Part shown: positions 1 through 64,000 of the stretch, piece by piece
How positions within the stretch are numbered: the stretch's first letter is position 1
Layout of the letters: each line of letters starts with the position of its first letter
Source of the DNA: Methanoregulaceae archaeon UXB-2016
GTDB lineage: Archaea; Halobacteriota; Methanomicrobia; Methanomicrobiales; Methanospirillaceae
Direction of reading: 5' to 3'
Assembly: GCA_004332335.1 (NCBI GenBank)
Contig: SISS01000029.1
Location: forward strand, 1-64,000
DNA length: 64,000 bases
Notes under the pieces: generated by a model
Databases searched by the model: none
Told to the model about the DNA's origin: nothing
Seen by the model: only the letters and a program-made list of their open reading frames with translations
Program-made: the position numbers and the translations under genes

Positions 1-1
1 G

Positions 2-469
2 TACACCATGCGTGGAAAACCAGCACTTCATCTCACGATAGCGGTGGCGGTGCTGTACGCGAAAGGAAAACGAGGGAAGCATGGTGTCGAGAATCCTGGC
101 TATGTGACAGACGGCGTACCCTGGGGCCCTCGACGGATCCACGAGACGTACCGATCACGGTTCGCGATCGAATCGTCGTACCGGATGCGCAACCAGGTCA
201 AGCCCCGAACGTCGACCCGGAATCCGGTGATCCGCTATCTCTTCGCCATCATCTCGTTTCTCCTGAAGAACATCTGGATGGCCGTGCTCTGGACCCGGTT
301 TTCACCCGTGAAAACCGAGCCGCGGACCATCGAGATGTGCGCGTTCCGGTTTGGTCAGTTCCGACTGTTTATCTGGGAGGCGGTGCGATCGACCCTGAAG
401 GTCGTGCGGAACATTCCGCCCCTCAGAAACCCGGGATGGTCGAAGGGGGCGGGGATCACTGACGAATGA
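2..469 (+). CDS. IS4-superfamily (ISH3-like) transposase, C-terminal part, cut by window edge
   Basis: The reading frame is open to the left edge, so the N-terminus lies outside the window. Near residue 50 the protein carries the Y-x2-R-x3-E arrangement that marks the last catalytic Glu of IS4-superfamily DDE transposases (Tyr-Arg-Ser-Arg-Phe-Ala-Ile-Glu), followed by a hydrophobic stretch typical of archaeal ISH3-like enzymes. The stop codon is intact. The last 38 codons are antisense to the end of the neighbouring surface-protein gene, which suggests the element landed in or beside that gene's 3' end. The family is assigned from the signature alone; the ISH3 label is less certain than the IS4-superfamily label. 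Confidence 0.75.
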   Translation, partial: YTMRGKPALHLTIAVAVLYAKGKRGKHGVENPGYVTDGVPWGPRRIHETYRSRFAIESSYRMRNQVKPRTSTRNPVIRYLFAIISFLLKNIWMAVLWTRFSPVKTEPRTIEMCAFRFGQFRLFIWEAVRSTLKVVRNIPPLRNPGWSKGAGITDE

Positions 470-2703
470 AAGATGACAGGGAGGGGAATTAGCGAACTAC
501 TGGGTGTGGCCGTTGGGCCCTGAGCGCCCGCAGGAGGGAGAGAGGCCAGGGTCGCGGCGGGGACCGGGACCGTCGTGTCGGCCAGGAGGGCAGGGGAGGT
601 GGAGAGCGGAAGGCGGTCGATTCCGATCCGGTCCGGCAGCATGTAGAAACTGTTCACGAACCCGTCGCCGTCCCAGTCGGGTGTCATGTCCGAGAACCCG
701 GTCCCGTCAGGAGCGCCCCAGTAGTTGCCGCCGATGAAGTTGTGACCAACGACGTTCGTACCGGCACGGGCCTCCTGGCTCCAGACGCCGGTGAATGGGC
801 CGATCGGGGCCCGGACGTTCACCCAGTTGTTGAAGTAGTTGTCGACCACCGTGAGGTTCTCGGCCGTCGTCAGGTTCAGGCCGAAGTACCGGCTCGCAGT
901 GATCCGGTTGGCCCGGATCGTGGAGTTCGAGGCGTCCTCGATCTCGATCCCCTCGTCATTCGCGCCGACGAGGTTGCCGAGCAGGGTTACCTCGTCGCAG
1001 CCCTGCGAGAGGTGGATCCCGGACCCGCGGACGTTCTCGGTGATGTTGTTATTGGCCACGAGCGTCCGGTTGGTCGCGGTCAGGTTGATCCCGTCGTCGT
1101 CCTGGTGGATCACGCTGCACTCGATCACGTTGTCGCTGCCGCCGACGATCAGGATCCCGTCGTAGGTGTTCGACGAGGCGCTCACCCACACGATCCGGCT
1201 GTGGCTCGTATCGAACAGACCGATGCCGTACGCGAAGTCGAGTACGGTCAGGTTCTGGATCGTGATGTTGGAGAGCGGACCGTTGCCGCGAACCCGGATC
1301 CCGTAGGTGCCGTCTTTGTCGACCCCGTCGATGGTGTGGCCATTTCCGTCGATGATCACGTTCGAGACGCGTATGTCAAGCCAGACCGGGACGTGCGTGT
1401 CGAAGACGTCCGTGCCGATCCGGTAGAATCCGGGCTCGGTGATCACTGTCGGGCCCGAGATCACGGTCACGGGGCCGGTCGGGGCGGGCTCGATCGGGCA
1501 GAGGCCGGGCTGGATCGTGGAGGTTGGCGTCGGCTGCGTTGACGGTTGCGTTGACGGCTGTGTTGACGGTTGCGTTGACGGTTGCGTTGACGGTTGCGTT
1601 GACGGTTGCGTTGACGGCTGCGTTGACGGCTGCGTTGACGGCTGCGTTGACGGTTGCGTTGACGGTTGCGTTGACGGCTGCGTTGACGGCTGCGTTGACG
1701 GTTGCGTTGACGGTTGCGTTGACGGCTGCGTTGACGGTTGCGTTGACGGTTGCGTTGACGGCTGCGTTGACGGTTGCGTTGACGGCTGCGTTGACGGTTG
1801 CGTTGACGGTTGCGTTGACGGCTGCGTTGACGGCTGCGTTGACGGCTGCGTTGACGGCTGCGTTGACGGTTGCGTCGTCGGCTGCGTTGTCGGACCGGTC
1901 GTCGGGGGCGCGCAGATCGATGGGGAATTCACCGTAGCCGTGTCCAGTGTAACCGCGGTCTGGGCCAATGCTCTGCCGTTTAAAGTCGCGCCGGTTTGCA
2001 GTGCAATCCCTGTTTGATCCAGAATAGTTCCGCTGAAGTTAGAGTTCGTTCCCAGTGTCGTTTGGCCAGCGACCACCCAGTAGACATTCTCCGGCAATGC
2101 ACCGCCACTGAGGATAACATTCGTACCAGAGGCAGTATCGAGAGTTCCGGCAACCTGGAATATCCATATATCATTTGCGTTTCCCGAGAGGGTGATATCC
2201 GTTGACATTGTCACCCCAGAATTCCATTTGTAGACACCGGGGATGAAGTTCATCCCACCGATATTTCCGGCGTTCACATCGGTAAAATCGGGTGCTCGTC
2301 CGGCGGCATCAGTGTAGGCTGCTTCCATGGCGCTTATCGCCGAAGTCATCATACCAGGAGTGGGGTTGGCATAGTCAGCTGCGTATACCCTTCCTGAAAC
2401 ATACGGTGATGTCGAAAATTGATTTGAGGGATCCATGACGAGGGCAAATCCTGTTATTGCCGTCGAACTGATCGGACTCACTCCGATATCTCCGCTGATG
2501 GCTGAAGTTCCTGTGTTTGAGATTCCCGATTTTGCCAGGATCGAAAAACTGCAGGCCGATCCGAGATCAACGGAGGTAGCGGCCATCGCGCCGGGAATTA
2601 TCGCGGCAGTCATCAAAAAGATCAACGCGACGGTGGATAAAATTGAAATTTTGTTTCTCGCACTCTGTACAATGCCTATCGAGTTTTGTTCCATGAACAA
2701 CAT
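355..2703 (-). CDS. Secreted surface protein: DUF3494 (ice-binding-like) domain + PSTQ-repeat linker + NosD-type beta-helix
   Basis: The 782-residue protein begins with a signal peptide: basic Arg/Lys near residue 17, a hydrophobic core, and an Ala-Met-Ala cleavage site near residue 40. Residues about 42-265 match DUF3494, the fold of microbial ice-binding proteins and related adhesins. Residues about 275-389 are a low-complexity linker of Pro-Ser-Thr-Gln units. Residues about 400-690 form a parallel beta-helix of NosD/CASH type with many N-x-S/T sites and the GGNYWG motif near its end. No C-terminal anchor is seen, and the last ~38 codons are antisense to a transposase, so the native end was probably lost. 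The N-terminal third is visibly AT-richer than the rest. A TATA box at 2740-2748 supports a start at 2703 (Met codon 2694 is an alternative). Likely role: cell-surface or extracellular binding; ice binding is not shown. Confidence 0.85.
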   Translation of the reverse strand: MLFMEQNSIGIVQSARNKISILSTVALIFLMTAAIIPGAMAATSVDLGSACSFSILAKSGISNTGTSAISGDIGVSPISSTAITGFALVMDPSNQFSTSPYVSGRVYAADYANPTPGMMTSAISAMEAAYTDAAGRAPDFTDVNAGNIGGMNFIPGVYKWNSGVTMSTDITLSGNANDIWIFQVAGTLDTASGTNVILSGGALPENVYWVVAGQTTLGTNSNFSGTILDQTGIALQTGATLNGRALAQTAVTLDTATVNSPSICAPPTTGPTTQPTTQPSTQPSTQPSTQPSTQPSTQPSTQPSTQPSTQPSTQPSTQPSTQPSTQPSTQPSTQPSTQPSTQPSTQPSTQPSTQPSTQPSTQPSTQPSTQPSTQPSTQPSTQPSTQPSTQPTPTSTIQPGLCPIEPAPTGPVTVISGPTVITEPGFYRIGTDVFDTHVPVWLDIRVSNVIIDGNGHTIDGVDKDGTYGIRVRGNGPLSNITIQNLTVLDFAYGIGLFDTSHSRIVWVSASSNTYDGILIVGGSDNVIECSVIHQDDDGINLTATNRTLVANNNITENVRGSGIHLSQGCDEVTLLGNLVGANDEGIEIEDASNSTIRANRITASRYFGLNLTTAENLTVVDNYFNNWVNVRAPIGPFTGVWSQEARAGTNVVGHNFIGGNYWGAPDGTGFSDMTPDWDGDGFVNSFYMLPDRIGIDRLPLSTSPALLADTTVPVPAATLASLPPAGAQGPTATPSSSLIPLPVIFHSSVIPAPFDHPGFLRGGMFRTTFRVDRTASQINSRN
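1537..1878. repeat. 12-bp tandem repeat encoding (PSTQ)n
   Basis: About 28 head-to-tail copies of a 12-base unit (GTTGACGGYTGC on the plus strand) encode Pro-Ser-Thr-Gln on the minus strand. Units differ almost only at the third base of the Gln codon (CAA or CAG), with one ACA/ACG difference at Thr, so all variation I see is synonymous. The 12-bp period keeps the frame under any copy-number change. It works as a flexible, Ser/Thr-rich (possibly O-glycosylated) spacer between the two folded domains. Confidence 0.95.
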
Positions 2704-2739
2704 GCATAGCGTCAGAGACGTTAAATTTTTCGCACCGTT

Positions 2740-2748
2740 ATTATAAAT
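2740..2748 (-). promoter_or_regulatory. TATA box for the DUF3494/NosD surface-protein gene
   Basis: On the minus strand the sequence reads ATTTATAAT. Its centre lies about 40 bp before the Met codon at 2703, which would give a leader of roughly 15 nt. No convincing Shine-Dalgarno site lies in between. Confidence 0.5.
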
Positions 2749-2799
2749 CTAGGATATGTGTCATTTTAACCACCAACTCCTACCATTTAGGAGGGGTTC

Positions 2800-3096
2800 A
2801 TGGCCACGATCAGCTGCCCGCGATGTCACTGCACGAAGGTGTATCGACTGGGCACTGGGAAACCGTCGATGCTCAATGTCGGTACGACTTCCGTCCCCAT
2901 CGGTTGCCTCTCCACCTGACACGGGATCAATGGAACGCGATCATCACCTGGTTCCTGCTCGAACAGAGCAGCCAGACGATTGCAAACAGAAACCGGGATT
3001 GACCGAAGACGGGTTCTACGAGCCCTCACGTTGACACGGCAGGCTCTCCTCAGAGATGTCCTGGAGGTATTCACAGAAAGGAGAACAACGAGATGA
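2800..3096 (+). pseudogene. Decayed IS1595/ISXO2-like transposase N-terminus
   Basis: An ATG at 2800 follows a strong AGGAGGGG site and opens a peptide starting MATISCPRCHC, the zinc-ribbon start of IS1595-type transposases. Similarity then moves between frames. After a shift near 2870 a second frame reads through a Cys-Arg-Tyr-Asp-Phe segment to a stop near 3018. A third frame continues with an Arg-Arg-Arg-Val-Leu-Arg-Ala-Leu segment followed by a Leu-x-Asp-Val-x-Glu-Val-Phe segment up to a stop at 3094-3096, which in intact relatives leads into the catalytic domain. At least two frameshifts plus loss of the DDE region make it a dead fragment. Family assignment is from motif memory. Confidence 0.65.
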
Positions 3097-3202
3097 AATT
3101 AGAGTGCATCCTCGAGTGATTGGAGATGGAGGTTGGTGCCTGGTTTGCCACTAAACCCGGAAGATAGCCCTATCCCGTACGATCCACAACAAAGATAGTG
3201 TG

Positions 3203-3271
3203 ATGAACAGGACCCTGTATGTAATCCTGACAGTTGCTCTCACCCTCTGCCTCCTGGCCACGGCAGGGTGA
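3203..3271 (+). other. Lipoprotein signal peptide separated from the hydrolase by a frameshift
   Basis: ATG at 3203 opens a 22-residue peptide: Met-Asn-Arg, then a hydrophobic core ending Leu-Leu-Ala-Thr-Ala-Gly, then a TGA stop at 3269-3271. This is a lipobox lacking only its Cys. Adding one base after the TG at 3269-3270 (TGA to TGC) would restore Ala-Gly-Cys and join directly to the Thr-Ser-Ala-Pro-Gly linker of the hydrolase frame. I read this as the true N-terminus of the next gene, split by a one-base deletion or a sequencing error. Confidence 0.75.
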
Positions 3272-4080
3272 CGAGCGCTCCCGGTCAGCCCGCAACCCCG
3301 ACCAATACGACAGCCGCATCCGTTTCGACGTTCTCGCAATCTCCGGCTGTATCGTTCAACGCAACGCCCGTCAGGTATGCGGAGGCCGGCGGGGTCCGGC
3401 TGGGGTACCGTGAATTCGGATCCGGCGAACCTCTCCTGATGCTCGCCGGATTCGGCGCTACCATGGATATGCAGTGGAACGAGACCTTCATCGGCATCCT
3501 CGCCACGAAATACCATGTCTATACCTACGACCACCGCGGCATGGGATACAGCAGTGACGATAATGCGACACCAGCGATTGCCCGGTACGCTGACGATGCC
3601 ACGGCGCTGATGACCGCACTCGGGTATGACAGCATGCATGTATACGGGGTCTCCATGGGGTCGACGATCTCCCAGCAGCTGGTCATCGATCACCCCGAGC
3701 GCGTACGAAAACTGGTCCTGGACTCAGTGTCATACAGCATACGGCTCCCCGAGACCAGGTTACTGTTCAATACCATCGAATCGGTTGCCGGCAATACCAC
3801 CTTCCCTGAAGGTGTCAGAAATGAGGCACAGGCAAACCTTGCGTGGAACGGGTCCTATGACGGGCTTTCCGGCATCCAGAAGGACGTCATGCTCGTTGTG
3901 GGCACCGCCGACGTCCTGACTCCGGATGCGGTTGCGGTCCAGATGGCCGGGCAGATCAACGGCTCGTGGCTCGTGCGGTTCAAGGGTCTCCCCCATGTCG
4001 GGTCGCACTACGCACCCGATGAGTACGGGAAGAACGCACTCATGTTCCTCGGCACGGATGAGTCGCCGCTAGACAATTAA
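3268..4080 (+). CDS. Alpha/beta-hydrolase, probably a surface lipoprotein with a frameshifted leader
   Basis: The open frame gives 270 residues from a GTG at 3268. After a Thr/Pro-rich linker (residues ~1-35) comes a single-domain alpha/beta-hydrolase. Visible catalytic elements are the nucleophile elbow Gly-Val-Ser-Met-Gly, the acid in Gly-Thr-Ala-Asp-Val-Leu, and the late His in Leu-Pro-His-Val-Gly. The AGFGATMDMQW segment is the oxyanion-loop region. Substrate is unknown; relatives include esterases, haloperoxidase-like and epoxide-hydrolase-like proteins. The GTG start is an artefact of the split: the natural start is probably 3203, giving a membrane-anchored enzyme of ~292 residues facing outwards. 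As it stands, a product from GTG would be cytoplasmic. Confidence 0.8.
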   Translation: MTSAPGQPATPTNTTAASVSTFSQSPAVSFNATPVRYAEAGGVRLGYREFGSGEPLLMLAGFGATMDMQWNETFIGILATKYHVYTYDHRGMGYSSDDNATPAIARYADDATALMTALGYDSMHVYGVSMGSTISQQLVIDHPERVRKLVLDSVSYSIRLPETRLLFNTIESVAGNTTFPEGVRNEAQANLAWNGSYDGLSGIQKDVMLVVGTADVLTPDAVAVQMAGQINGSWLVRFKGLPHVGSHYAPDEYGKNALMFLGTDESPLDN

Positions 4081-4320
4081 TTCTCTTTTTTGATCTATGC
4101 CGGTCTTTCTCCGGTGGGGGCGGCCTGCAACTAAATAGATCTGCCGCTTTTACCTCAAATCAACGATCTGAGCCACATCAGGGTCTTTATACATTTTCGA
4201 ACTACTGATTCCCTGTACCCGAGCGACCGGTCTCGGAACCCGTTGAGCGTTTTGAATACCCGAAGCGCCAATAATTGTTCGACACCCCCACCCCTCTCTT
4301 CTCAAGGAGGGAACCAACCA

Positions 4321-4667
4321 TGAATGAATCAATCACCGCCGGCATCATCGCCGGCGCAGTCGCCGTCACCGCAGGTGGCGGCGTTGGTATCGTTGCAGAG
4401 GGCTGGCCCGAGGGCGTCCTCGTCGCGCTCGCCGTTGCCGGCGCATTCCGGCTCGGGAGCTGGATCGCGGACCGGAGGGTCGCAGCGCTCGTTGAAGTGA
4501 TCAGATCGTTCTGCGAAGAGGCCGCGGTCTACTACCGGGCCCACCAGGACGGGGCCATCGACGCGGTGGAGGCGCAGGTGCTCGCGAAGGCCGTCGACCG
4601 GTTCTTCGTCGACCTCGAGGCGGCCGGCGCGGAACTGCTGAAGGAGGCACCATGCCGGACCTCGTGA
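4321..4667 (+). CDS. Small membrane protein, phage/holin-like
   Basis: The 115-residue protein starts at ATG 4321, chosen because AAGGAGGG lies 10 bases upstream. Two Gly/Ala-rich hydrophobic segments (about residues 6-26 and 31-50) are followed by a charged, helical C-terminal half. It overlaps the next gene by 16 bp, so the two are translationally coupled. A small two-helix membrane protein directly before a tail-spike-like beta-helix recalls holin or tail modules of viruses, but there is no sequence proof. Function unknown. Confidence 0.65.
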
Positions 4668-6013
4668 TCGGAGCCCGGGACGCGAGCCCGGCTGACCGGG
4701 CGGTGGCGGACATCGTCTGCGACGGCCGGACCGACGTGGCCGTGCTCGCGAAGGCGTTTGCCGTGCCGGACCGCGAGGTCGAGCTCTCGGCCGGCCGCTT
4801 CGACGTGAACGCCGGGTTCACCGCGGCCGGCAACCGGTACCTGCGGCCGGCCGAGGGCGTGACGATCCGGGGCGCCGGCCCCGGCCTCACGCGGCTGATC
4901 GCGGAGCGGGAGCCCTGTCGGATCGCGGTCGACGCCCCCGGGGTGACGCTCGCGAACCTCGGCGGCTACGGGTACGTGGGCATCCAGGACGCGGCCGACT
5001 CGTTCACCTGCGAGGACGTCTACCTGACGCACTCGCTCGACGATCGGAGCTACCTGCCGTTCGGGCAGAAGGGCGGGTGCACGGCCGCGTTCATGGTCTG
5101 GGGGCGGAAGGGGAGGACGCTGCGGAACCTGACGTTCAGGCGCTGCACCGCGGAGAAGAGCTACCACCACGGCTTCGCCCTGAACCTCGCCGGCGCGAGC
5201 GAGGGCGGCGGGTTCGCGGACGTCCTCTTCGACCAGTGCCACGCGGTCGGCGCCGGCTCGGGGCTGGAGGGGAAGAACGGCGTGCCCGGGGTCCGGGACT
5301 GGTCCTGCGGCTTCGATCTCCCCGACGCGGGCGACATCGAGGGTTTGACCGTCCGCGACTGCCAGGCGATCGACTGCTGGCAGGACGGGTTCCACCTCGA
5401 CGGCAGCTGGGACGGCCACCGGCAGATGGTGAAAGATGTCCGCTTCGAGCGGTGCGTCGCGGTCGACTGCGGCCGGCGCTCGGGGACCGTGCCGGCCGAG
5501 CTCTACCAGTCCGGGTTCTACGTGCAGTCCGCGACCCTCGTCGACTGCCGGGCCGAGCGGTGCCGGAAGGCCGGGTACCTCTGCAAGAACCAGGAGGCCG
5601 GCGGGCTGGCCCTCATAGATTGTTCGGACACGGGCTCGGCCTACGGCCTCGTGATCGAGTACGGCGGCGAACGGGCGCGGGTGAAGGGCTTCGTCTCGGA
5701 CGGCGCCACGCGGCGGGCGCTGCAGATGGTCGGGAACAATGCGGAGGTCGAGGTCGAGATCAGGAACTTCGCCGGCACGGGGCGGCCCGTGCTGCTCGGG
5801 ATCACGGAGCGGCTCGAGTTCGTGGATGCGCCGTCTCACGTGGAGGACTTGAAGCGGTACCGGGCTCGAGGCTACACCATGCGGAACAACCGGATCGCGA
5901 TCGCCGTGGACCGGCCGATGGAGGTTGTGTATGTGCACCCGCCGTCTGTTCACAGCGTGAACATGGCCGGCGTCACGGTCGAATACTACCCGCCGAGGCC
6001 GACGATAGGATGA
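4652..6013 (+). CDS. Right-handed beta-helix protein, tail-spike/pectate-lyase-like
   Basis: The 453-residue protein has no signal peptide. After an N-terminal segment that resembles phage tail-spike head-binding regions (a Gly-Ala-Gly motif near residue 72), residues about 85-375 show repeated short beta-strand turns with stacked Asn, Cys and Asp, the pattern of a parallel beta-helix. The last ~70 residues form a distinct C-terminal module (Arg-Ala-Arg-Gly-Tyr, Val-Asp-Arg-Pro, Val-Asn-Met-Ala-Gly-Val). Broken copies of that module recur at 6896-6947 and 7471-7672. Overlap with the upstream small membrane protein argues for one transcription unit. Likely a structural or glycan-binding protein of viral origin; enzymatic activity cannot be judged. 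Confidence 0.7.
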   Translation: MPDLVIGARDASPADRAVADIVCDGRTDVAVLAKAFAVPDREVELSAGRFDVNAGFTAAGNRYLRPAEGVTIRGAGPGLTRLIAEREPCRIAVDAPGVTLANLGGYGYVGIQDAADSFTCEDVYLTHSLDDRSYLPFGQKGGCTAAFMVWGRKGRTLRNLTFRRCTAEKSYHHGFALNLAGASEGGGFADVLFDQCHAVGAGSGLEGKNGVPGVRDWSCGFDLPDAGDIEGLTVRDCQAIDCWQDGFHLDGSWDGHRQMVKDVRFERCVAVDCGRRSGTVPAELYQSGFYVQSATLVDCRAERCRKAGYLCKNQEAGGLALIDCSDTGSAYGLVIEYGGERARVKGFVSDGATRRALQMVGNNAEVEVEIRNFAGTGRPVLLGITERLEFVDAPSHVEDLKRYRARGYTMRNNRIAIAVDRPMEVVYVHPPSVHSVNMAGVTVEYYPPRPTIG

Positions 6014-6186
6014 TGAAGACGGTGAACCTGACCGGGGTCCGCCGAGGGCCCGCCCGTGTCGTGCCGCAGTCGTCTGGCAACCGGCCTGCCCGCAACCATC
6101 CGCGGGCAACCCGGACCACCCGGCCGCGGTCCCTCGGGCGGCCACTGTCCAAACCTTTACCACCCCTCCGACCAGAGCTCTTTTCC

Positions 6187-6774
6187 GTGGAGCCAGCACC
6201 GCCGCACGGCTACGGAAAGATCGCCGCGATCACCCTCACCCGTGGTCGAGCGGCTGGGGTCCAGGCGCTCTCGCTTCTGCTGGCGATCACGATCCTGGCA
6301 GTCCTCCTTCAGGTCGCCGGTATCCGGTCGTTCACGGTCGGCCCCGCAGAGGTCCCCCTCCTCCTGGTCGTGTTCGCCGGGACAATCGGCGTCGTCGTTC
6401 TCCACGAGGGGGTCCACTGGCTCGCCTATGCCCTCTGGGGTCTGCAGCCCCGGTTCGGCACGGGGATCGTCCACGGGATGCCCGTCCTCTCCACGACCGT
6501 CGCCGGGCCCTACGGGCGGACCGCGGCCCTGGTCGCCCTGCTCGCCCCGCTCGTGCTGATCGATGGCCTGCTCCTCGGAGTCTCGGCGATCGTCCCCGGT
6601 CTCTTCGTCTGGGTGATCCTGCCCGTCGCGATGAACACGGGAGGGTCCGCTGGCGACCTCTGGCTTGCGGCTCACCTGGCACGGTACGGCCCTGCGGTCC
6701 TGGTCGCCGATGTTCCGGACGGGCTGCTCGTCTACTGCCGGATCGACGACGGAAGGGCGTGCGCACCAGATTAG
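6187..6774 (+). CDS. DUF3267-like membrane zincin metalloprotease
   Basis: The ~195-residue protein begins at GTG 6187; a TATA-like AACCTTTA about 30 bp upstream suggests an almost leaderless message. It has four or so hydrophobic segments. Between the second and third lies His-Glu-Gly-Val-His-Trp, an HExxH zinc motif placed as in DUF3267 putative peptidases, and an Asn-Thr-Gly-Gly-Ser-Ala-Gly-Asp segment near residue 152 could supply a third ligand. Expected to sit in the cytoplasmic membrane; substrate unknown. The first third of the open frame upstream overlaps the beta-helix gene and is not coding. Confidence 0.75.
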   Translation: MEPAPPHGYGKIAAITLTRGRAAGVQALSLLLAITILAVLLQVAGIRSFTVGPAEVPLLLVVFAGTIGVVVLHEGVHWLAYALWGLQPRFGTGIVHGMPVLSTTVAGPYGRTAALVALLAPLVLIDGLLLGVSAIVPGLFVWVILPVAMNTGGSAGDLWLAAHLARYGPAVLVADVPDGLLVYCRIDDGRACAPD

Positions 6775-6895
6775 GACGGTTGGGCCCGTGTCGCACCGGG
6801 ACAGTCCTGGTGCCACCCTCTCCAGGATGGGGGGGCCTCTCTGGCCTTTCCCCGTGCTGCCAGGGGGAACCGGGACGACCCGTCGGCTCCAACGG

Positions 6896-6947
6896 TGCAG
6901 ATGGCCGGCGTCACGGCGGAGTAGTACCCGCCGAGGCCGGCGTCGGG
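6896..6947 (+). repeat. Remnant copy B of the beta-helix C-terminal module
   Basis: About 50 bases closely match the end of the beta-helix gene (around 5962-6010). The frame reads Met-Ala-Gly-Val-Thr-Ala-Glu, stop, Tyr-Pro-Pro-Arg-Pro, where the intact gene has Met-Ala-Gly-Val-Thr-Val-Glu-Tyr-Tyr-Pro-Pro-Arg-Pro. The in-frame TAG marks it as dead. The 6775-7030 stretch around it holds no other gene I can support. Confidence 0.75.
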
Positions 6948-7030
6948 GGACTGACGGCGGCGGGGTCGGGCTGCCTGCCGGTTCAGGAACCAACTGGGGA
7001 TCATCCCGGCCACCTCTTCCGGGGCGGCGC

Positions 7031-7210
7031 TTATGCCCGGTCGTACGCGGCAAGAAATGCGTCGTGGTTCGGCAGCGTGAGCGGAGTCCGGGAGCCATCG
7101 GCGTTTCGCCGCTCCATTGCGACGTGGTTCCCAGCGCGCACCACATGAAACCCGAGGGCCGTCAGTGCCCGCAGGACCCGCTGCCGCGGGGCGTCCCTCG
7201 GAAACTTCAT
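7031..7210 (-). CDS. hicA: HicA-like mRNA-interferase toxin, shortened
   Basis: The 59-residue protein starts at ATG 7210 immediately after the stop codon of the HicB-like gene. It has the HicA double-stranded RNA-binding-like layout: an N-terminal helix with Arg-Val-Leu-Arg-Ala-Leu, then Gly-Phe-His-Val-Val-Arg-Ala-Gly-Asn-His with the catalytic His (residue 29), and the strand Pro-Leu-Thr-Leu-Pro-Asn-His. Relatives continue for about 15-20 residues with a final helix; here the frame diverges after Asn-His and stops early, so activity is doubtful. It is in one operon with the antitoxin upstream. Confidence 0.75.
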   Translation of the reverse strand: MKFPRDAPRQRVLRALTALGFHVVRAGNHVAMERRNADGSRTPLTLPNHDAFLAAYDRA

Positions 7211-7423
7211 CTAAACCGTGACCTCGGCGAGCCGCGCGTCGAGCACTTCAGCGTCGATCTCGTCCGGGCCGAAGGTCTCGATGTGGAACCGGATGGCCGA
7301 GATCACATCGGCGAGGGCCTCGTCGTAGGTGTCTTCTTCGCCAACGACCGTGCCCCGGAGTCCGACAGGGTACGCGACGAACCCGTCCGGATGTTCCTCA
7401 ACAACGATCTTCAGGTGCCGCAT
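7211..7423 (-). CDS. hicB: HicB-like antitoxin (UPF0150 fold)
   Basis: The 70-residue protein matches the compact HicB N-terminal fold: a two-strand start with Gly-Phe-Val-Ala-Tyr-Pro, the Gly-Thr-Val-Val-Gly-Glu-Glu-Asp-Thr-Tyr-Asp-Glu-Ala turn, then a helix (Ala-Leu-Ala-Asp-Val). It lacks a clear DNA-binding C-terminus. Its stop codon abuts the HicA start, so translation is coupled. It is transcribed against the surrounding remnants, which suggests the pair was inserted among the beta-helix copies. Confidence 0.8.
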   Translation of the reverse strand: MRHLKIVVEEHPDGFVAYPVGLRGTVVGEEDTYDEALADVISAIRFHIETFGPDEIDAEVLDARLAEVTV

Positions 7424-7470
7424 ATCACGACAGTCTGCATGCAGGCTGATAATTCCTCTGTCCCCGGGCA

Positions 7471-7672
7471 GCTCGAGTTCGTCGACGCGCCCGGGGAACG
7501 CGGACCTGGCCCGGTACCGTGCCCGGGGCTACGCGATGCAGGGCAACGGATCGCGATCGTCGTCGACCGGCCGCAGTCGGCCGTCGACGTCCACCTGCCG
7601 TCCGTGAACACCGTGAACATGGCGGGGGTAAAGGTCGAGCGCCGTCCGCCACGGCCGATCCCGACTCGGTGA
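7471..7672 (+). pseudogene. Remnant copy C of the beta-helix C-terminal module
   Basis: This ~200-bp stretch is homologous to the last 200 bp of the beta-helix gene (about 5812-6013). It starts with Leu-Glu-Phe-Val-Asp-Ala-Pro in one frame, moves to a second frame for Leu-Ala-Arg-Tyr-Arg-Ala-Arg-Gly-Tyr-Ala-Met, and returns for Arg-Ile-Ala-Ile-Val-Val-Asp-Arg-Pro and Val-Asn-Met-Ala-Gly-Val-Lys-Val-Glu, ending at a TGA. Two frameshifts and no N-terminal part make it a pseudogene. It is more diverged from the intact gene than copy B. Confidence 0.75.
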
Positions 7673-7892
7673 TGGTGGAGTGAATGGGCAAGGCGGAGGG
7701 CCGCAATCGGTAAAAGCAGCTGTCCCACGACGACCACCTGCAGAGCCGATGCAGGCTGCGGCGCCCTGCCCTGCACTGGGGGCGGTCTGTCCAGACACCG
7801 GCGAGGGCGGACGTGCGCCACCCTTTTTGAGCGTCATAAATCCCCTGACGTATACTTATTATCCGGTGCATTGCACCAGGAGAAGAAAGAAG
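7673..7892. other. Intergenic region with promoter of the 7893 gene
   Basis: No gene is supported here. The right end has an AT-rich patch in otherwise GC-rich DNA. TATACTTATT at 7851-7860 is a plausible TATA box about 38 bp before ATG 7893, and CCAGGAG at 7877-7883 is a Shine-Dalgarno site. Confidence 0.5.
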
Positions 7893-8396
7893 ATGGGAGA
7901 TTTCGTCCAGAAATCGGTAACCCGATCGGCGGCTCGCGAACTCGCGACCCCGATCGAGGACGCGGCGACGTTCAACACGATCGTCGCAGGGGTGATCTCG
8001 GGCAACCCGTTCGGGTGCACCGGGTATCAGTACGGCTCGGAGACGCATCCGGCCGTGGAGAAGACCAGGGAGCGGTACACGGCGAAGGTCGCGTACCAGG
8101 ACATGGAGGCGAAGACCGTCGGGCTCGTCTCGGCGCAGTCGCCCTCGCTCGCGGCGTACACGGCGAACGTGACGGCGGTCCTCGCGAACGCCGCTGTCGC
8201 CACCGCCATGGGTGGGACGGCCGTGCACGCCCTGGAGGACGACACCTTTTCGGCCACGCTCAAGTGCCACGACGCGAGCGGCGAGATCTTCACGATCACG
8301 TTCTCGCGGACCGCGGTCACGCTCGCGTCCTACGAGGACGACGCGATCCGCACCGCGGTCGAGGCCTGGGCCGACACCGTGCCGGCACTCGCATAA
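7893..8396 (+). CDS. Unknown 167-residue protein
   Basis: I do not recognise a family. The start at ATG 7893 is set by the AGGAG site 10 bases upstream; the open frame further upstream is not supported. The protein is soluble, without signal or membrane segment, rich in Ala and Thr, with an N-terminal stretch around Gly-Asn-Pro-Phe-Gly-Cys-Thr-Gly-Tyr-Gln-Tyr and alternating beta-type segments in the second half. Only 6 bp separate it from the next small gene, and both sit before one terminator. The location next to phage-like beta-helix copies suggests, but does not prove, a viral structural or accessory role. Confidence 0.6.
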   Translation: MGDFVQKSVTRSAARELATPIEDAATFNTIVAGVISGNPFGCTGYQYGSETHPAVEKTRERYTAKVAYQDMEAKTVGLVSAQSPSLAAYTANVTAVLANAAVATAMGGTAVHALEDDTFSATLKCHDASGEIFTITFSRTAVTLASYEDDAIRTAVEAWADTVPALA

Positions 8397-8402
8397 GGGC
8401 GC

Positions 8403-8528
8403 ATGGATCTCGTTGAGATCGGTATCGGCTCCGTCGTGGGGTTCCTGGTGATCCGGGTCCTGCGGCGGCTGGGACTCTGGCCGACACGGGGAAGGGAAGA
8501 GACCCGGTCCGGCTCGAGGCCCGGGTGA
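8403..8528 (+). CDS. Small single-pass membrane protein (41 residues)
   Basis: ATG 8403 opens a 41-residue peptide beginning MDLVEIGIGSVVGFLVIRVL, one hydrophobic helix followed by an Arg-rich tail. It lies 6 bp after the previous stop and 30 bp before the hairpin terminator, so it is probably the last gene of that unit. No family recognised; small membrane peptides of this kind are frequent in archaeal viruses. Confidence 0.45.
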   Translation: MDLVEIGIGSVVGFLVIRVLRRLGLWPTRGREETRSGSRPG

Positions 8529-8556
8529 GGTGAACTCTCAGGGGTGGAGGTATCAC

Positions 8557-8584
8557 GGGGTCTCAATGAGAGACCCCTCCTTTT
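8557..8584 (+). terminator. Hairpin plus T-rich tail
   Basis: GGGGTCTC at 8557-8564 pairs perfectly with GAGACCCC at 8570-8577 around a 5-base loop, followed by TCCTTTT. It closes the 7893-8528 unit. A stem-loop terminator is less usual in archaea than a plain T-tract. Confidence 0.7.
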
Positions 8585-8635
8585 CGGCATCATGTTTATC
8601 ACGGTCACCCGGCGCGGACCTCGATCACAACGATA

Positions 8636-8905
8636 ATGGACCGCGAACGTCCATCTGAGATCCAGATGGCCCGGTATCAGCTCACTGCCATGGTCTGGGA
8701 GGAGGAAGGCGTCTACGTATCGAGGTGCGTCGAGCTGGGGGTCGCGAGCTGTGGCGATACCCCGAAGGAAGCGCTTGCCCTGCTCCGGGAAGCCGTCGAC
8801 CTTTACCTCGAAAACGCGGAGGCCTACGGCATGCTCGACGAGATCGGGGGACCGCTCCGGGCGCAGGAGAAGTATACGACCACCATCGAGGTCGAGACGG
8901 CGTGA
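8636..8905 (+). CDS. hicB: HicB-family antitoxin
   Basis: The 89-residue protein has the HicB core: Tyr-Gln-Leu-Thr-Ala-Met-Val-Trp, Glu-Gly-Val-Tyr-Val-Ser-Arg-Cys-Val-Glu-Leu, the Ser-Cys-Gly-Asp-Thr turn, and the helix Ala-Leu-Ala-Leu-Leu-Arg-Glu-Ala. A TATA-like TGTTTATC at 8593-8600 fits a start at 8636; Met at 8666 is an alternative closer to the family start. Its stop overlaps the HicA GTG start in GTGA. It should neutralise the adjacent toxin and repress the operon. Confidence 0.8.
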   Translation: MDRERPSEIQMARYQLTAMVWEEEGVYVSRCVELGVASCGDTPKEALALLREAVDLYLENAEAYGMLDEIGGPLRAQEKYTTTIEVETA

Positions 8906-9171
8906 AGATCCCGGTGGTCTCATCGGCGCACGAGGTCCGGTGTCTCAGGCGGATCGGGCTCGTCGAAGCGGGCCGTCAGGAGAAAGGAAGCCATGCGGCC
9001 CTCTTCAAATCAGACGAGCAGGGGCAGAAACGCCTCGTGATCGTTCCCCGGCGAGCGCCGGTTCCGGCCGGGACGCTGGACTCGATCATGAAAAGTCCAT
9101 TGAGCTGCTCACCAGGTAGGTGCCCGACTCTTCCGGCCATTCATGCCCTTCTACTGCCTCCGCTGCGGTGA
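8902..9171 (+). CDS. hicA: HicA-like toxin with a frameshifted C-terminus
   Basis: GTG 8902 overlaps the antitoxin stop. The first ~62 residues follow the HicA pattern: Lys-Ile-Pro-Val-Val-Ser-Ser at the start, Cys-Leu-Arg-Arg-Ile-Gly-Leu, the Lys-Gly-Ser-His-Ala-Ala-Leu catalytic region (His ~33), Arg-Leu-Val-Ile-Val-Pro, and Pro-Ala-Gly-Thr-Leu-Asp-Ser-Ile. After Met-Lys near 9090 the frame runs into a Cys/Pro/Leu-rich tail overlapping the next gene. A different frame offers Ser-Ile-Glu-Leu-Leu-Thr-Arg and a stop at 9117-9119, closer to the family end. A frameshift or sequencing error near 9090-9095 is likely. Confidence 0.65.
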   Translation: MKIPVVSSAHEVRCLRRIGLVEAGRQEKGSHAALFKSDEQGQKRLVIVPRRAPVPAGTLDSIMKSPLSCSPGRCPTLPAIHALLLPPLR

Positions 9172-9610
9172 GTGCTGCTCGGCCATGGGCGAGGTCCACG
9201 CCCTCGAGCGCCGGCCCGACGGCGGTCTCGCGGTCAGGAACCTCTACACGGGCGAGGTCACGCACGTGACCCTCGACCCCGATAAGGCCGATCTCCTCGA
9301 GCGCCCCGTGATCCCCGGGGCCTGCCCGCTCCTCCGGCACGACGCCGCCGGCCTCGCCGTCTGCCCCGTCCACGAGACCTGGCCGGCCGTCTGCGCCGAG
9401 TACGCCTGCTGGCGCCTTCTCGCCCTCGACGGAGCCGGCCGCCGGGCCGCGCGGGTCATGGGCCGCCGCCACCTCGCGCTCGACGACCCGCGGCTCGAGG
9501 CGCTCCTCGCCCCGCACCGCGGCCGGCTCGGCCGGATCGTCGACGATGCCGCCTGGGACGAGGCCCTCGCCGCGGTCCTCGAGGAGGCCGGCTACCGGGT
9601 CGTGCGGTGA
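9143..9610 (+). CDS. YkgJ-family cysteine-cluster (metal-binding) protein
   Basis: The 155-residue protein opens with Cys-Leu-Arg-Cys-Gly-Glu-Cys-Cys at residues 5-12, the CxxCxxCC signature of the YkgJ/UPF0153 family, thought to bind zinc or an iron-sulfur cluster. Further Cys residues in Gly-Ala-Cys-Pro-Leu-Leu, Val-Cys-Pro-Val-His and Val-Cys-Ala-Glu-Tyr-Ala-Cys complete the usual set. The C-terminal third is helical. Role is unknown; some relatives accompany flagellar or methyltransferase genes, but the context here is neutral. Confidence 0.8.
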   Translation: MPFYCLRCGECCSAMGEVHALERRPDGGLAVRNLYTGEVTHVTLDPDKADLLERPVIPGACPLLRHDAAGLAVCPVHETWPAVCAEYACWRLLALDGAGRRAARVMGRRHLALDDPRLEALLAPHRGRLGRIVDDAAWDEALAAVLEEAGYRVVR

Positions 9611-9680
9611 GGAGCAGAACGCTTATTGCCCGGAACCGATACCACTCCCCGATGCGCACCAGGCCCGCAGGGAGGAATGT

Positions 9681-10229
9681 GTGACCGTCCATTCCGGGCT
9701 CGACGCGGAGGAGGTCGCGGTCCTCTGCCTTTTCGCTGCCGACGGGGACCTTGGGTGTTCCTGCGCCGACGTGGCCGACCTCCTCGAGGCCACCGAGCGG
9801 CGCGCCCGGACCAGCTTCGGCCCGGTGCCCGGCACCCTGCGCCGGGCCCTTGCGGGGCTCGTCCTCGAGGCCGGCCTCGCCGACCCGGACGAGCTCCTCG
9901 AGGGAGGCGTCGACGCGGCCCTCGCCCGGGTCATCCTGCGCGACGTCGTCCCGCCCACGCTCTCGCGGGACCGGCTCTGGTTCGCCGGCGGCGGCGAGGT
10001 GCACTGGACCGCGGCCGCACCGGGAGCGCTGGCCTCGTCCGGGTCGCGGCGCCGGGCCGGCGGTCTTCTCGCGCTCGTCGCCTCGGGCCCGACCCCGACC
10101 GCGGTCCTCGCGACCCTCGAACGGCTCGGGTGGGACCGGTCCGTTGTCCGGGCGCTCCTCGACCCTGAGCGCCACGACGAATCGGACGGCCTCCGCCGGC
10201 AGGTCGCCTGGCAGGACTGGTTCGAGTAG
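9681..10229 (+). CDS. Unknown 182-residue protein
   Basis: No family recognised. The GTG at 9681 is chosen because GGGAGG lies 5 bases upstream; a TATA-like CGCTTATTGC sits near 9618-9628. The sequence has a Cys-rich patch (Leu-Gly-Cys-Ser-Cys-Ala-Asp), a helical first half resembling a winged-helix shape, a Trp-containing middle (Leu-Trp-Phe-Ala-Gly-Gly-Gly) and a second helical region ending Trp-Gln-Asp-Trp-Phe-Glu. It could be a DNA-binding or regulatory protein, but this is inference. It is strongly GC-biased like the core chromosome. Confidence 0.6.
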   Translation: MTVHSGLDAEEVAVLCLFAADGDLGCSCADVADLLEATERRARTSFGPVPGTLRRALAGLVLEAGLADPDELLEGGVDAALARVILRDVVPPTLSRDRLWFAGGGEVHWTAAAPGALASSGSRRRAGGLLALVASGPTPTAVLATLERLGWDRSVVRALLDPERHDESDGLRRQVAWQDWFE

Positions 10230-10321
10230 TGGCCCCGAGGCACGGGTCGGGGCAGCTTCCTCCGGCCCCGTTGCGCGCGGTCACGGAAACCTTTTATCCG
10301 CCTCGGGCCATTCGACGCCTC

Positions 10322-11155
10322 ATGAAGCTGATCGGTGTCTGCCTCCTCATCGCCCTCGCCCTGCTCTGCGCGGGCTGCACAACCACGCCCGGTGCGAACA
10401 ACACGACCGCGAACGCGACCGCGACGCCGGTCCCGGAGCCGGCCCTGCTCGGGACCTGGCAGCTCGTCTCGTTCCTCGGGGCGGACGGCGGGACCGTCGC
10501 GGCGATCGCCGGCTCGATCCCGCTCGTCACCTTCGACCGCGAGGGCAGGGTCGGGGGCACGGTCGGCTGCAACCACTTTTCGGCCGACTACACGGCCCGG
10601 GGGAACGAGCTCGGCATCGGCCCCGCGGTCTCGACCCTGATGTACTGCTCGCTACCGGCCGGGGTCATGGACCAGGAGCAGCGAGTCCTCGCACTCCTCC
10701 CCCTCACGGGCGGGTATACGGTCGCGGGGAACAGCCTCTTCCTCTCCGACCGGAGCGGCAACAGGATCATGAGCTTTGAGCGTGCGGCCGTGCCGACGCC
10801 CGCGCCGCTCGTGGATACGACCTGGCAGCTCGCCGGCCTCTCGGACCCCAACGGGACCGCGCGCTCCGTGCTGGCCGGCACGAACGCGACCCTGGTCTTC
10901 TCGTCCGACGGGACGCTCAGGGGCGACACCGGGTGCAACATCGTCCAGGGGCCGTACACGCAGACCGGAGCGAGCCTCGCGATCGGGCCGCTCTCGGTCA
11001 CCGAGCGCGCCTGTGCCGATCCCGCGATGATGGTCCAGGAGCGGGACCTCCTCCAGGCCCTCCGGGTCGCGACGACCTACGTGGTCCAGGGCGACCGGCT
11101 CCGGATCACGAACGCTTCGGGCAGCCCCATGGCCGACTTCCGCCGGCTCGCCTGA
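10322..11155 (+). CDS. Lipoprotein with two META (HslJ-like) domains
   Basis: The 277-residue protein starts at ATG 10322 after a TATA-like CTTTTATC near 10290. A lipobox (Leu-Cys-Ala-Gly-Cys at residues 16-20) and a Thr/Asn/Ala/Pro linker place it on the outer face of the membrane. Two tandem META/DUF306 domains follow, each with Gly-Thr/Thr-Trp-Gln-Leu at its start (residues ~44 and ~165) and a Gly-Cys-Asn motif (Val-Gly-Cys-Asn-His, Thr-Gly-Cys-Asn-Ile). META proteins such as E. coli HslJ are linked to stress or antibiotic tolerance; the biochemical role is unknown. The gene is monocistronic. Confidence 0.85.
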   Translation: MKLIGVCLLIALALLCAGCTTTPGANNTTANATATPVPEPALLGTWQLVSFLGADGGTVAAIAGSIPLVTFDREGRVGGTVGCNHFSADYTARGNELGIGPAVSTLMYCSLPAGVMDQEQRVLALLPLTGGYTVAGNSLFLSDRSGNRIMSFERAAVPTPAPLVDTTWQLAGLSDPNGTARSVLAGTNATLVFSSDGTLRGDTGCNIVQGPYTQTGASLAIGPLSVTERACADPAMMVQERDLLQALRVATTYVVQGDRLRITNASGSPMADFRRLA

Positions 11156-11167
11156 GGACCCCGGCCC

Positions 11168-12118
11168 TCAGTTGCCATCCACGACCTTCGAGTAGGGAAT
11201 GTTTCCGGCCCCGATCTCGGTCGTGAGCGGGATCCCGAGCTCGCGGCAGTGGCCGGCGAGGTTCATGCCCGAGAAGGCGACGATCGAGAGCCGGAACGGG
11301 TCGGGAGGGGCGTTGAAGACCTCGAGCCCCATCATGACCGGGAAGACGAACCCGGCCGCACGGAGAGAGGAGATGAGATCGGTCACCTGCGCCTCGGCCG
11401 AGAAGGGGACCTGCCGGATGTTCGCGAGGGCGACCCCCGTCCCGCTCGCGACCAGGGAGCCGATCGAGGTCAGGCCCGACGAGATGAAGAGTGCGAGCGG
11501 GTCGATCGTGGTCCCGCGGTAGCCGATCAGGTCCACGAACTCCGTGGCCTGGCGGTCGCGGACCTGGAGTGTCCCGCCGTAGGCGACGTGGACCGGGATC
11601 CCGTTGTGCTGGAAGACCCCGTCCATCGTGATCGAGCAGACGGTCACGAGCCCGACCGATCCCGAGGGGACCCGCGGGTGGCGGTCCAGGACCCGGTAAT
11701 GGGAGAAGAAGCCGTACCCGGCGCCGATCACGCCGTCGAACGCGGCCCGAACCTCGTCGAGCCGCTCCTCGGGCACGATCGAGAGGTTGTAGGCCACGTC
11801 CCCGGTCATGGTCTCGGGGTTGAACGTGGACCGGAACGCGAGCCGCTCGAGCTTCGAGATGATGAACCCGGTCCGGTCGTCGACGAGCGCCTTGTCGGTC
11901 TCGCTCCGGCCCCGCTCGGTCAGGACCCGCCCGTGGTTCCCGACCTTGTTCGTGAAGCCCATCTCGTCGAGGTACCGGAGGTAGTACTGCACGGCCCGGT
12001 CCGAGAGGACGAAGCCGCGCTCGGCCATCAGCTCCGAGAGCCGCTTTGCTCCGATCGGTTCCTGCTGGTCCTTGAGAATCCGGAGGAGCTCGACGACCTT
12101 CCGCTCGGTCCGGATCAT
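11168..12118 (-). CDS. nrpR: NrpR-family transcriptional regulator
   Basis: The 316-residue protein has an N-terminal winged helix (residues ~1-70, with Arg-Ala-Val-Gln-Tyr-Tyr-Leu-Arg-Tyr-Leu as recognition helix) and one NrpR/DUF128 effector domain (about 85-310; Gly-Tyr-Gly-Phe-Phe-Ser-His, Asn-Ile-Arg-Gln-Val-Pro). NrpR represses nitrogen-assimilation genes in methanogens and is released by 2-oxoglutarate. Many euryarchaea split it into NrpRI (with winged helix) and NrpRII; this single-domain form with a winged helix fits NrpRI. It overlaps the Dcd-like gene by 4 bp (ATGA). The family assignment is firm, the target set is not. Confidence 0.85.
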   Translation of the reverse strand: MIRTERKVVELLRILKDQQEPIGAKRLSELMAERGFVLSDRAVQYYLRYLDEMGFTNKVGNHGRVLTERGRSETDKALVDDRTGFIISKLERLAFRSTFNPETMTGDVAYNLSIVPEERLDEVRAAFDGVIGAGYGFFSHYRVLDRHPRVPSGSVGLVTVCSITMDGVFQHNGIPVHVAYGGTLQVRDRQATEFVDLIGYRGTTIDPLALFISSGLTSIGSLVASGTGVALANIRQVPFSAEAQVTDLISSLRAAGFVFPVMMGLEVFNAPPDPFRLSIVAFSGMNLAGHCRELGIPLTTEIGAGNIPYSKVVDGN

Positions 12119-12558
12119 GACTCCCGGGCCGTGACGGCCCCCCGGCTATCCTGGTACCGACCGCGGTACTCCTGGTGGTTCTCCATCACCTCGGAGAAGA
12201 GGATCTGGACGCACCGGTCGCCGGCCTCGAGCCGGACCTCCTCGGGCCCCAGGTTCGAGAGCGCGAGGGTCAGCTGTCCGCGGAAGCCCGGGTCGACGAA
12301 TCCCCCGCCGAGCAGGACTCCCTTCCGCCCGAGGGACGAGCGGCAGCGAAGGGTCGCGGCCAGGCCGACGGGGACCTCGACCCACTCCATCGTGGGGACC
12401 AGGCGGCACTCGCCGTGCGGGATCACGGTCGTCTCGGCCGCGCGGAGGTCGTAGCTCGCCACCTGGAGCGAGTCCTTGGCAAACGGCCGGATCGTGAGCC
12501 GTTCGCCCGGTTCGAGCGTGCGGAGCCGACGGACAATCTCCTCTCCGGACAGAATCAT
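12115..12558 (-). CDS. Dcd/dUTPase-family nucleotide hydrolase lacking the deaminase Glu
   Basis: I place the start at Met 12558 (MILSGEEI, the usual start of dCTP deaminases); a TATA-like CTATTAAG on the minus strand about 25-30 bp further upstream would make it leaderless, and the longer frame from 12603 overlaps this promoter. The 147-residue protein has the trimeric dUTPase/Dcd fold motifs: Ala-Ser-Tyr-Asp-Leu, Cys-Arg-Ser-Ser-Leu-Gly-Arg, and Val-Asp-Pro-Gly-Phe-Arg-Gly-Gln. The segment that carries the catalytic Glu in dCTP deaminases (Ile-Thr-Leu-Glu) reads Leu-Thr-Leu-Ala. It may therefore hydrolyse dUTP or a related nucleotide without deaminating. Confidence 0.8.
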   Translation of the reverse strand: MILSGEEIVRRLRTLEPGERLTIRPFAKDSLQVASYDLRAAETTVIPHGECRLVPTMEWVEVPVGLAATLRCRSSLGRKGVLLGGGFVDPGFRGQLTLALSNLGPEEVRLEAGDRCVQILFSEVMENHQEYRGRYQDSRGAVTARES

Positions 12559-12613
12559 AGGAAGATCAGGAGCTTCCGAATACTTAATAGCCATCGATAT
12601 CATACAATCTGGC

Positions 12614-12685
12614 GGATCTATAGGGTAGAGGACATCCTCTTGGGCTTCGAACCCAAGGACCCGGGTTCGATTCCCGGTGGATCCG
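12614..12685 (+). tRNA. tRNA-Arg (anticodon TCG)
   Basis: The 72-nt cloverleaf has acceptor arms GGATCTA/TGGATCC, anticodon stem TTGGG/CCCAA around loop CTTCGAA (anticodon TCG), and T-arm CCGGG-TTCGATT-CCCGG. The D-arm is short (about 3 bp). CCA is not encoded. Confidence 0.9.
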
Positions 12686-12833
12686 TTCGCTTCTGCGCAC
12701 TGCGAAATCGTTAAGAACTCCCGTGCCCTTTGAATACTACAACATCTCCCGGAGGGCCCGGTGGGCCGGGCGAGCGCGCGACCGCAAACCTCTTGTGGGT
12801 TGCGCCGGTTGATTCAGGCATCGGAGGTCGAAC

Positions 12834-12962
12834 ATGAGGCACGGCATGATGAATAGCGGCCCGGCAACGGGATCCGTCAGCGTTCTGTTCTCCTGTTCTT
12901 CCCTGGTCGACGACCGGCGTTCCCGGATGGCGGGCGCGGTGCAGAGGGGCGAGGATGGGTAA
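12834..12962 (+). CDS. Possible 42-residue leader peptide
   Basis: ATG 12834 follows a very good Shine-Dalgarno sequence (GGAGGT, 6-base gap) and opens 42 codons ending TAA at 12960-12962, three bases before the ATG of the coiled-coil gene. Composition is ordinary (Gly, Arg, Ser) with no domain. It may be a real small protein, a leader ORF coupling translation, or chance. The rest of 12686-12833 shows no gene. Confidence 0.35.
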   Translation: MRHGMMNSGPATGSVSVLFSCSSLVDDRRSRMAGAVQRGEDG

Positions 12963-12965
12963 GGC

Positions 12966-13826
12966 ATGCTGAATGAACTGATCGATAAGCGAAAGAAGAT
13001 ACTGGCAGAGTCCGAGCAGCACAAGGAGCGGCGGAACGAGCTGAACGCGACCGCGAGCAAGTTTGCCCGCGAGCGCAACGCTCTGAACGGGAAGACCCGC
13101 GAGTTCGTCGAGGAGGCGCAGAAGAACAAGGAGCTGCGCGACCAGGCGAACAAGGACGTCCATGCCCAGAAGGAGGAGCGCAACACCCTCAACGAGCAGG
13201 CGAACGTGCTCTTCGAGGAGATCGAGGGCTTCAAGAAAGAGCACGGCGCTCTGAAGAACCGGGGGGTCAAGGAACTCCAGAAGCAGATCGAGCACATGGA
13301 GTTCCGGCAGCAGACCGAGGTCTTCTCGGTCGACAAGGAGCGCGAGCTGATCGAGAAGATCAAGGCGCTCCGTGCCGAGATCCGGGACCAGGAGACCGAG
13401 CTCGAGCAGAACAAGGAGATGCGGACCAAGCTCACGGACGCCCGTGACTTTCGCCACGCCGCCTCCGAGGTCCACGCGCGGGTCACCGAGCTCGCCGAGC
13501 TCGCCCAGAAGCACCATGACCTGATGGTCGAGAACTATCGGAACGCCGACAAGTCCCGCGAGGCCGCGGACGCCTCGCACAAGCAGTTCGTCGAGGCCCA
13601 GGAGGCTGCGGACGCCGAGCACAAGGCCTTCCTTGCCTGCCAGAAGGAACTCCGCGACTACGATAAGGTGATCGGCGGTCTCAGGAAGAAGACCCGGTCG
13701 ACCAAGGTCACCAAGGAGCAGAAGGCGGTCCGGCAGGAAGCCGAGCGGATCTTCACGTCGTTCCGGAGCGGTGAGAAGCTCACGACCGACGACCTGCTCC
13801 TGCTTCAGCGGTCGAAAATGGTCTAA
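12966..13826 (+). CDS. Archaeal coiled-coil protein (COG1340-type)
   Basis: The 286-residue protein is almost entirely charged helix: Glu/Lys/Arg/Gln-rich heptads run from residue 1 to about 235, followed by a short C-terminal region (Leu-Thr-Thr-Asp-Asp-Leu-Leu-Leu-Leu-Gln) that closes many archaeal members. It fits the widely conserved archaeal coiled-coil family COG1340. No membrane segment and no enzyme motif. Function is not known; a structural or ribosome/chromatin-associated scaffold role is possible. Confidence 0.8.
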   Translation: MLNELIDKRKKILAESEQHKERRNELNATASKFARERNALNGKTREFVEEAQKNKELRDQANKDVHAQKEERNTLNEQANVLFEEIEGFKKEHGALKNRGVKELQKQIEHMEFRQQTEVFSVDKERELIEKIKALRAEIRDQETELEQNKEMRTKLTDARDFRHAASEVHARVTELAELAQKHHDLMVENYRNADKSREAADASHKQFVEAQEAADAEHKAFLACQKELRDYDKVIGGLRKKTRSTKVTKEQKAVRQEAERIFTSFRSGEKLTTDDLLLLQRSKMV

Positions 13827-13895
13827 ATCTCTCTCTTTTTCGCAATCTGCGCGAGTCAACAACGCTTTAATAGATCCCATGCAACACTCCTTGTG

Positions 13896-15029
13896 ATGGC
13901 GGAGCGGCGCACCCTCGTGCTCTCGGTGGACCGGGACGACGATATCGGGTACAAGGCCGGCGTCGATGCCCCTGTGGTCGGGCGCGAGGCCTGCCTGGCC
14001 GCGGCCAACGCGCTCGCGCTGGTCGATCCCGAGGACTCGGATGTCAACGCGATCTTCCAGGCCGTCAAGGTCGCCGACGAGCTCGCCGTGAACGGCGAGG
14101 AGGTCGAGGTCGCGATCGTCGCGGGCGACCACCTCCACATGATCGAGGGGGACCGCAAGATCGCCCGTGACCTCGAGCGGGTGATCGCCCGCACCGGCGC
14201 GACCGAGTGCATCCTGATCACGGACGGAGCCGAGGACGACTTCGTCCTGCCGATCATCCAGTCACGGATCGCGGTCTCGTCCGTCCGCCGGGTCGTCGTG
14301 ACCCAGATGGTGAACCTCGAGGGGACCTACTATATCCTCAAGAAACTCCTCGACGATCCCAAGATCTCGCGCCCGCTCCTGGTCCCGGTCGGCCTGGCGA
14401 TGCTCCTCTTCGCCATCGCGTACCTGCTCGGGTACCCCGAGGGCGCGATGATCGTCGTGGTCGGGGTGATCGGGACCTATCTCCTCTTCCGGGGCCTCGG
14501 GTACGACGACATCTTCGGCTCGTCCTACCGGGCGATCGCGACCTCGATCTCCCACGGCCGGTTCACCCTGCTGACGAACCTCGCGGCCGTCCTACTCGTG
14601 ATCGTGGGCGCGATCAACGGCATGACCACGATGATCGTCCATTATATGGGCGGCGATCAGGCGAACGGGGTCTTCATGTTCCTCGCCTTCGCCTACGGCG
14701 CCGTCCCATGGTTCGTCGTGTCCGGCCTCGTCTCGTCGGCGGGCCGGCTGATCGACGTCTATCTCGGCGAACGCGGCGAGGTCTGGCGGGTGCTCCTCCT
14801 CCCGTTCCTGACCCTCGCCGCCGGCCTCTTCCTCTTCGGAGCCGCCATCTACGTGCTCGCCATAAACCGGGCCCCCGAGTTCCCGATCCTGGCCGAGGCC
14901 GGCCTCCAGTACTTTGCGCTCCTCTCGGTCGCGGCCGCGCTCTGCCTCGGCGTCGGCATCTGGCTCCAGCATTCGGCCCGCCGGTCGGCGGCCGAGGGCG
15001 GGGACCGGGCCGCGCTTCCGTCCGAGTGA
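13896..15029 (+). CDS. DUF373 integral membrane protein
   Basis: The ~377-residue protein has a soluble N-terminal domain (residues ~1-150) starting with Thr-Leu-Val-Leu-Ser-Val-Asp-Arg-Asp-Asp-Asp and Gly-Arg-Glu-Ala-Cys, then six or so transmembrane helices. That architecture is characteristic of the archaeal DUF373 family. ATG 13896 is preferred over the GTG one codon earlier. Acidic motifs suggest metal or nucleotide binding; no activity is established. Confidence 0.85.
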   Translation: MAERRTLVLSVDRDDDIGYKAGVDAPVVGREACLAAANALALVDPEDSDVNAIFQAVKVADELAVNGEEVEVAIVAGDHLHMIEGDRKIARDLERVIARTGATECILITDGAEDDFVLPIIQSRIAVSSVRRVVVTQMVNLEGTYYILKKLLDDPKISRPLLVPVGLAMLLFAIAYLLGYPEGAMIVVVGVIGTYLLFRGLGYDDIFGSSYRAIATSISHGRFTLLTNLAAVLLVIVGAINGMTTMIVHYMGGDQANGVFMFLAFAYGAVPWFVVSGLVSSAGRLIDVYLGERGEVWRVLLLPFLTLAAGLFLFGAAIYVLAINRAPEFPILAEAGLQYFALLSVAAALCLGVGIWLQHSARRSAAEGGDRAALPSE

Positions 15030-15038
15030 CGCGGCTCT

Positions 15039-15359
15039 CTAGAGCGAGTCCAGGCTGATGCTGCTGAACTCCTGGGCGATCGCGGTCGGCTCGCGCACGC
15101 CGAAGGCGGTCTGGACCGCGTTCGCATCGAGGGCGTACGCGACGTCGCACATGTAGTCCAGGATATCGATCGAGAGCTCCCGGTTCTGCCGGGACTTCCG
15201 GACCTGGTCGAGAAGAGAGGTGAGTCGCTCCGGGGCCTCGTTCCGGAGCTTTGCGACGGCGATCACGCACATCGAGATCCGGGTGATGTTCCGGTCCGTG
15301 CCCGTGACGATCTCAAAGAAGTTGCGCACGATCTGCGCCTGGTAGATCTCGCCGCCCAT
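15039..15359 (-). CDS. Conserved-looking small helical protein, unknown
   Basis: This 106-residue, all-helical soluble protein begins at ATG 15359 and ends a few bases from the convergent DUF373 gene. It contains Asn-Phe-Phe-Glu-Ile-Val-Thr-Gly, several Leu/Ile-rich helices and two Cys (Met-Cys-Val-Ile and Met-Cys-Asp-Val). It resembles short hypothetical proteins of methanogens, but I cannot name a family. It lies 47 bp downstream of the GTPase gene on the same strand and may be co-transcribed with it. Confidence 0.6.
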   Translation of the reverse strand: MGGEIYQAQIVRNFFEIVTGTDRNITRISMCVIAVAKLRNEAPERLTSLLDQVRKSRQNRELSIDILDYMCDVAYALDANAVQTAFGVREPTAIAQEFSSISLDSL

Positions 15360-15406
15360 GCCAGGTGATTATTTTCACGTTCTCCTATACCAATCTTCCG
15401 CATCCC

Positions 15407-16591
15407 TTATTTTGCAGCCGAGACGATCCGGATGATGTCGCCGTTCTTCAGGGGCTGCGTGTCGCGGATCCGCATCCGGGTCCGGGCGTCGACCGCGTAG
15501 AGGAAGCCCTTGCCGATATCGGTATGGACCGCGAACGCGAGCTCGCGGGCCGTGGCCCCGGTCGGCATCAGGAACGCGTCGGGGAGGACCCGGCCGCGCC
15601 CGTCCATGAAGTGCGTCTCGTCCTCGACCGGGTAGACCACGATCCGGGTGAGGAGCTCGAAGACCGCCCGGTTCAGGGCCGCCTGGACGCCGGTCCCGCC
15701 GAGCCGCGTCATCGCCCCGCGGAGGGCCTCGAGCCCGGCCGCCTGGGCCTTCGAGAGCGCGGCCGGGTCGACGACCGCGAACGACTCGTCGCCGGGGAGG
15801 TAGGTGATCAGGTCGGCCCTGGCCGCGTTCCGGAGCGCGAGCTCGCCCGCGGCCGTCGCCGGGGGGACCCCGTGCTCGGCGAGGCGGGCGAGGAGCGCGT
15901 CGGGCGCGAGGTCGGCCTTGTTCGCGACCGCGAGCATCGGCTTCGCCCGTGCGAGCAGGGCCCCGCAGAACGAGACGAGCGCGGCCTCGTCCGCATGGCC
16001 GAGGTCGACGCCGGTCTCGCGAACCGCGGCGGCCACGTCCTCGGACGTGATCGAGAGGCCGGCCAGGACCTCGGCGATCGCCGCGTGGAGCGAGAATCCC
16101 CGCTGCACCGACTGCCGCATCAGCTTTGCCCAGTGCTTGTCCAGGATCCCGTAGACCCACATGGTCATCTCGTACGGGAGGAACGCGATGTCCTCCTGGG
16201 GGTCGTGTTCGCCAGGGCCGACCGGGTTGCCCTCCGCATCGGTCGCGCCCGATCCGTCCACGACATGGATGATCGCGTCGGCCTGGCGGAGGTGGTCGAG
16301 GAACTGGTTCCCCAGGCCCCGGCCGAGGTGGGCGTCGGGCACGAGGCCGGCCACGTCGATCAGGTTGATCGGGATGAAGCGAACGCCGTCCGTGCAGTGG
16401 CCGCAGGTGGCCGCTCCTCCGGGGAGGTCCAGGCCCGTGCAGGGGCAGGGGGCTCGGAGATAGGCGACTCCGTGGTTCGCGTCGATCGTCGTGAACGGGT
16501 AGTTCGCGATCTCGGCGTCGGCGAGGGTCGCAGCCTTGAAGAAGGTGGACTTGCCGCAGTTCGGCTTTCCGGCGAGCGCAAGTGTGATCAT
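15407..16591 (-). CDS. YchF/Obg-related GTPase with TGS domain
   Basis: The 394-residue protein starts with G1 Gly-Lys-Pro-Asn-Cys-Gly-Lys-Ser, followed by the Asn-Tyr-Pro-Phe-Thr-Thr-Ile switch typical of the YchF/DRG group, G3 Asp-Val-Ala-Gly-Leu and the Asn-Lys-Ala-Asp G4 motif. A helical insert follows and a C-terminal TGS domain (from about residue 330; Lys-Asn-Gly-Asp-Ile-Ile-Arg-Ile-Val) completes it. Proteins of this type bind GTP or ATP and associate with ribosomes. This archaeal subfamily has its own Cys-rich insert (Cys-Pro-Cys-Thr-Gly and Cys-Gly-His-Cys) near residues 49-65, perhaps metal-binding. Confidence 0.9.
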   Translation of the reverse strand: MITLALAGKPNCGKSTFFKAATLADAEIANYPFTTIDANHGVAYLRAPCPCTGLDLPGGAATCGHCTDGVRFIPINLIDVAGLVPDAHLGRGLGNQFLDHLRQADAIIHVVDGSGATDAEGNPVGPGEHDPQEDIAFLPYEMTMWVYGILDKHWAKLMRQSVQRGFSLHAAIAEVLAGLSITSEDVAAAVRETGVDLGHADEAALVSFCGALLARAKPMLAVANKADLAPDALLARLAEHGVPPATAAGELALRNAARADLITYLPGDESFAVVDPAALSKAQAAGLEALRGAMTRLGGTGVQAALNRAVFELLTRIVVYPVEDETHFMDGRGRVLPDAFLMPTGATARELAFAVHTDIGKGFLYAVDARTRMRIRDTQPLKNGDIIRIVSAAK

Positions 16592-16730
16592 GATGAGCCG
16601 ACAGAATGATCGGCGGGCGAGGGGTAAAAAGGTGTTGACCGTGGTGCCGTCATAAGAAATATTCTTATTCGATGAGATTCACCTGGGGTTACGTCGTGGG
16701 TCGGCCACGGCTGCGTTGGAGAGATTGACG

Positions 16731-17228
16731 ATGGCATACCGAGACAACCCCTTCGAAGGACTGGGACGCCAGTTCGACGACATGCTCAGCGAGATGGAGA
16801 CCCGGTTCCGCGGGGTGATGCTGGGATCGGGCCAGTACCTGCCGGCCGGCGGCTTCGGGCCCGGCGGGGTCGGGGACCGGCTGCTGCCCGCGGTCCGGGG
16901 CGAGTTCCGGATCGACGTGCAGGAGGACCTGGACGACGTGGTCGTGGTCGCCGACCTGCCCGGGGTCGAGCGCGAGAACATCGCCGTCCGCCTCCTCTCG
17001 CCCGAGCAGCTCGAGATCGCGTGCGAGCGCCGCTCGGAGCGGCAGGAGACCGGCGAGACCGGCCAGTTCGTCCGCCAGGAGCGCACCTTTGGGTACATGA
17101 CCCGGGTGATCCCCCTCCCGCACGAGGTGACGGCCGAAGGGGCCAGGTCCTCGTTCACGAACGGCGTGCTCGAGCTCCGGCTCAGGAAGATGACCGTGGA
17201 ACGAGGGACCCTGATCCCCCTCGAATAA
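16731..17228 (+). CDS. Hsp20/alpha-crystallin small heat-shock protein
   Basis: The 165-residue protein begins at ATG 16731, set by GGAGAG 8 bases upstream. The N-terminal arm is Gly/Arg/Met-rich; the alpha-crystallin domain runs from about residue 60 to 160 with Asp-Leu-Pro-Gly-Val and the closing Asn-Gly-Val-Leu-Glu-Leu motif. It should form oligomers and hold unfolding proteins in the cytoplasm. The C-terminal Leu-Ile-Pro-Leu resembles the I/V-x-I/V anchor used for oligomer assembly. The next gene begins 13 bp downstream. Confidence 0.9.
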   Translation: MAYRDNPFEGLGRQFDDMLSEMETRFRGVMLGSGQYLPAGGFGPGGVGDRLLPAVRGEFRIDVQEDLDDVVVVADLPGVERENIAVRLLSPEQLEIACERRSERQETGETGQFVRQERTFGYMTRVIPLPHEVTAEGARSSFTNGVLELRLRKMTVERGTLIPLE

Positions 17229-17241
17229 CCCTCCTTTTTCC

Positions 17242-17628
17242 ATGCCCCGCTTCGTGGTCCACGACCACGCCTCCCGCACCCGCCACCACGACGTCCGGCT
17301 CGAGCACGACGGCGTCCTCGTCTCGTGGGCCGTGCCGAAGGGCCTGCCCGACCGCCCGGGGGAGCGCCGCCTGGCGATCGCGACCCCGGACCATCCCCTC
17401 GGCTACATCGAGTTCGAGGGGACCATCCCCGAGGGAGCGTACGGGGCCGGCGAGGTCCGGGTTCACGACCGGGGCGAATACGACCTCCTCGCGTGGGAGG
17501 ACGACCGGCGCGAGGTCCGGCTCCGGGGGCGGCGGTACAAAGGGACCTTCGTCTTCGTCCCGTTCCGACGCGCCGGTCCCGGGCAGTGGATCGTGATCCG
17601 GCGTTCGGACCGAACCGGGTATCTATAA
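17242..17628 (+). CDS. Stand-alone LigD-type 3'-phosphoesterase domain
   Basis: The 128-residue protein consists only of the PE domain known from bacterial LigD. Visible signatures: His-Asp-His near residue 7, His-His-Asp-Val-Arg-Leu-Glu, Ser-Trp-Ala-Val-Pro-Lys-Gly, Ile-Pro-Glu-Gly-x-Tyr-Gly-Ala-Gly, and the late Gly-Thr-Phe-Val-Phe-Val. These contain the Mn-binding His/Asp residues. Such enzymes trim 3' ends (ribonucleotide or phosphate) at DNA breaks. No ligase, polymerase or Ku gene is nearby. It sits between hsp20 and a TPR gene and may be co-transcribed with hsp20. Confidence 0.88.
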   Translation: MPRFVVHDHASRTRHHDVRLEHDGVLVSWAVPKGLPDRPGERRLAIATPDHPLGYIEFEGTIPEGAYGAGEVRVHDRGEYDLLAWEDDRREVRLRGRRYKGTFVFVPFRRAGPGQWIVIRRSDRTGYL

Positions 17629-17652
17629 ATCCGCCGGGCGCCACTTCCGTGC

Positions 17653-18009
17653 ATGGCACGGCTCGCCCAATCCGACTGTCCTGCCGGCGGCGATGACGCG
17701 AACTCCTGGATCCGCCGTGCGATGGCCTGCACACGGCGCCGGCATCTCCCGAAGGCGATCGAGTCGTTCGATCGGGCCCTCCAGCTCGAGCCGAGCTCGG
17801 TCGAGGCCCTGCTCGGCCGGGGAAATGCGCTCTACGCCCTCGAACGCTACGACGAGGCCCTCGAGGCTTACGACCGGGCCCTGGCGCTCGCGCCCGGCCG
17901 GCCCGCCTCGCACCTCGCCCGGTCGAACGCCCTGATCGCCCTCGGGCGACGAGAGGAGGCCCTGGCCGCGTACGACCGCGCGATCGCACTCCGCCGCCCC
18001 CAGCAGTAA
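17653..18009 (+). CDS. Small TPR-repeat protein
   Basis: The 118-residue protein carries about three tetratricopeptide repeats from residue 18 on, each with the Ala-x-x-Ser/Ala-Tyr/Phe-Asp-Arg-Ala-Leu-x-Leu pattern. TPRs make protein-binding superhelices; partner unknown. Two Cys residues (9 and 26) lie before or within the first helix. It lies 24 bp after the phosphoesterase gene. Confidence 0.85.
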   Translation: MARLAQSDCPAGGDDANSWIRRAMACTRRRHLPKAIESFDRALQLEPSSVEALLGRGNALYALERYDEALEAYDRALALAPGRPASHLARSNALIALGRREEALAAYDRAIALRRPQQ

Positions 18010-18047
18010 TTTATATCTCCGTCGCGAGAGTTCCTAGTGGTGAAAGC

Positions 18048-18962
18048 ATGACCGAAGGCTACCGCACCGCAACCGTCGACGGCCGCGAGGTCCCGTACGA
18101 CCCGGCGACCCTCCGCCGAATCCAGGAGCACCCGTGCTTCTCCGAGAAGGCCTGCCACTCCTTCGGCCGGATGCACCTGCCGATCGCGCCCAAGTGCAAC
18201 ATCCAGTGCAACTACTGCGTGCGCGACTACGACTGCGTCAACGAGTCGCGCCCCGGCGTGACGAGCCGCGTCGTGACCCCCGAGGAGGCGGTCCCCCTGG
18301 TCCAGAAGGTGCTCGACGAGCACAAGGACATCCGGGTGATCGGGATCGCCGGCCCGGGCGACCCGCTCGCGAACGAGCAGACCTTCGAGGCCCTCCGCCT
18401 AGTCAAGGAGCACTTCCCCGAGACGATCCGCTGCATCTCCACGAACGGGCTGATGCTGCCCGAGCGGATCGACGAGCTGGCCGCGCTCGACGTGGGGAAC
18501 ATCACGGTCACGATGAACGCGCTCGACCCCGAGGTCGGAGCGAAGATCTACGACCATATCGAGTACCACGGCAGGCGGTACGAGGGGGTCGAGGCCGCGA
18601 AGATCCTGATCGCGAACCAGCTCAGGGGGATCGAGGAGGCCGCGAAGCGGAAGATGATCGTCAAGGTGAACACGGTCTGGGTGCCCGGTGTCAACGACGA
18701 CCAGATCGTCGAGATCGCCGAGGCCACCTCGAAGCTCGGGGCCTACACCTTCAACCTGATCCCGGTGATCCCCCAGTACAAGTTCAAGGACGTCGTGCCG
18801 CCGACGCCGGCCGAGAAGCGGGCCATGCAGGACCGGTGCGCGCCGTACATCAAGCAGATGCGCCACTGCCAGCGCTGCCGCGCGGACGCGATCGGGAAGC
18901 TCGGCCACGACATCCAGGCCGAGATCTACTGCGATAAGCACGACGCCCCGAAGAAAGAGTGA
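18048..18962 (+). CDS. nifB: NifB-type radical SAM protein (FeMo-cofactor precursor synthesis)
   Basis: The 304-residue protein shows the NifB hallmarks: His-Pro-Cys-Phe near residue 28, Phe-Gly-Arg-Met-His-Leu-Pro-Ile-Ala-Pro, and the radical-SAM triad Cys50-x3-Cys54-x2-Cys57. Further Cys/His residues near the C-terminus (Arg-His-Cys-Gln-Arg-Cys) fit K-cluster binding. It lacks the NifX-like tail, as is normal in methanogens. NifB converts two 4Fe-4S clusters into NifB-co. No nitrogenase structural genes are in the window. The gene is monocistronic, with a T-tract behind it. Confidence 0.9.
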   Translation: MTEGYRTATVDGREVPYDPATLRRIQEHPCFSEKACHSFGRMHLPIAPKCNIQCNYCVRDYDCVNESRPGVTSRVVTPEEAVPLVQKVLDEHKDIRVIGIAGPGDPLANEQTFEALRLVKEHFPETIRCISTNGLMLPERIDELAALDVGNITVTMNALDPEVGAKIYDHIEYHGRRYEGVEAAKILIANQLRGIEEAAKRKMIVKVNTVWVPGVNDDQIVEIAEATSKLGAYTFNLIPVIPQYKFKDVVPPTPAEKRAMQDRCAPYIKQMRHCQRCRADAIGKLGHDIQAEIYCDKHDAPKKE

Positions 18963-18995
18963 ATCCGGACGGGGCCGCCCGGTCCCGCCCTTCTG

Positions 18996-19004
18996 TTTTT
19001 TTTT
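18996..19004 (+). terminator. T-tract terminator of nifB
   Basis: Nine consecutive T follow a GC-rich stretch 34 bases after the nifB stop, the usual archaeal terminator. It overlaps the stop codon of the convergent rubrerythrin gene. Confidence 0.7.
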
Positions 19005-19506
19005 AAACCGTGATCTCGCGCCACCGGGCGCCCGGAACGTGGCAGATCGGGCAGCGCTCGGGGGCCTCGTCGAACGCGATGTTGCCGCAGACGGGACAGA
19101 GCAGGACCTTCGCGGCCTCGAGGTCCCTGCCGGCCCGCACGGCCTCGACCGCCCGCTGGTAGAGGCCGGCGTGGACCTCCTCGGCCTTCATGGCGTAGGT
19201 GAACGGCGTGATCGCGGTCTTCTGCCCCTCTGCCTCCGCCTCCCTGAGGAATGCCGGGTACATCTCCGTGAACTCGTGGGTCTCGCCCTCGACCGCACCC
19301 GCGAGGTTCTCGGCCGTCGACCCCGATCCGCCCATCACGGTGAGCAGGGTCCGGGCGTGGATCGCCTCGGCCTCGGAGGCGGCGCGGAAGAGCCGGCCGA
19401 CGGTCGGGAAGCCCTCCTGCGCGGCCTTCTCCGAGAACGAGAGGTACTTCCGGTTCGCCTGGGACTCGCCGGCAAATGCGGCCTTCACATTGTCCATGGT
19501 CGCCAT
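19003..19506 (-). CDS. rbr: Rubrerythrin
   Basis: The 167-residue protein has a four-helix ferritin-like diiron domain with Glu residues in Phe-Ala-Gly-Glu-Ser, Ala-Ser-Glu-Ala-Glu-Ala-Ile-His and Ala-Glu-Glu-Val-His, then a C-terminal rubredoxin-like domain with Cys-Pro-Val-Cys and Cys-Pro-Ile-Cys. It reduces hydrogen peroxide in anaerobes using electrons from rubredoxin-type donors. The start is ATG 19506 (MATMDNVK); the much longer frame upstream is antisense to radC. It shares its upstream region with the divergent radC gene. Confidence 0.95.
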   Translation of the reverse strand: MATMDNVKAAFAGESQANRKYLSFSEKAAQEGFPTVGRLFRAASEAEAIHARTLLTVMGGSGSTAENLAGAVEGETHEFTEMYPAFLREAEAEGQKTAITPFTYAMKAEEVHAGLYQRAVEAVRAGRDLEAAKVLLCPVCGNIAFDEAPERCPICHVPGARWREITV

Positions 19507-19626
19507 GCAGACTACTGGCACCGGCTCCCTACTAATATCTTGTTCTTTCGTCGTGCGGCGAAACAGATCCATAAAAGAACGTTGAAGTATCGGTCGCACC
19601 CATCTCTCATCGTGGCGGCGCGACGT

Positions 19627-20286
19627 ATGTCCGAGATCCCCGAGCGGGACCGGCCGCGTGAGAGGCTGATCCGGATGGGGGCGAAGGCCCTCACCACCCG
19701 CGACCTGATCGCCGTGATCGTCGGCCGGGGGATGCGCGGACGCGACGTCCTGGTCATCGCCTCCGAGGTCGGGGAGGTCTTTAAAAAGCAGAAGCACGAG
19801 GCCACGATCGAGGATCTCGTGGCGGTCCCGGGGATCGGGAAGGCCAAGGCCTGCGAGCTCCTGGCCGGGTTCGAGCTCTCCCGCCGGTTCGGGGACCCGA
19901 ACGAGGGTCTCCGGGTATCGCACCCCGAGGAGGTGCTGCTCCTGCCCGATGTCGTCGGGATCCGGCACCGGCAGCAGGAGCACTTCCTCGCGATCACCCT
20001 GAACGGGGCCGGCGAGGTGATCCGCGCCCGGACGCTCACGATCGGCCTCCTGAACGCGAGCCAGGTCCACCCGCGCGAGGCCTTCGCCGACGCGATCACG
20101 GACCGGGCCGCGGCCGTGGTCTTCGTCCACAACCACCCCTCGGGCTCGCTCGAGCCCTCGGGCCCGGACCTCGCGATCACCCGGCAGCTCGTGGAGGCCG
20201 GCGAGCTCCTCGGCATCCAGGTCCTCGACCACCTGATCGTCTCGAAGAAGGGGCACCGCTCGCTCAAGCAGGCCGGGGTCCTCTGA
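19627..20286 (+). CDS. radC: RadC-family MPN/JAB domain protein
   Basis: The ~219-residue protein has an N-terminal helix-hairpin-helix-like region (Val-Pro-Gly-Ile-Gly-Lys-Ala-Lys-Ala near residue 73) and a C-terminal MPN+/JAB metalloprotein domain with His-Asn-His-Pro-Ser-Gly-Ser and the closing Asp. RadC was once thought to act in repair; its true role is unresolved. ATG 19627 is preferred; an in-frame GTG at 19612 is possible given a TATA-like CATAAAAG near 19571-19578. Confidence 0.85.
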   Translation: MSEIPERDRPRERLIRMGAKALTTRDLIAVIVGRGMRGRDVLVIASEVGEVFKKQKHEATIEDLVAVPGIGKAKACELLAGFELSRRFGDPNEGLRVSHPEEVLLLPDVVGIRHRQQEHFLAITLNGAGEVIRARTLTIGLLNASQVHPREAFADAITDRAAAVVFVHNHPSGSLEPSGPDLAITRQLVEAGELLGIQVLDHLIVSKKGHRSLKQAGVL

Positions 20287-20319
20287 GATCGGCCCGCGGC
20301 CGGCCGCGCCTGGGGATAA

Positions 20320-20925
20320 TCAGGCCTGTCCCGCGAGCTGTTCCCCGAGCCGGCGGCCCGCGGCGCGGGCCTCCTCGAGGAGCGCCGGGAACTGCGCAAG
20401 ATCCCGCTTGTCGTCCATGTCGTCGATCAGCAGCTCCTCGCCCGGCGTCACATCCGTGATGTCGAAGAAGGCCCCGGTGGTCTGCCGCACCCCGTCGAAG
20501 ACGTACGGGACCCGCTCCCTCGAGAGCCCCGAGATCGCGAGCATCAGGCCGTGCCGCTGCTTCTTCCGCTCCTTCGGGACGAGCGGGTCCTTCCGCCCGT
20601 ACTTTGCCCAGTAGAACACCTGGAACCGGTCCATGAAGCCCTTGAGCTTGCCGGGCACGCCCATGGTCATGACCGGGGTCGCGACGATGATCCCGTCGGC
20701 CTCGACCACTTTATCGTAGTACGGGGTGAGATCGTCGAGCTGCGAGCACTCGGGCTTCTCCATGCAGTGCAGGATCTCCATGCAGGGCTCGAAGGTCAGG
20801 AACGGGACGTTCACGCGCTCGACCGCGCAGCCTGCCTCGACGGCGCCGGCCAGCGCCTGCTCGAGGAGGAGGGCGGTGTTGCCCCGGGGAAGCGGGGAGC
20901 CGAGCAGTCCGATGATCATGGGCAT
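20320..20925 (-). CDS. FMN-dependent reductase / iron-sulfur-flavoprotein relative
   Basis: The ~201-residue flavodoxin-fold protein has Gly-Ser-Pro-Leu-Pro-Arg-Gly-Asn-Thr as its FMN phosphate loop, a Cys group (Pro-Cys-Met-Glu-Ile-Leu-His-Cys-Met-Glu-Lys-Pro-Glu-Cys), and Ala-Thr-Pro-Val-Met-Thr-Met-Gly-Val-Pro. Start 20925 is set by the TATA box at 20948-20956, which would make the message leaderless. Its Cys spacing (x5, x5) differs from the classic CxxCxxC of iron-sulfur flavoproteins, so whether it holds a cluster is open. Probable role in electron transfer to oxygen or peroxide defence. Confidence 0.8.
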   Translation of the reverse strand: MPMIIGLLGSPLPRGNTALLLEQALAGAVEAGCAVERVNVPFLTFEPCMEILHCMEKPECSQLDDLTPYYDKVVEADGIIVATPVMTMGVPGKLKGFMDRFQVFYWAKYGRKDPLVPKERKKQRHGLMLAISGLSRERVPYVFDGVRQTTGAFFDITDVTPGEELLIDDMDDKRDLAQFPALLEEARAAGRRLGEQLAGQA

Positions 20926-20947
20926 GGACCTGGAGTTGACCGAGCTA

Positions 20948-20956
20948 CATAAAAAA
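20948..20956 (-). promoter_or_regulatory. TATA box deciding the flavoprotein start
   Basis: The minus strand reads CTTTTTTATGTA here, centred about 27 bp upstream of ATG 20925. This places transcription start at or next to the start codon and rules out the longer frame from 20973. Confidence 0.6.
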
Positions 20957-21080
20957 GTATGGTCGATCGGCATGATTGCAGGCGGATGCCGATATTTCGT
21001 ACTGGGGTGAACTATCGGGATGTACTGTCACTCTTCAGCCTGATCGGGTCTATTTCGGCTGAATCTGAATAAACATAACC

Positions 21081-21089
21081 GATATATAC
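21081..21089 (+). promoter_or_regulatory. TATA box of the redox gene cluster
   Basis: GATATATAC lies about 26 bp before position 21110, favouring a leaderless start there. It probably drives the zinc-ribbon, desulforedoxin, CMD and peroxiredoxin genes. Confidence 0.6.
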
Positions 21090-21109
21090 CCGTGCCGTGC
21101 ATGGAACAG

Positions 21110-21337
21110 ATGGTGAATCCCCTGACGGAAGGTATCGAGAAGAAGGCCGGCGAGAAGGTCGGACCCGGCAAGTACGTCTGTCTTGACTGCGGCTTCGAGG
21201 AGGAGCTCTCCAGCACCGAGCAGGATCTCCGGAAGTGCCCCAAGTGCTCCTGCGAGGAGTACCAGTGCTTCCCCATGACGCATATCCGGCCCGATGTCAA
21301 GACCCCCGAGGACGCACGGAATCCGCCCAAGCGGTGA
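21110..21337 (+). CDS. Zinc-ribbon (rubredoxin-like) small protein
   Basis: The 75-residue protein has two Cys pairs, Cys-Leu-Asp-Cys and Cys-Pro-Lys-Cys, plus an extra Cys in Ser-Cys-Glu-Glu, separated by ~17 residues, a zinc-ribbon or rubredoxin-like knuckle fold. The start at 21110 follows from the TATA box; Met 21101 is an alternative. It heads a run of peroxide/superoxide defence genes and could be a small electron carrier or simply a zinc protein. Confidence 0.7.
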   Translation: MVNPLTEGIEKKAGEKVGPGKYVCLDCGFEEELSSTEQDLRKCPKCSCEEYQCFPMTHIRPDVKTPEDARNPPKR

Positions 21338-21405
21338 GACGCCCGGCCGACGGTCTCTGATCAGGCACGCCGTCGATCGGAACGATGAATGAGGAGGATA
21401 TCTTT

Positions 21406-21531
21406 ATGGTGAATGTTTCCAGCACAGGACAGGTCTTTGTCTGCAACATCTGCGGCAATGTGGTCGAAGTCAAAGAGTCCGGCGGCGGCGAGCTCGTCTG
21501 CTGCGGCGAGCCGATGGAGCTCCGGGAGTGA
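21406..21531 (+). CDS. Desulforedoxin-like protein (41 residues)
   Basis: ATG 21406 follows GAGGAGG by 8 bases. The 41-residue product has Val-Cys-Asn-Ile-Cys-Gly at residues 12-17 and adjacent Cys-Cys-Gly near residue 32, the four-Cys Fe site of desulforedoxin and of the N-terminal domain of desulfoferrodoxin. No superoxide-reductase domain follows, so this is a free-standing electron carrier or the remnant of one. Its stop TGA is three bases before the next ATG, indicating tight coupling. Confidence 0.8.
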
Positions 21532-21533
21532 GC

Positions 21534-21887
21534 ATGACCGACGACGCGTGCCTCAACGGCCTCGAGGAGAAGATCGGCAAGGTCCCCCGGATCTTCCGCG
21601 ATCTCAAGGACTCGAACCCCGAGCTCTACAACTCGGTGATGGGCCTCGACCACATGGTCTGGGCGGACGGCTGCCTCTCGCGAAAGGAGAAGAAGCTGAT
21701 CGCCATCGCGATCGCCGCGGCCATGCGTGACCAGCACGCGGTCCGGGCCCAGCTCGCCGGTGCGCCGCATCTCGGGGTCTCGCTCGCCGAGATCGAGGAG
21801 GCCCTCCGGGTCACGTTCCTGCTCGCGGGCATGCCGGCCTATGTCTACGGACGAACGGCCGCAGAGGAGATCTACAACAAGGAGTGA
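21534..21887 (+). CDS. Carboxymuconolactone decarboxylase/AhpD-fold protein without redox cysteines
   Basis: The ~117-residue all-helical protein matches the CMD family (Lys-Lys-Leu-Ile-Ala-Ile-Ala-Ile-Ala-Ala-Ala, then Gly-Val-Ser-Leu-Ala-Glu-Ile-Glu-Glu-Ala). In AhpD the CxxC redox pair and following His lie in the middle; here that segment reads Met-Arg-Asp-Gln-His-Ala-Val-Arg, so both Cys are missing. Despite its place directly before a peroxiredoxin gene it cannot work as a classic disulfide reductase. ATG 21534 overlaps nothing; the GTG at 21528 is less likely. Confidence 0.8.
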   Translation: MTDDACLNGLEEKIGKVPRIFRDLKDSNPELYNSVMGLDHMVWADGCLSRKEKKLIAIAIAAAMRDQHAVRAQLAGAPHLGVSLAEIEEALRVTFLLAGMPAYVYGRTAAEEIYNKE

Positions 21888-21904
21888 CCCCCTGTCGAGG
21901 CAGT

Positions 21905-22579
21905 ATGATGTGCATGAAAGAACCCGAGTCCTGTGCCGGCAAGGAGCCGGTCTATTCACTTCCGGGCCTCGGCGAGCCCGCGCCCGACTTCTCGGCGCAG
22001 ACGACCCACGGCCCCCTGAAGCTCTCGGACTACCGCGGCCGCTGGGTCGTGATGTTCTCCCACCCCGCCGACTTCACGCCGGTCTGCACGACCGAGTTCA
22101 TGGCCTTCGCCGGCATCACCGACGAGCTCAAGGGGATGAACACGGAGCTGCTCGGCCTCTCGATCGACTCGGTCCCGGCGCACCTCGCCTGGGTCCGGGC
22201 GATCAAGGAGAAGATGGGTGTCGATATCCCGTTCCCGATCATCGCCGATCTCGACATGAAGATCGCGAAGCGCTACGGGATGCTCCAGCCCGCGCAGTCC
22301 ACGACCGCGGCCGTCCGGGCCGTCTTCTTCATCGACGACAAGGGCGTGCTCCGGGCGATGATCTACTACCCGCTCTCGAACGGACGGTACATGCCCGAGA
22401 TCATCCGGCTGGTGCAGGCGCTCCAGACGACCGACGCCCACGGCGTCTCGACCCCGGCGAACTGGCAGCCCGGCGACAAGGTCGTCGTGCCGCCGCCCAA
22501 GACGGTCGAGGAGATGCAGAAGCGGGAGAAGGAGGGGTACGAGTGCAGGGACTGGTATCTCTGCTTTAAGTCCCTCTGA
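21905..22579 (+). CDS. Peroxiredoxin, archaeal Prx6-like
   Basis: The 224-residue protein has the peroxidatic motif Pro-Val-Cys-Thr-Thr-Glu (Cys61), the Arg partner in Ala-Val-Arg-Ala-Val-Phe-Phe, and the long C-terminal arm typical of Prx6-type archaeal enzymes. Two Cys near the end (Glu-Cys-Arg-Asp-Trp-Tyr-Leu-Cys) match the extra pair that forms intramolecular disulfides in related archaeal Prx. It reduces hydrogen peroxide and alkyl peroxides in the cytoplasm. Start 21905 is chosen, with Met 21908 or 21914 possible. Last gene of the 21.1-22.6 kb unit. Confidence 0.92.
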   Translation: MMCMKEPESCAGKEPVYSLPGLGEPAPDFSAQTTHGPLKLSDYRGRWVVMFSHPADFTPVCTTEFMAFAGITDELKGMNTELLGLSIDSVPAHLAWVRAIKEKMGVDIPFPIIADLDMKIAKRYGMLQPAQSTTAAVRAVFFIDDKGVLRAMIYYPLSNGRYMPEIIRLVQALQTTDAHGVSTPANWQPGDKVVVPPPKTVEEMQKREKEGYECRDWYLCFKSL

Positions 22580-22615
22580 ACCTTTTTTATAGCCGCCGTG
22601 CCAACACGGGGGTAC

Positions 22616-23230
22616 ATGCCGATCACCGTCCTCGCGTTCGCGGGCTCGCCGCGACGGCACGGGAACTCAGAGACCCTGCTCGACTGGGTCCTCGAAGCGA
22701 TGGCGTCCGAGCCTGACGTTACCGTCGAGAAGGTCGTGATCGTCGACGCCGACATCCGCCCCTGCCGGGGCTGCAACGCCTGCGAGCGGACCGGGGCCTG
22801 CGTTCAGCACGATGGCATGACCCCGCTCTACGACCGGGTCCTCGAGGCCGACTGCGTCGTGCTGGCCGCACCGATCTACTGCATGGGCCTGGCGGCACAG
22901 ACGAAGGCGTTCATCGATCGGGCCCAGGTCTACCGTTCGAGGAAGTACGTGCTCCACTGGCCCATCATCCCCGAGGAGCGGAAGGGCAAGCGGCTCGGGC
23001 TCTTTCTCGGGACTGCCGGCCAGGCCTGGGACCACGTCTTCGACGCGGCCCTGCCGTCCGTGAAATGCTTCTACCATGTCGCGGGAATCCGCGACCGGGA
23101 CATGCGCTACCTGCTTGTGAACCGCGTGGACGAGGCCGGCGCGGTCGAGCGCCACCCGACCGCGCGGGCCGATGCCATGGCCCTCGGGCTCGAGGCGGTC
23201 GCGACCCTGCGCGAGCGGCTCGGCCCATGA
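22616..23230 (+). CDS. Iron-sulfur flavoprotein (NADPH-dependent FMN reductase family) A
   Basis: The 204-residue flavodoxin-like protein has Gly-Ser-Pro-Arg-Arg-His-Gly-Asn-Ser for FMN and a compact Cys cluster Cys-Arg-Gly-Cys-Asn-Ala-Cys-x5-Cys that fits a 4Fe-4S site as in methanogen Isf proteins. A TATA-like CCTTTTTTATAG at 22581-22592 makes it leaderless. Isf proteins pass electrons from ferredoxin to oxygen or peroxide. It overlaps the following paralogue by 4 bp (ATGA). Confidence 0.88.
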   Translation: MPITVLAFAGSPRRHGNSETLLDWVLEAMASEPDVTVEKVVIVDADIRPCRGCNACERTGACVQHDGMTPLYDRVLEADCVVLAAPIYCMGLAAQTKAFIDRAQVYRSRKYVLHWPIIPEERKGKRLGLFLGTAGQAWDHVFDAALPSVKCFYHVAGIRDRDMRYLLVNRVDEAGAVERHPTARADAMALGLEAVATLRERLGP

Positions 23231-23820
23231 TCCGTGTGCTCGGGGTCTCGGGGAGCCCGCACCGGCACGGCAACACCGAGCGGCTGCTCGACGCGTTCCT
23301 GGAGGGGGCCCGCGAGGCCGGGGCCGGGACCGACAAGGTGGTCCTCTCGACCCTCGCGTACACCCCCTGCCGGGGCTGCAACGCTTGCCACCGGACCGGG
23401 GTCTGCATCCTGCACGACGATGCGATCCCCCTTCTCGAGACGATGGCCGGGGCCGACGTGCTCGCGATCGCCTCGCCGATCTACAGCATGGGGATCACGG
23501 CCGAGCTCAAGGGGCTGATCGACCGGGCCCAGTACCTCTGGGCACGGCGCATGATCACGAACACGCTCGAGTATTCGCCCGAACACCTGGCCCGTCACCG
23601 GGGGGTCTTCTTATCGACCGCGGGTTCGGACTGGCTGAACGTCTTCGACGGGGCCTATCCGGTCGTAAAAGCGCTCTTCTCCGGGCTCGGGTTCACCTAC
23701 GCCGGCAACATCGTCTACAACGCCCTGGACCGGCACGGGGGCGTACGGGGCCACCCGACCGCGCTCGCCGAGGCGAGAGAGGCCGGGCGCCGCGAGGTCG
23801 CGGCCCTCCTCGCCGGCTAG
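23227..23820 (+). CDS. Iron-sulfur flavoprotein B (paralogue of A)
   Basis: The 197-residue protein is clearly related to its upstream neighbour: same FMN loop (Gly-Ser-Pro-His-Arg-His-Gly-Asn-Thr), same cluster Cys-Arg-Gly-Cys-Asn-Ala-Cys-His-Arg-Thr-Gly-Val-Cys, same Ser-Pro-Ile-Tyr-Ser-Met-Gly. The two overlap by ATGA, suggesting equal expression and perhaps a heterodimer. The 3' end overlaps the convergent ribL stop by 4 bp. Confidence 0.88.
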   Translation: MIRVLGVSGSPHRHGNTERLLDAFLEGAREAGAGTDKVVLSTLAYTPCRGCNACHRTGVCILHDDAIPLLETMAGADVLAIASPIYSMGITAELKGLIDRAQYLWARRMITNTLEYSPEHLARHRGVFLSTAGSDWLNVFDGAYPVVKALFSGLGFTYAGNIVYNALDRHGGVRGHPTALAEAREAGRREVAALLAG

Positions 23821-24245
23821 GCCGGTCCGCACCGCTCGGCGCAGATCCGGGCCACGATCCGGCGCGAGGAGCAGAGGGGGGTCCCGGAGAAGCCGCCGAT
23901 CCGGACGACGCGGCAGCCGTATCCGCGGGCCTCGAGGGCCGCTTCGAGCGCGTGCTCGTCGAAGTGCTGGTTGCAGCCGATCGTGATGACCTCGGGCCGG
24001 ATCTCCTCGATCGGCAGGAACATGTCCTCGCTGTCGCCGAGGCGAGCGAAGTCGACCGGTTTCAACGCCCGGACCAGCTCGAGCCGCTGGGCCTCGGGCA
24101 CGATCGGCCGGGGCTTGTGCCGGACGTTCGCGTCGCGGGCGACGATCACGTGCAGCTCGTCGCCGAGCCGGCGCGACTCGGCGAGGTAGTAGAGATGGCC
24201 CGGGTGAAGCAGGTCGAAGGTCCCGGTCGCGACCACGCGGGTCAC
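23817..24245 (-). CDS. ribL: Archaeal FAD synthase (RibL-type nucleotidyltransferase)
   Basis: The 142-residue protein has the cytidylyltransferase-fold motif Gly-Thr-Phe-Asp-Leu-Leu-His-Pro-Gly-His near residue 8 and the Arg-Lys-Pro/Pro-Glu-x-x-Arg pattern of archaeal RibL, which adenylylates FMN to FAD. Start is GTG 24245, overlapping the stop of the upstream JAMM gene. FAD supply fits the flavoprotein-rich surroundings. The C-terminal Cys-Ser-Ser corresponds to the Cys-containing segment reported for redox sensitivity of RibL; here a Pro-Leu precedes it. Confidence 0.88.
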   Translation of the reverse strand: MTRVVATGTFDLLHPGHLYYLAESRRLGDELHVIVARDANVRHKPRPIVPEAQRLELVRALKPVDFARLGDSEDMFLPIEEIRPEVITIGCNQHFDEHALEAALEARGYGCRVVRIGGFSGTPLCSSRRIVARICAERCGPA

Positions 24246-24613
24246 GGGAGCACCTCGAGGTCGTACGGCGCGCCGTCGGCTGTGAAGCATGCCCAGTCCC
24301 CCTCCTCGTACGGCCAGCCGATGATCAGGTGGTACCGCCCGGTCCGGGGAAAGAACGAGAGGTCCGCGTCCGAGGGCTCGAGCACCCCGTTCGGGTGCGA
24401 GTGGGCCGAGCCGGCCCGGTGCGTGTCGAGGGGCATCATGTCCAGGAGGACGCTCGCCGAGTCCTCGTTCGTGACCGTGCCCGGCACGAGGTCGCACTCC
24501 TCGATCACTCCGTTCTCCTCCCGGAGCAGGGCCACGAACTCGTTCGGGTCGTTTGAGGCCGCGATCGCGAGCAGGAGGTCCAGGAGCTCATGCCGAATCC
24601 CCCTGCACTTCAT
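24242..24613 (-). CDS. JAMM/MPN+ metalloprotease domain protein
   Basis: The 123-residue protein starts at ATG 24613 (MKCRGIRHELL). It carries the JAMM zinc motif His-Ser-His-Pro-Asn-Gly, then Ser and Asp at the correct spacing (Pro-Ser-Asp-Ala-Asp), with an upstream Glu. Archaeal JAMM proteins can cleave small ubiquitin-like modifiers (SAMPs). It overlaps ribL by 4 bp, so both are made together; the functional link is unclear. Confidence 0.85.
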   Translation of the reverse strand: MKCRGIRHELLDLLLAIAASNDPNEFVALLREENGVIEECDLVPGTVTNEDSASVLLDMMPLDTHRAGSAHSHPNGVLEPSDADLSFFPRTGRYHLIIGWPYEEGDWACFTADGAPYDLEVLP

Positions 24614-24726
24614 GCCCTGATCGGTGGGCCCCCCGAGGTGATAAGCCCGACGCCGGCCCCGTTGGCTCCGGCGCACAAGAAGAAATTGTTTTCTCCTTAC
24701 CGGTCCACCTCGTCTGCACGAACTGC

Positions 24727-25719
24727 ATGAGGGTCCTCTCCGCCGACGATGTGGCTGCTGCTCTCCCGATGGAGGCCGCGATTGCAGGGATGAGGCGGGC
24801 CTTTGCAGCCTTCTCCAGCGGGCGGGTCGAGATGCCGCCCGGGGCGCGGCTCGTGGTCCCGGGCCGGCATGGCGAGGGCTCCGCGGCCCCGGTCCACGTG
24901 CACAACCCCGAGGGAGAGGCCCTCGGGTTCCGCCTGACCACGCTCTACCCCGAGAATTCGGCCCGGGGCCTTCCGATCACGCAGGGCGCGGTCCTGCTCG
25001 TCGACCCCGCGACCGGGACGCCCGAGGCCCTGGTGGAGGCCGGGGCCCTGACCGCGATCCGGACCGGGGCGACGAGCGCGGTCGCCACCGATCTCCTCGC
25101 GCGCCGCTCGGCCAGGAGGCTGACGATCTTCGGGACCGGGGTCCAGGCCCGGACCCAGGTCGCGGCCGTCTGCCATGTCCGCGAGATCGAGTCGGTCCGG
25201 GTCTACGGCCGCGACTCCTCCTCGACCCGGGCGTTCGTGACCGAGATGGCAGGGCGTGGCCGCATCCCCCGTGATATCCAGGTCGCGAAGACACCGGCCG
25301 AGGCCGTCGCCCGCGCCGACATCATCTGCACGGCGACCACCTCGTCCACCCCGGTCTTTGCGGACCGGGACCTCCGGGACGGGGTCCATATCAACGGGAT
25401 CGGCTCGTACTCGCCGCTCACGGCCGAGATCCCCCACCGGACCCTCGCCCGGTCCCTGCTCGTGGTCGACTCGCGGGCATCGGCCCTCGCCGAGGCCGGC
25501 GACCTGATCCAGGCGATCGCGCAGGGGGCGATCACGCCCGATCACATCCGGGCCGAGCTCGGCGACCTCGTGCTCGGCCGGGCCGAGGGGCGGACCTCGC
25601 CCGACCAGGTGACCGTCTTCAAGTCGGTCGGGCTCGCGGTCCAGGACGCGGTTGCGGCCTCGATCGCTCTAAAAAATGCCCGTGCCGGTGAGATCGGCCG
25701 GGAATGCCGCTGGCCCTAG
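24727..25719 (+). CDS. Ornithine cyclodeaminase / alanine dehydrogenase family
   Basis: The 330-residue protein starts at ATG 24727 and has the mu-crystallin/OCD fold: Arg-Gly-Leu-Pro substrate region, Ala-Ile-Arg-Thr-Gly-Ala-Thr-Ser, the NAD-binding Gly-Thr-Gly-Val-Gln-Ala, and His-Ile-Asn-Gly-Ile-Gly-Ser. Archaeal members act as alanine dehydrogenase (alanine to pyruvate plus ammonia) or proline-forming cyclodeaminase; sequence alone does not decide. Convergent with the sugar operon, overlapping its last stop by 4 bp. Confidence 0.85.
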   Translation: MRVLSADDVAAALPMEAAIAGMRRAFAAFSSGRVEMPPGARLVVPGRHGEGSAAPVHVHNPEGEALGFRLTTLYPENSARGLPITQGAVLLVDPATGTPEALVEAGALTAIRTGATSAVATDLLARRSARRLTIFGTGVQARTQVAAVCHVREIESVRVYGRDSSSTRAFVTEMAGRGRIPRDIQVAKTPAEAVARADIICTATTSSTPVFADRDLRDGVHINGIGSYSPLTAEIPHRTLARSLLVVDSRASALAEAGDLIQAIAQGAITPDHIRAELGDLVLGRAEGRTSPDQVTVFKSVGLAVQDAVAASIALKNARAGEIGRECRWP

Positions 25720-26624
25720 TGCCCGGCCCTGATCGCATCGGCGATCCGGAGGTTTTCGACCCCTTCGGCCGGTGTGACCGGGAAGGAAGGGCCGCCGGCG
25801 ACCGCGGCCAGAAAGGCCTGGAGCTCGACCATGAGGGGCTCGACCCGGTTCACGAGCACCTTCTCGATGATGTTCTCCTGCACGTACCGGTCCGCATCGA
25901 CCGCGTACTGGCCCGGCTTCCGGTAGACGTAGACCTCCTGGGCCATGAAGTCCCCCTCGATCGTCCGCTCCTCCTCCTCGATGTAGATGGAGCGGATCTT
26001 CTTCGAGGACTTCCGGGAGGCCGAGAGATGGGCATGGCAGGCGTCGAAGGTGAAGAGGGCCGAGCAGACGTCCCCGTTCCCGGCCGAGGCGATCCGGTAG
26101 GGAGCCCCCGGGAAGAGGACGTGGGCCAGGATGTCGATGTCGTGGATCATCAGGTCCTCCACGACCGAGGTACCCGCGATCCGGTTCGAGGCCGGGTTGT
26201 GGCGCTTGAGCTCGACATAGAGCGGGGACGAGACGATCCTCCTGACCTCCTCGACGACCGGGTTGAAGCGCTCGATCTGCCCGACTCCGACGACCAGCCC
26301 GCGGGGGATCTCGTCGAGCAGGCGCTCCCCCTCCTCGACGCTCGCGCAGATCGGCTTCTCGATCAGCATCGGCACCCCAGCTGACGCGACCCGCTCGGCC
26401 GTCTCAAGGTGGTAGGGTGTCGGGGCGCAGATACTGATCCCGTCCACCGTGTCGAGGAGCCCCTCGAGCGAGTCCGCGACGGTCGCACCGACGCGACGAG
26501 CCGCCTCGTCCGCTGCGGACCGGCTGACGTCGTGGACCAGGACCTCGGTGACGGACCTGAGCTCGGAGTAGACCCGGAGGTGGTTGCGGCCCATCACTCC
26601 GGCGCCGATCACCCCGACCCTCAT
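25716..26624 (-). CDS. Gfo/Idh/MocA sugar-nucleotide dehydrogenase (WlbA/WbpB-like)
   Basis: The 302-residue protein has a Rossmann start (Val-Gly-Val-Ile-Gly-Ala-Gly-Val-Met-Gly), the Glu-Lys-Pro motif that holds the catalytic Lys, and the Asp-Leu-Met-Ile-His-Asp-Ile-Asp active-site segment of the GFO family. In the diacetamido-uronate pathway this enzyme oxidises the 3-OH of UDP-GlcNAcA. It overlaps the aminotransferase gene by ATGA; start is ATG 26624. Last gene of the 25.7-32.4 kb operon. Confidence 0.88.
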   Translation of the reverse strand: MRVGVIGAGVMGRNHLRVYSELRSVTEVLVHDVSRSAADEAARRVGATVADSLEGLLDTVDGISICAPTPYHLETAERVASAGVPMLIEKPICASVEEGERLLDEIPRGLVVGVGQIERFNPVVEEVRRIVSSPLYVELKRHNPASNRIAGTSVVEDLMIHDIDILAHVLFPGAPYRIASAGNGDVCSALFTFDACHAHLSASRKSSKKIRSIYIEEEERTIEGDFMAQEVYVYRKPGQYAVDADRYVQENIIEKVLVNRVEPLMVELQAFLAAVAGGPSFPVTPAEGVENLRIADAIRAGH

Positions 26625-27712
26625 CGGGTGGCCCCGTTCACGGCCGCGACGACCTGCTCGAGCTCGGCTCGCCCGACACCCGGGTGGACCGGGAGCGAGA
26701 GGACGCGGCGGGCGAGGTCGGCGGCCGTCGGGCAGGCGCCCGTGGCGGCGGCGCCCCGATAGAGCGGCTGCTCGTGGACCGGGATCGGGTAGTGGACGGC
26801 CGACCCGATCCCCTGCTCGCGCAGGCGTGCGGCGAGCGCGTCGCGGGAGAGCGGGCAGTCGTCGCCGACCGTGACCACGTACTGGTGGTAGACGTGGGTC
26901 CGGTCGTCCGCGATCGCCGGCGGGACGATCCCCCGGGCCTCGAGCCCCGCCGTGAGGTACGCGCCGTTCTCCTGCCGGCGGCGGTTGAACTCGGGCAGGC
27001 GGCGGAGCTGCACGCGCCCGATCGCGGCCCCCATGTCGGTCATCCGGTAGTTGTACCCGAGGTCGGTATGGAGGTACTTCTCGGCCTGGCCGTGGTTGAT
27101 CAGCCGCCGGATCCGCTCGGCGAGGGCCTCGTCGTTCGTCGTGACCATGCCGCCCTCGCCGGTCGTCATGTTCTTGGTCGGGTAGAACGAGAAGCAGCCG
27201 GCGTCGCCGAGCGAGCCGACCTGCCGGCCCCGGTACGAGGCGCCGTGGGCCTGGGCCGCGTCCTCGAGGAGGAACAGGTCGCGCGCCTGGCAGAACTCCT
27301 GGAGCGGGCCGAGGTCGCAGGGCTGGCCGAAGAGGTGGACCCCGACGACCGCCCTGGTCCGCGGCGTTGCGAGGACCGGCAGGACGTCCGGGTCGAGGGT
27401 GAAGAGGTCGGGCCGGACGTCGGCGAAGACCGGGGTCGCGCCGCACATCGAGACCGCAGTCGCGGTCGCGATGAACGTGAACGAGGGCACGATCACCTCG
27501 TCCCCCGGGCCGATGCCGGCGCCGAGCAGGGCCGCGTGGAGCGCGGTCGTTCCGTTCGAGACCGCGATCGCGTGCCCGACACCGACGAACGCGGCGAACT
27601 CGGACTCGAACGCGGCCGTCTCGGGGCCCGAGGCGAGCATGCCCGAGCGGACGACCCGGGCCGCAGCCTCCGCCTCCTCCTCGCCCAGGAGGGGCCGGGC
27701 GATCGGGATCAC
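26621..27712 (-). CDS. DegT/DnrJ/EryC1 PLP-dependent sugar aminotransferase (WbpE-like)
   Basis: The 363-residue protein shows the family features: Ser-Asn-Gly-Thr-Thr-Ala for phosphate binding, Glu-Asp-Ala-Ala-Gln-Ala-His, the PLP-binding Lys in Phe-Tyr-Pro-Thr-Lys-Asn-Met, and Gly-Tyr-Asn-Tyr-Arg-Met. It should transfer an amino group from glutamate to a keto-sugar nucleotide. Overlaps by ATGA with both neighbours argue that oxidation, amination and acetylation happen on one substrate. Confidence 0.92.
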   Translation of the reverse strand: MIPIARPLLGEEEAEAAARVVRSGMLASGPETAAFESEFAAFVGVGHAIAVSNGTTALHAALLGAGIGPGDEVIVPSFTFIATATAVSMCGATPVFADVRPDLFTLDPDVLPVLATPRTRAVVGVHLFGQPCDLGPLQEFCQARDLFLLEDAAQAHGASYRGRQVGSLGDAGCFSFYPTKNMTTGEGGMVTTNDEALAERIRRLINHGQAEKYLHTDLGYNYRMTDMGAAIGRVQLRRLPEFNRRRQENGAYLTAGLEARGIVPPAIADDRTHVYHQYVVTVGDDCPLSRDALAARLREQGIGSAVHYPIPVHEQPLYRGAAATGACPTAADLARRVLSLPVHPGVGRAELEQVVAAVNGATR

Positions 27713-28305
27713 CCTCGTGCCTCCGGCACGGGCTTGGCGCGTATCCGCGCCGGGTTGCCGAGTGCGAGCATCCCTGGCGGGACGTCCCGCGTCACGACCG
27801 AGCCGGCCGCGACGAGCGCCCCGGGCCCGATCCGGACCCCCGGGAGGAGCGTGGCGTTCGCGCCGATCGCGGCCCCGTCCTCGATCACGGGGCCTGAAAG
27901 GCCCCCGACGCCGGTCGGGGGGTAGCGGTCGTTCGTCAGCACCACGTGCGGGCCGATAAAGACCCGGTCGCCGATCACGGTGTTCGTCGGGATGAAGGCC
28001 ATCGACTGGATCGAGACGTCCGAGCCGATCCGGCAGTGCCCCTCGCAGATCGTGTTCGTCCCGACGGCGACCCGGTCCCCGATCCGGGTCTGCTCGCGGA
28101 TCATGACGTTGTGTCCGGTCTGGAAGTCCTCGCCGGCCACGACCTCGCAGTAGAGAATCGTGCCCGAGCGGATTGTCGCGTTCCGCCCGAGGGTGACCCC
28201 CGGAAAGTCGGTCATGCCGAGGTACTCGCGTGAGGGAAACCCGAGGGTGACCGGCTCGTAGATGCGGGCACCCTCGCCGATGGTATTGCGGCCGAGAGAG
28301 GTCAT
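27709..28305 (-). CDS. Hexapeptide-repeat N-acyltransferase (WbpD/WlbB-like)
   Basis: The 198-residue protein is a left-handed beta-helix with many Ile/Val-Gly-x4 hexapeptides (Ile-Gly-Asp-Arg-Val-Ala-Val-Gly, Ile-Gly-Ala-Asn-Ala) and the closing Val-Thr-Arg-Asp-Val-Pro-Pro-Gly. It likely acetylates the 3-amino group made by the neighbouring aminotransferase. Trimeric and cytoplasmic by family. Confidence 0.88.
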   Translation of the reverse strand: MTSLGRNTIGEGARIYEPVTLGFPSREYLGMTDFPGVTLGRNATIRSGTILYCEVVAGEDFQTGHNVMIREQTRIGDRVAVGTNTICEGHCRIGSDVSIQSMAFIPTNTVIGDRVFIGPHVVLTNDRYPPTGVGGLSGPVIEDGAAIGANATLLPGVRIGPGALVAAGSVVTRDVPPGMLALGNPARIRAKPVPEARG

Positions 28306-30044
28306 TCGACGGTCACGCTCTTTGCAAGGTTTCGCGGTTGATCCACGTCGCGCCCGAGCGCGACCGCGGTCTGGTAGGCGAGCTGCTGGAGCAGGACCGA
28401 GGTCGCGATCAGCTGGACCAGCTCGTGGCTCTCGGGGATCGGCAGGAAGACGTCGACGATGTCGATCAGCTCCCGATCGCCCCGCGCCCCGATCCCGATG
28501 ATCGGGGCCTTCCTCGCCTTCATCTCCTTGATGTTCGAGAGCATGATCGAGTAGGTGTCGCCCGGCGAGCAGAGCGCGACGACCGGCGTCTCCTCCGAGA
28601 GGAGGGCGAACGGCCCGTGCTTGAGCTCGCCGGCCGCGTACCCCTCGGCGTGGATGTAGGAGATCTCCTTCATCTTGAGCGCGCCCTCGAGCGCGATCGG
28701 GTAGAAGAGCCCGCGCCCGACATAGAAGAGGTGTTCGGCCGGCCGGCAGATCTCGACCGCACGGCCGATGTCCTGCAGGAGCACCTCGTCGATCGCGCTG
28801 TTGGCCCGCTCGAGGGAGCCGGAGAGGCCGCTCTTGGGGCTCATCAGGTTCACGAGCTGCATCAGGACCGCGAGCTGGGCCACGAACGACTTGGTCGCGG
28901 CGACCGAGATCTCGGGCCCGGCCCGCATGTACAGGGTGTGGTCGGCGATCCGGGTCACGGTCGAGCCGAGCACGTTCGTGATCGCGAGGGTCGGGCAGTT
29001 GTAGGCCTTCGCCTTCTTGAGCGCCGCGAGCGTGTCCGCGGTCTCGCCCGACTGGGTGATCACCATCACGATCCCCTTCAGGGGCGGCGTGAAGTACTTG
29101 AACTCCGAGCCGAGCTCGGCCCGGACCGGGATCCGGCAGGTCGACTCGCAGAGGTACTTGAAGACGAGCCCCGCGTGGTACGACGAGCCGCAGGCGACGA
29201 CCGTGATCTCGGAGGGGCGCCGGTACCGTTCGGGGAGCGACTCGGGCGTGATCCCGTGGAAGGTGTCGTAGAAGACCTTCGGCTGCTCGAAGATCTCTTT
29301 GAGCATATAGTGCGGAAACCCGCCCTTCCGGACGGTCTCGACGTCCCAGTCGACGTGCTCGATCGCGCGCTTCACGGGCGTGCCGTGGTGGTAGACGTGC
29401 CAGCCCTCGCGGTCGAGGGTGGCGAGGTCGCCGTCATCGAGGTAGACGACCCGCTCCGTGTATCCGATCAACGGGGTCACGTCCGAGGCGGCGAAGAGCT
29501 CCTGGTCGCCGATCCCGAGGACGAGCGGGGACGAGTCACGGGCGGCCACGATCTCCTCGTGCCCTTCGGCCGTGACGAGCAGGGCGTACGAGCCCTTGAG
29601 GTGCGTGATCGCCTGTGCGACCGCTGCGCGGAGGTCCCCGTCGTAGGCCTCCTCGATCAGGTGGGCCACGACCTCCGTGTCCGTCTCGGAGAGGAACGTG
29701 TGGCCCCGCTCCTTGAGCTCGCGCGTCAGCGCGGAGTAGTTCTCGATGATCCCGTTGTGCACGACCGCGATCCGGCCCGTGCAGTCCAGGTGCGGATGGG
29801 CGTTCCGGTCGCTCGGCACGCCGTGGGTCGCCCAGCGCGTGTGCCCGACTCCGATCGAGCCGTGGAGCTCCCGGGCCTTCTCGAACTTCTCCGAGATCTT
29901 GCCCTCGCACTTGTACACGGCGAGGTGCGGATTGCTCGTGGCGACCCCGAACGAGTCGTACCCGCGGTACTCGAGCTTCTGGAGCCCTTCCACGATCACG
30001 TCCGCAGCGGAACGAAACCCGATATACCCGACGATGCCGCACAT
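28302..30044 (-). CDS. glmS: Glutamine-fructose-6-phosphate aminotransferase
   Basis: The 580-residue protein begins Met-Cys-Gly-Ile-Val-Gly, exposing Cys2 as the glutaminase nucleophile. The N-terminal amidotransferase domain (1-~215; Arg-Trp-Ala-Thr-His-Gly) is followed by two SIS isomerase domains with Ser-Gln-Ser-Gly-Glu-Thr and the closing Pro-Arg-Asn-Leu-Ala-Lys-Ser-Val-Thr-Val-Glu. It makes glucosamine-6-phosphate, first step to UDP-GlcNAc. It lies in an ATGA overlap with the acyltransferase and 1 bp from the NTP-transferase gene. Confidence 0.96.
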   Translation of the reverse strand: MCGIVGYIGFRSAADVIVEGLQKLEYRGYDSFGVATSNPHLAVYKCEGKISEKFEKARELHGSIGVGHTRWATHGVPSDRNAHPHLDCTGRIAVVHNGIIENYSALTRELKERGHTFLSETDTEVVAHLIEEAYDGDLRAAVAQAITHLKGSYALLVTAEGHEEIVAARDSSPLVLGIGDQELFAASDVTPLIGYTERVVYLDDGDLATLDREGWHVYHHGTPVKRAIEHVDWDVETVRKGGFPHYMLKEIFEQPKVFYDTFHGITPESLPERYRRPSEITVVACGSSYHAGLVFKYLCESTCRIPVRAELGSEFKYFTPPLKGIVMVITQSGETADTLAALKKAKAYNCPTLAITNVLGSTVTRIADHTLYMRAGPEISVAATKSFVAQLAVLMQLVNLMSPKSGLSGSLERANSAIDEVLLQDIGRAVEICRPAEHLFYVGRGLFYPIALEGALKMKEISYIHAEGYAAGELKHGPFALLSEETPVVALCSPGDTYSIMLSNIKEMKARKAPIIGIGARGDRELIDIVDVFLPIPESHELVQLIATSVLLQQLAYQTAVALGRDVDQPRNLAKSVTVE

Positions 30045-30045
30045 C

Positions 30046-31200
30046 CTAGATCACCACCGCGTCGTCCGGGATCACGCCGGTCACGGTCGTATTGCCGGCC
30101 TCGATCGTGACGTCGTTCCCGACGATGCAGTTCTTGAGGATCGTGAACGGCGCCGAGCGGACCCGGTCCCCGAGCACGGCCCCGAACGAGGCCTTCTGAA
30201 ACCGTCCCTCGCGTTCGAGCACGGCCCCGGCCGTCCAGGTGGCCGTGTGGTCGGCAAGGCGGCAGGCCTCGCCCACGACCGCGTCGATGATCCGCGAGTG
30301 CGAGCCGATCACCACGTCGTCCATCACGAGCGAGTGGGCCACGTAGCTCAGGGGGTCGATCGTCACCCGCGAGCCGATCGAGGTGTTCGGCAGGATCACG
30401 CAGTTCGGGCCGATCTTACAGTCCTCGCCGATCACGACCGGGCCGTGGATGTAGGTGTTCGGCCCGATCTCGGTCCCCTTGCCGATCCGGATCAGCCCGT
30501 AGAGCTTGGACGAACGCGAGATCGTGCCGGCCCGCTTCGCGTCGATCCGCGGCAGGAGCTTGGTGTTCATCTCGAGGAGGTCCCACGGGTTGACCGCGTC
30601 CTGCCAGTCGACGGCCTGGACCGGGACCACGCGGCCCCCGTCCCGGATCATCGCCTGGAGCGCATCGGGGATCTCCTGGCCGACCGTGTACCGGAAGAAC
30701 GACCGGTCGAGTGCGTACACCCCGGTCGAGACGATGAACCCGGTCGGCGTGTCCGGCTTCTCCTTGATCTCGCGGACGAGCCCGTCGCGGGCCACGACCA
30801 CGCCGAAGTTGGTCGGGTTCGGATGATCGGTCACCAGGACCGCGTTCCGTTCTCCCTTGATCCGGGCGATCGAGGCCGCATCGATGTAGTTGTCCCCGGC
30901 GAGCAGGAGGAACCGGTCGTGGAGGTACGGCTCGGCACAGCGGAGCGCGTGCCCCGTACCGAGCTGGTTCTCCTGCACCACGACCCGCACGGGCAGGTCG
31001 CTCTCGGTCAGATAGCGGATCACGTGCTCCTTGCGGTAACCGACGACCACGATGATCTCCCGGATACCGTTCGCGAGGAGGGCATCGATCACGTACTTCA
31101 GGATCGGAGTGTTTGCGACGGGGACGAGGGCCTTCGGCCTCGACCGGGTCAGGGGGCGAAGGCGCGTGCCCTCGCCTGCCGCGAGAATGACAGCCTGCAT
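30046..31200 (-). CDS. Sugar-1-phosphate nucleotidylyltransferase with LbH domain (GlmU-like paralogue 1)
   Basis: The 384-residue protein begins Met-Gln-Ala-Val-Ile-Leu-Ala-Ala-Gly-Glu-Gly-Thr-Arg-Leu-Arg-Pro, the NTP-binding loop, with Pro-Lys-Ala-Leu for the phosphate. The C-terminal third is a left-handed beta-helix. Compared with its upstream paralogue it lacks the Asn-Phe-Gly-Ala-Gly-Thr acetyltransferase signature, so it is more likely a pure glucose- or glucosamine-1-phosphate nucleotidylyltransferase. Start ATG 31200. Confidence 0.85.
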   Translation of the reverse strand: MQAVILAAGEGTRLRPLTRSRPKALVPVANTPILKYVIDALLANGIREIIVVVGYRKEHVIRYLTESDLPVRVVVQENQLGTGHALRCAEPYLHDRFLLLAGDNYIDAASIARIKGERNAVLVTDHPNPTNFGVVVARDGLVREIKEKPDTPTGFIVSTGVYALDRSFFRYTVGQEIPDALQAMIRDGGRVVPVQAVDWQDAVNPWDLLEMNTKLLPRIDAKRAGTISRSSKLYGLIRIGKGTEIGPNTYIHGPVVIGEDCKIGPNCVILPNTSIGSRVTIDPLSYVAHSLVMDDVVIGSHSRIIDAVVGEACRLADHTATWTAGAVLEREGRFQKASFGAVLGDRVRSAPFTILKNCIVGNDVTIEAGNTTVTGVIPDDAVVI

Positions 31201-31208
31201 GGTCTCTC

Positions 31209-32411
31209 CTAGGACTGGAACGAGGTGCCCTCGTCGATCCATCCCTCGACGAACGAGTGCGGAGCGATCTTCACCTCGGGCCCGATTATCGTTCCTACAT
31301 TGATCGAGCAGTTGATCCCGATGCTCACGTGGTCCCCGACGATCGCGCCGAGCTTCTTGCGCCCGGTGTTCCGCCCGGCCACCTTCACGATCGCATGGTC
31401 GTTCCGGAGGTTCGCGACCTTGGTCCCGGCCCCGAAGTTGCAATGGCTGCCGATCACCGAGTCGCCCACGTAGTTGAAGTGCGGGATCTTGGTGTCGGGC
31501 AGCACGATCGAGTTCTTGATCTCGGTCGCGTGGCCGATGTGGCAGCGGTCGCCGACCGCGGTCGAGGGGCGCAGGTAGGCGTGCGGCCCGATCTTGCAGC
31601 CCCGGCCGATGGTGCACGGGCCCTCGATATAGGTGCCGGCCATCACGACCGTCCCCTTGCCGATCGAGACCGCTCCCTTCAGCACGACCCCCTCCTCGAC
31701 CTCGCCCTCGATCGCGGGCGTATGGCCGGCGAGCAGGCGCGAGTTCGCGTCGAGCAGGTCCCAGGGGTAGCCCATGTCGAGCCAGGTGGCGAGCATCAGC
31801 GACCGGAGGCGCCGCTCGCTGATGTACTCGGCAAGGGCGTCGGTCAGCTCCAGCTCGCCGCGGCTCGAGACCCCGATCCGGTCGATCCGGGCGAAGATCT
31901 CCTCGTCGAACCGGTAGACCCCGGCGTTGATCAGCTCGCTCTTCGGCTGGGGCGACTTCTCCTCGAGGCCGGTGATGAACCCCTCCTCGCAGGTGACGAC
32001 GCCGAAGTCCTGGGGGTGATCGGTCCGGTGGATCCCCATGACGGGCCCGTCCATGGCCGCGATCGCGGCGATGTCGTCCGCGCCGACGATCATGTCTCCG
32101 TTCATCAGCAGGAACGGCCCCGAGACAAGGCCGGCGCAGGCCCGGACCGCGTCGGCCGTGCCGAGCTGCTGTCGCTGGGTCACGTATCGGATCCGGCACC
32201 CGAAGGCGCCTCCGTCGCCGAAATGCTCCCGGATCTCCCGTTCACCGTATCCGACGACGAGCACGAACCGGGTGAAGCCGGCCCGCACCGCGGCCGCGAT
32301 CAGGTGCTCGAGGATCGGCCGGTTCGCGACGGGGAGCATCACCTTCGGCCGCGAGGCCGTGAGCGGGCGCATCCGTTTGCCCTCGCCGGCGGCGAGGATC
32401 ACGCATTGCAT
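31209..32411 (-). CDS. glmU: Bifunctional glucosamine-1-P acetyltransferase / GlcNAc-1-P uridylyltransferase
   Basis: The 400-residue protein starts at ATG 32411 (Met-Gln-Cys-Val-Ile-Leu-Ala-Ala-Gly-Glu-Gly). The N-terminal NTP-transferase domain runs to ~225; the beta-helix domain contains His-Phe-Asn-Tyr-Val-Gly-Asp and Asn-Phe-Gly-Ala-Gly-Thr-Lys, the acetyltransferase active-site region of archaeal MJ1101-type enzymes. It makes UDP-GlcNAc from glucosamine-1-phosphate. First gene of the operon; the frame upstream of 32411 has no start support. Confidence 0.88.
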   Translation of the reverse strand: MQCVILAAGEGKRMRPLTASRPKVMLPVANRPILEHLIAAAVRAGFTRFVLVVGYGEREIREHFGDGGAFGCRIRYVTQRQQLGTADAVRACAGLVSGPFLLMNGDMIVGADDIAAIAAMDGPVMGIHRTDHPQDFGVVTCEEGFITGLEEKSPQPKSELINAGVYRFDEEIFARIDRIGVSSRGELELTDALAEYISERRLRSLMLATWLDMGYPWDLLDANSRLLAGHTPAIEGEVEEGVVLKGAVSIGKGTVVMAGTYIEGPCTIGRGCKIGPHAYLRPSTAVGDRCHIGHATEIKNSIVLPDTKIPHFNYVGDSVIGSHCNFGAGTKVANLRNDHAIVKVAGRNTGRKKLGAIVGDHVSIGINCSINVGTIIGPEVKIAPHSFVEGWIDEGTSFQS

Positions 32412-32577
32412 CACGGACGCGCCTCCTGGGCGCGGGTCGGGCGGACCCGGGCGGGCGACGCCCGGCACCCGTGACGCCACCCCGGTAGGAGCAGAGGGCC
32501 GGGTATATGCCTCCCGGCGGTGCCGTCGTTCATATCAATGGTATTGTCCTCACCGGATATGAGGCTTCGTGATGCCC

Positions 32578-33183
32578 TCATCGCCCGTACGGGCACCAGT
32601 GTGCACACTCGAGGAGCATGGCGACCCCCCCGGTGGAGGGGCCGAGGAGGAGGACCTCCCGGTCCGCGCCGGCCCCTTCGACGGCGGCGAGTCCCGTGTC
32701 GGTCACGAGGCCGTGGCCGAGCACGAGGAGAAGATCGGCGTCGCCGGGTTCGGCCGCCAGCCGGTCGGCGAGCCGATGCTCGAGGAGGGGTGAGGCGCCG
32801 ACCAGGTAGACCCGGCGACCGGCGGTCTCGGCGTCGAGCTGCCGGAGGCAGGGTGGGCGGTCCTCGATCGCGCAGCCCTGGAGGTGGCGCGCGAACCCGA
32901 AGAACCCGGTCACCGCGCTCAGCACGGCGCCGGCGGCCGACCGCTCGGCCTCACCCGTGAGGGGCGCCCCGAAGAGCATCGAGACCCGGACCCGGGCCTC
33001 GAGCGGGGCTCCGGTCACGAACTGCGCGATGCGGCCGCCGTAGTCGGCCTCGAGCGGGACGCCCCGTTCGTACGGGCAGATCAGGGCGTTGTGGTTCCGG
33101 ACGATCGCGACCCCCCCGTCCTCGGAGCCAGTCCCCGCGATCCGGTCGCTGAGCGCCTCGGTCGCCCGGACGAAGAGGTTCAC
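32578..33183 (-). CDS. Unknown protein with Rossmann-like C-terminus (DUF364-like?)
   Basis: The 201-residue protein starts at GTG 33183, overlapping the cyclase stop. The second half looks like a Rossmann-type domain: Arg-Arg-Val-Tyr-Leu-Val-Gly-Ala-Ser-Pro, then Ala-Asp-Leu-Leu-Leu-Val-Leu-Gly-His-Gly-Leu and Val-Leu-Leu-Leu-Gly-Pro-Ser-Thr-Gly-Gly-Val. The Gly-Pro-Ser-Thr segment recalls DUF364 heavy-metal-chelate proteins, but I am not certain. The N-terminal half has a Cys in Leu-Ile-Cys-Pro-Tyr. Probably co-translated with the cyclase. Confidence 0.6.
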   Translation of the reverse strand: MNLFVRATEALSDRIAGTGSEDGGVAIVRNHNALICPYERGVPLEADYGGRIAQFVTGAPLEARVRVSMLFGAPLTGEAERSAAGAVLSAVTGFFGFARHLQGCAIEDRPPCLRQLDAETAGRRVYLVGASPLLEHRLADRLAAEPGDADLLLVLGHGLVTDTGLAAVEGAGADREVLLLGPSTGGVAMLLECAHWCPYGR

Positions 33184-33782
33184 GGCTCCACCTCGAGCAC
33201 GACGCGGGCCGGCGCGCCGTCGCCGTCGCGGAGCCGGAGGGGGAGCGCGATCAGGCGGTAGTCCCCCTGGGGGACGTTCGAGAGGTCGAGCAGCTCGATG
33301 ACGGCCCCGCCCTCGGCGAGCAGGGTCCGGTGGACCGTGCCGTCCGAGCCCTCGGCCTCGATCGACGGGGCATCGGTCCCGACGACGCGGACCCCGGCCG
33401 CCGCGAGCCGGCGCGCTCCCTCGGGCGTGACCGCCGGAAACGGCGCGACATAGCGGGTGCGGCGTGAGAACCAGGTCTTGAAGAGCACCCGGGTCACGCC
33501 CTGGAGCCGCCCTTCGAAGACCTCGGGGCCGATCCCGGTCGCCTGCGTCTCGATCACCCGGCAGGGGCCGATCAGCAGTTCGAGCGGGAGCCGGTCCACG
33601 GTCCTGCCGTCGCGCAGGAAGTGGTCGGGGGCGTCGATATGCGTGCCCGAGTGCGAGCCCAGGGAGAGGTCGGTGATCAGGTACTCGCCTGCGTCCCGCT
33701 TCTCGACCCGGGGGACCACGTCCCCGGGATAGGTCACGACCGCGGGCGAGAGCACGCGGGAGATGTCGATATACCTCACCAT
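33180..33782 (-). CDS. Cyclase/kynurenine-formamidase-like hydrolase
   Basis: The 200-residue protein carries the metal-binding motif His-Ser-Gly-Thr-His-Ile-Asp-Ala-Pro near residue 44, preceded by Tyr-Pro-Gly-Asp, diagnostic for the cyclase family (KynB and related amide or lactone hydrolases). Substrate in a methanogen is unknown. It overlaps pcm by 7 bp upstream and the unknown gene downstream by 4 bp, a three-gene unit. Confidence 0.88.
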   Translation of the reverse strand: MVRYIDISRVLSPAVVTYPGDVVPRVEKRDAGEYLITDLSLGSHSGTHIDAPDHFLRDGRTVDRLPLELLIGPCRVIETQATGIGPEVFEGRLQGVTRVLFKTWFSRRTRYVAPFPAVTPEGARRLAAAGVRVVGTDAPSIEAEGSDGTVHRTLLAEGGAVIELLDLSNVPQGDYRLIALPLRLRDGDGAPARVVLEVEP

Positions 33783-34420
33783 CCGTGCTCCCCCAGCAAC
33801 GGGACGAACCGGACCGGACCGGCCGACTCCTGCCTGAACCGATCGCCGTGCCGGACGACCCGGACGAGCTCCTGGATGTCCCGTCCGCCGACCGGGGCCA
33901 CGAGCCGGCCACCGTCTGCGAGCTGGGTGAGGAGCGGATCGGGGACCTGCGGTGCGGCGGCCGTGATGATGATCCCCGCGTAGGGGGCGGACTCGGGCCG
34001 TCCCTGGGTGCCGTCGCCGACGAGCACCTCGACGTTTCGGACGTCCGCTCGGGCCAGGTTCTGCCGGGCCGCGGCCGCGACCTCGGGCAGGCGCTCGACC
34101 GTGACGACCTCGCCCGCGAGCTGGGCGAGGACCGCGGCCTGGTATCCCGAGCCGGCCCCGATCTCGAGGATCCGGTCGCCCGGACCGGGCGCGAGCAGCG
34201 CGGTCATCAACGCCACGATGTACGGCTGGGAGATCGTCTGGCCCTGGCCGATCGGAAGCGGCGTGTCTTCGTACGCCGCTCGCTCGTATCCGGCCGGGAC
34301 AAAGAGGTGGCGTGGGACCCGGCGCATCGCGTCGAGCACCCGCGGGTCATGTATGCCCCGTGCGGCGATCTGGTATTCGACCATGGCCATGCGCATCTGT
34401 TCGTACGGATCCCGTTCCAT
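33776..34420 (-). CDS. pcm: Protein-L-isoaspartate O-methyltransferase
   Basis: The 214-residue protein has Val-Pro-Arg-His-Leu-Phe-Val-Pro, the Gly-Gln-Gly-Gln-Thr-Ile-Ser-Gln-Pro-Tyr motif, and the SAM loop Leu-Glu-Ile-Gly-Ala-Gly-Ser-Gly-Tyr. It methylates isoaspartyl residues so damaged proteins can be repaired. It sits 4 bp after the sufB stop. Confidence 0.95.
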   Translation of the reverse strand: MERDPYEQMRMAMVEYQIAARGIHDPRVLDAMRRVPRHLFVPAGYERAAYEDTPLPIGQGQTISQPYIVALMTALLAPGPGDRILEIGAGSGYQAAVLAQLAGEVVTVERLPEVAAAARQNLARADVRNVEVLVGDGTQGRPESAPYAGIIITAAAPQVPDPLLTQLADGGRLVAPVGGRDIQELVRVVRHGDRFRQESAGPVRFVPLLGEHGW

Positions 34421-34424
34421 CTCT

Positions 34425-35537
34425 CTAAAACCCGGCCTCCGCGGAATCGATCGCAGCGTCGATCTGCCGCTGGAGCAGCTCGGGCAGCCCCCGGATCTTT
34501 ACATCGAGGAAGCCTCTGATAATCGTTGCGGTCGCGGTCTCCTCGTCCAGGCCGCGGGACATCAGGTACTCGATCTCGTCCCGCGCAATCCGGCCGACCG
34601 CGGCCTCGTGCGAGAGCTCGGTGTCGACCACGAGCCCCGCGATCTCGGGGATCGCGTGGATCATCCCGTCCTTGAGGATCAGGCCCTTGCACTCGATATG
34701 CCCCTTCGTCCCGGGGACCTCGCCGCGGATCTCGCCGCGGCTGATGATCGTGCCGCCCCGGGTGATCATCCGGCTGACCAGTTCGGCCGAGCTGCCCGGC
34801 GCCTGGAGGAGGGCGCGGGACCCGAGGTCGAGGGTCGAGCCCGGGAGCCCGACCACGACCGACGAGAACCGGGCGACCGCGTCCTTCCCCCTCAGCGTTG
34901 CGGTCGGGTTCATGTCGATGTGCCGGACGGGCTGCATGCAGACGTAGTTCGAGAGGAAGACCCCGCCCTCCTCGATGATGGAGGCCGACCGGGGGTAGAC
35001 CGAGATCGACGCCGACCAGTTGTGGATCATGGTCGAGGTGACCCGGGCGTTCTTGCCGACGTAGATCTCGGTCACGCCGATGTGCGCGCCCGACTTGGTC
35101 TGGGCGCCCGAGACGCAGCCCGAGATCAGGTGGAGCTCGGCCCCCTCCTCGGCGATCACGATGTTGTGGACGTACTGGACCTTGGCGTCGGCCAGATAGA
35201 GGCAGGCCTGGAGGGGGTAGATCGCCTTTGCCCCCTTCCGGGCGATGATCACAAAGCCCTGCTGGGTCTCCTGCTTGGCGACGAACTGCGTGAACCGGTC
35301 CTTGTCCTTATCGACCGCCTTCCAGGAGTAGTCCTTGAGCCAGTCGTACTTCAGGAGGGCCTCGGCGATCGGCAGCACCTCGATCCCCTCGGTCCCCGAG
35401 TGGACGTGCCGGATCTCCTGGTCGACCTGGAAGAACGAGCCCGAGCGCTCCTCCATCTCCACGTTGAGGCCCGCGAGCGCGAGCCGTGTCCGGTCCTCCT
35501 CGGAGAGGTCCTTGAGTTCGCCTACATCCGCTGGCAT
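34425..35537 (-). CDS. sufB: SufB/SufD-family iron-sulfur cluster scaffold
   Basis: The 370-residue protein, starting at ATG 35537, is a SufBD core: a parallel beta-helix with Gly-Thr-Lys-Gly-His-Ile-Glu-Cys-Lys-Gly near residue 270, Pro-Glu-Ile-Ala-Gly-Leu, and Leu-Ser-His-Glu-Ala-Ala-Val-Gly-Arg-Ile. Cys and the late His are the expected cluster-transfer residues. With SufC it forms the minimal archaeal Suf scaffold. It overlaps sufC by 16 bp. Confidence 0.92.
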   Translation of the reverse strand: MPADVGELKDLSEEDRTRLALAGLNVEMEERSGSFFQVDQEIRHVHSGTEGIEVLPIAEALLKYDWLKDYSWKAVDKDKDRFTQFVAKQETQQGFVIIARKGAKAIYPLQACLYLADAKVQYVHNIVIAEEGAELHLISGCVSGAQTKSGAHIGVTEIYVGKNARVTSTMIHNWSASISVYPRSASIIEEGGVFLSNYVCMQPVRHIDMNPTATLRGKDAVARFSSVVVGLPGSTLDLGSRALLQAPGSSAELVSRMITRGGTIISRGEIRGEVPGTKGHIECKGLILKDGMIHAIPEIAGLVVDTELSHEAAVGRIARDEIEYLMSRGLDEETATATIIRGFLDVKIRGLPELLQRQIDAAIDSAEAGF

Positions 35538-36253
35538 TCGATGCACTCCTGATACCCGTGGGTCTTGATCGACTTCAGGATCTCGCGCGGGTTGCCGTGG
35601 CACTTGAAGACCCCGTCGCAGAGGACGTGGCCGTAATCCGCGTCGATATAGTCGAGGATGTACCCCGTGTGGGTGATGATCAGCCCGCTCTTGGTCCTGT
35701 GCACGATGTGCTGGTCCTTCTCGAGGAGCCGGGCGGTCGCGTTGCCGATCAGGGAGATGTTCTCCAGGTCGACGCCGGACTCGGGCTCGTCGAGCATCAC
35801 GAACGACGGGTCCTGGACGAGGAGCTGGAGCACCTCGCTCCGCTTGATCTCGCCGCCCGAGAAGCCGGCGTTCACGTCGCGGTCGAGGAACCGGTCCATG
35901 TTCAGCTCCTCGGCGAGCGCCGGGATCCGGTCGGCCCGGTCCTTCGCGGTCACGTCCAGGAGCTTGCCGAGCTTGAGCCCCGCGATCGTGGGCGGCCGCT
36001 GGTAGAGCATCCCCATTCCCCGCTTCGCCCGCTCGTGGAGCGGCATGCGCGTGACGTCCTCGCCGTTGAAGACGATCGTGCCCGCGGTCACCTCGTTCCC
36101 CGCAAAGCCCATGATCGTCCGGAGGAGCGTCGTCTTGCCCGACCCGTTCGGCCCCATCATCACGTGGGTCTCGCCGTCGCCGATCGTGAGGTTGATGTCG
36201 TGGAGGACCTCCCTCTCCTCGATCGAGACGTGCAAATCTGTGATCTCGAGCAT
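35522..36253 (-). CDS. sufC: SufC-type ABC ATPase of iron-sulfur assembly
   Basis: The 243-residue protein, starting at ATG 36253 (MLEITDLHV), has Walker A Gly-Pro-Asn-Gly-Ser-Gly-Lys-Thr-Thr, the signature Phe-Ser-Gly-Gly-Glu-Ile-Lys-Arg-Ser-Glu and Walker B Phe-Val-Met-Leu-Asp-Glu-Pro. The Lys-Arg-Ser-Glu after the signature is typical of SufC rather than transporters. It powers cluster assembly on SufB. The upstream open frame to 36307 has no support. Confidence 0.93.
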   Translation of the reverse strand: MLEITDLHVSIEEREVLHDINLTIGDGETHVMMGPNGSGKTTLLRTIMGFAGNEVTAGTIVFNGEDVTRMPLHERAKRGMGMLYQRPPTIAGLKLGKLLDVTAKDRADRIPALAEELNMDRFLDRDVNAGFSGGEIKRSEVLQLLVQDPSFVMLDEPESGVDLENISLIGNATARLLEKDQHIVHRTKSGLIITHTGYILDYIDADYGHVLCDGVFKCHGNPREILKSIKTHGYQECIECQRM

Positions 36254-36363
36254 GGCTCTTCGGCAGATGTATCGAGCGCACAGATTATACCGTTGCCGAT
36301 CCGGCATACACTTTCACATCGTAAGCGCGCCGCTTATGGAGGGGTCTCGACAGACTCTCTCTC

Positions 36364-36561
36364 ATGGAGCGGGAGACCTTTCTTCATATCGCCGAGCGCG
36401 CCGCCCGGTACCCGAGCGTGCAGCGGCGCGGACAGCTCGTCCGGGCGTCCCTCACGACGCCCCGTGCTTCGGATCGGGCCGGGGCGTCCCATCGGCGTCC
36501 GGTCTTCTTTGCCGGGCTCGCGGCCCGTGCCGCGGACTACGGCGGGTGCGCCGAGACGTAG
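36364..36561 (+). CDS. Possible small protein, unsupported family
   Basis: ATG 36364 opens 65 codons rich in Ala/Arg. The first 30 residues look like a normal amphipathic helix; the rest is Arg-rich as expected of spurious GC-rich frames. It overlaps the 3' end of the convergent lipoprotein gene by 25 bp. Only a weak GGAGGGG is present, 25 bp upstream. It could be real or chance; the 36254-36536 gap has nothing else. Confidence 0.25.
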   Translation: MERETFLHIAERAARYPSVQRRGQLVRASLTTPRASDRAGASHRRPVFFAGLAARAADYGGCAET

Positions 36562-37589
36562 GCGACCGTGCCGACCCGGTCGTGCTCGTGCTCGGCGCAG
36601 TAGTTGACGAGCTCTACGAGCCGGTTGTGCTCGTTCACGAGCCTGGAGACCGCGGCCGAATCGGCCCGGTATCGGGTGCGTGCAGCCTCGAACGCGTCGT
36701 GGCTCCCGGCTGTCCGGAGGGCCTCGAGCCGCTGCCGGTCCACCTCGAGAGCCGCCTGGCGATGATCGATCTCGGGGCCGAGCTCATCCACGCGGGCCCG
36801 GGCCGTCCGGAGGGCGGCCTCGAACGCGGCGGTCTCGCCGGCAGCGCCGTACTCTTTCTTTCCGTCGCCGACCGGGATGACGAGCGGGGGCGAGTGAAGC
36901 CGTGCTCCCCCGCCGAGCTCGGCCGGCGTGACCCCGACGAACGAGGTGTTCGTGGCCTCGAGATAGGCGTATCCGGTTCCGTTGTAGGCGAACTCGGGTG
37001 CACAGCCGACCCCGACGGCCATGTGCGCCTCGGGCAGAAAGACGAGGAGCGCGACGCGGTAGCCCTCGCGGGCAAGGAGGCCGGCGAGGAGCAGGGACGT
37101 ATCGTCGCAGTCGCCGGCCTGGTCGCCCCAGGTCTCGACCGGGAACTTGGACACCGTCTCGGACGCCGTGACGTACGGGAGCTGCTGGACTGCGGTCGCG
37201 AGGAGCTCGAGGTAGCGGTCGTCGTCGAGCCCTCGCCGGTCTCGCTCGGCACGGAACGCCCCGAGCAGGTCGGTCCAGAAACGATCCTGGGCCGGGTCGT
37301 CGAGCTGGGCGAGGTACCGGCCTGCGATCCACTCCTCCTCGGGCACCGCGGCCCGGAACCGGACCTCCTTCGGAGCGAGCTCGGCCCCGCGGTAGACGCC
37401 GGCGTCGAGGAGCACCCCGACCGTCGCGGTCCCGCTCTCGAACCGGAACGTCTCCTCGACCGGGATCGGCGCACCCGCGTCGGGCACGGGCGTGATCATC
37501 GGGTACTCGACCGGGGGCCCGAGGATGGTCGTGCAGCCGGCCGCGAGCAGCACGAGGGCGACGATGGCGAAGAGGGCTCGAGGGTTCAC
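36537..37589 (-). CDS. Surface lipoprotein with transglutaminase-like domain
   Basis: The 350-residue protein starts at GTG 37589 and has a lipobox (Leu-Ala-Ala-Gly-Cys). Residues about 130-230 resemble a transglutaminase/cysteine-protease-like fold: Gln-Ala-Gly-Asp-Cys-Asp-Asp (Cys), then His in Glu-Ala-His-Met-Ala-Val-Gly-Val, then a Glu/Asp in Leu-Glu-Ala-Thr-Asn. A helical C-terminus follows (Arg-Ala-Arg-Val-Asp-Glu). It probably acts outside the cell on protein or peptide cross-links; enzyme activity is inferred only. Confidence 0.78.
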   Translation of the reverse strand: MNPRALFAIVALVLLAAGCTTILGPPVEYPMITPVPDAGAPIPVEETFRFESGTATVGVLLDAGVYRGAELAPKEVRFRAAVPEEEWIAGRYLAQLDDPAQDRFWTDLLGAFRAERDRRGLDDDRYLELLATAVQQLPYVTASETVSKFPVETWGDQAGDCDDTSLLLAGLLAREGYRVALLVFLPEAHMAVGVGCAPEFAYNGTGYAYLEATNTSFVGVTPAELGGGARLHSPPLVIPVGDGKKEYGAAGETAAFEAALRTARARVDELGPEIDHRQAALEVDRQRLEALRTAGSHDAFEAARTRYRADSAAVSRLVNEHNRLVELVNYCAEHEHDRVGTVAYVSAHPP

Positions 37590-37594
37590 ACGCC

Positions 37595-38368
37595 TCACCC
37601 CAGCAGGGCCGGGAGGTCGGCGATCGAGTCGAGAACCCGGTCCGGGTGGGCCAGGGCGGCGAGGTCTCCGTCCCGAAACTTGCCCGTCCGGACGAGCCAG
37701 CCCGCACACCCGGCGCCCTCGGCCCCGCCGATGTCGCTGACGGGGTCGTCCCCGATCATGACGGCGGAGCCGGCCGGCACGCCGAGGTCGTCGAGCGCGA
37801 GGCGGAAGAACGCGGGCGAGGGCTTGCCCATCACCTCGGCCTCGACCCCGGCTGCGTACTCGAGCCCGGCCACGAACGGCCCGGCCCCGAGCGAGAGGCC
37901 GTCCTGATTGCGCCAGTACCGGTCCCGCTCGAGGGCGAGCAGCCGGGCGCCGCCGACCAGGAGCCGGAACGCCCGGTTCATGGCCCCGTAACTCCATGCC
38001 TCTCCCGCGTCTCCGACCACGACGAACGGCGCGTCCTGATCGACGAGCCGGCACCCGCCCGCCTCGAGGTCGAGGTGGACGTCCCCGGTCGCGACGAGGT
38101 GGCACGAGTCCGCCCTCTCCCCTCGGATCCGGCGGACCGCGGCCGCCGCGGGCGTGAAGACCTGCGCTGCCGGGATCGGGAACCCGAGCGCCTGGAGGCG
38201 GGCGGCGATGCTCCCCCGGGACCGCCGGGTCGAGTTGGTCACGCACCGGAACGGGACCCCGGCTCCGCGAAGCCAGCGCACGGTCTCGAGCGCGCCGGGG
38301 AGCGGGAGATCGCCGATCGTGAGGACGCCGTCGATGTCGAGCAACACGGCGGCGGGGCGGGGGCTCAC
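37595..38368 (-). CDS. HAD-superfamily (IIA, LHPP-like) phosphatase
   Basis: The 257-residue protein starts at GTG 38368. It has HAD motif I Leu-Leu-Asp-Ile-Asp-Gly-Val-Leu, motif II Val-Thr-Asn-Ser-Thr, Gly-Lys-Pro-Ser (motif III) and Ile-Gly-Asp-Asp-Pro-Val-Ser-Asp (motif IV), the IIA subclass also including NagD and LHPP. Substrate is unknown. The lipoprotein gene begins 5 bp later on the same strand. Confidence 0.88.
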   Translation of the reverse strand: MSPRPAAVLLDIDGVLTIGDLPLPGALETVRWLRGAGVPFRCVTNSTRRSRGSIAARLQALGFPIPAAQVFTPAAAAVRRIRGERADSCHLVATGDVHLDLEAGGCRLVDQDAPFVVVGDAGEAWSYGAMNRAFRLLVGGARLLALERDRYWRNQDGLSLGAGPFVAGLEYAAGVEAEVMGKPSPAFFRLALDDLGVPAGSAVMIGDDPVSDIGGAEGAGCAGWLVRTGKFRDGDLAALAHPDRVLDSIADLPALLG

Positions 38369-38390
38369 GGCGACCCCCCTTCGCCGGCCA

Positions 38391-39395
38391 TCAGGTTGCC
38401 TCGTCGACGAGGAGGCCCCCGAAGATCCGGACGAGGGCTTCGCGGTTCATCTTCTCGCCCGCCCGCCCGGCCTCGATGTGGCGGGTGGGATCGCTCCAGA
38501 CGAACCAGTCGTTCATGTGCATCTCCGTACTCCAGAGGTCGGTGATCGACCGGCCCTCGTCGTAAATCATCTTGAAGTAGGTCAGGTCCTTGATCGTCTC
38601 GCGCTCGCCGGCGAAGGTATCCCTGAGCGAGACGACCATCCGGTCGCCCACGAGCTTGGTCTTGTACCACGAGGACCTGGTCCAGCGGTTGGTCAGCATC
38701 TCCTTGAGGCCCAGGTTCTCGAACCGGCGCATCTGCGGGATGTTCTTGACGGGTTCGAGGTCGATCGAGGGGAGGACCTCGGCCAGGTAGAGGTCGCGGG
38801 CGTAGTAGATCGCCTTCGAGACCACGAAGAACTTGTGCGGCAGGGTCTCCTTGAACTCGAGGAGCTTGGCCATGTCCCGCTTCGACTCCTTGACCAGGTA
38901 GTAGAGCTGGGCCTGGCGCATCTTGGGGCAGTGGAGGTAGAGCCAGCGGTTGACAATCACGTCCCACGGGACCTCGGCCAGGCCCTCATGGAAGTAGGAG
39001 AAGAGCTCGAAGAGGATCTGCAGGAGGTGCTTCGTCTCGATCCGCCGGCCCCGCGTGCTGTCCTCCTTCAGGATGTCGAGGTAGATCTGGCGCATGCCGC
39101 AGGCGACCGAGTCCTGGTCGTAGGAGAGGACCCGGTAATCCCCGCGGGCGTCGGCCGCTCCCCGCAGGAGCAGGGTCACCACGTGCCGGGCGATCACGTA
39201 GTCCTTGAGCATCCCCAGGTAGCTGGTCGAGGCGACGATCACGGGCACGTCGGTCTCGTGCGTGTACGGATCGATCAGCACGCCCCGGTACGGAGCGTCC
39301 TTCAAGCAGCGGATGGTGATCTCGGTCTCGAGCAGCCGCTCGGTCAGCTCGATGAGCGTGATCAGCGAGCGGGAGAGCGGTTCCTTGCAGTACAT
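38391..39395 (-). CDS. Conserved-looking methanogen protein of unknown function
   Basis: The 334-residue soluble protein starts at ATG 39395 (MYCKEPLSRS); the frame further upstream crosses a region with no coding character. It is rich in aromatic residues and Leu, with segments Leu-Leu-Arg-Gly-Ala-Ala-Asp-Ala, Phe-Ser-Tyr-Phe-His-Glu-Gly and Trp-Phe-Val-Trp-Ser-Asp-Pro. No motif, signal or membrane helix is seen. It is in line with the HAD gene (22 bp gap). I cannot name a family. Confidence 0.6.
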   Translation of the reverse strand: MYCKEPLSRSLITLIELTERLLETEITIRCLKDAPYRGVLIDPYTHETDVPVIVASTSYLGMLKDYVIARHVVTLLLRGAADARGDYRVLSYDQDSVACGMRQIYLDILKEDSTRGRRIETKHLLQILFELFSYFHEGLAEVPWDVIVNRWLYLHCPKMRQAQLYYLVKESKRDMAKLLEFKETLPHKFFVVSKAIYYARDLYLAEVLPSIDLEPVKNIPQMRRFENLGLKEMLTNRWTRSSWYKTKLVGDRMVVSLRDTFAGERETIKDLTYFKMIYDEGRSITDLWSTEMHMNDWFVWSDPTRHIEAGRAGEKMNREALVRIFGGLLVDEAT

Positions 39396-39909
39396 GGGTG
39401 TTCGGCAGGGCCGGAGCCTGCGATGAAGCGTGAGCCGTGGACGGTATTGAAGGGAGCGGCAGACCTGCCGGTGGAACCTGAACTTTTTCCTGGGGCCGCA
39501 GCTACAGTGGCCCTGTTCGGAGTTCGGGCCCGGCCCTCTCCCGCGACAGAATCCGTACGGCAGCTCGACCGTCACGATGCATCTCTCGGCGACCATGCGG
39601 TCGGCCGAGGCCGTTCGATCGCCGGGGTCTCCGTGCAGATCCGCTGAGGTCGCTCCTCCTCCCCCGCTCTTCAAATCGACAGCCTCCTCTTCGATAAACC
39701 GGGACTCATGATCCCAATCCGGGCATATCGGCTCGCTTCCGAGCCCCGGGACCGCCTTCACCGCGAGCTCGATGTCATCCTCCCGCGCAGAAGGCGGGCC
39801 GCGGGCCGTTCCTCCCCGCGGGAGGCCTGAATTCCGATTCCGCGCATCCCGGAAAGAAATGACAACGTTAATAACGATACGGGCGGTAAATAGACAGTGA
39901 GGTGACCTC
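39396..39909. other. Long intergenic region before mer
   Basis: This 514-bp region separates the divergent unknown gene and mer. I see no supported gene: the open frames here are short and Arg/Pro-rich. Features are an imperfect GC-rich inverted repeat around 39812-39828 (CCTCC...GGAGG) and, near the right end, AT-rich promoter sequence for mer. Confidence 0.6.
39868..39904 (+). promoter_or_regulatory. Promoter and Shine-Dalgarno site of mer
   Basis: GTTAATAAC at 39868-39876 is a TATA-like box about 38 bp before ATG 39910; GAGGTGA at 39899-39905 is an optimal ribosome site 5 bases before the start. The same GAGGTGA is used before mtd, as expected of highly expressed methanogenesis genes. Confidence 0.6.
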
Positions 39910-40899
39910 ATGGCAACCTATGGTATCGAATTCGTTCCTGGAAATGTCAACGTCAAGCAGGTCGTGAACTACTGCAAGCTCGCCGAGTCGAAGGACATCG
40001 ACTACGCGTGGATCACGAACCACTACAACAACCGCCACTGCTACCCCGTCCTCGCCGCGATCGCGGAGGCGACCAAAACGATCAAGATGGGACCGGGCAT
40101 CATGAACGCGTTCACGGACACGCCGGCCGCGATGGCCTCGTTCGCCGCGACGCTCAACGAGATCTCGGACGGACGCGCCGTGCTCGGCATCGGACCAGGC
40201 GACCTGTCGACCCTCCCGAAGCTGAACATCCAGCCCGACAAGCCCGTCGCGCGCCTCAACGAGGCCGTCCAGGTGATCCGCAAGCTCCTGACCGGCGAGC
40301 AGGTCTCGACCCCCGAGATGGAGTTCTTCAAGTACGACGGTGCGAAGATGACCGGCGTCAGCCTCCCCGGCAAGAAGGGGATCCCGATCTACATCGGCGC
40401 CCAGGGCCCCAAGGTCCTCGAGCTCGCCGGGACGATCGGTGACGGCGCGCTGATCAACGCCTCGAACCCCAAGGACTTCGAGGTCGCCATCCCGATCATC
40501 AAGGCCGCGACCGACAAGGTCGGCAAGAAGGGCTTCGACATCGGCGCGTACACCGCGATGTCGATCGACAAGTCGGAGAAGAAGGCCCGCAACGCCGCGA
40601 AGATCGTGGCCGCGTTCATCGCCGCCGGCTCGCCCGAGCCCCTGCTCACCCGCCACGGCCTCGACCTCGACAACGTCGCGAAGATCAAGGCCGCCCTCGG
40701 CAAGTTCGACTTCAAGACGGTCGGCGAGCTCGTGGGTGACAAGGAGATCGACGCGTTCACGATCGCCGGTACCCCCGAGATGGTCAAGGAGAAGTGCGCA
40801 GCCCTCGAGGCCTCCGGCGTTACGCAGATCATCTTCGGCTCGCCGCTCGGGCCGAACATGACCGACTCGATCCGCCTGCTCGGCAAGTACATCGTCTGA
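39910..40899 (+). CDS. mer: F420-dependent methylene-tetrahydromethanopterin reductase
   Basis: The 329-residue protein is a bacterial-luciferase-type TIM barrel with Tyr-Gly-Ile-Glu-Phe-Val-Pro at the start, Trp-Ile-Thr-Asn-His-Tyr-Asn-Asn-Arg, and Gly-Pro-Gly-Asp, all typical of Mer. It reduces methylene-H4MPT to methyl-H4MPT with reduced F420, the penultimate step before methyl transfer to coenzyme M. Codon use is strongly C-ending, in keeping with high expression. A T-rich stretch (40921-40926) follows. Confidence 0.97.
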   Translation: MATYGIEFVPGNVNVKQVVNYCKLAESKDIDYAWITNHYNNRHCYPVLAAIAEATKTIKMGPGIMNAFTDTPAAMASFAATLNEISDGRAVLGIGPGDLSTLPKLNIQPDKPVARLNEAVQVIRKLLTGEQVSTPEMEFFKYDGAKMTGVSLPGKKGIPIYIGAQGPKVLELAGTIGDGALINASNPKDFEVAIPIIKAATDKVGKKGFDIGAYTAMSIDKSEKKARNAAKIVAAFIAAGSPEPLLTRHGLDLDNVAKIKAALGKFDFKTVGELVGDKEIDAFTIAGTPEMVKEKCAALEASGVTQIIFGSPLGPNMTDSIRLLGKYIV

Positions 40900-40933
40900 G
40901 CTCCGATAATTTCCCATCCCTTTTTTCCAAGCG

Positions 40934-40941
40934 TTTATATC
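40934..40941 (+). promoter_or_regulatory. TATA box of the GalT-like gene
   Basis: GTTTATATC lies about 30 bp before ATG 40968, just behind the T-tract that ends mer. It shows the GalT-like gene has its own promoter. Confidence 0.55.
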
Positions 40942-40967
40942 ATCACCTCCCGTAGCTTCGACGGTCC

Positions 40968-41891
40968 ATGTTCGTGATCGAGCGCGTCCAGGGCGGTGAC
41001 CACCCGATCGAGTACCGGCGCGAACGCCTGACCGGTCTCTCGTGCACGATCAGCCCGGCACGGCTCTCCCGCGGCCTCAACCACCCGCCGATGCCGGTCG
41101 CGGAGCCGGGCGACTGCCCGTTCTGCAGCGACCGGATCGAACGCGAGACCCCGACCTTCCCGGACGGCACCCGGATCCGGCGGGGCGAGTCGATCACGTT
41201 CCCGAACCTCTATCCCTTCGCCCCCCGCCACACGGTCGCGGTGATCACCCGGGCCCACGTATGCGAACGTTTCGAGCCCGCCCAGCTCGCGGACGCGTTC
41301 GCCGGCCTGGCAGAGTCCCTTCGCGGTGCCCGGGAGTACGCCTCGATCAACTGGAACTACCTCCACTCGGCCGGCGCCTCGCTCGACCACCCCCATCTTC
41401 AGGGGCTCGTCACGCCGCACCCCTCGCGTCTGCAGGCCCTGCACCTCTCCGGTTCGGCCCGGTACCTCTCCCGGACCGGGCGGTCGTACCGGGAGGCGCT
41501 GTGCGAGCACGAACGGCCCACGGACCGCTATCTCTTCGGTGACGAGGTCCCCTTCCTGGCCTCGGCCGTCCCGATCGGCGAACGCGAGATCCGGGCGTTC
41601 CTCCCTGTCGGATCCCTCGAGGAGGCCGAGCCCTACTTCGAGCTCCTCACCTCCGGCCTCTGCCGGGTGCTCGACCTCTACCGCAGGCTCGGCTCGCATG
41701 CGTTCAACCTCGCCTGCTTCTTCGGCCGGCCGGGGCGGGACCGGGGGTTCTCGGCCTTCTGCTCGATCATCTCCCGGATCAACCCGAACGCGGCCTCGAT
41801 CTCGGACTCGGCCTTCATGGAGCGGCTTCACCAGCAGCCGGTCATAATGACGCTCCCCGAGGAGCTCGGTCGCTGCAGCCGCAGCGAATAA
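40968..41891 (+). CDS. GalT-like HIT-superfamily nucleotidyltransferase
   Basis: The 307-residue protein has Cys-Pro-Phe-Cys (zinc site) near residue 50 and the catalytic triad-like Asp-His-Pro-His-Leu-Gln near residue 140 seen in galactose-1-phosphate uridylyltransferases. The second half (Glu-Val-Pro-Phe-Leu-Ala, Phe-Leu-Pro-Val-Gly) matches the duplicated GalT fold. Real substrate in methanogens is not settled. It lies between mer and mtd but on an independent promoter. Confidence 0.85.
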   Translation: MFVIERVQGGDHPIEYRRERLTGLSCTISPARLSRGLNHPPMPVAEPGDCPFCSDRIERETPTFPDGTRIRRGESITFPNLYPFAPRHTVAVITRAHVCERFEPAQLADAFAGLAESLRGAREYASINWNYLHSAGASLDHPHLQGLVTPHPSRLQALHLSGSARYLSRTGRSYREALCEHERPTDRYLFGDEVPFLASAVPIGEREIRAFLPVGSLEEAEPYFELLTSGLCRVLDLYRRLGSHAFNLACFFGRPGRDRGFSAFCSIISRINPNAASISDSAFMERLHQQPVIMTLPEELGRCSRSE

Positions 41892-41912
41892 TAAAAAAAG
41901 TGTGGGTTGGTG

Positions 41913-42752
41913 TTACTCGGGCTTCGAGACCAGCGTGGTCTTGGAGACGATCATGCCGTCCTTCTTGTGGGGCTTGCGGACGACCCCGTCGCCGGCCTTC
42001 TCGATCTCACGGGCCTCGTCGCAGAGGGCGGTGGCCGCACGCATCATCTCGTGAGCGGATGCGACGATCGGGATGTACTTCTCCCACTCCTTGGTCATGA
42101 AGCAGCCCTTGACGTTGACCATCGCGACCGCCGAGGCGATCTCGTAGGCCGCACGGGCCTTCGCGAGCGCGTAGGGGTTCGAAAACTCGCCGTCGACGGC
42201 CTTGTCCGAGGTCATGACGACCTTCGGGAGCGCGAGCTGCTCGCCCTTCTGCCCGGCCTTGACCTGGTCGATCACCTTGTCGAGCTCCTGCTGCATCTTC
42301 CGGAACGCACCGGTGATGGAGAGGACCTTGACCAGGTTTCCGTTGTAGTCGGCCATCTCGATGGGGTCGAGGAACTCGCGGCGAGCGCCGATCATCGCGT
42401 CGGCCTTCATGATGATGTAGCCGAACTTGCTCTCCTTGAGCTCGGCCCACTCCTTCTTCGTGGTCACATCGTCCGTGATCACGACGACCGGGATGCCGGC
42501 CGCGGCGAGCGCGTCACGGGCTCCGGTGGGTCCGGGGAGGACGCCGTTCGGCGAGACGACGACACAGAAGTCGGGGCCCCAGGCCTTCAGGGTGGAGACG
42601 ACGCGGTCGACGTCCTCGACCTCGAGCTTCGTGCCGGACGTGGCCATGAAGGTCTGCATGTCTGCACGGTCTGCACGCTCGTCGAGAAGGAGTTCGGCCA
42701 TGACGCCGGATGCGATATTGCCGAGTTTTGCAATGCCTACTTTAACAACCAT
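41913..42752 (-). CDS. mtd: F420-dependent methylene-tetrahydromethanopterin dehydrogenase
   Basis: The 279-residue protein starts [13 protein letters not shown], the conserved Mtd N-terminus, and includes Pro-Asn-Gly-Val-Leu-Pro-Gly-Pro and Ile-Met-Lys-Ala-Asp. It oxidises or reduces methylene/methenyl-H4MPT with F420. GAGGTGA sits 6 bases before the ATG, and a TATA box lies at 42795-42805. Convergent with the GalT-like gene. Confidence 0.97.
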
Positions 42753-42794
42753 TCAGTTCACCTCTGTTGATAGCTAGGTAGTTTTCATCAAAAC

Positions 42795-42805
42795 TGATAA
42801 AAAGG
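42795..42805 (-). promoter_or_regulatory. TATA box of mtd
   Basis: The minus strand reads CCTTTTTATCA, about 48 bp before the mtd start; it leaves a short leader with a good GAGGTGA site (42759-42766). Confidence 0.55.
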
Positions 42806-42900
42806 TTGCGTTTTCTCTTTCCGGGGCCGGGACAATCTCTGGACGCCAGAACGGCGGTCAATCTCTCCATCTCTATTCACGGTCGGGTTAAGGAGAAGTG

Positions 42901-42906
42901 TTTAAG
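42901..42906 (+). promoter_or_regulatory. TATA box deciding the Tfx start
   Basis: TTTAAG is centred ~27 bp before ATG 42931, which argues for a leaderless transcript and against the start at 42898 in the same frame. Confidence 0.55.
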
Positions 42907-42930
42907 TTTTATGGCCGCGACCACTCTGGT

Positions 42931-43335
42931 ATGAAGGAAGGGCTCCTGACCGATCGGCAGAAAGAGGTGCTGCGCCACCGCAGGCAGGGGTTGACCCAGC
43001 AGCAGATCGCCGATATTATCGGGACGTCGAAGGCGAATGTCTGCACCATCGAGAAGTCGGCGATCGAGAATGTCCGCCGGGCGCGTGAGACCCTCCAGTT
43101 CATGTATACGCTCGACGCCCGGTTTCTCTGCGAGATCTCGTCCGGGGCCGACCTCCTCGTCGTGCCCGACCAGATCTTCCGGGAGGCCAGCGCACGGGGA
43201 GTCAAGGTCCGGTACGACACGATCGGCCTGATCAACCGTCTCCGCGAGAGCCTGCCCGAGCATCTCCAGGCCCGGTTCGTGAAGGACGAGATCCAGGTCT
43301 ACCTGAACGACGACGGCGAGGTCTACTTCGAATAA
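42931..43335 (+). CDS. Tfx-family DNA-binding transcriptional regulator
   Basis: The 134-residue protein has an N-terminal helix-turn-helix (Leu-Thr-Asp-Arg-Gln-Lys-Glu-Val-Leu, Leu-Thr-Gln-Gln-Gln-Ile-Ala-Asp-Ile, Ser-Lys-Ala-Asn-Val) and an acidic C-terminal domain, as in Tfx, which in Methanothermobacter binds the molybdenum formylmethanofuran dehydrogenase promoter. It is divergent from mtd with ~178 bp between the starts, so it may control mtd, but no target site is recognised. Confidence 0.85.
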   Translation: MKEGLLTDRQKEVLRHRRQGLTQQQIADIIGTSKANVCTIEKSAIENVRRARETLQFMYTLDARFLCEISSGADLLVVPDQIFREASARGVKVRYDTIGLINRLRESLPEHLQARFVKDEIQVYLNDDGEVYFE

Positions 43336-43360
43336 TCGACGGCCCGGGCTCCGGGAAAAG

Positions 43361-43432
43361 TGGACCCGACGGGATTTGAACCCGTGGCCTTCGCGTTGCA
43401 AACGCGACGATCTACCCCTGATCTACGAGCCC
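43361..43432 (-). tRNA. tRNA-Ala (anticodon TGC)
   Basis: The 72-nt cloverleaf has acceptor GGGCTCG/CGGGTCC, anticodon stem TCGCG/CGCGA around TTTGCAA (anticodon TGC), and T-loop TTCAAAT. CCA is not encoded. Confidence 0.92.
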
Positions 43433-43479
43433 GCGGTTGATGGTGTGGAGGTGAATACTTCTCTCAAACGAGAGCAGAA

Positions 43480-43551
43480 TGGACTCGACGGGATTTGAAC
43501 CCGTGGCCTCTACGTTGCGAACGTAGCGATCTACCCCTGATCTACGAGCCC
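43480..43551 (-). tRNA. tRNA-Ala (anticodon CGC)
   Basis: Nearly the same body as the neighbouring Ala tRNA; anticodon stem CTACG/CGTAG around TTCGCAA (anticodon CGC). Acceptor GGGCTCG/CGAGTCC. It begins 15 bp after the tfb stop, so it may be processed from a common transcript. Confidence 0.92.
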
Positions 43552-43566
43552 ACAAAAAATTTGTGG

Positions 43567-44571
43567 TCAGAGAATAATCTCGATATCTAATTTCTCTGCC
43601 AGTTCCTTATATCGGTTCCGGATCGTGACCTCGGTCACGCCGGCGACCTCGGCCACCTCGCGCTGGGTGCGGCGCTCCCCGCCCAGGATCGACGAGATGT
43701 AAATGGCGGCCGCTGCGACGCCCGTTGGGCCTCTGCCGCTTGTTAATTCGCGTTCGGCCGCCTGGCGGAGGATCTCGACCGCCCGGCTCTGCACCTCGCC
43801 CTTCAGAGTGAGCCCGGAGCAGAAGCGCGGTACATAATCGATCGGAGAGGTCGGCAGGAGCTTCAGGCCGAGCTCGCGCGAGATGAACCGGTAGGTCCGC
43901 CCGATCTCCTTTCGGCTGACCCGGGAGACCTCGGCGATCTCGTCGAGCGTCCGCGGGACGCTGCACTGCCGGCAGGCGGCGTAGAGCGCGGCCGCGGCCA
44001 CGCCCTCGATCGACCGTCCCCGGATCAGGTTCTTGTCGACCGCGTCGCGGTAGACGACCGCGGCCGTCTCGCGGACGTTCCGCGGCAGCCCGAGGGCCGA
44101 GGCCATCCGGTCGAGTTCCGAGAGTGCGAAGGCGAGGTTCCGCTCGGTCGCGTTCGAGACCCGGATCCGCCGCTGCCACTTCCGGAGCCGGTAGAGCTGC
44201 GCACGGTTCTTCGAGGAGATCGCACGACCGTAGCTGTCCCGGTTCCGCCAGTCGATCATGGTCGAGAGGCCCTTGTCGTGGATCGTGAAGGTCATCGGAG
44301 CGCCGACACGCGACCGCTTCATCCGCTGGTCGTGGTCGAAGGCCCGCCACTCGGGGCCGCGGTCGATGAAGTCGTCGTCGATGACGAGGCCGCAGTTCTG
44401 GCAGACGAGCTCGGCACGCTCGTAATCGTGGACGAGCTGCCGGCTCTTGCACTCGGGGCAGACCGTCTCGGTGTGCTCCTCGGTCTTTCGCTCGCGCTCA
44501 ACGACGCGGCTCCGGTTACGGAAGGCCTCGCGCTGACTCTGGAGTATACGAAGTTTCTCTATCTCCTGCAT
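43567..44571 (-). CDS. tfb: Transcription initiation factor TFB
   Basis: The 334-residue protein has a zinc ribbon (Cys-Pro-Glu-Cys ... Cys-Gln-Asn-Cys, residues ~38-60), the B-reader region with Glu-Trp-Arg-Ala-Phe, and two cyclin-like repeats with [10 protein letters not shown] and [10 protein letters not shown]. It binds TBP-DNA and recruits RNA polymerase. It lies 13 bp after gar1. Confidence 0.96.
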
Positions 44572-44584
44572 ATCTGGATGACAC

Positions 44585-44812
44585 CTATGACCTGGTGAAT
44601 ATCTTCTCGCCGACCGGCTGCTCGCACCGGCCGTGGCACAGGACCGCGGCGTACGGACTCTTTACATTTCCGAAGAGGTCCACGATCCGGCCCACGGGAC
44701 GATGACGCCGGTCGACGACCGTCGCATAGAGGGCGGGGAGCTGCGCCGCGTCCACCGTGACGATCAGCATCCGCTGCCCACATACGTGTACGATACGTCC
44801 CACCGTCTTCAT
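44585..44812 (-). CDS. gar1: Gar1-like H/ACA RNP protein
   Basis: The 75-residue protein has the Gar1 beta-barrel pattern: an N-terminal strand (Val-Gly-Arg-Ile-Val-His-Val), Val-Val-Asp-Arg-Arg, Val-Gly-Arg-Ile-Val-Asp-Leu-Phe-Gly, and Pro-Tyr-Ala-Ala-Val. Together with Cbf5, Nop10 and L7Ae it guides rRNA pseudouridylation. A TATA box AAATATATAC at 44855-44864 (minus) precedes it. gar1-tfb pairing is common in euryarchaea. Confidence 0.88.
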
Positions 44813-44906
44813 CGCTCTCTCAAACCGGCAACATGGAAGAATCTTTGCCGCAATGTATATATTTGTCGCTGTGTTGTATATAACCTTTGGGGCAATATTG
44901 ATATGA

Positions 44907-45554
44907 TCAGCTGGATCTGAGCCATTCTGCGATATTTAAATCGATGACCTCGCGGGTCGCACGCGGATCAAGCCCGGCACCGCGCACGACGAGCTCCCGC
45001 GCGCTCGCGGTCATCAGGTCGTGCGGTGCGTGGGCGTCTGAGCTGACCACGAGCCGGCACCCGGCCGCCAGGGCGATGCGGGCCACGTGGCCGTTCGTCC
45101 GGTTGTGGCCGCCCCGGCTCGTCAGCTCGAGTGCGATCCCGTGGTCGGCCGCCGCCTTCGCGTCCTCTCGGGCGATCAGGCCCGGGTGGGCGAGGACGTC
45201 CACATGGTCGGAGGTGCAGGCCGCACGGTTCGTCCCAGGCGCGACCGGCTCAACCGGGCTCTCGCCATGCACCACGATGAACGCGGCCCCTTCGGCCCGG
45301 GCCCGCCCGGCAAGCCGATCGATCTCCTCGGGCGGGACGTGGGTCAGCTCGACGCCGGGATAGAACCTGACGCCGAAGTGTGCGGCCGAGGCCCGGACCG
45401 CATCGGCCGTCTCGAGCACCAGCGGCCGGCTCGAACTGTCGACATGGTCGGCGATTCCGACCTCGTCGTATCCGAGCACGGCCATCCGGCGGATCAGCTC
45501 GAGCGGCAGGAGCTCGCCGTCCGATCGGAGCGTATGCGTGTGCAGGTCGTACAT
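44907..45554 (-). CDS. PHP-domain phosphoesterase
   Basis: The 215-residue protein starts at ATG 45554 with Met-Tyr-Asp-Leu-His-Thr-His-Thr, motif I of PHP phosphoesterases, then Asp-His in Ile-Ala-Asp-His-Val-Asp, His in Val-Val-His-Gly-Glu, and His/Asp near the end (Ser-Ser-Asp-Ala-His). It could be a histidinol phosphatase or another phosphoesterase. It is 7 bp after srp19. Confidence 0.88.
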   Translation of the reverse strand: MYDLHTHTLRSDGELLPLELIRRMAVLGYDEVGIADHVDSSSRPLVLETADAVRASAAHFGVRFYPGVELTHVPPEEIDRLAGRARAEGAAFIVVHGESPVEPVAPGTNRAACTSDHVDVLAHPGLIAREDAKAAADHGIALELTSRGGHNRTNGHVARIALAAGCRLVVSSDAHAPHDLMTASARELVVRGAGLDPRATREVIDLNIAEWLRSS

Positions 45555-45561
45555 GCCGGCT

Positions 45562-45834
45562 CTACTTCTTCGGCTCGAGCGCGGCCCCGACGCGGCGGAG
45601 GAGGCGCTCCTTCGACTCGGACCAGGCGACGACCGCCCGGCCGTCGCGGCGGTGCCAGTACGACGGGTGGGAGCCCGCCTCGACACGGTACGGGAGCCCG
45701 GTCTTCTTGAGCGCCCGCTCGAGGTCCTGCATGTTCACGCCCTTCTGGGCGAGCCCGAGCGGGACTCGGCGGCCCTGCTCTCGCCCGAGAGCCGCATTGA
45801 AGTAGCAGGGGTAGAGGATCCGGTCCTTCTCCAT
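45562..45834 (-). CDS. srp19: Signal recognition particle protein SRP19
   Basis: The 90-residue protein begins Met-Glu-Lys-Asp-Arg-Ile-Leu-Tyr-Pro-Cys-Tyr-Phe-Asn and has Gly-Arg-Arg-Val-Pro and Val-Glu-Ala-Gly-Ser-His-Pro, the SRP19 signature region for 7S RNA binding. The start is ATG 45834; the longer frame upstream is antisense to hypB. It assembles SRP with SRP54. Confidence 0.92.
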   Translation of the reverse strand: MEKDRILYPCYFNAALGREQGRRVPLGLAQKGVNMQDLERALKKTGLPYRVEAGSHPSYWHRRDGRAVVAWSESKERLLRRVGAALEPKK

Positions 45835-45856
45835 CGGATCAGAGTTGGCAGGTGAA

Positions 45857-45864
45857 CCTATAAA
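45857..45864 (+). promoter_or_regulatory. TATA box deciding the hypB start
   Basis: CCTATAAA is centred about 28 bp before ATG 45889, supporting a leaderless start there rather than ATG 45874. Confidence 0.55.
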
Positions 45865-45888
45865 CAGTGCGGCATGATAGTACTCCTG

Positions 45889-46536
45889 ATGCACCAGATC
45901 GACGTCCGGATCGAGAAGGATCTCTATGCGGCGAACGACGCGCTTGCGGCCGAGAACGCAGCCCGGCTCGCCGCCCACGGCGTGCTCGGGATCGATCTGC
46001 TCGGCGCGATCGGCTCGGGCAAGACGGCCCTGGTCGAGCGGCTCGCGCCCCTGCTCGCGGCGCAGGGGAAGCGGGCCGGGGCGATCGCCGGGGACGTCTA
46101 CGGCGATGACGACTTCCGGCGGATCGCCGCCCTCGGGATCCCGGCCGTCAATGCCAACACGGGCAAGGAGTGCCACCTCGATGCCCACCTCGTCGACCAC
46201 GCCCTCGACAGCCTCCCGCTCGACAGCGTCGACGTACTCTTCATCGAGAACGTCGGGAACATGGTCTGCCCGACCGATTTCGCGCTCGGTGCCTCGAAGC
46301 GGGTGGTCGTGGTCTCGTCCACCGAGGGCGACGACGTCGTGAACAAGCACCCGATGATGTTCCGCTCCTGCTCGATCGGCGTGATCAACAAGGTGGACCT
46401 CGCGCCGTTCGTGGGGGCCGACCTGGACCGGATGGAGCGGGACATGCGCCGGTACAACCCGTCCATCCAGGTCTTCCGGACCAATCTGAAGACCGGTGAG
46501 GGCACGGTGCCCCTGCTCGAGGCCCTGCTCGCGTGA
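45889..46536 (+). CDS. hypB: Hydrogenase nickel-insertion GTPase HypB
   Basis: The 215-residue protein has Walker A Gly-Ala-Ile-Gly-Ser-Gly-Lys-Thr-Ala, Gly-Asp-Val-Tyr-Gly-Asp-Asp-Asp, the Cys-His metal site in Gly-Lys-Glu-Cys-His-Leu, and the Asn-Lys-Val-Asp G4 motif. There is no N-terminal His-rich nickel store. It loads nickel with HypA into NiFe-hydrogenases (Frh, Mvh, Ech-type). Its HypA partner is not in the window. Confidence 0.92.
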   Translation: MHQIDVRIEKDLYAANDALAAENAARLAAHGVLGIDLLGAIGSGKTALVERLAPLLAAQGKRAGAIAGDVYGDDDFRRIAALGIPAVNANTGKECHLDAHLVDHALDSLPLDSVDVLFIENVGNMVCPTDFALGASKRVVVVSSTEGDDVVNKHPMMFRSCSIGVINKVDLAPFVGADLDRMERDMRRYNPSIQVFRTNLKTGEGTVPLLEALLA

Positions 46537-46563
46537 TCCGCGGGGTTAAATAACGTTGAAAGG

Positions 46564-46571
46564 AATATATA
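46564..46571 (+). promoter_or_regulatory. TATA box of the S8e gene
   Basis: GAATATATAG lies about 44 bp before ATG 46611, immediately after the hypB stop, leaving a ~20-nt leader. Confidence 0.5.
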
Positions 46572-46610
46572 GAGCACTTCTGATTCTCGAACTGAATCGG
46601 GTGAACCCAC

Positions 46611-46988
46611 ATGCTCTGGCAAGGAAGATCTATCAGGAAGGTGACGGGCGGCCGGTATGCCCCCCTGCGCGGGAAGCGACGGACCGAGATCGGGCGCTCG
46701 CCCGCGGAGACGCACATCGGCGAGGACCGCCGGCGCGCGATCCGCACCTTTGGCGGCAACACGAAGATCCGGGCACTCCGGGCGACCTTTGCGAACGTGG
46801 CGAACCGGGCGACCGGGGCGGCACAGAAGGTGAAGATCGAGACAGTCGAGCGGAACTCCGCCAATCCGAACTTTGTTCGGCGGAACCTGCTGACCAAGGG
46901 CGCGATCATCCGGACCGAACTCGGCCCGGCTCGTATCGCCAGCCGCCCGGGTCAGGATGGCGTGATCAACGCGATCCTGCTCGAGTGA
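46611..46988 (+). CDS. rps8e: Ribosomal protein S8e
   Basis: The 125-residue protein starts Met-Leu-Trp-Gln-Gly-Arg-Ser and has Lys-Val-Thr-Gly-Gly-Arg, Arg-Lys-type basic patches, and Asn-Pro-Asn-Phe-Val-Arg-Arg-Asn, diagnostic of S8e. It is a small-subunit protein of archaea and eukaryotes. Its own TATA box lies after hypB. Confidence 0.95.
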   Translation: MLWQGRSIRKVTGGRYAPLRGKRRTEIGRSPAETHIGEDRRRAIRTFGGNTKIRALRATFANVANRATGAAQKVKIETVERNSANPNFVRRNLLTKGAIIRTELGPARIASRPGQDGVINAILLE

Positions 46989-47045
46989 TACGATACCCCT
47001 TTTTTAGCGCAGACCTCCCATTCTCCTGAGAGGAGGTCGGCCCCA

Positions 47046-47507
47046 ATGAGTCTCCGGATCACGGTTGCAGCGCCGTTTCGGCATCTGCATAAGGAGCGAC
47101 TGCAGCGGAGCGAGTTCGTCTTTTATCTCGCCATCGACCGGATGTGGGTGAGCCGCGACCAGGCGAACGCCCTGATCGACCTGGCAGTGGGGGAGGGGCT
47201 CCTCGAGGTGCAGGGCGGGCTCCTGGTGCCGCTCTATCCCGTGGAGGAGGTCACGATCCCCCTCGGGTACCGGCCCGGGGCGGAGGACCTCGAACGGCCC
47301 GATCCCGAACGGGTGCTGCTCGGCCGGATCGCGAGTGCGACCGGGCGGGACGAGCGGGAGGTCGCTGCCGAGGCGAACCTGCTCTCGACCGAGGGCTTCG
47401 ACGGCCAGCTCCGGTTCAGGGCGGCGCTGGTCCTGCTCGCACGCCGCCACGGGGTCCCGTTCGTCGACCTGCTCGCTCCGCTCCGGGAAGGACTGCTGAA
47501 CGAATAA
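47046..47507 (+). CDS. DUF2240 family protein
   Basis: The 153-residue protein begins Met-Ser-Leu-Arg-Ile-Thr-Val-Ala-Ala-Pro-Phe and contains the Arg-Ser-Glu-Phe-Val-Phe-Tyr-Leu segment of this archaeal family. A GAGGAGG site (47032-47038) lies 8 bases before the start. It looks like a winged helix at the N-terminus and a helical C-terminus (Val-Ala-Ala-Glu-Ala-Asn); function unknown. Often found near translation genes. Confidence 0.75.
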   Translation: MSLRITVAAPFRHLHKERLQRSEFVFYLAIDRMWVSRDQANALIDLAVGEGLLEVQGGLLVPLYPVEEVTIPLGYRPGAEDLERPDPERVLLGRIASATGRDEREVAAEANLLSTEGFDGQLRFRAALVLLARRHGVPFVDLLAPLREGLLNE

Positions 47508-47518
47508 AAAGGGGGAAG

Positions 47519-47914
47519 TTACTCGGCCGCGGCCGGTGCGGCGAGGAGGTCGTCGAGGGCCTTCTCGCCGTACTGGGTGACCTTGGCGTTGATCTGCACG
47601 AAGTCCTGCGTGATCTCGCTCCCACGGACCGCCTTGCGCGCCCGCTGCCCGTCCATGACGGGGTTGAAACCGACTCCGCCTGCCAGCAGGAGCCGCCGGC
47701 GACCTGCGCCGGGAAGTTCCTTCCGTGCGGGCGTGCCGTTCCGGTCGGACGCACCGGTGATTGCGACTCGATACCCGGGCAGACCGAGCGGGCTCGCGTC
47801 AACCTCGCCGCCGACCCGCTTTCCGATGAAGGCTCCGGCCGCCCCGCCGCTCGCGGTCATCTTATAAGAACGACCGGTCTTCGGGTCCGAGAGCACGACT
47901 TTAAAATCGACCAT
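47519..47914 (-). CDS. rps6e: Ribosomal protein S6e
   Basis: The 131-residue protein begins Met-Val-Asp-Phe-Lys-Val-Val and has Gly-Arg-Ser-Tyr, Ile-Gly-Lys-Arg-Val-Gly-Gly-Glu-Val, Gly-Tyr-Arg-Val-Ala-Ile-Thr-Gly-Ala-Ser-Asp. Start 47914 (the frame begins two codons earlier). It ends Ala-Pro-Ala-Ala-Ala-Glu and lies just downstream of infB on the same strand. Confidence 0.95.
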   Translation of the reverse strand: MVDFKVVLSDPKTGRSYKMTASGGAAGAFIGKRVGGEVDASPLGLPGYRVAITGASDRNGTPARKELPGAGRRRLLLAGGVGFNPVMDGQRARKAVRGSEITQDFVQINAKVTQYGEKALDDLLAAPAAAE

Positions 47915-47987
47915 ATCCAATCTCCACTAAGGCGAAGTACCCATAAATGTGGGTGGGCGGATTGATAAAGCTGCGGATCAGTCGGGC

Positions 47988-49793
47988 TCATTTGCCCCAG
48001 AACGGTTCGGACCGCCGGCGCATGCGCGTGTACTCCTCGAGGATCTCTTTTGCCGTGGCCGAGATGTGGCCGAGCATCTCCTTCTCGAGGACCTTGACGT
48101 GCCGCTCGGGCAGGTCGACATAGAACTCGTCGTCGACCTCGAACTGCCGCCCCACGGTCGCTCCCTCGATCGCGATCGCGACCTCGGCCCCTGCCTCGAC
48201 CTCGTGGACGTACTCGCCCGAGGACTGGATCGTCTTGAGGTGGCCGACCTTCCGGCCGTCGGTGCGGATGAGGCCCACGTCGGTTCGGAGCGTGCCGCCG
48301 AGCACGCGGACCCCGACCACGGCCGGGTTGCTCTGCCGAAAGATGCAGCCCGGGAGCACCCGGAGCTTGGCCGGGTGGATGATCCGCTCGAAACGCTGCT
48401 TCTCCATCCGCTGCCGCTCGCTGTCCCGCCACTCGACGAACTCGTCGATCAGCTGGTAGATCACCTTGGCATGGAAGACCCGTGGCAGGTCGGGGCCGCC
48501 CTCGCGCAGGAGTGCCTGGACGTCGGGGAGGAGCGGGGCATTGAACGCGAGCACGGCCCGGTAGAGCGGGGCCTTGGTCGTCTGGGCGTCCACGAGGTCG
48601 TGCCGGCTGACCGGGCCGACCGCGGCCCGCATCACGCCGATCTCCTTCGCTTCGAGCTCCTTCGAGAGCGCCTCGAGCGCGCCGATCGTATCGGCCTTGA
48701 TCACGATCCCTTCGTCTGAGAGGGTCACGTTGATCTGCGAGACCTCCTCGAGGATCTCCCGCTCGATCGTGTCGCGGTCGCCGCGGACCACGCGGAGCGG
48801 GGAGCCGGCGATCACGCGCTCGAGGCCCGGTGCCGCAACCTTCACCCCCGAGGCCGCGATGACCGAGCGGACCCGTTCGAACCGGTCCTCGGTCAGGATC
48901 TCCTTCATCGGCCGCGGCTTCAGGAGCGACTTGATCTTGGTCTGGATCACACCGTCCGCGGTCGCGAGCATCACCTGGTCGCCGACCGTGAGGGTGCCGT
49001 CGAAGAGGATCACGTCGAGGGTCATGCCGAGGCCGCGCTCCTCCTTCACCTCGAGCACGGTCCCGAGCCCCGGGCCCTGGACCTGGACGGCGAGCGCATC
49101 GCCCATGTACCGCTGGGCCAGGCCGATCATCACGAGGAGCAGGTCCGAGATCCCCTCGCCCGTGTGGGCCGAGACCGGGACGATCGCGATCGTCCGGGCG
49201 AAGTCCGTGACCCGGTCGAACCGTTCGGAGTTGAACCCGAGGTCCGAGAGCTTGCCCACGATCTCGTAGTGGCGGGTCTCCATGAACTGGGTCACACGCT
49301 CGTTCTGCTTGGCGAACGAGGCGAGGAACGGGGATTTCGGGGTCGGGCGCCAGCCGTGGACCCTGTCGATCTTGGTCAGGGCCACGACGAACGGCGTCCG
49401 GCAGTTCCGGAGGATCGAGAGGGCCTCGATCGTCTGGGGCTGGAAGCCCTCGTTGACGTCGACGACCACGATCGCCATGTCCGCAAGCGCCCCGCCCCGG
49501 GCCCGGAGCGTGGTGAACGCGTGGTGCCCGGGGGTGTCGATGAAGAGCAGGCCCGGCACCTGGGTCGCGAGCTTCTGCATCCCGGCCGATATTCCCTGTA
49601 TGGCCTCGATCGGCACGAGGGTCGCGCCGATGTGCTGCGTGATCGCGCCGGCCTCGCTCGAGACGACCGACGACCCGCGGATTCGGTCGAGCAGCGAGGT
49701 CTTGCCGTGGTCCACGTGCCCGAGCACGCAGACAATGGGTGTCCGTATTCCGCCCTGTGACAACGTCGCCGCCTCCGAAAAATGGGCCGGCAT
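47988..49793 (-). CDS. infB: Translation initiation factor aIF5B (IF-2)
   Basis: The 601-residue protein has G1 Gly-His-Val-Asp-His-Gly-Lys-Thr near residue 25, the Asp-Thr-Pro-Gly-His switch, the Thr-Lys-Ile-Asp motif, then beta-barrel and C-terminal domains typical of archaeal IF5B (about 600 residues). It promotes subunit joining. Start ATG 49793 is supported by a TATA-like ATATTAATAG on the minus strand near 49840-49849, but a TTG at 49763 following a GGAGG is also possible. Confidence 0.95.
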   Translation of the reverse strand: MPAHFSEAATLSQGGIRTPIVCVLGHVDHGKTSLLDRIRGSSVVSSEAGAITQHIGATLVPIEAIQGISAGMQKLATQVPGLLFIDTPGHHAFTTLRARGGALADMAIVVVDVNEGFQPQTIEALSILRNCRTPFVVALTKIDRVHGWRPTPKSPFLASFAKQNERVTQFMETRHYEIVGKLSDLGFNSERFDRVTDFARTIAIVPVSAHTGEGISDLLLVMIGLAQRYMGDALAVQVQGPGLGTVLEVKEERGLGMTLDVILFDGTLTVGDQVMLATADGVIQTKIKSLLKPRPMKEILTEDRFERVRSVIAASGVKVAAPGLERVIAGSPLRVVRGDRDTIEREILEEVSQINVTLSDEGIVIKADTIGALEALSKELEAKEIGVMRAAVGPVSRHDLVDAQTTKAPLYRAVLAFNAPLLPDVQALLREGGPDLPRVFHAKVIYQLIDEFVEWRDSERQRMEKQRFERIIHPAKLRVLPGCIFRQSNPAVVGVRVLGGTLRTDVGLIRTDGRKVGHLKTIQSSGEYVHEVEAGAEVAIAIEGATVGRQFEVDDEFYVDLPERHVKVLEKEMLGHISATAKEILEEYTRMRRRSEPFWGK

Positions 49794-49914
49794 TGAAAAA
49801 CAGCGCCGGCCCGGTCTGTATGATTATCACCGATCCGCTATTAATATTCATGCCCTGGGGGGCTCCGATGACATACCTTTATTATCGGAGATGCCCTATT
49901 CTCCTGGCACATCC

Positions 49915-49987
49915 GCCAGGGTGGGGTAGCTGGTTATCCTAGGGGACTGTGGATCCCCCGACCCGGGTTCGAGTCTCGGCCCTGGCC
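49915..49987 (+). tRNA. tRNA-His (anticodon GTG)
   Basis: The cloverleaf has acceptor GCCAGGG/CCCTGGC, anticodon stem GGGGA/TCCCC around CTGTGGA (anticodon GTG), and T-arm with GGTTCGAGTC. The discriminator is C, as expected for His. A TATA-like CCTTTATTATC (49876-49886) lies upstream. Confidence 0.92.
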
Positions 49988-50062
49988 TGACGCAGATGGG
50001 CTCGCCCTCTGCATTTTAACCTCTTCTTCGATCCGCTCGCCCCCGCGGCACCCTTCGGCTTC

Positions 50063-50875
50063 ATGAGTCCCCCTGTCCTACGCCTCTCCATGCTTCGGCC
50101 CTGGCGTTCACCCCTTCGCGACGCGCTCGAGGCCCTCTCGGCTGATGCGGCCGGCCGGCCCGCCCCCGCTCCTGCCGTGCTCGAGGGCCTGCCCGACCCG
50201 GTCCACAGGTACTTCGCGTTCGCCGTCCCCGCCGGTGCCGCCCCGGTCCGGTGCATGCGCCAGGAGCAGCGGGGCGCGGTCAGGGCGGCCCCCGGGGCCC
50301 GGTGGCTCCCGTACACGGCCCGGCTGTACGCGACCGCCGACCCGCCGGGATTCGTCTGGCACGCCCGCGCAGGCCCGAGCCGCTGGGCCGGGGTCGAGGT
50401 CCTCGACCGGTACAGGCTGGGTGTCGGGGAGACCCGGGTCCGCCTGCTCGGGGTCGTCCCGCTCGCCCGTACATCCGGTCCCGAGGCCGGGGCCTCGGCC
50501 CTGGTCCGGTGGCTCGGCGAGGCCGCGACCATACCGACCGCGCTCCTCCCCGGGCCGCACCTCGCCTGGGAGCCGGTCGACGCGGCCTCGGCCCGGGCCG
50601 TCCTCCGGGTCCACGGCCACGCCGTCTCGGCTGTCTTCACGTTCGACGAGGCGGGGCAGCGTCTCCGGATCGACTCGGACGACCGGTACCGCGACGTGGG
50701 CGGCCGGCCGGTCCGGACTCCCTGGACCGGATACTTTCACCGGTTCACGGAGGTGAGCGGGTTCCGGGTGCCGACCGCGGGCATCTCGGTCTGGCGCCCG
50801 GCGGGCGAACGGGCCTTCGCCGCGGTCCGACTCGCGATCGAGGCGATCCGGTACGGCGCCCCGGAACGGAAATAA
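50063..50875 (+). CDS. DUF6544-like protein
   Basis: The 270-residue soluble protein has several antiparallel beta-strand motifs with Tyr-Phe-Ala-Phe-Ala, Arg-Gln-Glu-Gln-Arg-Gly near residue 75, Pro-Pro-Gly-Phe-Val-Trp-His-Ala, and Gly-Tyr-Phe-His-Arg-Phe. This fits the DUF6544 family, a START-like or lipocalin-like fold of unknown function. It is convergent with the F420-dependent oxidoreductase. Confidence 0.75.
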   Translation: MSPPVLRLSMLRPWRSPLRDALEALSADAAGRPAPAPAVLEGLPDPVHRYFAFAVPAGAAPVRCMRQEQRGAVRAAPGARWLPYTARLYATADPPGFVWHARAGPSRWAGVEVLDRYRLGVGETRVRLLGVVPLARTSGPEAGASALVRWLGEAATIPTALLPGPHLAWEPVDAASARAVLRVHGHAVSAVFTFDEAGQRLRIDSDDRYRDVGGRPVRTPWTGYFHRFTEVSGFRVPTAGISVWRPAGERAFAAVRLAIEAIRYGAPERK

Positions 50876-50885
50876 AAAGAATGGG

Positions 50886-51854
50886 TCAGCGGAGCGCCGG
50901 CAGCAGCTCGTCCCTGGCAAAGCAGAGGAACTTCTCCTGCTCGGGCCCGGCCTGGTGGATCACGATCCGGTCGAAGCCCATGCCCTTGACCTCCTTGATC
51001 TTCGCAACGAACCCCTCGAGGTCCGGGCCGCAGATGATCTTCTCGGCGACCTTCTCCGGCGTCACGAGCTGCATCAGCTGCTCGTAGTGGCTCCAGCTCG
51101 GAAGCAGCCAGTTCAGCTCGCCCGGGAAGGCCACGATCGGCCACCACCTGTAAGCGATCTCCTTCGCCTTCGCCTCGTCCTCGTGGTAGCAGAACGAGAT
51201 CTCGGCCATGCAGGGCTTGCCGATCCCACCCCCCGCCTTGAACGCGCCCATCGCGGCCATCGCCTGGGCCGGGTCCGAGAGGACGTGGATCAGCTGGTCT
51301 CCGGACTCGGCGGCGACCTTGGCCGCGAAGGGGCCCATGCCCGAGACGATGATCGGCGGAAGCGTCCTGGGGAGCGAGAAGAGTCGGGCCTTCTCGACGA
51401 TGTAGTAGGTGCCGTAGTAGTCCGTGACGTCCCCCTTCCAGAGTGTCCGGATCACGTCGATCGCCTCCTTCATCATCTCGATCCGGACCGTCGCGGGCGG
51501 CCAGCGGTCCCCGAGGATGTGCTCGTTGAGGTTCTCGCCCGAGCCGATCCCGAGCTCGAAACGTCCTTCCATCAGGGACGCGGTCGTCGCGGCCATCTGG
51601 GCCACGATCGCCGGGTGATACCGGATGGTCGGGCAGGTGACCCCTGTCGAGACCTTCACCCGCTCGGTCACGGCCGCGATCCCGCCGAGCACGGTCCAGC
51701 AGAACGGCGACTGCCCTTCGGTCCGGTTCCAGGGGTGGTAGTGGTCCGTGATGCTGACGAAATCGAAGCCCGCCTCCTCGGCCAGGGCTGCGTTCTTGAC
51801 AAGGGTCGGAGCGTCATGCTCCTCGGTGTTCAGCTTGTAGCCGATCTCGACCAT
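50886..51854 (-). CDS. F420-dependent LLM-class oxidoreductase (Fgd-like)
   Basis: The 322-residue protein, starting at ATG 51854 with GGAG upstream, is a luciferase-like TIM barrel (Met-Val-Glu-Ile-Gly-Tyr-Lys, Ser-Ile-Thr-Asp-His-Tyr-His-Pro-Trp, Gly-Ser-Gly-Glu-Asn-Leu-Asn-Glu). The Gly-Ser-Gly-Glu-Asn and Trp-Pro/Trp-Trp-Pro segments are those of the F420-dependent glucose-6-phosphate dehydrogenase group. Actual substrate in methanogens is uncertain; secondary-alcohol or sugar-phosphate oxidation are possibilities. Confidence 0.85.
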   Translation of the reverse strand: MVEIGYKLNTEEHDAPTLVKNAALAEEAGFDFVSITDHYHPWNRTEGQSPFCWTVLGGIAAVTERVKVSTGVTCPTIRYHPAIVAQMAATTASLMEGRFELGIGSGENLNEHILGDRWPPATVRIEMMKEAIDVIRTLWKGDVTDYYGTYYIVEKARLFSLPRTLPPIIVSGMGPFAAKVAAESGDQLIHVLSDPAQAMAAMGAFKAGGGIGKPCMAEISFCYHEDEAKAKEIAYRWWPIVAFPGELNWLLPSWSHYEQLMQLVTPEKVAEKIICGPDLEGFVAKIKEVKGMGFDRIVIHQAGPEQEKFLCFARDELLPALR

Positions 51855-51981
51855 GGTGTCTCCTCGGGCCCATGGGGCCATACCGGGTCATGAACTACGG
51901 GCCGGTTCTTAATCCTGCGCCGGCCATGAGCATGGGCTCGTCGAGATAGGTTCTTCTAGCTCCCCGGGCCATTGGGGGGAC

Positions 51982-52587
51982 ATGCAGCAGACCCGAGCGG
52001 GGGCCGAGAGGGCGGCCGCCCGGCGCCTGTGCCGCCGCATGCTCCTGCTCGCCCTCGCGGTCGGCCTGGGGGTCACGGCAGCGGCAACGGGCATCGTCCT
52101 CACAATCCCGGATCGAACGGCCGCACCGGGCGCAAACCTGACTCTCCCGGTCACCGTGGCCGGCGCCCTCGACCTCGGCGGCGTCGACCTCGTCGTCGGC
52201 TACGACCCGGCCGTGCTCCGGTTCGTCTCGGCCGCACCGGGCAGCCTTGCCGACCGCCCAAGAATCCAGGCGAACGAGAGCGTGCCCGGCACGGTCCTGG
52301 TCTCGGTCACGAGCCCGCGCCCGGTCACGGGCGACGGCCCGCTCGTGGCCCTGACCTTCGCTGCGATCGGATCTGCCGGCGCCCGTTCGACCGTGGCCCT
52401 CGAGGCCCGTAACGCAGTCACGGTCGACGGGGACCCTGTCCAGGTCGAGACGACGGGCGGCACGGTCTCGGTCGGCGGCGGCGGACGGGTTCCGCTCTCG
52501 CTCGCGGTCGTGTTCGGGGGGCTCGGCGTGGCCTCGGTTGCGGCCGCGCACGGACGGGTGAAAAAGAAAAAGGGCGGGGTCTCCTAG
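51982..52587 (+). CDS. Cohesin-like surface protein
   Basis: The 201-residue protein starts with Arg-rich residues and an N-terminal hydrophobic signal (Leu-Leu-Leu-Ala-Leu-Ala). The middle has the cohesin/CBM-like pattern: Asp-Leu-Gly-Gly-Val-Asp-Leu-Val-Val-Gly-Tyr-Asp-Pro and Leu-Val-Ala-Leu-Thr-Phe. A C-terminal transmembrane helix followed by a Lys cluster (Arg-Val-Lys-Lys-Lys-Lys) anchors it. Outward-facing adhesion or complex assembly is inferred; no dockerin is seen in the window. Confidence 0.78.
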   Translation: MQQTRAGAERAAARRLCRRMLLLALAVGLGVTAAATGIVLTIPDRTAAPGANLTLPVTVAGALDLGGVDLVVGYDPAVLRFVSAAPGSLADRPRIQANESVPGTVLVSVTSPRPVTGDGPLVALTFAAIGSAGARSTVALEARNAVTVDGDPVQVETTGGTVSVGGGGRVPLSLAVVFGGLGVASVAAAHGRVKKKKGGVS

Positions 52588-54011
52588 GTCGTCCCGCCGA
52601 ACGAGTCGAGATTGAGCTGGAAGGTGTCGTCGACAAAGTCCACGACCCGGGCCCGCGCGGTCTCGCCCTCGATCGGAACCGGGTAGCACCCGGTCAGGCA
52701 GCCCGTGCAGAGGTTGTCGCAGTCGTGCCCGATCGCCCGCACGAGCGCCTCGAGCGAGATGTAGTGGAGCGAGGTCGCCGTCACGGACGCGCAGACCTCG
52801 TCCTGGTCCCGGGTGGAGGCGATCAGCTCCTCGCGCGTGGGCATGTCCACGCCCAGGTAGCAGGGGGCCTTGATCGGTGGCGACCCGATCCGCATGTGGA
52901 CCTCCCTTGCGCCGGCGTCCCGCATCAGCTGGAGGATCCGCCGCGAGGTCGTGCCGCGCACGATCGAGTCGTCGATCAGGACGATCGCCTTCCCCTCGAG
53001 ATGCTTCCGGATCGGGTTCAGCTTGATCCGCACGGCCTGCTCTCGGGCGACCTGGGTCGGCATGATGAAGGTCCTGCCCATGTAGCGGTTCTTGATCAGG
53101 CTCTCCAAGAACGGAAGGCCCGAGACCTGCGAGTGCCCGATCGCATAGGCTGTGCCCGAATCGGGCACCGGGCAGACCGCGTCCGCCTCGACCGGGGCCT
53201 CCTCGTGGAGCTTCTGGCCGATCGTCCGCCGGACGTCGTAGACGAGCACGCCGTCGATGATCGAGTCGGCCCGGGCGAAGTAGATGTACTCGAAGATACA
53301 GTGCGCGACCCGGTTGGCGATCGCGATCTGCGTCGAGCTGATCCCGTCGGCATTGATCCGCACGAGCTCGCCCGGTGCGATATCGCGGATGAGGTGGCCT
53401 GAGAGGGCGTCGATCGCGACCGACTCGGAGGCCACGATATACCCGCCCGGGGACGTCCCGAGGCAGAGGGGCTTGATCCCGAGCGGGTCGCGAAACGCAT
53501 AGAGCGCGCCCTCGTTGGCCATCACGACCGAGTACGAGCCCCGAAGCCGGGCCATGCAGAGCCGGACCGCGTCCTCGATCGAGGCCGAACGGCGGAGCTC
53601 GTCCGCAATCAGGGTCGCGATAACCTCCGTGTCCGTGGTCGTGCAGAAGATCTGGCCAGCGTGCTCGAAGGCCGAGCGGAGCTCGCGCGTGTTCACCAGG
53701 TTGCCGTTGTGAGCGATGGCGAACGAACGCCCCATGAACTGGAAGTTGAACGGCTGGATGTTCTCGGGCGTATTTGCGCCGGTCGTCGGATACCGAACGT
53801 GGCCGATCCCGACCTCTCCCGGAAGCCCCTTCAGCGTCTCGGTGTCAAAGACCTCGGCGACGAGCCCCGGACCCTTGTGTTTCCGGAGACGGTCGCCATC
53901 AAAAACAGAGATCCCCGCGCTCTCCTGACCCCGATGCTGAAGTGCATACAGGGCGTAGTAGAGCGGGAGTGAGACACCGCCAGCATCGACGATGCCAACG
54001 ATTCCGCACAT
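52584..54011 (-). CDS. purF: Amidophosphoribosyltransferase
   Basis: The 475-residue protein starts Met-Cys-Gly-Ile-Val-Gly with catalytic Cys2, has the Ntn glutaminase domain to ~230 and a phosphoribosyltransferase domain with the PRPP loop Val-Leu-Ile-Asp-Asp-Ser-Ile-Val-Arg-Gly-Thr-Thr. Cys residues near the C-terminus (Cys-Asp-Asn-Leu-Cys-Thr-Gly-Cys-Leu) match the 4Fe-4S-containing PurF group. It makes phosphoribosylamine in purine synthesis. It lies 6 bp after the L37e stop. Confidence 0.96.
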   Translation of the reverse strand: MCGIVGIVDAGGVSLPLYYALYALQHRGQESAGISVFDGDRLRKHKGPGLVAEVFDTETLKGLPGEVGIGHVRYPTTGANTPENIQPFNFQFMGRSFAIAHNGNLVNTRELRSAFEHAGQIFCTTTDTEVIATLIADELRRSASIEDAVRLCMARLRGSYSVVMANEGALYAFRDPLGIKPLCLGTSPGGYIVASESVAIDALSGHLIRDIAPGELVRINADGISSTQIAIANRVAHCIFEYIYFARADSIIDGVLVYDVRRTIGQKLHEEAPVEADAVCPVPDSGTAYAIGHSQVSGLPFLESLIKNRYMGRTFIMPTQVAREQAVRIKLNPIRKHLEGKAIVLIDDSIVRGTTSRRILQLMRDAGAREVHMRIGSPPIKAPCYLGVDMPTREELIASTRDQDEVCASVTATSLHYISLEALVRAIGHDCDNLCTGCLTGCYPVPIEGETARARVVDFVDDTFQLNLDSFGGTT

Positions 54012-54017
54012 TGAAGG

Positions 54018-54200
54018 TCAGTGCGTCGGTACTTTTGGCCGCTTCGAGGTCCAGTCGTAGCTGCGCATCCGGCTTGAACGGCCGAACCCGCATTTCGAGC
54101 AGACTTTGTGCCTGAGGTGGAACGAGATCGACCCACATCGCCGACAGGCGATGTGGCTCTGCTTGTTCCGCTTCCCCATCGATGGTGTGCCTTTGGACAT
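54018..54200 (-). CDS. rpl37e: Ribosomal protein L37e
   Basis: The 60-residue protein begins [10 protein letters not shown] and has the zinc motif Cys-Arg-Arg-Cys ... Cys-Ser-Lys-Cys. It is a large-subunit protein. It is in one unit with lsm upstream (11 bp gap) and purF downstream. Confidence 0.97.
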
Positions 54201-54211
54201 GCAACTCCTCC

Positions 54212-54442
54212 TTACTGGTTATGTGACGGCGAAATGTAAATCACGTTGTCGCCGCGGACGATCAGCGTACCGATCCTTGTGGGCGTACCATCCGTGACTT
54301 CCTCGGCCTGATCGAGGACGAGGTTCATATGCACGTCGTATCCCTGCAGCACGCCGCGGAGCTCCCGATCGCCTTTAAGTGAGACGATCACCGGCTCGCG
54401 GTTCAGCACCTGGTCAAGTATATCCAGCGGCCTTTTCGACAT
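54212..54442 (-). CDS. LSm (Sm-like) RNA-binding protein
   Basis: The 76-residue protein has Sm1 [13 protein letters not shown]-x-Gly-Tyr-Asp-x-His-Met-Asn-Leu and Sm2 Leu-Ile-Val-Arg-Gly-Asn(Asp)-Asn-Val. It forms heptameric rings on U-rich RNA. Start at ATG 54442; the long frame upstream is antisense. lsm-L37e is a widely conserved archaeal pair. Confidence 0.93.
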
Positions 54443-54553
54443 CTCTCTCCCCCGATCCACCTGGAGTACAGTATGTGAGCGAGCGCGGTATATAACCATA
54501 GCGCAGGGGTCACCATCACGGTATTTATGGCTGAATCGCGCCATAGCTGACCG

Positions 54554-55051
54554 ATGGCGCCGATCATCATCAGGAAACGGCATACCGTTCGGAAGGGGGA
54601 GGCGACCGAGCTCGTGCGCCGGCTCGAGGAGGAGCTCGGGGCCGAGGCCGGTATCTTCAACGCCGATCGGATCGAGGTGGCCGAGACCGGGGGATCGCTC
54701 CGGTTCTACCTGCTTGACAAGCGCCCCCTGCTCTTCGAACGGGACGGAGTCCTCTTTCCGACGCTCCACGGCGCGATGGCCCGGCCGTTTACGGCACGCC
54801 GGATCACGGTCGACATGGGTGCGGTCAGGTTCGTCGTGAACGGAGCCGATATCATGCGCCCGGGAATCGTCGGCGTCTCGGACGACATCCTCGCGGGTCG
54901 CCCGGCGCTCGTGGTCGAGGAGCGGCACGGCAAGCCGCTCGCGGTCTGCCTCGCCCGCATGGATGCCGAAGCGATGCGCGCCGAGACTGCAGGCAAAGTC
55001 TGTAAAAATATCCACCACGTGGGAGATGAGATCTGGGGTCTCGAGGTCTGA
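54554..55051 (+). CDS. PUA-domain RNA-binding protein
   Basis: The 165-residue protein has an archaeal N-terminal domain (residues 1-75) and a C-terminal PUA domain (from ~78: [19 protein letters not shown], Gly-Lys-Pro-Leu-Ala-Val). It resembles the MCT-1/DENR-like or DUF1947-PUA archaeal proteins linked to translation. Divergent from lsm. Confidence 0.85.
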
Positions 55052-55065
55052 TCGGAGAAAGGAAT

Positions 55066-55073
55066 ACTTAAAT
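55066..55073 (+). promoter_or_regulatory. TATA box of sepF
   Basis: ACTTAAAT is centred about 28 bp before ATG 55098, so the sepF message should be leaderless. Confidence 0.55.
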
Positions 55074-55097
55074 ACGCATGGAGGCCAGATTTTGGGT

Positions 55098-55478
55098 ATG
55101 GCTTCCAAGATTCTCGACTCTCTCCTGGGCAAGAGCGCAGTCCCGAAAGAGGATGACTATATGGAGCTCGACCTCACGACGTTCGAGACCCAGTCCCCCG
55201 ACGACGAGCCCGCATCGTCCTATGTCAAGATCGCCGCGATCTCCAGCCTCAAGGACACGCCGAAGATCAAGGACGAGATCTACAACGGCAATATCGTGAT
55301 CGCCGATATCTCGCAGCTGAAGCTCGACAAGATCACGTACGAACGCGTCCTCAAGGATCTGAAGGAGGTCGCGAAGGATGTCAACGGCGACATCGTCGGC
55401 CTGGGCGACCAGCGCTACGTCGTGATCACGCCTCAGTCGGTCAAGATCTCGCGCGAGAAGATCGTCGGGGGATTCTAG
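55098..55478 (+). CDS. sepF: SepF-like cell division protein
   Basis: The 126-residue protein begins at ATG 55098 with [11 protein letters not shown], a membrane-targeting amphipathic helix. It has an acidic linker, then the SepF core from ~45 (Ala-Ala-Ile-Ser-Ser-Leu-Lys-Asp, Gly-Asn-Ile-Val-Ile-Ala-Asp-Ile). It anchors FtsZ in FtsZ-dividing archaea. Its TAG stop overlaps the next GTG, coupling it with zpr1. Confidence 0.92.
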
Positions 55479-56029
55479 TGGAAGAGGGAGCCGCGGGCGG
55501 CCAGCGGACGGTCGTGAACGGACCGTGCGCGACCTGCGGCGAGGAGGTCGAGTATATCTACCAGACCGAGACGATCCCATACTTCTCCGATATCCTGATC
55601 GTCTCGGCCTCCTGTCCTGCCTGCGGGTACCGGTACACGAATACCCAGATGCTCCACGAGGGCGATCCCATGCGCCACACGCTCCGCGTGGAGTCCGTCG
55701 ACGACCTCTCGGTCCGGGTGGTGCGGTCGATGAGCGCGACCCTCCGGATACCCGAGCTCGGGGTCGAGATCGACCCGGGCCCGTCCTGCGAGGGCTTCGT
55801 CACGAACGTCGAGGGAGTCCTGGATCGGGTCCTCTCGGTCATCGAAGGAGTTCTCCTCTGGGCCGAGGACGATGAGCGGACCCGGGCGGAGATCCTCAAA
55901 GGAGAGATCGCCGGAGTCAAGGCCGGCGAGTTCCCGATCACGCTGATCATCGAGGACCCGACGGGCAACTCGCTGATCGTCTCGGACCGGGCGACGAGGG
56001 AGCCGTTCGCCTGCGACGACGGGGTATAG
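55478..56029 (+). CDS. ZPR1-type zinc-finger protein
   Basis: The ~183-residue protein starts at GTG 55478, overlapping the sepF stop by one base. It has Cys-Ala-Thr-Cys and Cys-Pro-Ala-Cys, the ZPR1 zinc site, separated by 28 residues, plus the Asp-Ile-Leu-Ile-Val-Ser-Ala-Ser core. Eukaryotic ZPR1 binds eEF1A and helps fold it; archaeal relatives have one module. Confidence 0.88.
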   Translation: MEEGAAGGQRTVVNGPCATCGEEVEYIYQTETIPYFSDILIVSASCPACGYRYTNTQMLHEGDPMRHTLRVESVDDLSVRVVRSMSATLRIPELGVEIDPGPSCEGFVTNVEGVLDRVLSVIEGVLLWAEDDERTRAEILKGEIAGVKAGEFPITLIIEDPTGNSLIVSDRATREPFACDDGV

Positions 56030-56046
56030 GGCCCCGCCTCTTTTTT

Positions 56047-57039
56047 CTACTCGATCGCGACGTCGCCGAGCCGGATCTCGGGCTCGGCCGTGCACCGCCC
56101 GACGAGCTGTGCCCCCGGCACGGCCCGGACGACGCCGTCGGCCTCGTTCTCGGGGACGACGAGCGCGAAGCCCATGCCCATGTTGAATGTCCGGTACATC
56201 TCGGGTGTTGAGACGCCGCCCTGCTCCTGGAGCCAGGCGAAGACCGGAGGCGGGGTGATCGGATCGTCGATCACGAAGCCGTACCGGGTCAGGCGGTTGA
56301 GGTTCAGAAGTCCTCCGCCCGTGATATGGCACATCCCGTGGACCTCGTGCGCGGCCGTGATCGAGAGCACCTCGCTGTAGATCCGGGTCGGGGTCAGGAG
56401 CTCGCGCCCGAGGGTCGAGTCGCCGAACGGCTGGTCGTACCCGCCGTGCGCCTCCGCGATCCGGCGGGCCAGAGAGAGCCCGTTCGAGTGGACCCCCGAC
56501 GAGGGCAGGCCGACCACGAGGTCGCCGGGGCGACAGGCCTCGCCCGAGACCACGAGCTCGCGCCGCTGGACGCCGAGCACGGCCCCCGCGAGGTCGAGTC
56601 CGTTCACGAGCCCGGCGAGCGTCGCAGTCTCGCCGCCGACGATCGAGAGGTTCGCGAGCCTGGCCCCCTCGTTCAGCCCGCGGCCGAGCGAGGCCATCTT
56701 CGCCGTGTCGATGCGGTCGGTGGCGATGTAGTCGACGAACGCGACCGGCTCCAGGTTCATCACGTAGAGGTCGTTCACGTTCATGGCGATACAGTCGATC
56801 CCGACCGTGGACCAGTCCCCGACCGCATCCGCGATCAGCATCTTGGTCCCGACCCCGTCGGTCGCAAGCGCGAGCACGTACGGTCCGAACTCGATCAGCC
56901 CGGCAAAATGGCCGAGGCCGCCGATCGGGGCGTTCGCCCCCTGGCGGCGATAGGTCAGCTCGCGCACGAGCGCGGCGACCCCGTCGGCCTCGAGGCGGAT
57001 ATCGACGCCCGCCTCGCGATAAGCCTGGTCATTCGTCAT
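56047..57039 (-). CDS. purM: Phosphoribosylformylglycinamidine cyclo-ligase
   Basis: The 330-residue protein has Tyr-Arg-Glu-Ala-Gly-Val-Asp-Ile, Gly-Gly-Leu-Gly-His-Phe, the Gly-Thr-Lys signature, Gly-Gly-Glu-Thr-Ala-Thr, and Ile-Thr-Gly-Gly-Gly. It makes AIR from FGAM with ATP. It overlaps the aspartokinase gene by 11 bp and is downstream of it. Confidence 0.95.
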   Translation of the reverse strand: MTNDQAYREAGVDIRLEADGVAALVRELTYRRQGANAPIGGLGHFAGLIEFGPYVLALATDGVGTKMLIADAVGDWSTVGIDCIAMNVNDLYVMNLEPVAFVDYIATDRIDTAKMASLGRGLNEGARLANLSIVGGETATLAGLVNGLDLAGAVLGVQRRELVVSGEACRPGDLVVGLPSSGVHSNGLSLARRIAEAHGGYDQPFGDSTLGRELLTPTRIYSEVLSITAAHEVHGMCHITGGGLLNLNRLTRYGFVIDDPITPPPVFAWLQEQGGVSTPEMYRTFNMGMGFALVVPENEADGVVRAVPGAQLVGRCTAEPEIRLGDVAIE

Positions 57040-58429
57040 CGCATCGCTCCGATAATCTGAACTCGTCGTGCAGGGCCCGCACGGCCCGCGGGCCGTCGTC
57101 GCCCCGGACCACGAACGAGATGTTCGCCTCCGAGGAGCCCTGCGAGATCATCATCACGTTGATCCCCTGCCGGCCGAGTGCTGTGAAGATCCGGCCGCCC
57201 GTGCCGGGCGCGCCGGCCATCCCCGAGCCGACGACTGCGACCGCGGCCACGTCCCGCTCGGTTGAGAGTTCGCGGAAGAGCCCGCACGTGACGAGCGGGA
57301 TGAGCGCCTCGGTCGCTGCCTCGAGGTGCCCCTCGTCGATGATGAGGGAGATGTTCGCCTCGGACGAACCCTGCGAGATCATCATCACGTTGACCTCCCG
57401 TTCGGCCAGCGCCGAGAAGATCGCGTTTGCAACCCCGGGCCGGCCGATCATCTGGGCGCCGTTGCAGTTGACGAGCGCGACGCGGTCGATGAACGAGAGG
57501 GCCTTCACGACCCGGCGGGAGGGCACGCCGTCCGCGATGAGGATTGTTCCCGGGTAGTCGGGGTTGAAGGTGTTCTTGACACGGATCGTGATCCCCTTGG
57601 CCATGGCCGGCTCGATCGAGCGCGGGTGGAGCACCTTCGCCCCGAAGTACGAGAGCTCCATCGCCTCGAGGTACGAGACGGCCGGGATCACCCGGGCGTC
57701 GGAGATCAGGCGTGGGTCCGAGGTCATCACGCCGTCGACATCGGTCCAGATCCAGCACTCGTCCGCGTCGATCCCGGCCGCGAGCACGGCGGCCGAGTAG
57801 TCCGAGCCCGATCGCCCGAGCGTCGTGACCGAGCCGTCCCGGGTGCAGCCCATGAAGCCCATGATCACGGGGACCTGGTCGGCGAGGAGCGGTACGACCC
57901 GCTCGCAGATCCGGGGCCCGGACTCGGGCAGGGCCATCGCCTCGCCGTGGCAGTCGTTCGTCAGGATGCCGGCCGCGCCGCCTTCGAGGGGCTCGGACCG
58001 GAATCCCTGCTGCCGGAAGGCCGCCGCGACCACGACCGCGCTGAACCGCTCGCCGAACGAGATGATGTAGTCCCGCGACCGCGGGGTCAGCTCGCGGAGG
58101 GTGTGGACGGCCTGAAGGATGTTTGCGAGCGAGGCCAGCCGGGCGTCGATCTCGCCGAGCGCCTGGTCCATCTGATCGGGCGCGACCTCGGCGAGGGCCC
58201 GGGCCTGCCGTTCGCGCACGCTCGCGAGGAACGGAGTCGCGTCCGGGTGCTCTGTTGTCGCCATCTCCCCGGCGCAGGCGATCAGCCCGTCCGTAACGCC
58301 CCGCATGGCCGAGACCACGACCGCGACCTCGTCTCCGCTCCGCCGGCATGCGCCGCCCAGCTCGACCACCTGTCCGATGCTCCGGCCGTCGGCGACCGAG
58401 GTGCCGCCGAACTTCATCAGATACCGCAT
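57029..58429 (-). CDS. Aspartate kinase
   Basis: The 466-residue protein starts at ATG 58429 (Met-Arg-Tyr-Leu-Met-Lys-Phe-Gly-Gly-Thr-Ser-Val), the amino-acid kinase start, with Gly-Arg-Ser-Gly-Ser-Asp-Tyr and Trp-Thr-Asp-Val-Asp-Gly-Val. Two ACT domains at the C-terminus share the same Met-Met-Ile-Ser-Gln-Gly-Ser-Ser-Glu-Ala-Asn-Ile-Ser segment. It makes aspartyl phosphate for Lys, Met, Thr and Ile synthesis. The frame above 58429 is not coding. Confidence 0.94.
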   Translation of the reverse strand: MRYLMKFGGTSVADGRSIGQVVELGGACRRSGDEVAVVVSAMRGVTDGLIACAGEMATTEHPDATPFLASVRERQARALAEVAPDQMDQALGEIDARLASLANILQAVHTLRELTPRSRDYIISFGERFSAVVVAAAFRQQGFRSEPLEGGAAGILTNDCHGEAMALPESGPRICERVVPLLADQVPVIMGFMGCTRDGSVTTLGRSGSDYSAAVLAAGIDADECWIWTDVDGVMTSDPRLISDARVIPAVSYLEAMELSYFGAKVLHPRSIEPAMAKGITIRVKNTFNPDYPGTILIADGVPSRRVVKALSFIDRVALVNCNGAQMIGRPGVANAIFSALAEREVNVMMISQGSSEANISLIIDEGHLEAATEALIPLVTCGLFRELSTERDVAAVAVVGSGMAGAPGTGGRIFTALGRQGINVMMISQGSSEANISFVVRGDDGPRAVRALHDEFRLSERCDDE

Positions 58430-58489
58430 GGGTGCTTCCCTGTCCCCCTCGCCATTCTTTATCATACTCCGACCCCAATCCTCTTCAAG

Positions 58490-60118
58490 ATGGTGGAAAA
58501 CGGAGCCACAGCGGCCCATGTGCTCGTGATCGGGAGCGGCGGCGCGGGCGTGCGGGCCGCGATCGAGGCTGCGGAGCACGGGTCGGTCGTGCTCCTCTCG
58601 AAGACGATCGCGGGCAAGGGGGGGTGCACGCCCATGGCCGAGGGCGGGTACAACGCGGTCCTTCGCGAGGGCGACGACCCGGCGCTCCACGCCGCGGACA
58701 CCCTGAAGGGGGGTGCGTACCTGAACGACCCGGCCCTGGTCGACGCGCTCGTGACCGAGGCCCCGGACCGGATGCGGGAGCTCCTGGCCTGGGGGGCGGT
58801 CTTCGATGTGGGTTCCGAGGAGGGAGTGGCCCAGCGCCCCTTCGGCGGACAGCAGCGCCCGCGGACCTGCTACGCAGGCGATCGGACCGGGCACGAGATG
58901 ATGGTGACCCTGATGGACCGCCTGGCCGCGACCGATGTCGAGGTCGTGCACGAGTGCGCGGCCGTCGAGCTCCTGCTCGAAGCGGGGCGGTGCAAGGGCG
59001 CGGCCGCGCTCGACTCCGAGGGCCGACTCGGGGTCTACCTCGCCGACGGAGTCGTGCTTGCGACCGGCGGGGGCACGCGGGTCTACGACATCTCCACGAA
59101 CTCCTCCTCGGGCACGGGCGACGGGTACGCGCTCGGCTACCGGGCCGGAGCCGAGGTGATCGACATGGAGATGGTCCAGTTCCACCCGACCGGCGCGATC
59201 CAGCCGTACGACGCCCGCGGCCGGCTCGTGACCGAGGCCGTCCGCGGCGAGGGCGGCCGGCTCCTCAACCGCCTGGGCGAGCGGTTCATGAGCCGGTACG
59301 ACCCCGAGCGGATGGAGCTCTCGACCCGCGACGTCGTGGCCCGGGCGATCGCGACCGAGGTCCTCGAGGGGCGCGGGACCGAGCGCGGCGGGGTCTGGCT
59401 CGACGTGACCCACCTCTCTCCTGGGGAGATCGAGCGGCGCCTGCCGATCATGCTCGAGCAGTTCCTCGCGTTCGGCGTCGATATCCGGACCGAGCCGATG
59501 GAGGTCGCGCCGACTGCGCACCACATCATGGGCGGCCTCCGGATCACGCCCGACTGCGCGACCACGCTTCCCGGGCTCTACGCCGCGGGCGAGTGCTCGG
59601 GCGGCGTCCACGGCGCGAACCGCCTCGGCGGGAACGCGCTCGCCGAGACCCAGGTCTTCGGCCGGCGGGCGGGGCGGTCGGCCGGCCTCGAGCCCGAACG
59701 GCCGAAGGGAGTCACGCCCGCGATCGAACGGCAGCTCGGCGCGCTCCGGCTCCGGTTCGACGACTACCTCGATGGCGAGGTGCCGCCGCCCTCGGTCGTC
59801 AGACGGCTCCGGCAGACGATGTGGCAGGGCGCAGGGATCTTTCGGGACGAGGCGGGGCTTGCGGGCGCGCTGGCCGGAGTGGAGTTGCTGAAGAACCAGC
59901 GCCTCTTCGCCGCGACCGAACGGAACCTGCTCGAGTGCTGCACGGCCGCGAACCAGTGCCTCCTCGCCTCCCTGATCTGCCGGGCGGCCCTGCTCCGGCC
60001 CGAGTGCCGGGGGGCCCACATGCGCCGCGACGCGGACTGCTCGACGCCGCCGAACGCCTCTCGGTACGGCCACACCTTCCTCTCGCTCACCCGCGAGGGG
60101 ATCGAGGAGGTGGCCTGA
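58490..60118 (+). CDS. tfrA: Thiol:fumarate reductase subunit A (flavoprotein)
   Basis: The 542-residue protein has the FAD start Val-Ile-Gly-Ser-Gly-Gly-Ala-Gly, Lys-Gly-Gly-Cys-Thr-Pro-Met-Ala-Glu-Gly-Gly-Tyr, the His-Pro-Thr-Gly active-site motif and Gly-Glu-Cys-Ser-Gly-Gly-Val-His-Gly-Ala-Asn-Arg-Leu-Gly-Gly-Asn, all typical of the SdhA/FrdA/TfrA family. In methanogens TfrAB reduces fumarate with CoM-SH and CoB-SH, giving heterodisulfide and succinate. Start ATG 58490; stop overlaps tfrB (ATGA-type). Confidence 0.93.
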   Translation: MVENGATAAHVLVIGSGGAGVRAAIEAAEHGSVVLLSKTIAGKGGCTPMAEGGYNAVLREGDDPALHAADTLKGGAYLNDPALVDALVTEAPDRMRELLAWGAVFDVGSEEGVAQRPFGGQQRPRTCYAGDRTGHEMMVTLMDRLAATDVEVVHECAAVELLLEAGRCKGAAALDSEGRLGVYLADGVVLATGGGTRVYDISTNSSSGTGDGYALGYRAGAEVIDMEMVQFHPTGAIQPYDARGRLVTEAVRGEGGRLLNRLGERFMSRYDPERMELSTRDVVARAIATEVLEGRGTERGGVWLDVTHLSPGEIERRLPIMLEQFLAFGVDIRTEPMEVAPTAHHIMGGLRITPDCATTLPGLYAAGECSGGVHGANRLGGNALAETQVFGRRAGRSAGLEPERPKGVTPAIERQLGALRLRFDDYLDGEVPPPSVVRRLRQTMWQGAGIFRDEAGLAGALAGVELLKNQRLFAATERNLLECCTAANQCLLASLICRAALLRPECRGAHMRRDADCSTPPNASRYGHTFLSLTREGIEEVA

Positions 60119-61587
60119 TGGCCGCGGTGACCATCCGGGTCTCGCGCTTCGACCCGGCCTCGGGCGAGCCGGCCCGGCTCGTCCCGTACACGGTCGAGGT
60201 CCGCGAGGGCGCCCGCGTGCTCCACGCGCTCCACGCCGTACACGAGCAGGATCCGACCCTCGCCTACCGCTACTGCTGCGGCTCGGGCCAGTGCGGGTCC
60301 TGCGCCGTCAGAGTGAACGGCCGGCCCGGGCTCGCCTGCATGCTCCCGGTCGCCGACGGCGACGTGGTCGAGCCCCTCGACCTGCCCGTGGTCCGCGATC
60401 TCGTGGTCGACCTGGTCCCGCGGCTCGCCCGGATCGCGGCATTTCTCCCAGGAGGGGAGCAGGACCTGCCCGACCGCGAGACGGTCGAGGCGTTGAAAGA
60501 CCTCTGCCACTGCATCGAGTGCGGCTCCTGCATCTCGGTCTGCCCGGCCGTCACGGTGACCGATTTTGCCGGCCCGACCGCGATGCGCCAGCTCGAGCGC
60601 CTCCGCCTCGACCCCCGCGACACGGGCGACCGGACCCTCCTCGCGACCGAGGAGGGGCTCTTCTGCTGCACCTCGTGCCAGGCCTGCGCCGAGGTCTGCC
60701 CCAAGGAGATCCGGATCCCGGGCAAGGCGATCGAACGGCTCCGGGCCGAGGCGAACCGGCGGGGCATGACCCTCCCGCGACACGCCGAGGTCGCGGCCCT
60801 GGTCCGCAAGACCGGCCGCTCGGTCGACCGGACGATCACACCGCTCTTCGAGCGGGTCGAGTCTGTGCTCGAGCCCTACGGCCCCGTCCGCGGCGAGGTG
60901 GCGTTCTTCATCGGGTGCATCTACAGCATGCGCCTGCCCGAGACTGCCCTCGACGCGATCGAGGTGCTCCGGCGGAACGGGATCCGGGTGATCGTCCCGA
61001 AGGAGCAGGTCTGCTGTGGTTCGCCCCTGATCCGGACCGGCCAGCTCGCCGACCTCGCCCGGCTCCAGGCGACGAACCGCGCTGCTCTCGCCCCCTATCC
61101 GATCGTGATGACCATGTGCGCGGGCTGCGGCTCGACCCTGAAGCACGACTACGGGAACCTGCCGTTCCGGGTCATGGACTTCAACGAGGTGCTGGCCGAG
61201 TTCGGCATCGAGCCGCCGGCGCGCCTCCCCCTGACCGTCACCTACCACGACCCCTGCCACCTGCTCCGGGGCCAGGGGATCTCGGAACAGCCCCGGGCCC
61301 TGATCCGGGAGGTCGCGGACCTGGTCGAGATGGAGGCCCGGTGCTGCGGCTCGGGCGGCGGGGTCAAGGCCGGCAACCCGGCTGAGGCCGAGGCCCTCGG
61401 CGAGCGCCGGCGCGAGGCGATCGCGGCGACAGGCGCCGAGCAGGTGATCACCTCCTGCCCGTTCTGCGAGTTCCATATCCGGGCGCACACGGACCGGCCG
61501 GTCCGGCATGTGGCCTCCCTCCTGCTCGAGGGGTATAAAAAGAAGGATGCGGAGGCGGCCTCCGCCCCCGACCAGCCCTCGGGCTGA
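60118..61587 (+). CDS. tfrB: Thiol:fumarate reductase subunit B (Fe-S, CCG domains)
   Basis: The 489-residue protein has a plant-type 2Fe-2S site (Cys-Cys-Gly-Ser-Gly-Gln-Cys-Gly-Ser-Cys), two 4Fe-4S motifs (Cys-Ile-Glu-Cys-Gly-Ser-Cys, Cys-Thr-Ser-Cys-Gln-Ala-Cys), and two CCG domains (Cys-Cys-Gly-Ser and Cys-Cys-Gly-Ser-Gly-Gly) like heterodisulfide reductase HdrB. This SdhB-HdrB fusion is the mark of TfrB. A T-rich region follows. Confidence 0.94.
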   Translation: MAAVTIRVSRFDPASGEPARLVPYTVEVREGARVLHALHAVHEQDPTLAYRYCCGSGQCGSCAVRVNGRPGLACMLPVADGDVVEPLDLPVVRDLVVDLVPRLARIAAFLPGGEQDLPDRETVEALKDLCHCIECGSCISVCPAVTVTDFAGPTAMRQLERLRLDPRDTGDRTLLATEEGLFCCTSCQACAEVCPKEIRIPGKAIERLRAEANRRGMTLPRHAEVAALVRKTGRSVDRTITPLFERVESVLEPYGPVRGEVAFFIGCIYSMRLPETALDAIEVLRRNGIRVIVPKEQVCCGSPLIRTGQLADLARLQATNRAALAPYPIVMTMCAGCGSTLKHDYGNLPFRVMDFNEVLAEFGIEPPARLPLTVTYHDPCHLLRGQGISEQPRALIREVADLVEMEARCCGSGGGVKAGNPAEAEALGERRREAIAATGAEQVITSCPFCEFHIRAHTDRPVRHVASLLLEGYKKKDAEAASAPDQPSG

Positions 61588-61621
61588 TCCCTTTTTCGTC
61601 TCTCCGGCGGATGCCCCGCCG

Positions 61622-62416
61622 TCAGGCCATCAGCTCGCGCCACTGCGTGGTCTCGAGGAACGAGCCGGCCACGTCCTCCTCGAACTCGAGGTATCGGCGC
61701 CAGGGGACGGCGAAGCTCAGGACGTCCGTCCCAAGGACCCTCTTGATTGCGACCCGGGCCGACGGGTCCGTCAGTCCGAGCACGGCCCGCGGTCGGTCGC
61801 GCTCGCCCTCGGCCACGGCCCAGAGGAAGAACTGCATGCACCCCGCGCCCGGCGGGACGATCACGCCGTCGGCCGCGGGCCGGCGATAGTGGGCGAGTGT
61901 GACCAGCCCCGAGATGCCGGCCGCGTCGGCGACGAAGACGACGACCGCCGGCTCCTCGCCCTCGGGCACGGCCGAGAGCGGCATCAGCACGACCCACGGC
62001 CGCGCCGGGACCTTCGGCAGCAGCTCGAGAAAGGCCCGGGCCGCGGCCGGGTCGCGCCAGTACCGCTCGCCGTGGAGGAGGTGCTCCCTCATCGGCGAGT
62101 CGGGCATTCCCCGGGCCTGCTCGACGAGCCGCTCCGGGGCGCTGCTCCCCTCGACCCCGCAGCTCAGGAAGTACGACTGGCGCTCCGCGTCCTCGAACCC
62201 CGACTCGAACCCGAGCCCGATCGCGCCCCCCGGGCAGCCGGCCGTCTCCCGTGAGAGTGCCGCGGTCTTCCCGAGCGCCGCCTGGGCGAGCAGCAACATC
62301 GCGCAGCCCCGCCGCCCCTCGGTAAACACGATCGCGCCCTCGGGCCGCTCGTCCTGGAGGAGGATCGCGACCGGCTCGAACCGGAGGCCGAGCGCCTCCC
62401 GCAACCGACTCTGCAT
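61622..62416 (-). CDS. DUF169 family protein
   Basis: The 264-residue protein starts at ATG 62416, after GAGG. It has Leu-Arg-Phe-Glu-Pro-Val-Ala-Ile-Leu, Gly-Arg-Arg-Gly-Cys-Ala-Met, Cys-Pro-Gly-Gly, Arg-Tyr-Trp-Arg-Asp-Pro, and Pro-Pro-Gly-Ala-Gly-Cys near residue 200, the DUF169 pattern, with conserved Cys that may bind metal. Function unknown; frequent in anaerobes. ATG 62440 in frame is an alternative. Confidence 0.85.
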   Translation of the reverse strand: MQSRLREALGLRFEPVAILLQDERPEGAIVFTEGRRGCAMLLLAQAALGKTAALSRETAGCPGGAIGLGFESGFEDAERQSYFLSCGVEGSSAPERLVEQARGMPDSPMREHLLHGERYWRDPAAARAFLELLPKVPARPWVVLMPLSAVPEGEEPAVVVFVADAAGISGLVTLAHYRRPAADGVIVPPGAGCMQFFLWAVAEGERDRPRAVLGLTDPSARVAIKRVLGTDVLSFAVPWRRYLEFEEDVAGSFLETTQWRELMA

Positions 62417-62512
62417 GAGCGAACCTCGACGGGACGCCATTTCAAGCTGTCGGATTTCCCAGTCCACAGGATTTATCCGGCAGGCCGCATGAGTACCTGT
62501 GGTGATGGTGCG

Positions 62513-64000
62513 ATGACCTGCAGGCCCGTGAACGGGCGCTCCTGGTGGCTCGTTGTGGCCGCATTCATTCTTTTCGTCCTCCTGTTCGCGGGCACTGTGG
62601 ACGCCACGACCCGGATCGTCCCGGTCGGCGACTCCCTGACCAAGGGGATGCTCGACACGGACGACGGGGGCATGCATCCGACCTACCGTTACTGGCTCTG
62701 GAACAAGCTCCGCACGAACGGCTACGACGTCGACTTCGTCGGCTCCTGGAGCGATCCGAACTTCCCGGTCAGCTTCGACCAGGCGAACGAGGGGCACGGC
62801 GGGTACACGATCGGCGGGATCCTGAACGGCGTCGGTACGGGAGGGAAACTCTCCTCCTGGCTGAACAGTTACTCCCCCGATATGGCCCTCGTGCTGCTCG
62901 GCACGAACGACGTGCTCGCCCAGACACCGATGGCGACCCGCTTCTCGAACCTGGGTGGGGTCGTGAATACCCTCCGGGCGAAGAACTCGAGGATCACGAT
63001 CGTCCTCGCGAAGCTACCGCCGACCGGAGACAGCTACCGCAACACCAACTCGGGCCTGATCGAGTTCAACAATCAGCTGCCCTCGTGGGCATCGGCCCGC
63101 TCGACCTCGAGCTCGCGGATAGTCGTGGTCGACCTGTACTCGGGATACGACGGGCGCGTCGACAACCAGGCGCCACGGTATATCCACCCCGACGAGTCGG
63201 GCGAGAGGAAGATCGCGGACAAATGGTACGCGGCGATCACGCCCTATCTCACCAGGGGCACCCCGGTGACCACGACTCCTACCCCGGCGCCGAACCCGTA
63301 CGCGATCACGGGCCCGCGGGAGATCACGAGCCCCGGCACCTACTATCTGGCGAACGACCTGGTGAACCGTAACGACGTGGTCTGTATCGAGGTCAAATCG
63401 CCGGGAGTGACGATCGACGGGCGCGGACACCGCCTCGGGGGCACCGGGGCCTCGTCAAACTCTGCCGGGATCTTTATCAACGGCATCCCGGACGTGACCG
63501 TGAAGAACCTCAAGGTCTCGGGCTGGGGATACGGGATCTACTACATCGATCCGGGCGTCGGCCTGGGACGGATCGAGGGGTGCACGATCGAGAACAACGT
63601 CTTCGCGGGGATCGTGCTCTACCGCGGGGTGACCGGCGTCAGCGTGGTCGGGAACCTGATCCAGGGTCATGCTCAGCGTGGCATCTGGATCTCGGACGCG
63701 CATGGCAACGTGGCCTTCAACAACCGATTCTCGAACCCGGGGGAGAACGTCGAGGTCGTGGGCTCCTCGACCGGCAACTCCTTCTCGGTCTCGAAGCGGA
63801 CGGGGACGAACATCATCGGCGGCCCCTCGATCGGCGGCAACTACTGGGGCAAGCCCGCGGGGAACGGGTTCTCGGAGACCCACGGCGACGGCAATGGCGA
63901 CGGGTTCTGCGACGAGGCCTTCACCTTCTCGGGCCAGACGGACGCCCTGCCCCTCGCCTCGCCGAACGCACCGACGCCCGTGCCGACGAAGACCTCTACG
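62513..64000 (+). CDS. Secreted SGNH/GDSL hydrolase fused to a NosD-type beta-helix, cut by window edge
   Basis: The frame runs open to the right edge (at least 496 residues). Start ATG 62513 (alternative 62489 in frame); a TATA-like GATTTATCC lies at 62471-62479. A transmembrane or signal segment (Trp-Trp-Leu-Val-Val-Ala-Ala-Phe, residues ~9-28) precedes the SGNH domain (Gly-Asp-Ser-Leu block I, Gly-Thr-Asn-Asp block III, Ile-His-Pro-Asp block V), then a Thr/Pro linker and a NosD-like beta-helix from ~265, with Gly-Gly-Asn-Tyr-Trp-Gly near the end. The last visible residues enter another Pro/Thr linker. Likely an extracellular esterase acting on surface glycans. Confidence 0.85.
   Translation, partial: MTCRPVNGRSWWLVVAAFILFVLLFAGTVDATTRIVPVGDSLTKGMLDTDDGGMHPTYRYWLWNKLRTNGYDVDFVGSWSDPNFPVSFDQANEGHGGYTIGGILNGVGTGGKLSSWLNSYSPDMALVLLGTNDVLAQTPMATRFSNLGGVVNTLRAKNSRITIVLAKLPPTGDSYRNTNSGLIEFNNQLPSWASARSTSSSRIVVVDLYSGYDGRVDNQAPRYIHPDESGERKIADKWYAAITPYLTRGTPVTTTPTPAPNPYAITGPREITSPGTYYLANDLVNRNDVVCIEVKSPGVTIDGRGHRLGGTGASSNSAGIFINGIPDVTVKNLKVSGWGYGIYYIDPGVGLGRIEGCTIENNVFAGIVLYRGVTGVSVVGNLIQGHAQRGIWISDAHGNVAFNNRFSNPGENVEVVGSSTGNSFSVSKRTGTNIIGGPSIGGNYWGKPAGNGFSETHGDGNGDGFCDEAFTFSGQTDALPLASPNAPTPVPTKTST

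Follow-up and report, generated by a model that had tools for sequence, protein, structure and literature searches.

A probable young pseudogene: a single-base deletion in the lipobox cysteine codon of an archaeal alpha/beta-hydrolase gene

A signal peptide that runs into a stop codon where a lipoprotein carries its lipid-anchoring cysteine, followed one base out of step by an alpha/beta-hydrolase frame, raises the question whether the gene has been switched, relocated, misread in sequencing or simply broken. The window, i.e., the whole stretch of 64,000 nucleotides that has been analysed, lies on contig 26 of a draft genome (2.37 Mb, 45 contigs, 92.7% completeness), and its features around this locus are collected in Table 1. 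Direct reading has confirmed the arrangement that had been described from the letters alone: the 22-residue signal peptide ends in TGA, the 270-residue hydrolase lies in the −1 frame relative to it, and the GTG of the latter and the TGA of the former overlap as GTGA. The hydrolase frame is open from 3199, and this GTG is the earliest ATG, GTG or TTG within it. The hydrophobic N-terminal stretch MNRTLYVILTVALTLCLLATAG aligns by eye with the signal peptides of relatives; a lipoprotein is recognised by a Cys in frame with its mature part, and this is absent from the window, where two of the three bases of the Cys codon are left and TGA is read instead.

Table 1. Features at the hydrolase locus, with positions in the window
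Feature	Positions	Strand	Basis
IS1595-family insertion sequence, internally deleted and frame-broken	2751–3158	+	similarity to full-length copy
Segment common to the window and Chersky_702, 93% DNA identity	3173–4114	+	nucleotide alignment
Leader before ATG 3203, predicted pairing with the 16S rRNA 3' end weaker than in Chersky_702	3181–3202	+	
Signal-peptide frame, ATG 3203, MNRTLYVILTVALTLCLLATAG then TGA (3269–3271) at the relatives' lipobox Cys	3203–3271	+	sequence, copy comparison
Alpha/beta-hydrolase frame, 270 codons, GTG 3268, stop 4078–4080	3268–4080	+	ORF list, PF00561
GTGA overlap of a possible start GTG and the stop TGA, product of the one-base loss	3268–3271	+	

What the locus has lost becomes apparent from its nearest relative, a copy in the same-genus genome of Methanomicrobiales archaeon Chersky_702 (G002; locus L010, identical in sequence to L039). 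There, signal peptide and hydrolase share one frame with the lipobox Cys intact, MNRTQCVILTVALTLCLLATAGC being followed by TSAPG to read LLATAGC-TSAPG. The alignment of the common segment has shown 55 mismatches and two gaps, at which the window is short by one base in the Cys codon and by six bases in the linker; outside this segment, nothing in the retrieved 3.8-kb Chersky_702 stretch matches the window at E 1e-5. The one-base loss in the Cys codon, as proposed in the sequence-only reading, is thus borne out by a relative that is one base longer there and reads through in a single frame. The accompanying statement that an added base restores Cys holds for an insertion inside that codon, but not for one in the adjoining GGG run, which gives Gly-Val. 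Likewise, the lesion does fall exactly at the anchor residue, but this is a single codon among about 290, and the coincidence was noticed post hoc.

A survey of related copies places this lesion in a wider context. It comprises 61 distinct copies including the window, one per distinct 300-base core; a copy was admitted at 45% identity or more, if its match began close to the start of the enzyme body and 150 bases lay upstream. An in-frame Cys at the lipobox has been found in 53 of the 60 others (51 by script, L030 and L036 by eye), in lipoboxes such as TAGC, AAGC, VAGC and others, and an interruption at the Cys codon occurs in the window only. Five copies (L018, L025, L040, L047, L075) possess an open frame with a hydrophobic start and no Cys, so that loss of the anchor need not mean loss of the gene; L024 is an inactivated copy, in which a signal-like stretch and the body lie in different frames with one extra stop in each and no Cys, and L070 has no recognisable signal. 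As is characteristic of a pseudogene, the lesion in the window interrupts an otherwise conserved gene and is not present in the relatives. The distribution of the gene is patchy, with a DNA match in 56 of the 108 genomes of the family, and the genome of the window holds in addition a paralogue remnant (L002, contig C11), a C-terminal fragment of about 100 residues with 54% identity to the Chersky_702 protein. The named relatives closest to the hydrolase lie in records that carry the names of Methanomicrobiales and other methanogens; a scan of viral contigs has yielded no confirmed relative, and a literature search has brought no paper on this hydrolase gene family to our notice.

Regarding the enzyme itself, the frame matches Abhydrolase_1 (PF00561) at 3.5e-22 (79.7 bits against a cut-off of 25.8, residues 55–155) and shares with that family the nucleophile motif G-V-S-M-G and the conserved Asp and His. 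The residues S129, D215 and H243, invariant in 30 aligned sequences including the window, presumably form the Ser-Asp-His triad, a role assigned by motif only, since the AlphaFold model has a mean pLDDT of 35 and is too poor for triad geometry. The hydrolase departs from the solved structures in that the best stretch never reaches past its residue 176 among the 60 of 135 matches listed. Neither a stop nor another frameshift interrupts the enzyme frame, every column that is invariant in the 29 other aligned members is unchanged in it, and the pairwise dN/dS between the window and Chersky_702 hydrolases, with the frame-joining codon included, amounts to 0.27, so that the enzyme shows no visible decay. 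Polarised changes (synonymous/nonsynonymous) have been counted as 6/8 on the window branch and 10/6 on the Chersky_702 branch, a difference that is not significant (Fisher p 0.46). This count leaves out 3 nucleotide differences at the frame-joining codon, which were taken for artefacts, and 13 more that are not polarisable. As judged from these sequences, either the lesion would be young or the enzyme frame would still be in use. Since the enzyme frame is still clean, the loss looks young, and with the codon intact in the relatives the recent mutation that had been suggested earlier gains support.

The flanks of the gene do not match those in Chersky_702. There, a preceding lipoprotein gene, which we take to be esterase-like, ends 42 nt before the hydrolase ATG; it is missing in the window, where the shared leader amounts to only 30 nt and the broken IS1595-type copy stops 14 bases short of the common segment. 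Compared with a full-length IS1595-family copy of the same genome (L004:734-1596, contig 44; 32-nt terminal inverted repeats, transposase domain PF12762 at 1.9e-32), the two ends of the window copy are 85% and 78% identical and the interior is deleted. The synonymous divergence of the hydrolase from Chersky_702 is 0.134, below that of all 40 conserved frames compared between the two genomes (median 0.42, minimum 0.16), and because this value is low and the flanks are non-matching, a horizontally exchanged accessory gene is suggested. Downstream of the hydrolase, a non-coding stretch of about 92 bp (4117–4209) recurs at 9 other genomic places with 73–79% identity (E up to 0.001), and contigs C5, C6 and C19 begin with copies of it, so that this repeat may break the assembly. 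Elsewhere, the window holds a gene on the minus strand (355–2703) with ice-binding-like and NosD beta-helix domains and a long Ser-Thr-Gln-Pro repeat linker between them, a HicA-like toxin frame scoring at the Pfam cut-off (7034–7423, minus strand) with a small upstream frame that looks HicB-like by eye and has no Pfam match, and four tRNAs (Rfam, gathering scores).

Taken together, we consider that the locus is probably an accessory gene of a Methanomicrobiales archaeon that encoded a lipid-anchored alpha/beta-hydrolase and was inactivated recently, when its lipobox Cys codon lost one base, and that the finding is most likely an ordinary young pseudogene, not a genetic switch. The ancestral gene would have encoded an exported, lipid-anchored enzyme; upon loss of one base from the Cys codon, signal peptide and enzyme would have come to lie in different frames, translation from the ATG would halt after 22 residues, no lipoprotein would be produced, and the enzyme frame would persist as a young relic. 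Two circumstances probably made this loss tolerable: the gene adjoins a degraded insertion sequence, away from the presumed esterase-like gene of Chersky_702, and this hydrolase family shows turnover between genomes. With the archaeal lipoproteins of a haloarchaeal mutational study (PMC2945643) the gene has in common a signal peptide ending in a lipobox, the Cys of which is here found in the relatives. According to the available portion of that report, replacement of Cys by Ser left some precursors unprocessed, either released or cell-bound, and others seemingly processed but less stable; in the window, by contrast, no residue is swapped but the frame is broken, so that enzyme and signal are no longer connected.

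A single-base error of sequencing or assembly, in an organism that has the intact lipoprotein gene, would agree with a signal peptide and an enzyme frame that are otherwise whole and with the draft state of the genome, and for a single base the sequencing error considered in the earlier reading is indeed conceivable. However, homopolymers are the usual place of sequencing errors, and the missing base lies outside any of them, with nothing longer than GGG at the site. Moreover, the comparison of 40 conserved window frames with Chersky_702 (non-overlapping, chosen by low dN/dS, at least 80 aligned codons, 10,001 aligned codons in sum) has revealed no clear frameshift, a comparison that covers the stretches of 1–60000 with large Chersky_702 matches and misses genes already in pieces of less than 90 codons. 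We regard an error at this base as unlikely, and from the same frames a general assembly error would be unlikely as well. In 39 of the 40 frames the two genomes place the end no more than 12 codons apart; the remaining one (20524–20961) is located at a Chersky_702 contig end. The upstream extensions of nine Chersky_702 frames have been searched in the window, and most matches have been read as neighbouring genes in another frame. One 5' end is ambiguous: at 36253–36431, next to the gene 35525–36253 (minus strand), the start residues of the Chersky_702 protein match another window frame with 72% over 25 residues, possibly by a second indel or a shifted start. An apparent split at 43570–44783 has been traced to a presumably TFIIB-like gene whose Chersky_702 frame extends upstream. 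This gene (43567–44571, minus strand) encodes a protein 99.7% identical to that of Chersky_702, while it has a dS of 0.32.

The GTGA overlap leads to a further reading, in which the 22-codon leader would be translated, terminated at TGA and followed by re-initiation at the overlapping GTG, yielding an unanchored cytosolic hydrolase. Indeed, 147 single-base deletions are possible in the Chersky_702 copy before the conserved body begins, of which only that of the window places such an overlap in front of the entire body (with 123 others it falls inside), and the clean enzyme frame would be in line with continued translation. However, the overlap was spotted post hoc and is the same coincidence as the lesion striking the Cys codon. 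The GTG is found without a well-placed SD, the best pairing abutting the codon, and the leader itself has a weak ribosome site: its predicted pairing with the 16S rRNA 3' end is −1.9 kcal/mol, whereas Chersky_702 reaches −4.6 and 16 other copies lie between −2.9 and −9.7. Random ATGs of the window reach a median of −3.8 (best quarter at or below −5.9), and the weak pairing of the leader is therefore weak evidence. A promoter-like box has not been found in the 250 nt upstream, where the best TATA-like octamer has 3 mismatches, and the same scan has left Chersky_702 likewise without one. In Haloferax volcanii, termination-reinitiation at overlaps has been validated for 9 of 9 gene pairs, and it persisted in all 7 pairs that had been deprived of the SD, although with an efficiency lowered by 20–80% in 6 of these 7 (PMC6728339, as far as its available text goes). 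The window resembles those pairs in the four-base overlap of stop and start, and differs from them in that a GTG takes the place of ATG and has arisen from a single deletion, with no conserved pair; the abstract of that study names ATGA or TGATG, and GTGA is absent from its available text. Taking both sides into account, re-initiation appears quite unlikely, and it is decidedly improbable that a single deletion both removed the anchor and created a GTGA re-initiation site, i.e., a one-step relocation from an exported lipoprotein to a cytosolic enzyme.

A phase-variable or programmed-frameshift gene that alternates between anchored and unanchored forms is highly improbable, as the sole point in its favour is that the lesion lies between the signal and the enzyme, while the only tandem repeats in 3050–3450 are two 10-base units at 3386–3406, off the site, no inverted repeat has been found to span the lesion, inspection has disclosed no X-XXY-YYZ slippery heptamer at the site, the RNA around and after it is no more stably folded than shuffled sequence (z 0.33, pseudoknots being outside the model), and −1 frameshifting or one more G in the GGG run would produce Gly-Val, so that none of these routes restores a lipid anchor. 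The phase-variation-like switch of the sequence-only reading is hence left unsupported, and phase variation, GGG slippage and programmed frameshifting have been rejected on the sequence of the site, its structure and the Cys-less products, as has recoding of the TGA, where readthrough stays in the wrong frame. The gene shares with fucA1 of Sulfolobus, a case of programmed −1 frameshifting, an interruption with the halves in −1 frame, but differs from it in that neither a stimulatory structure nor a slippery heptamer of the form given in the available part of that study (PMC8211752) has been found.

If re-initiation were true, the locus would offer a clean natural case in which one indel shifts an enzyme from the surface to the cytoplasm without destroying it. 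As a young pseudogene, which we prefer, it would have little import beyond the turnover of lipoprotein hydrolases in methanogens.
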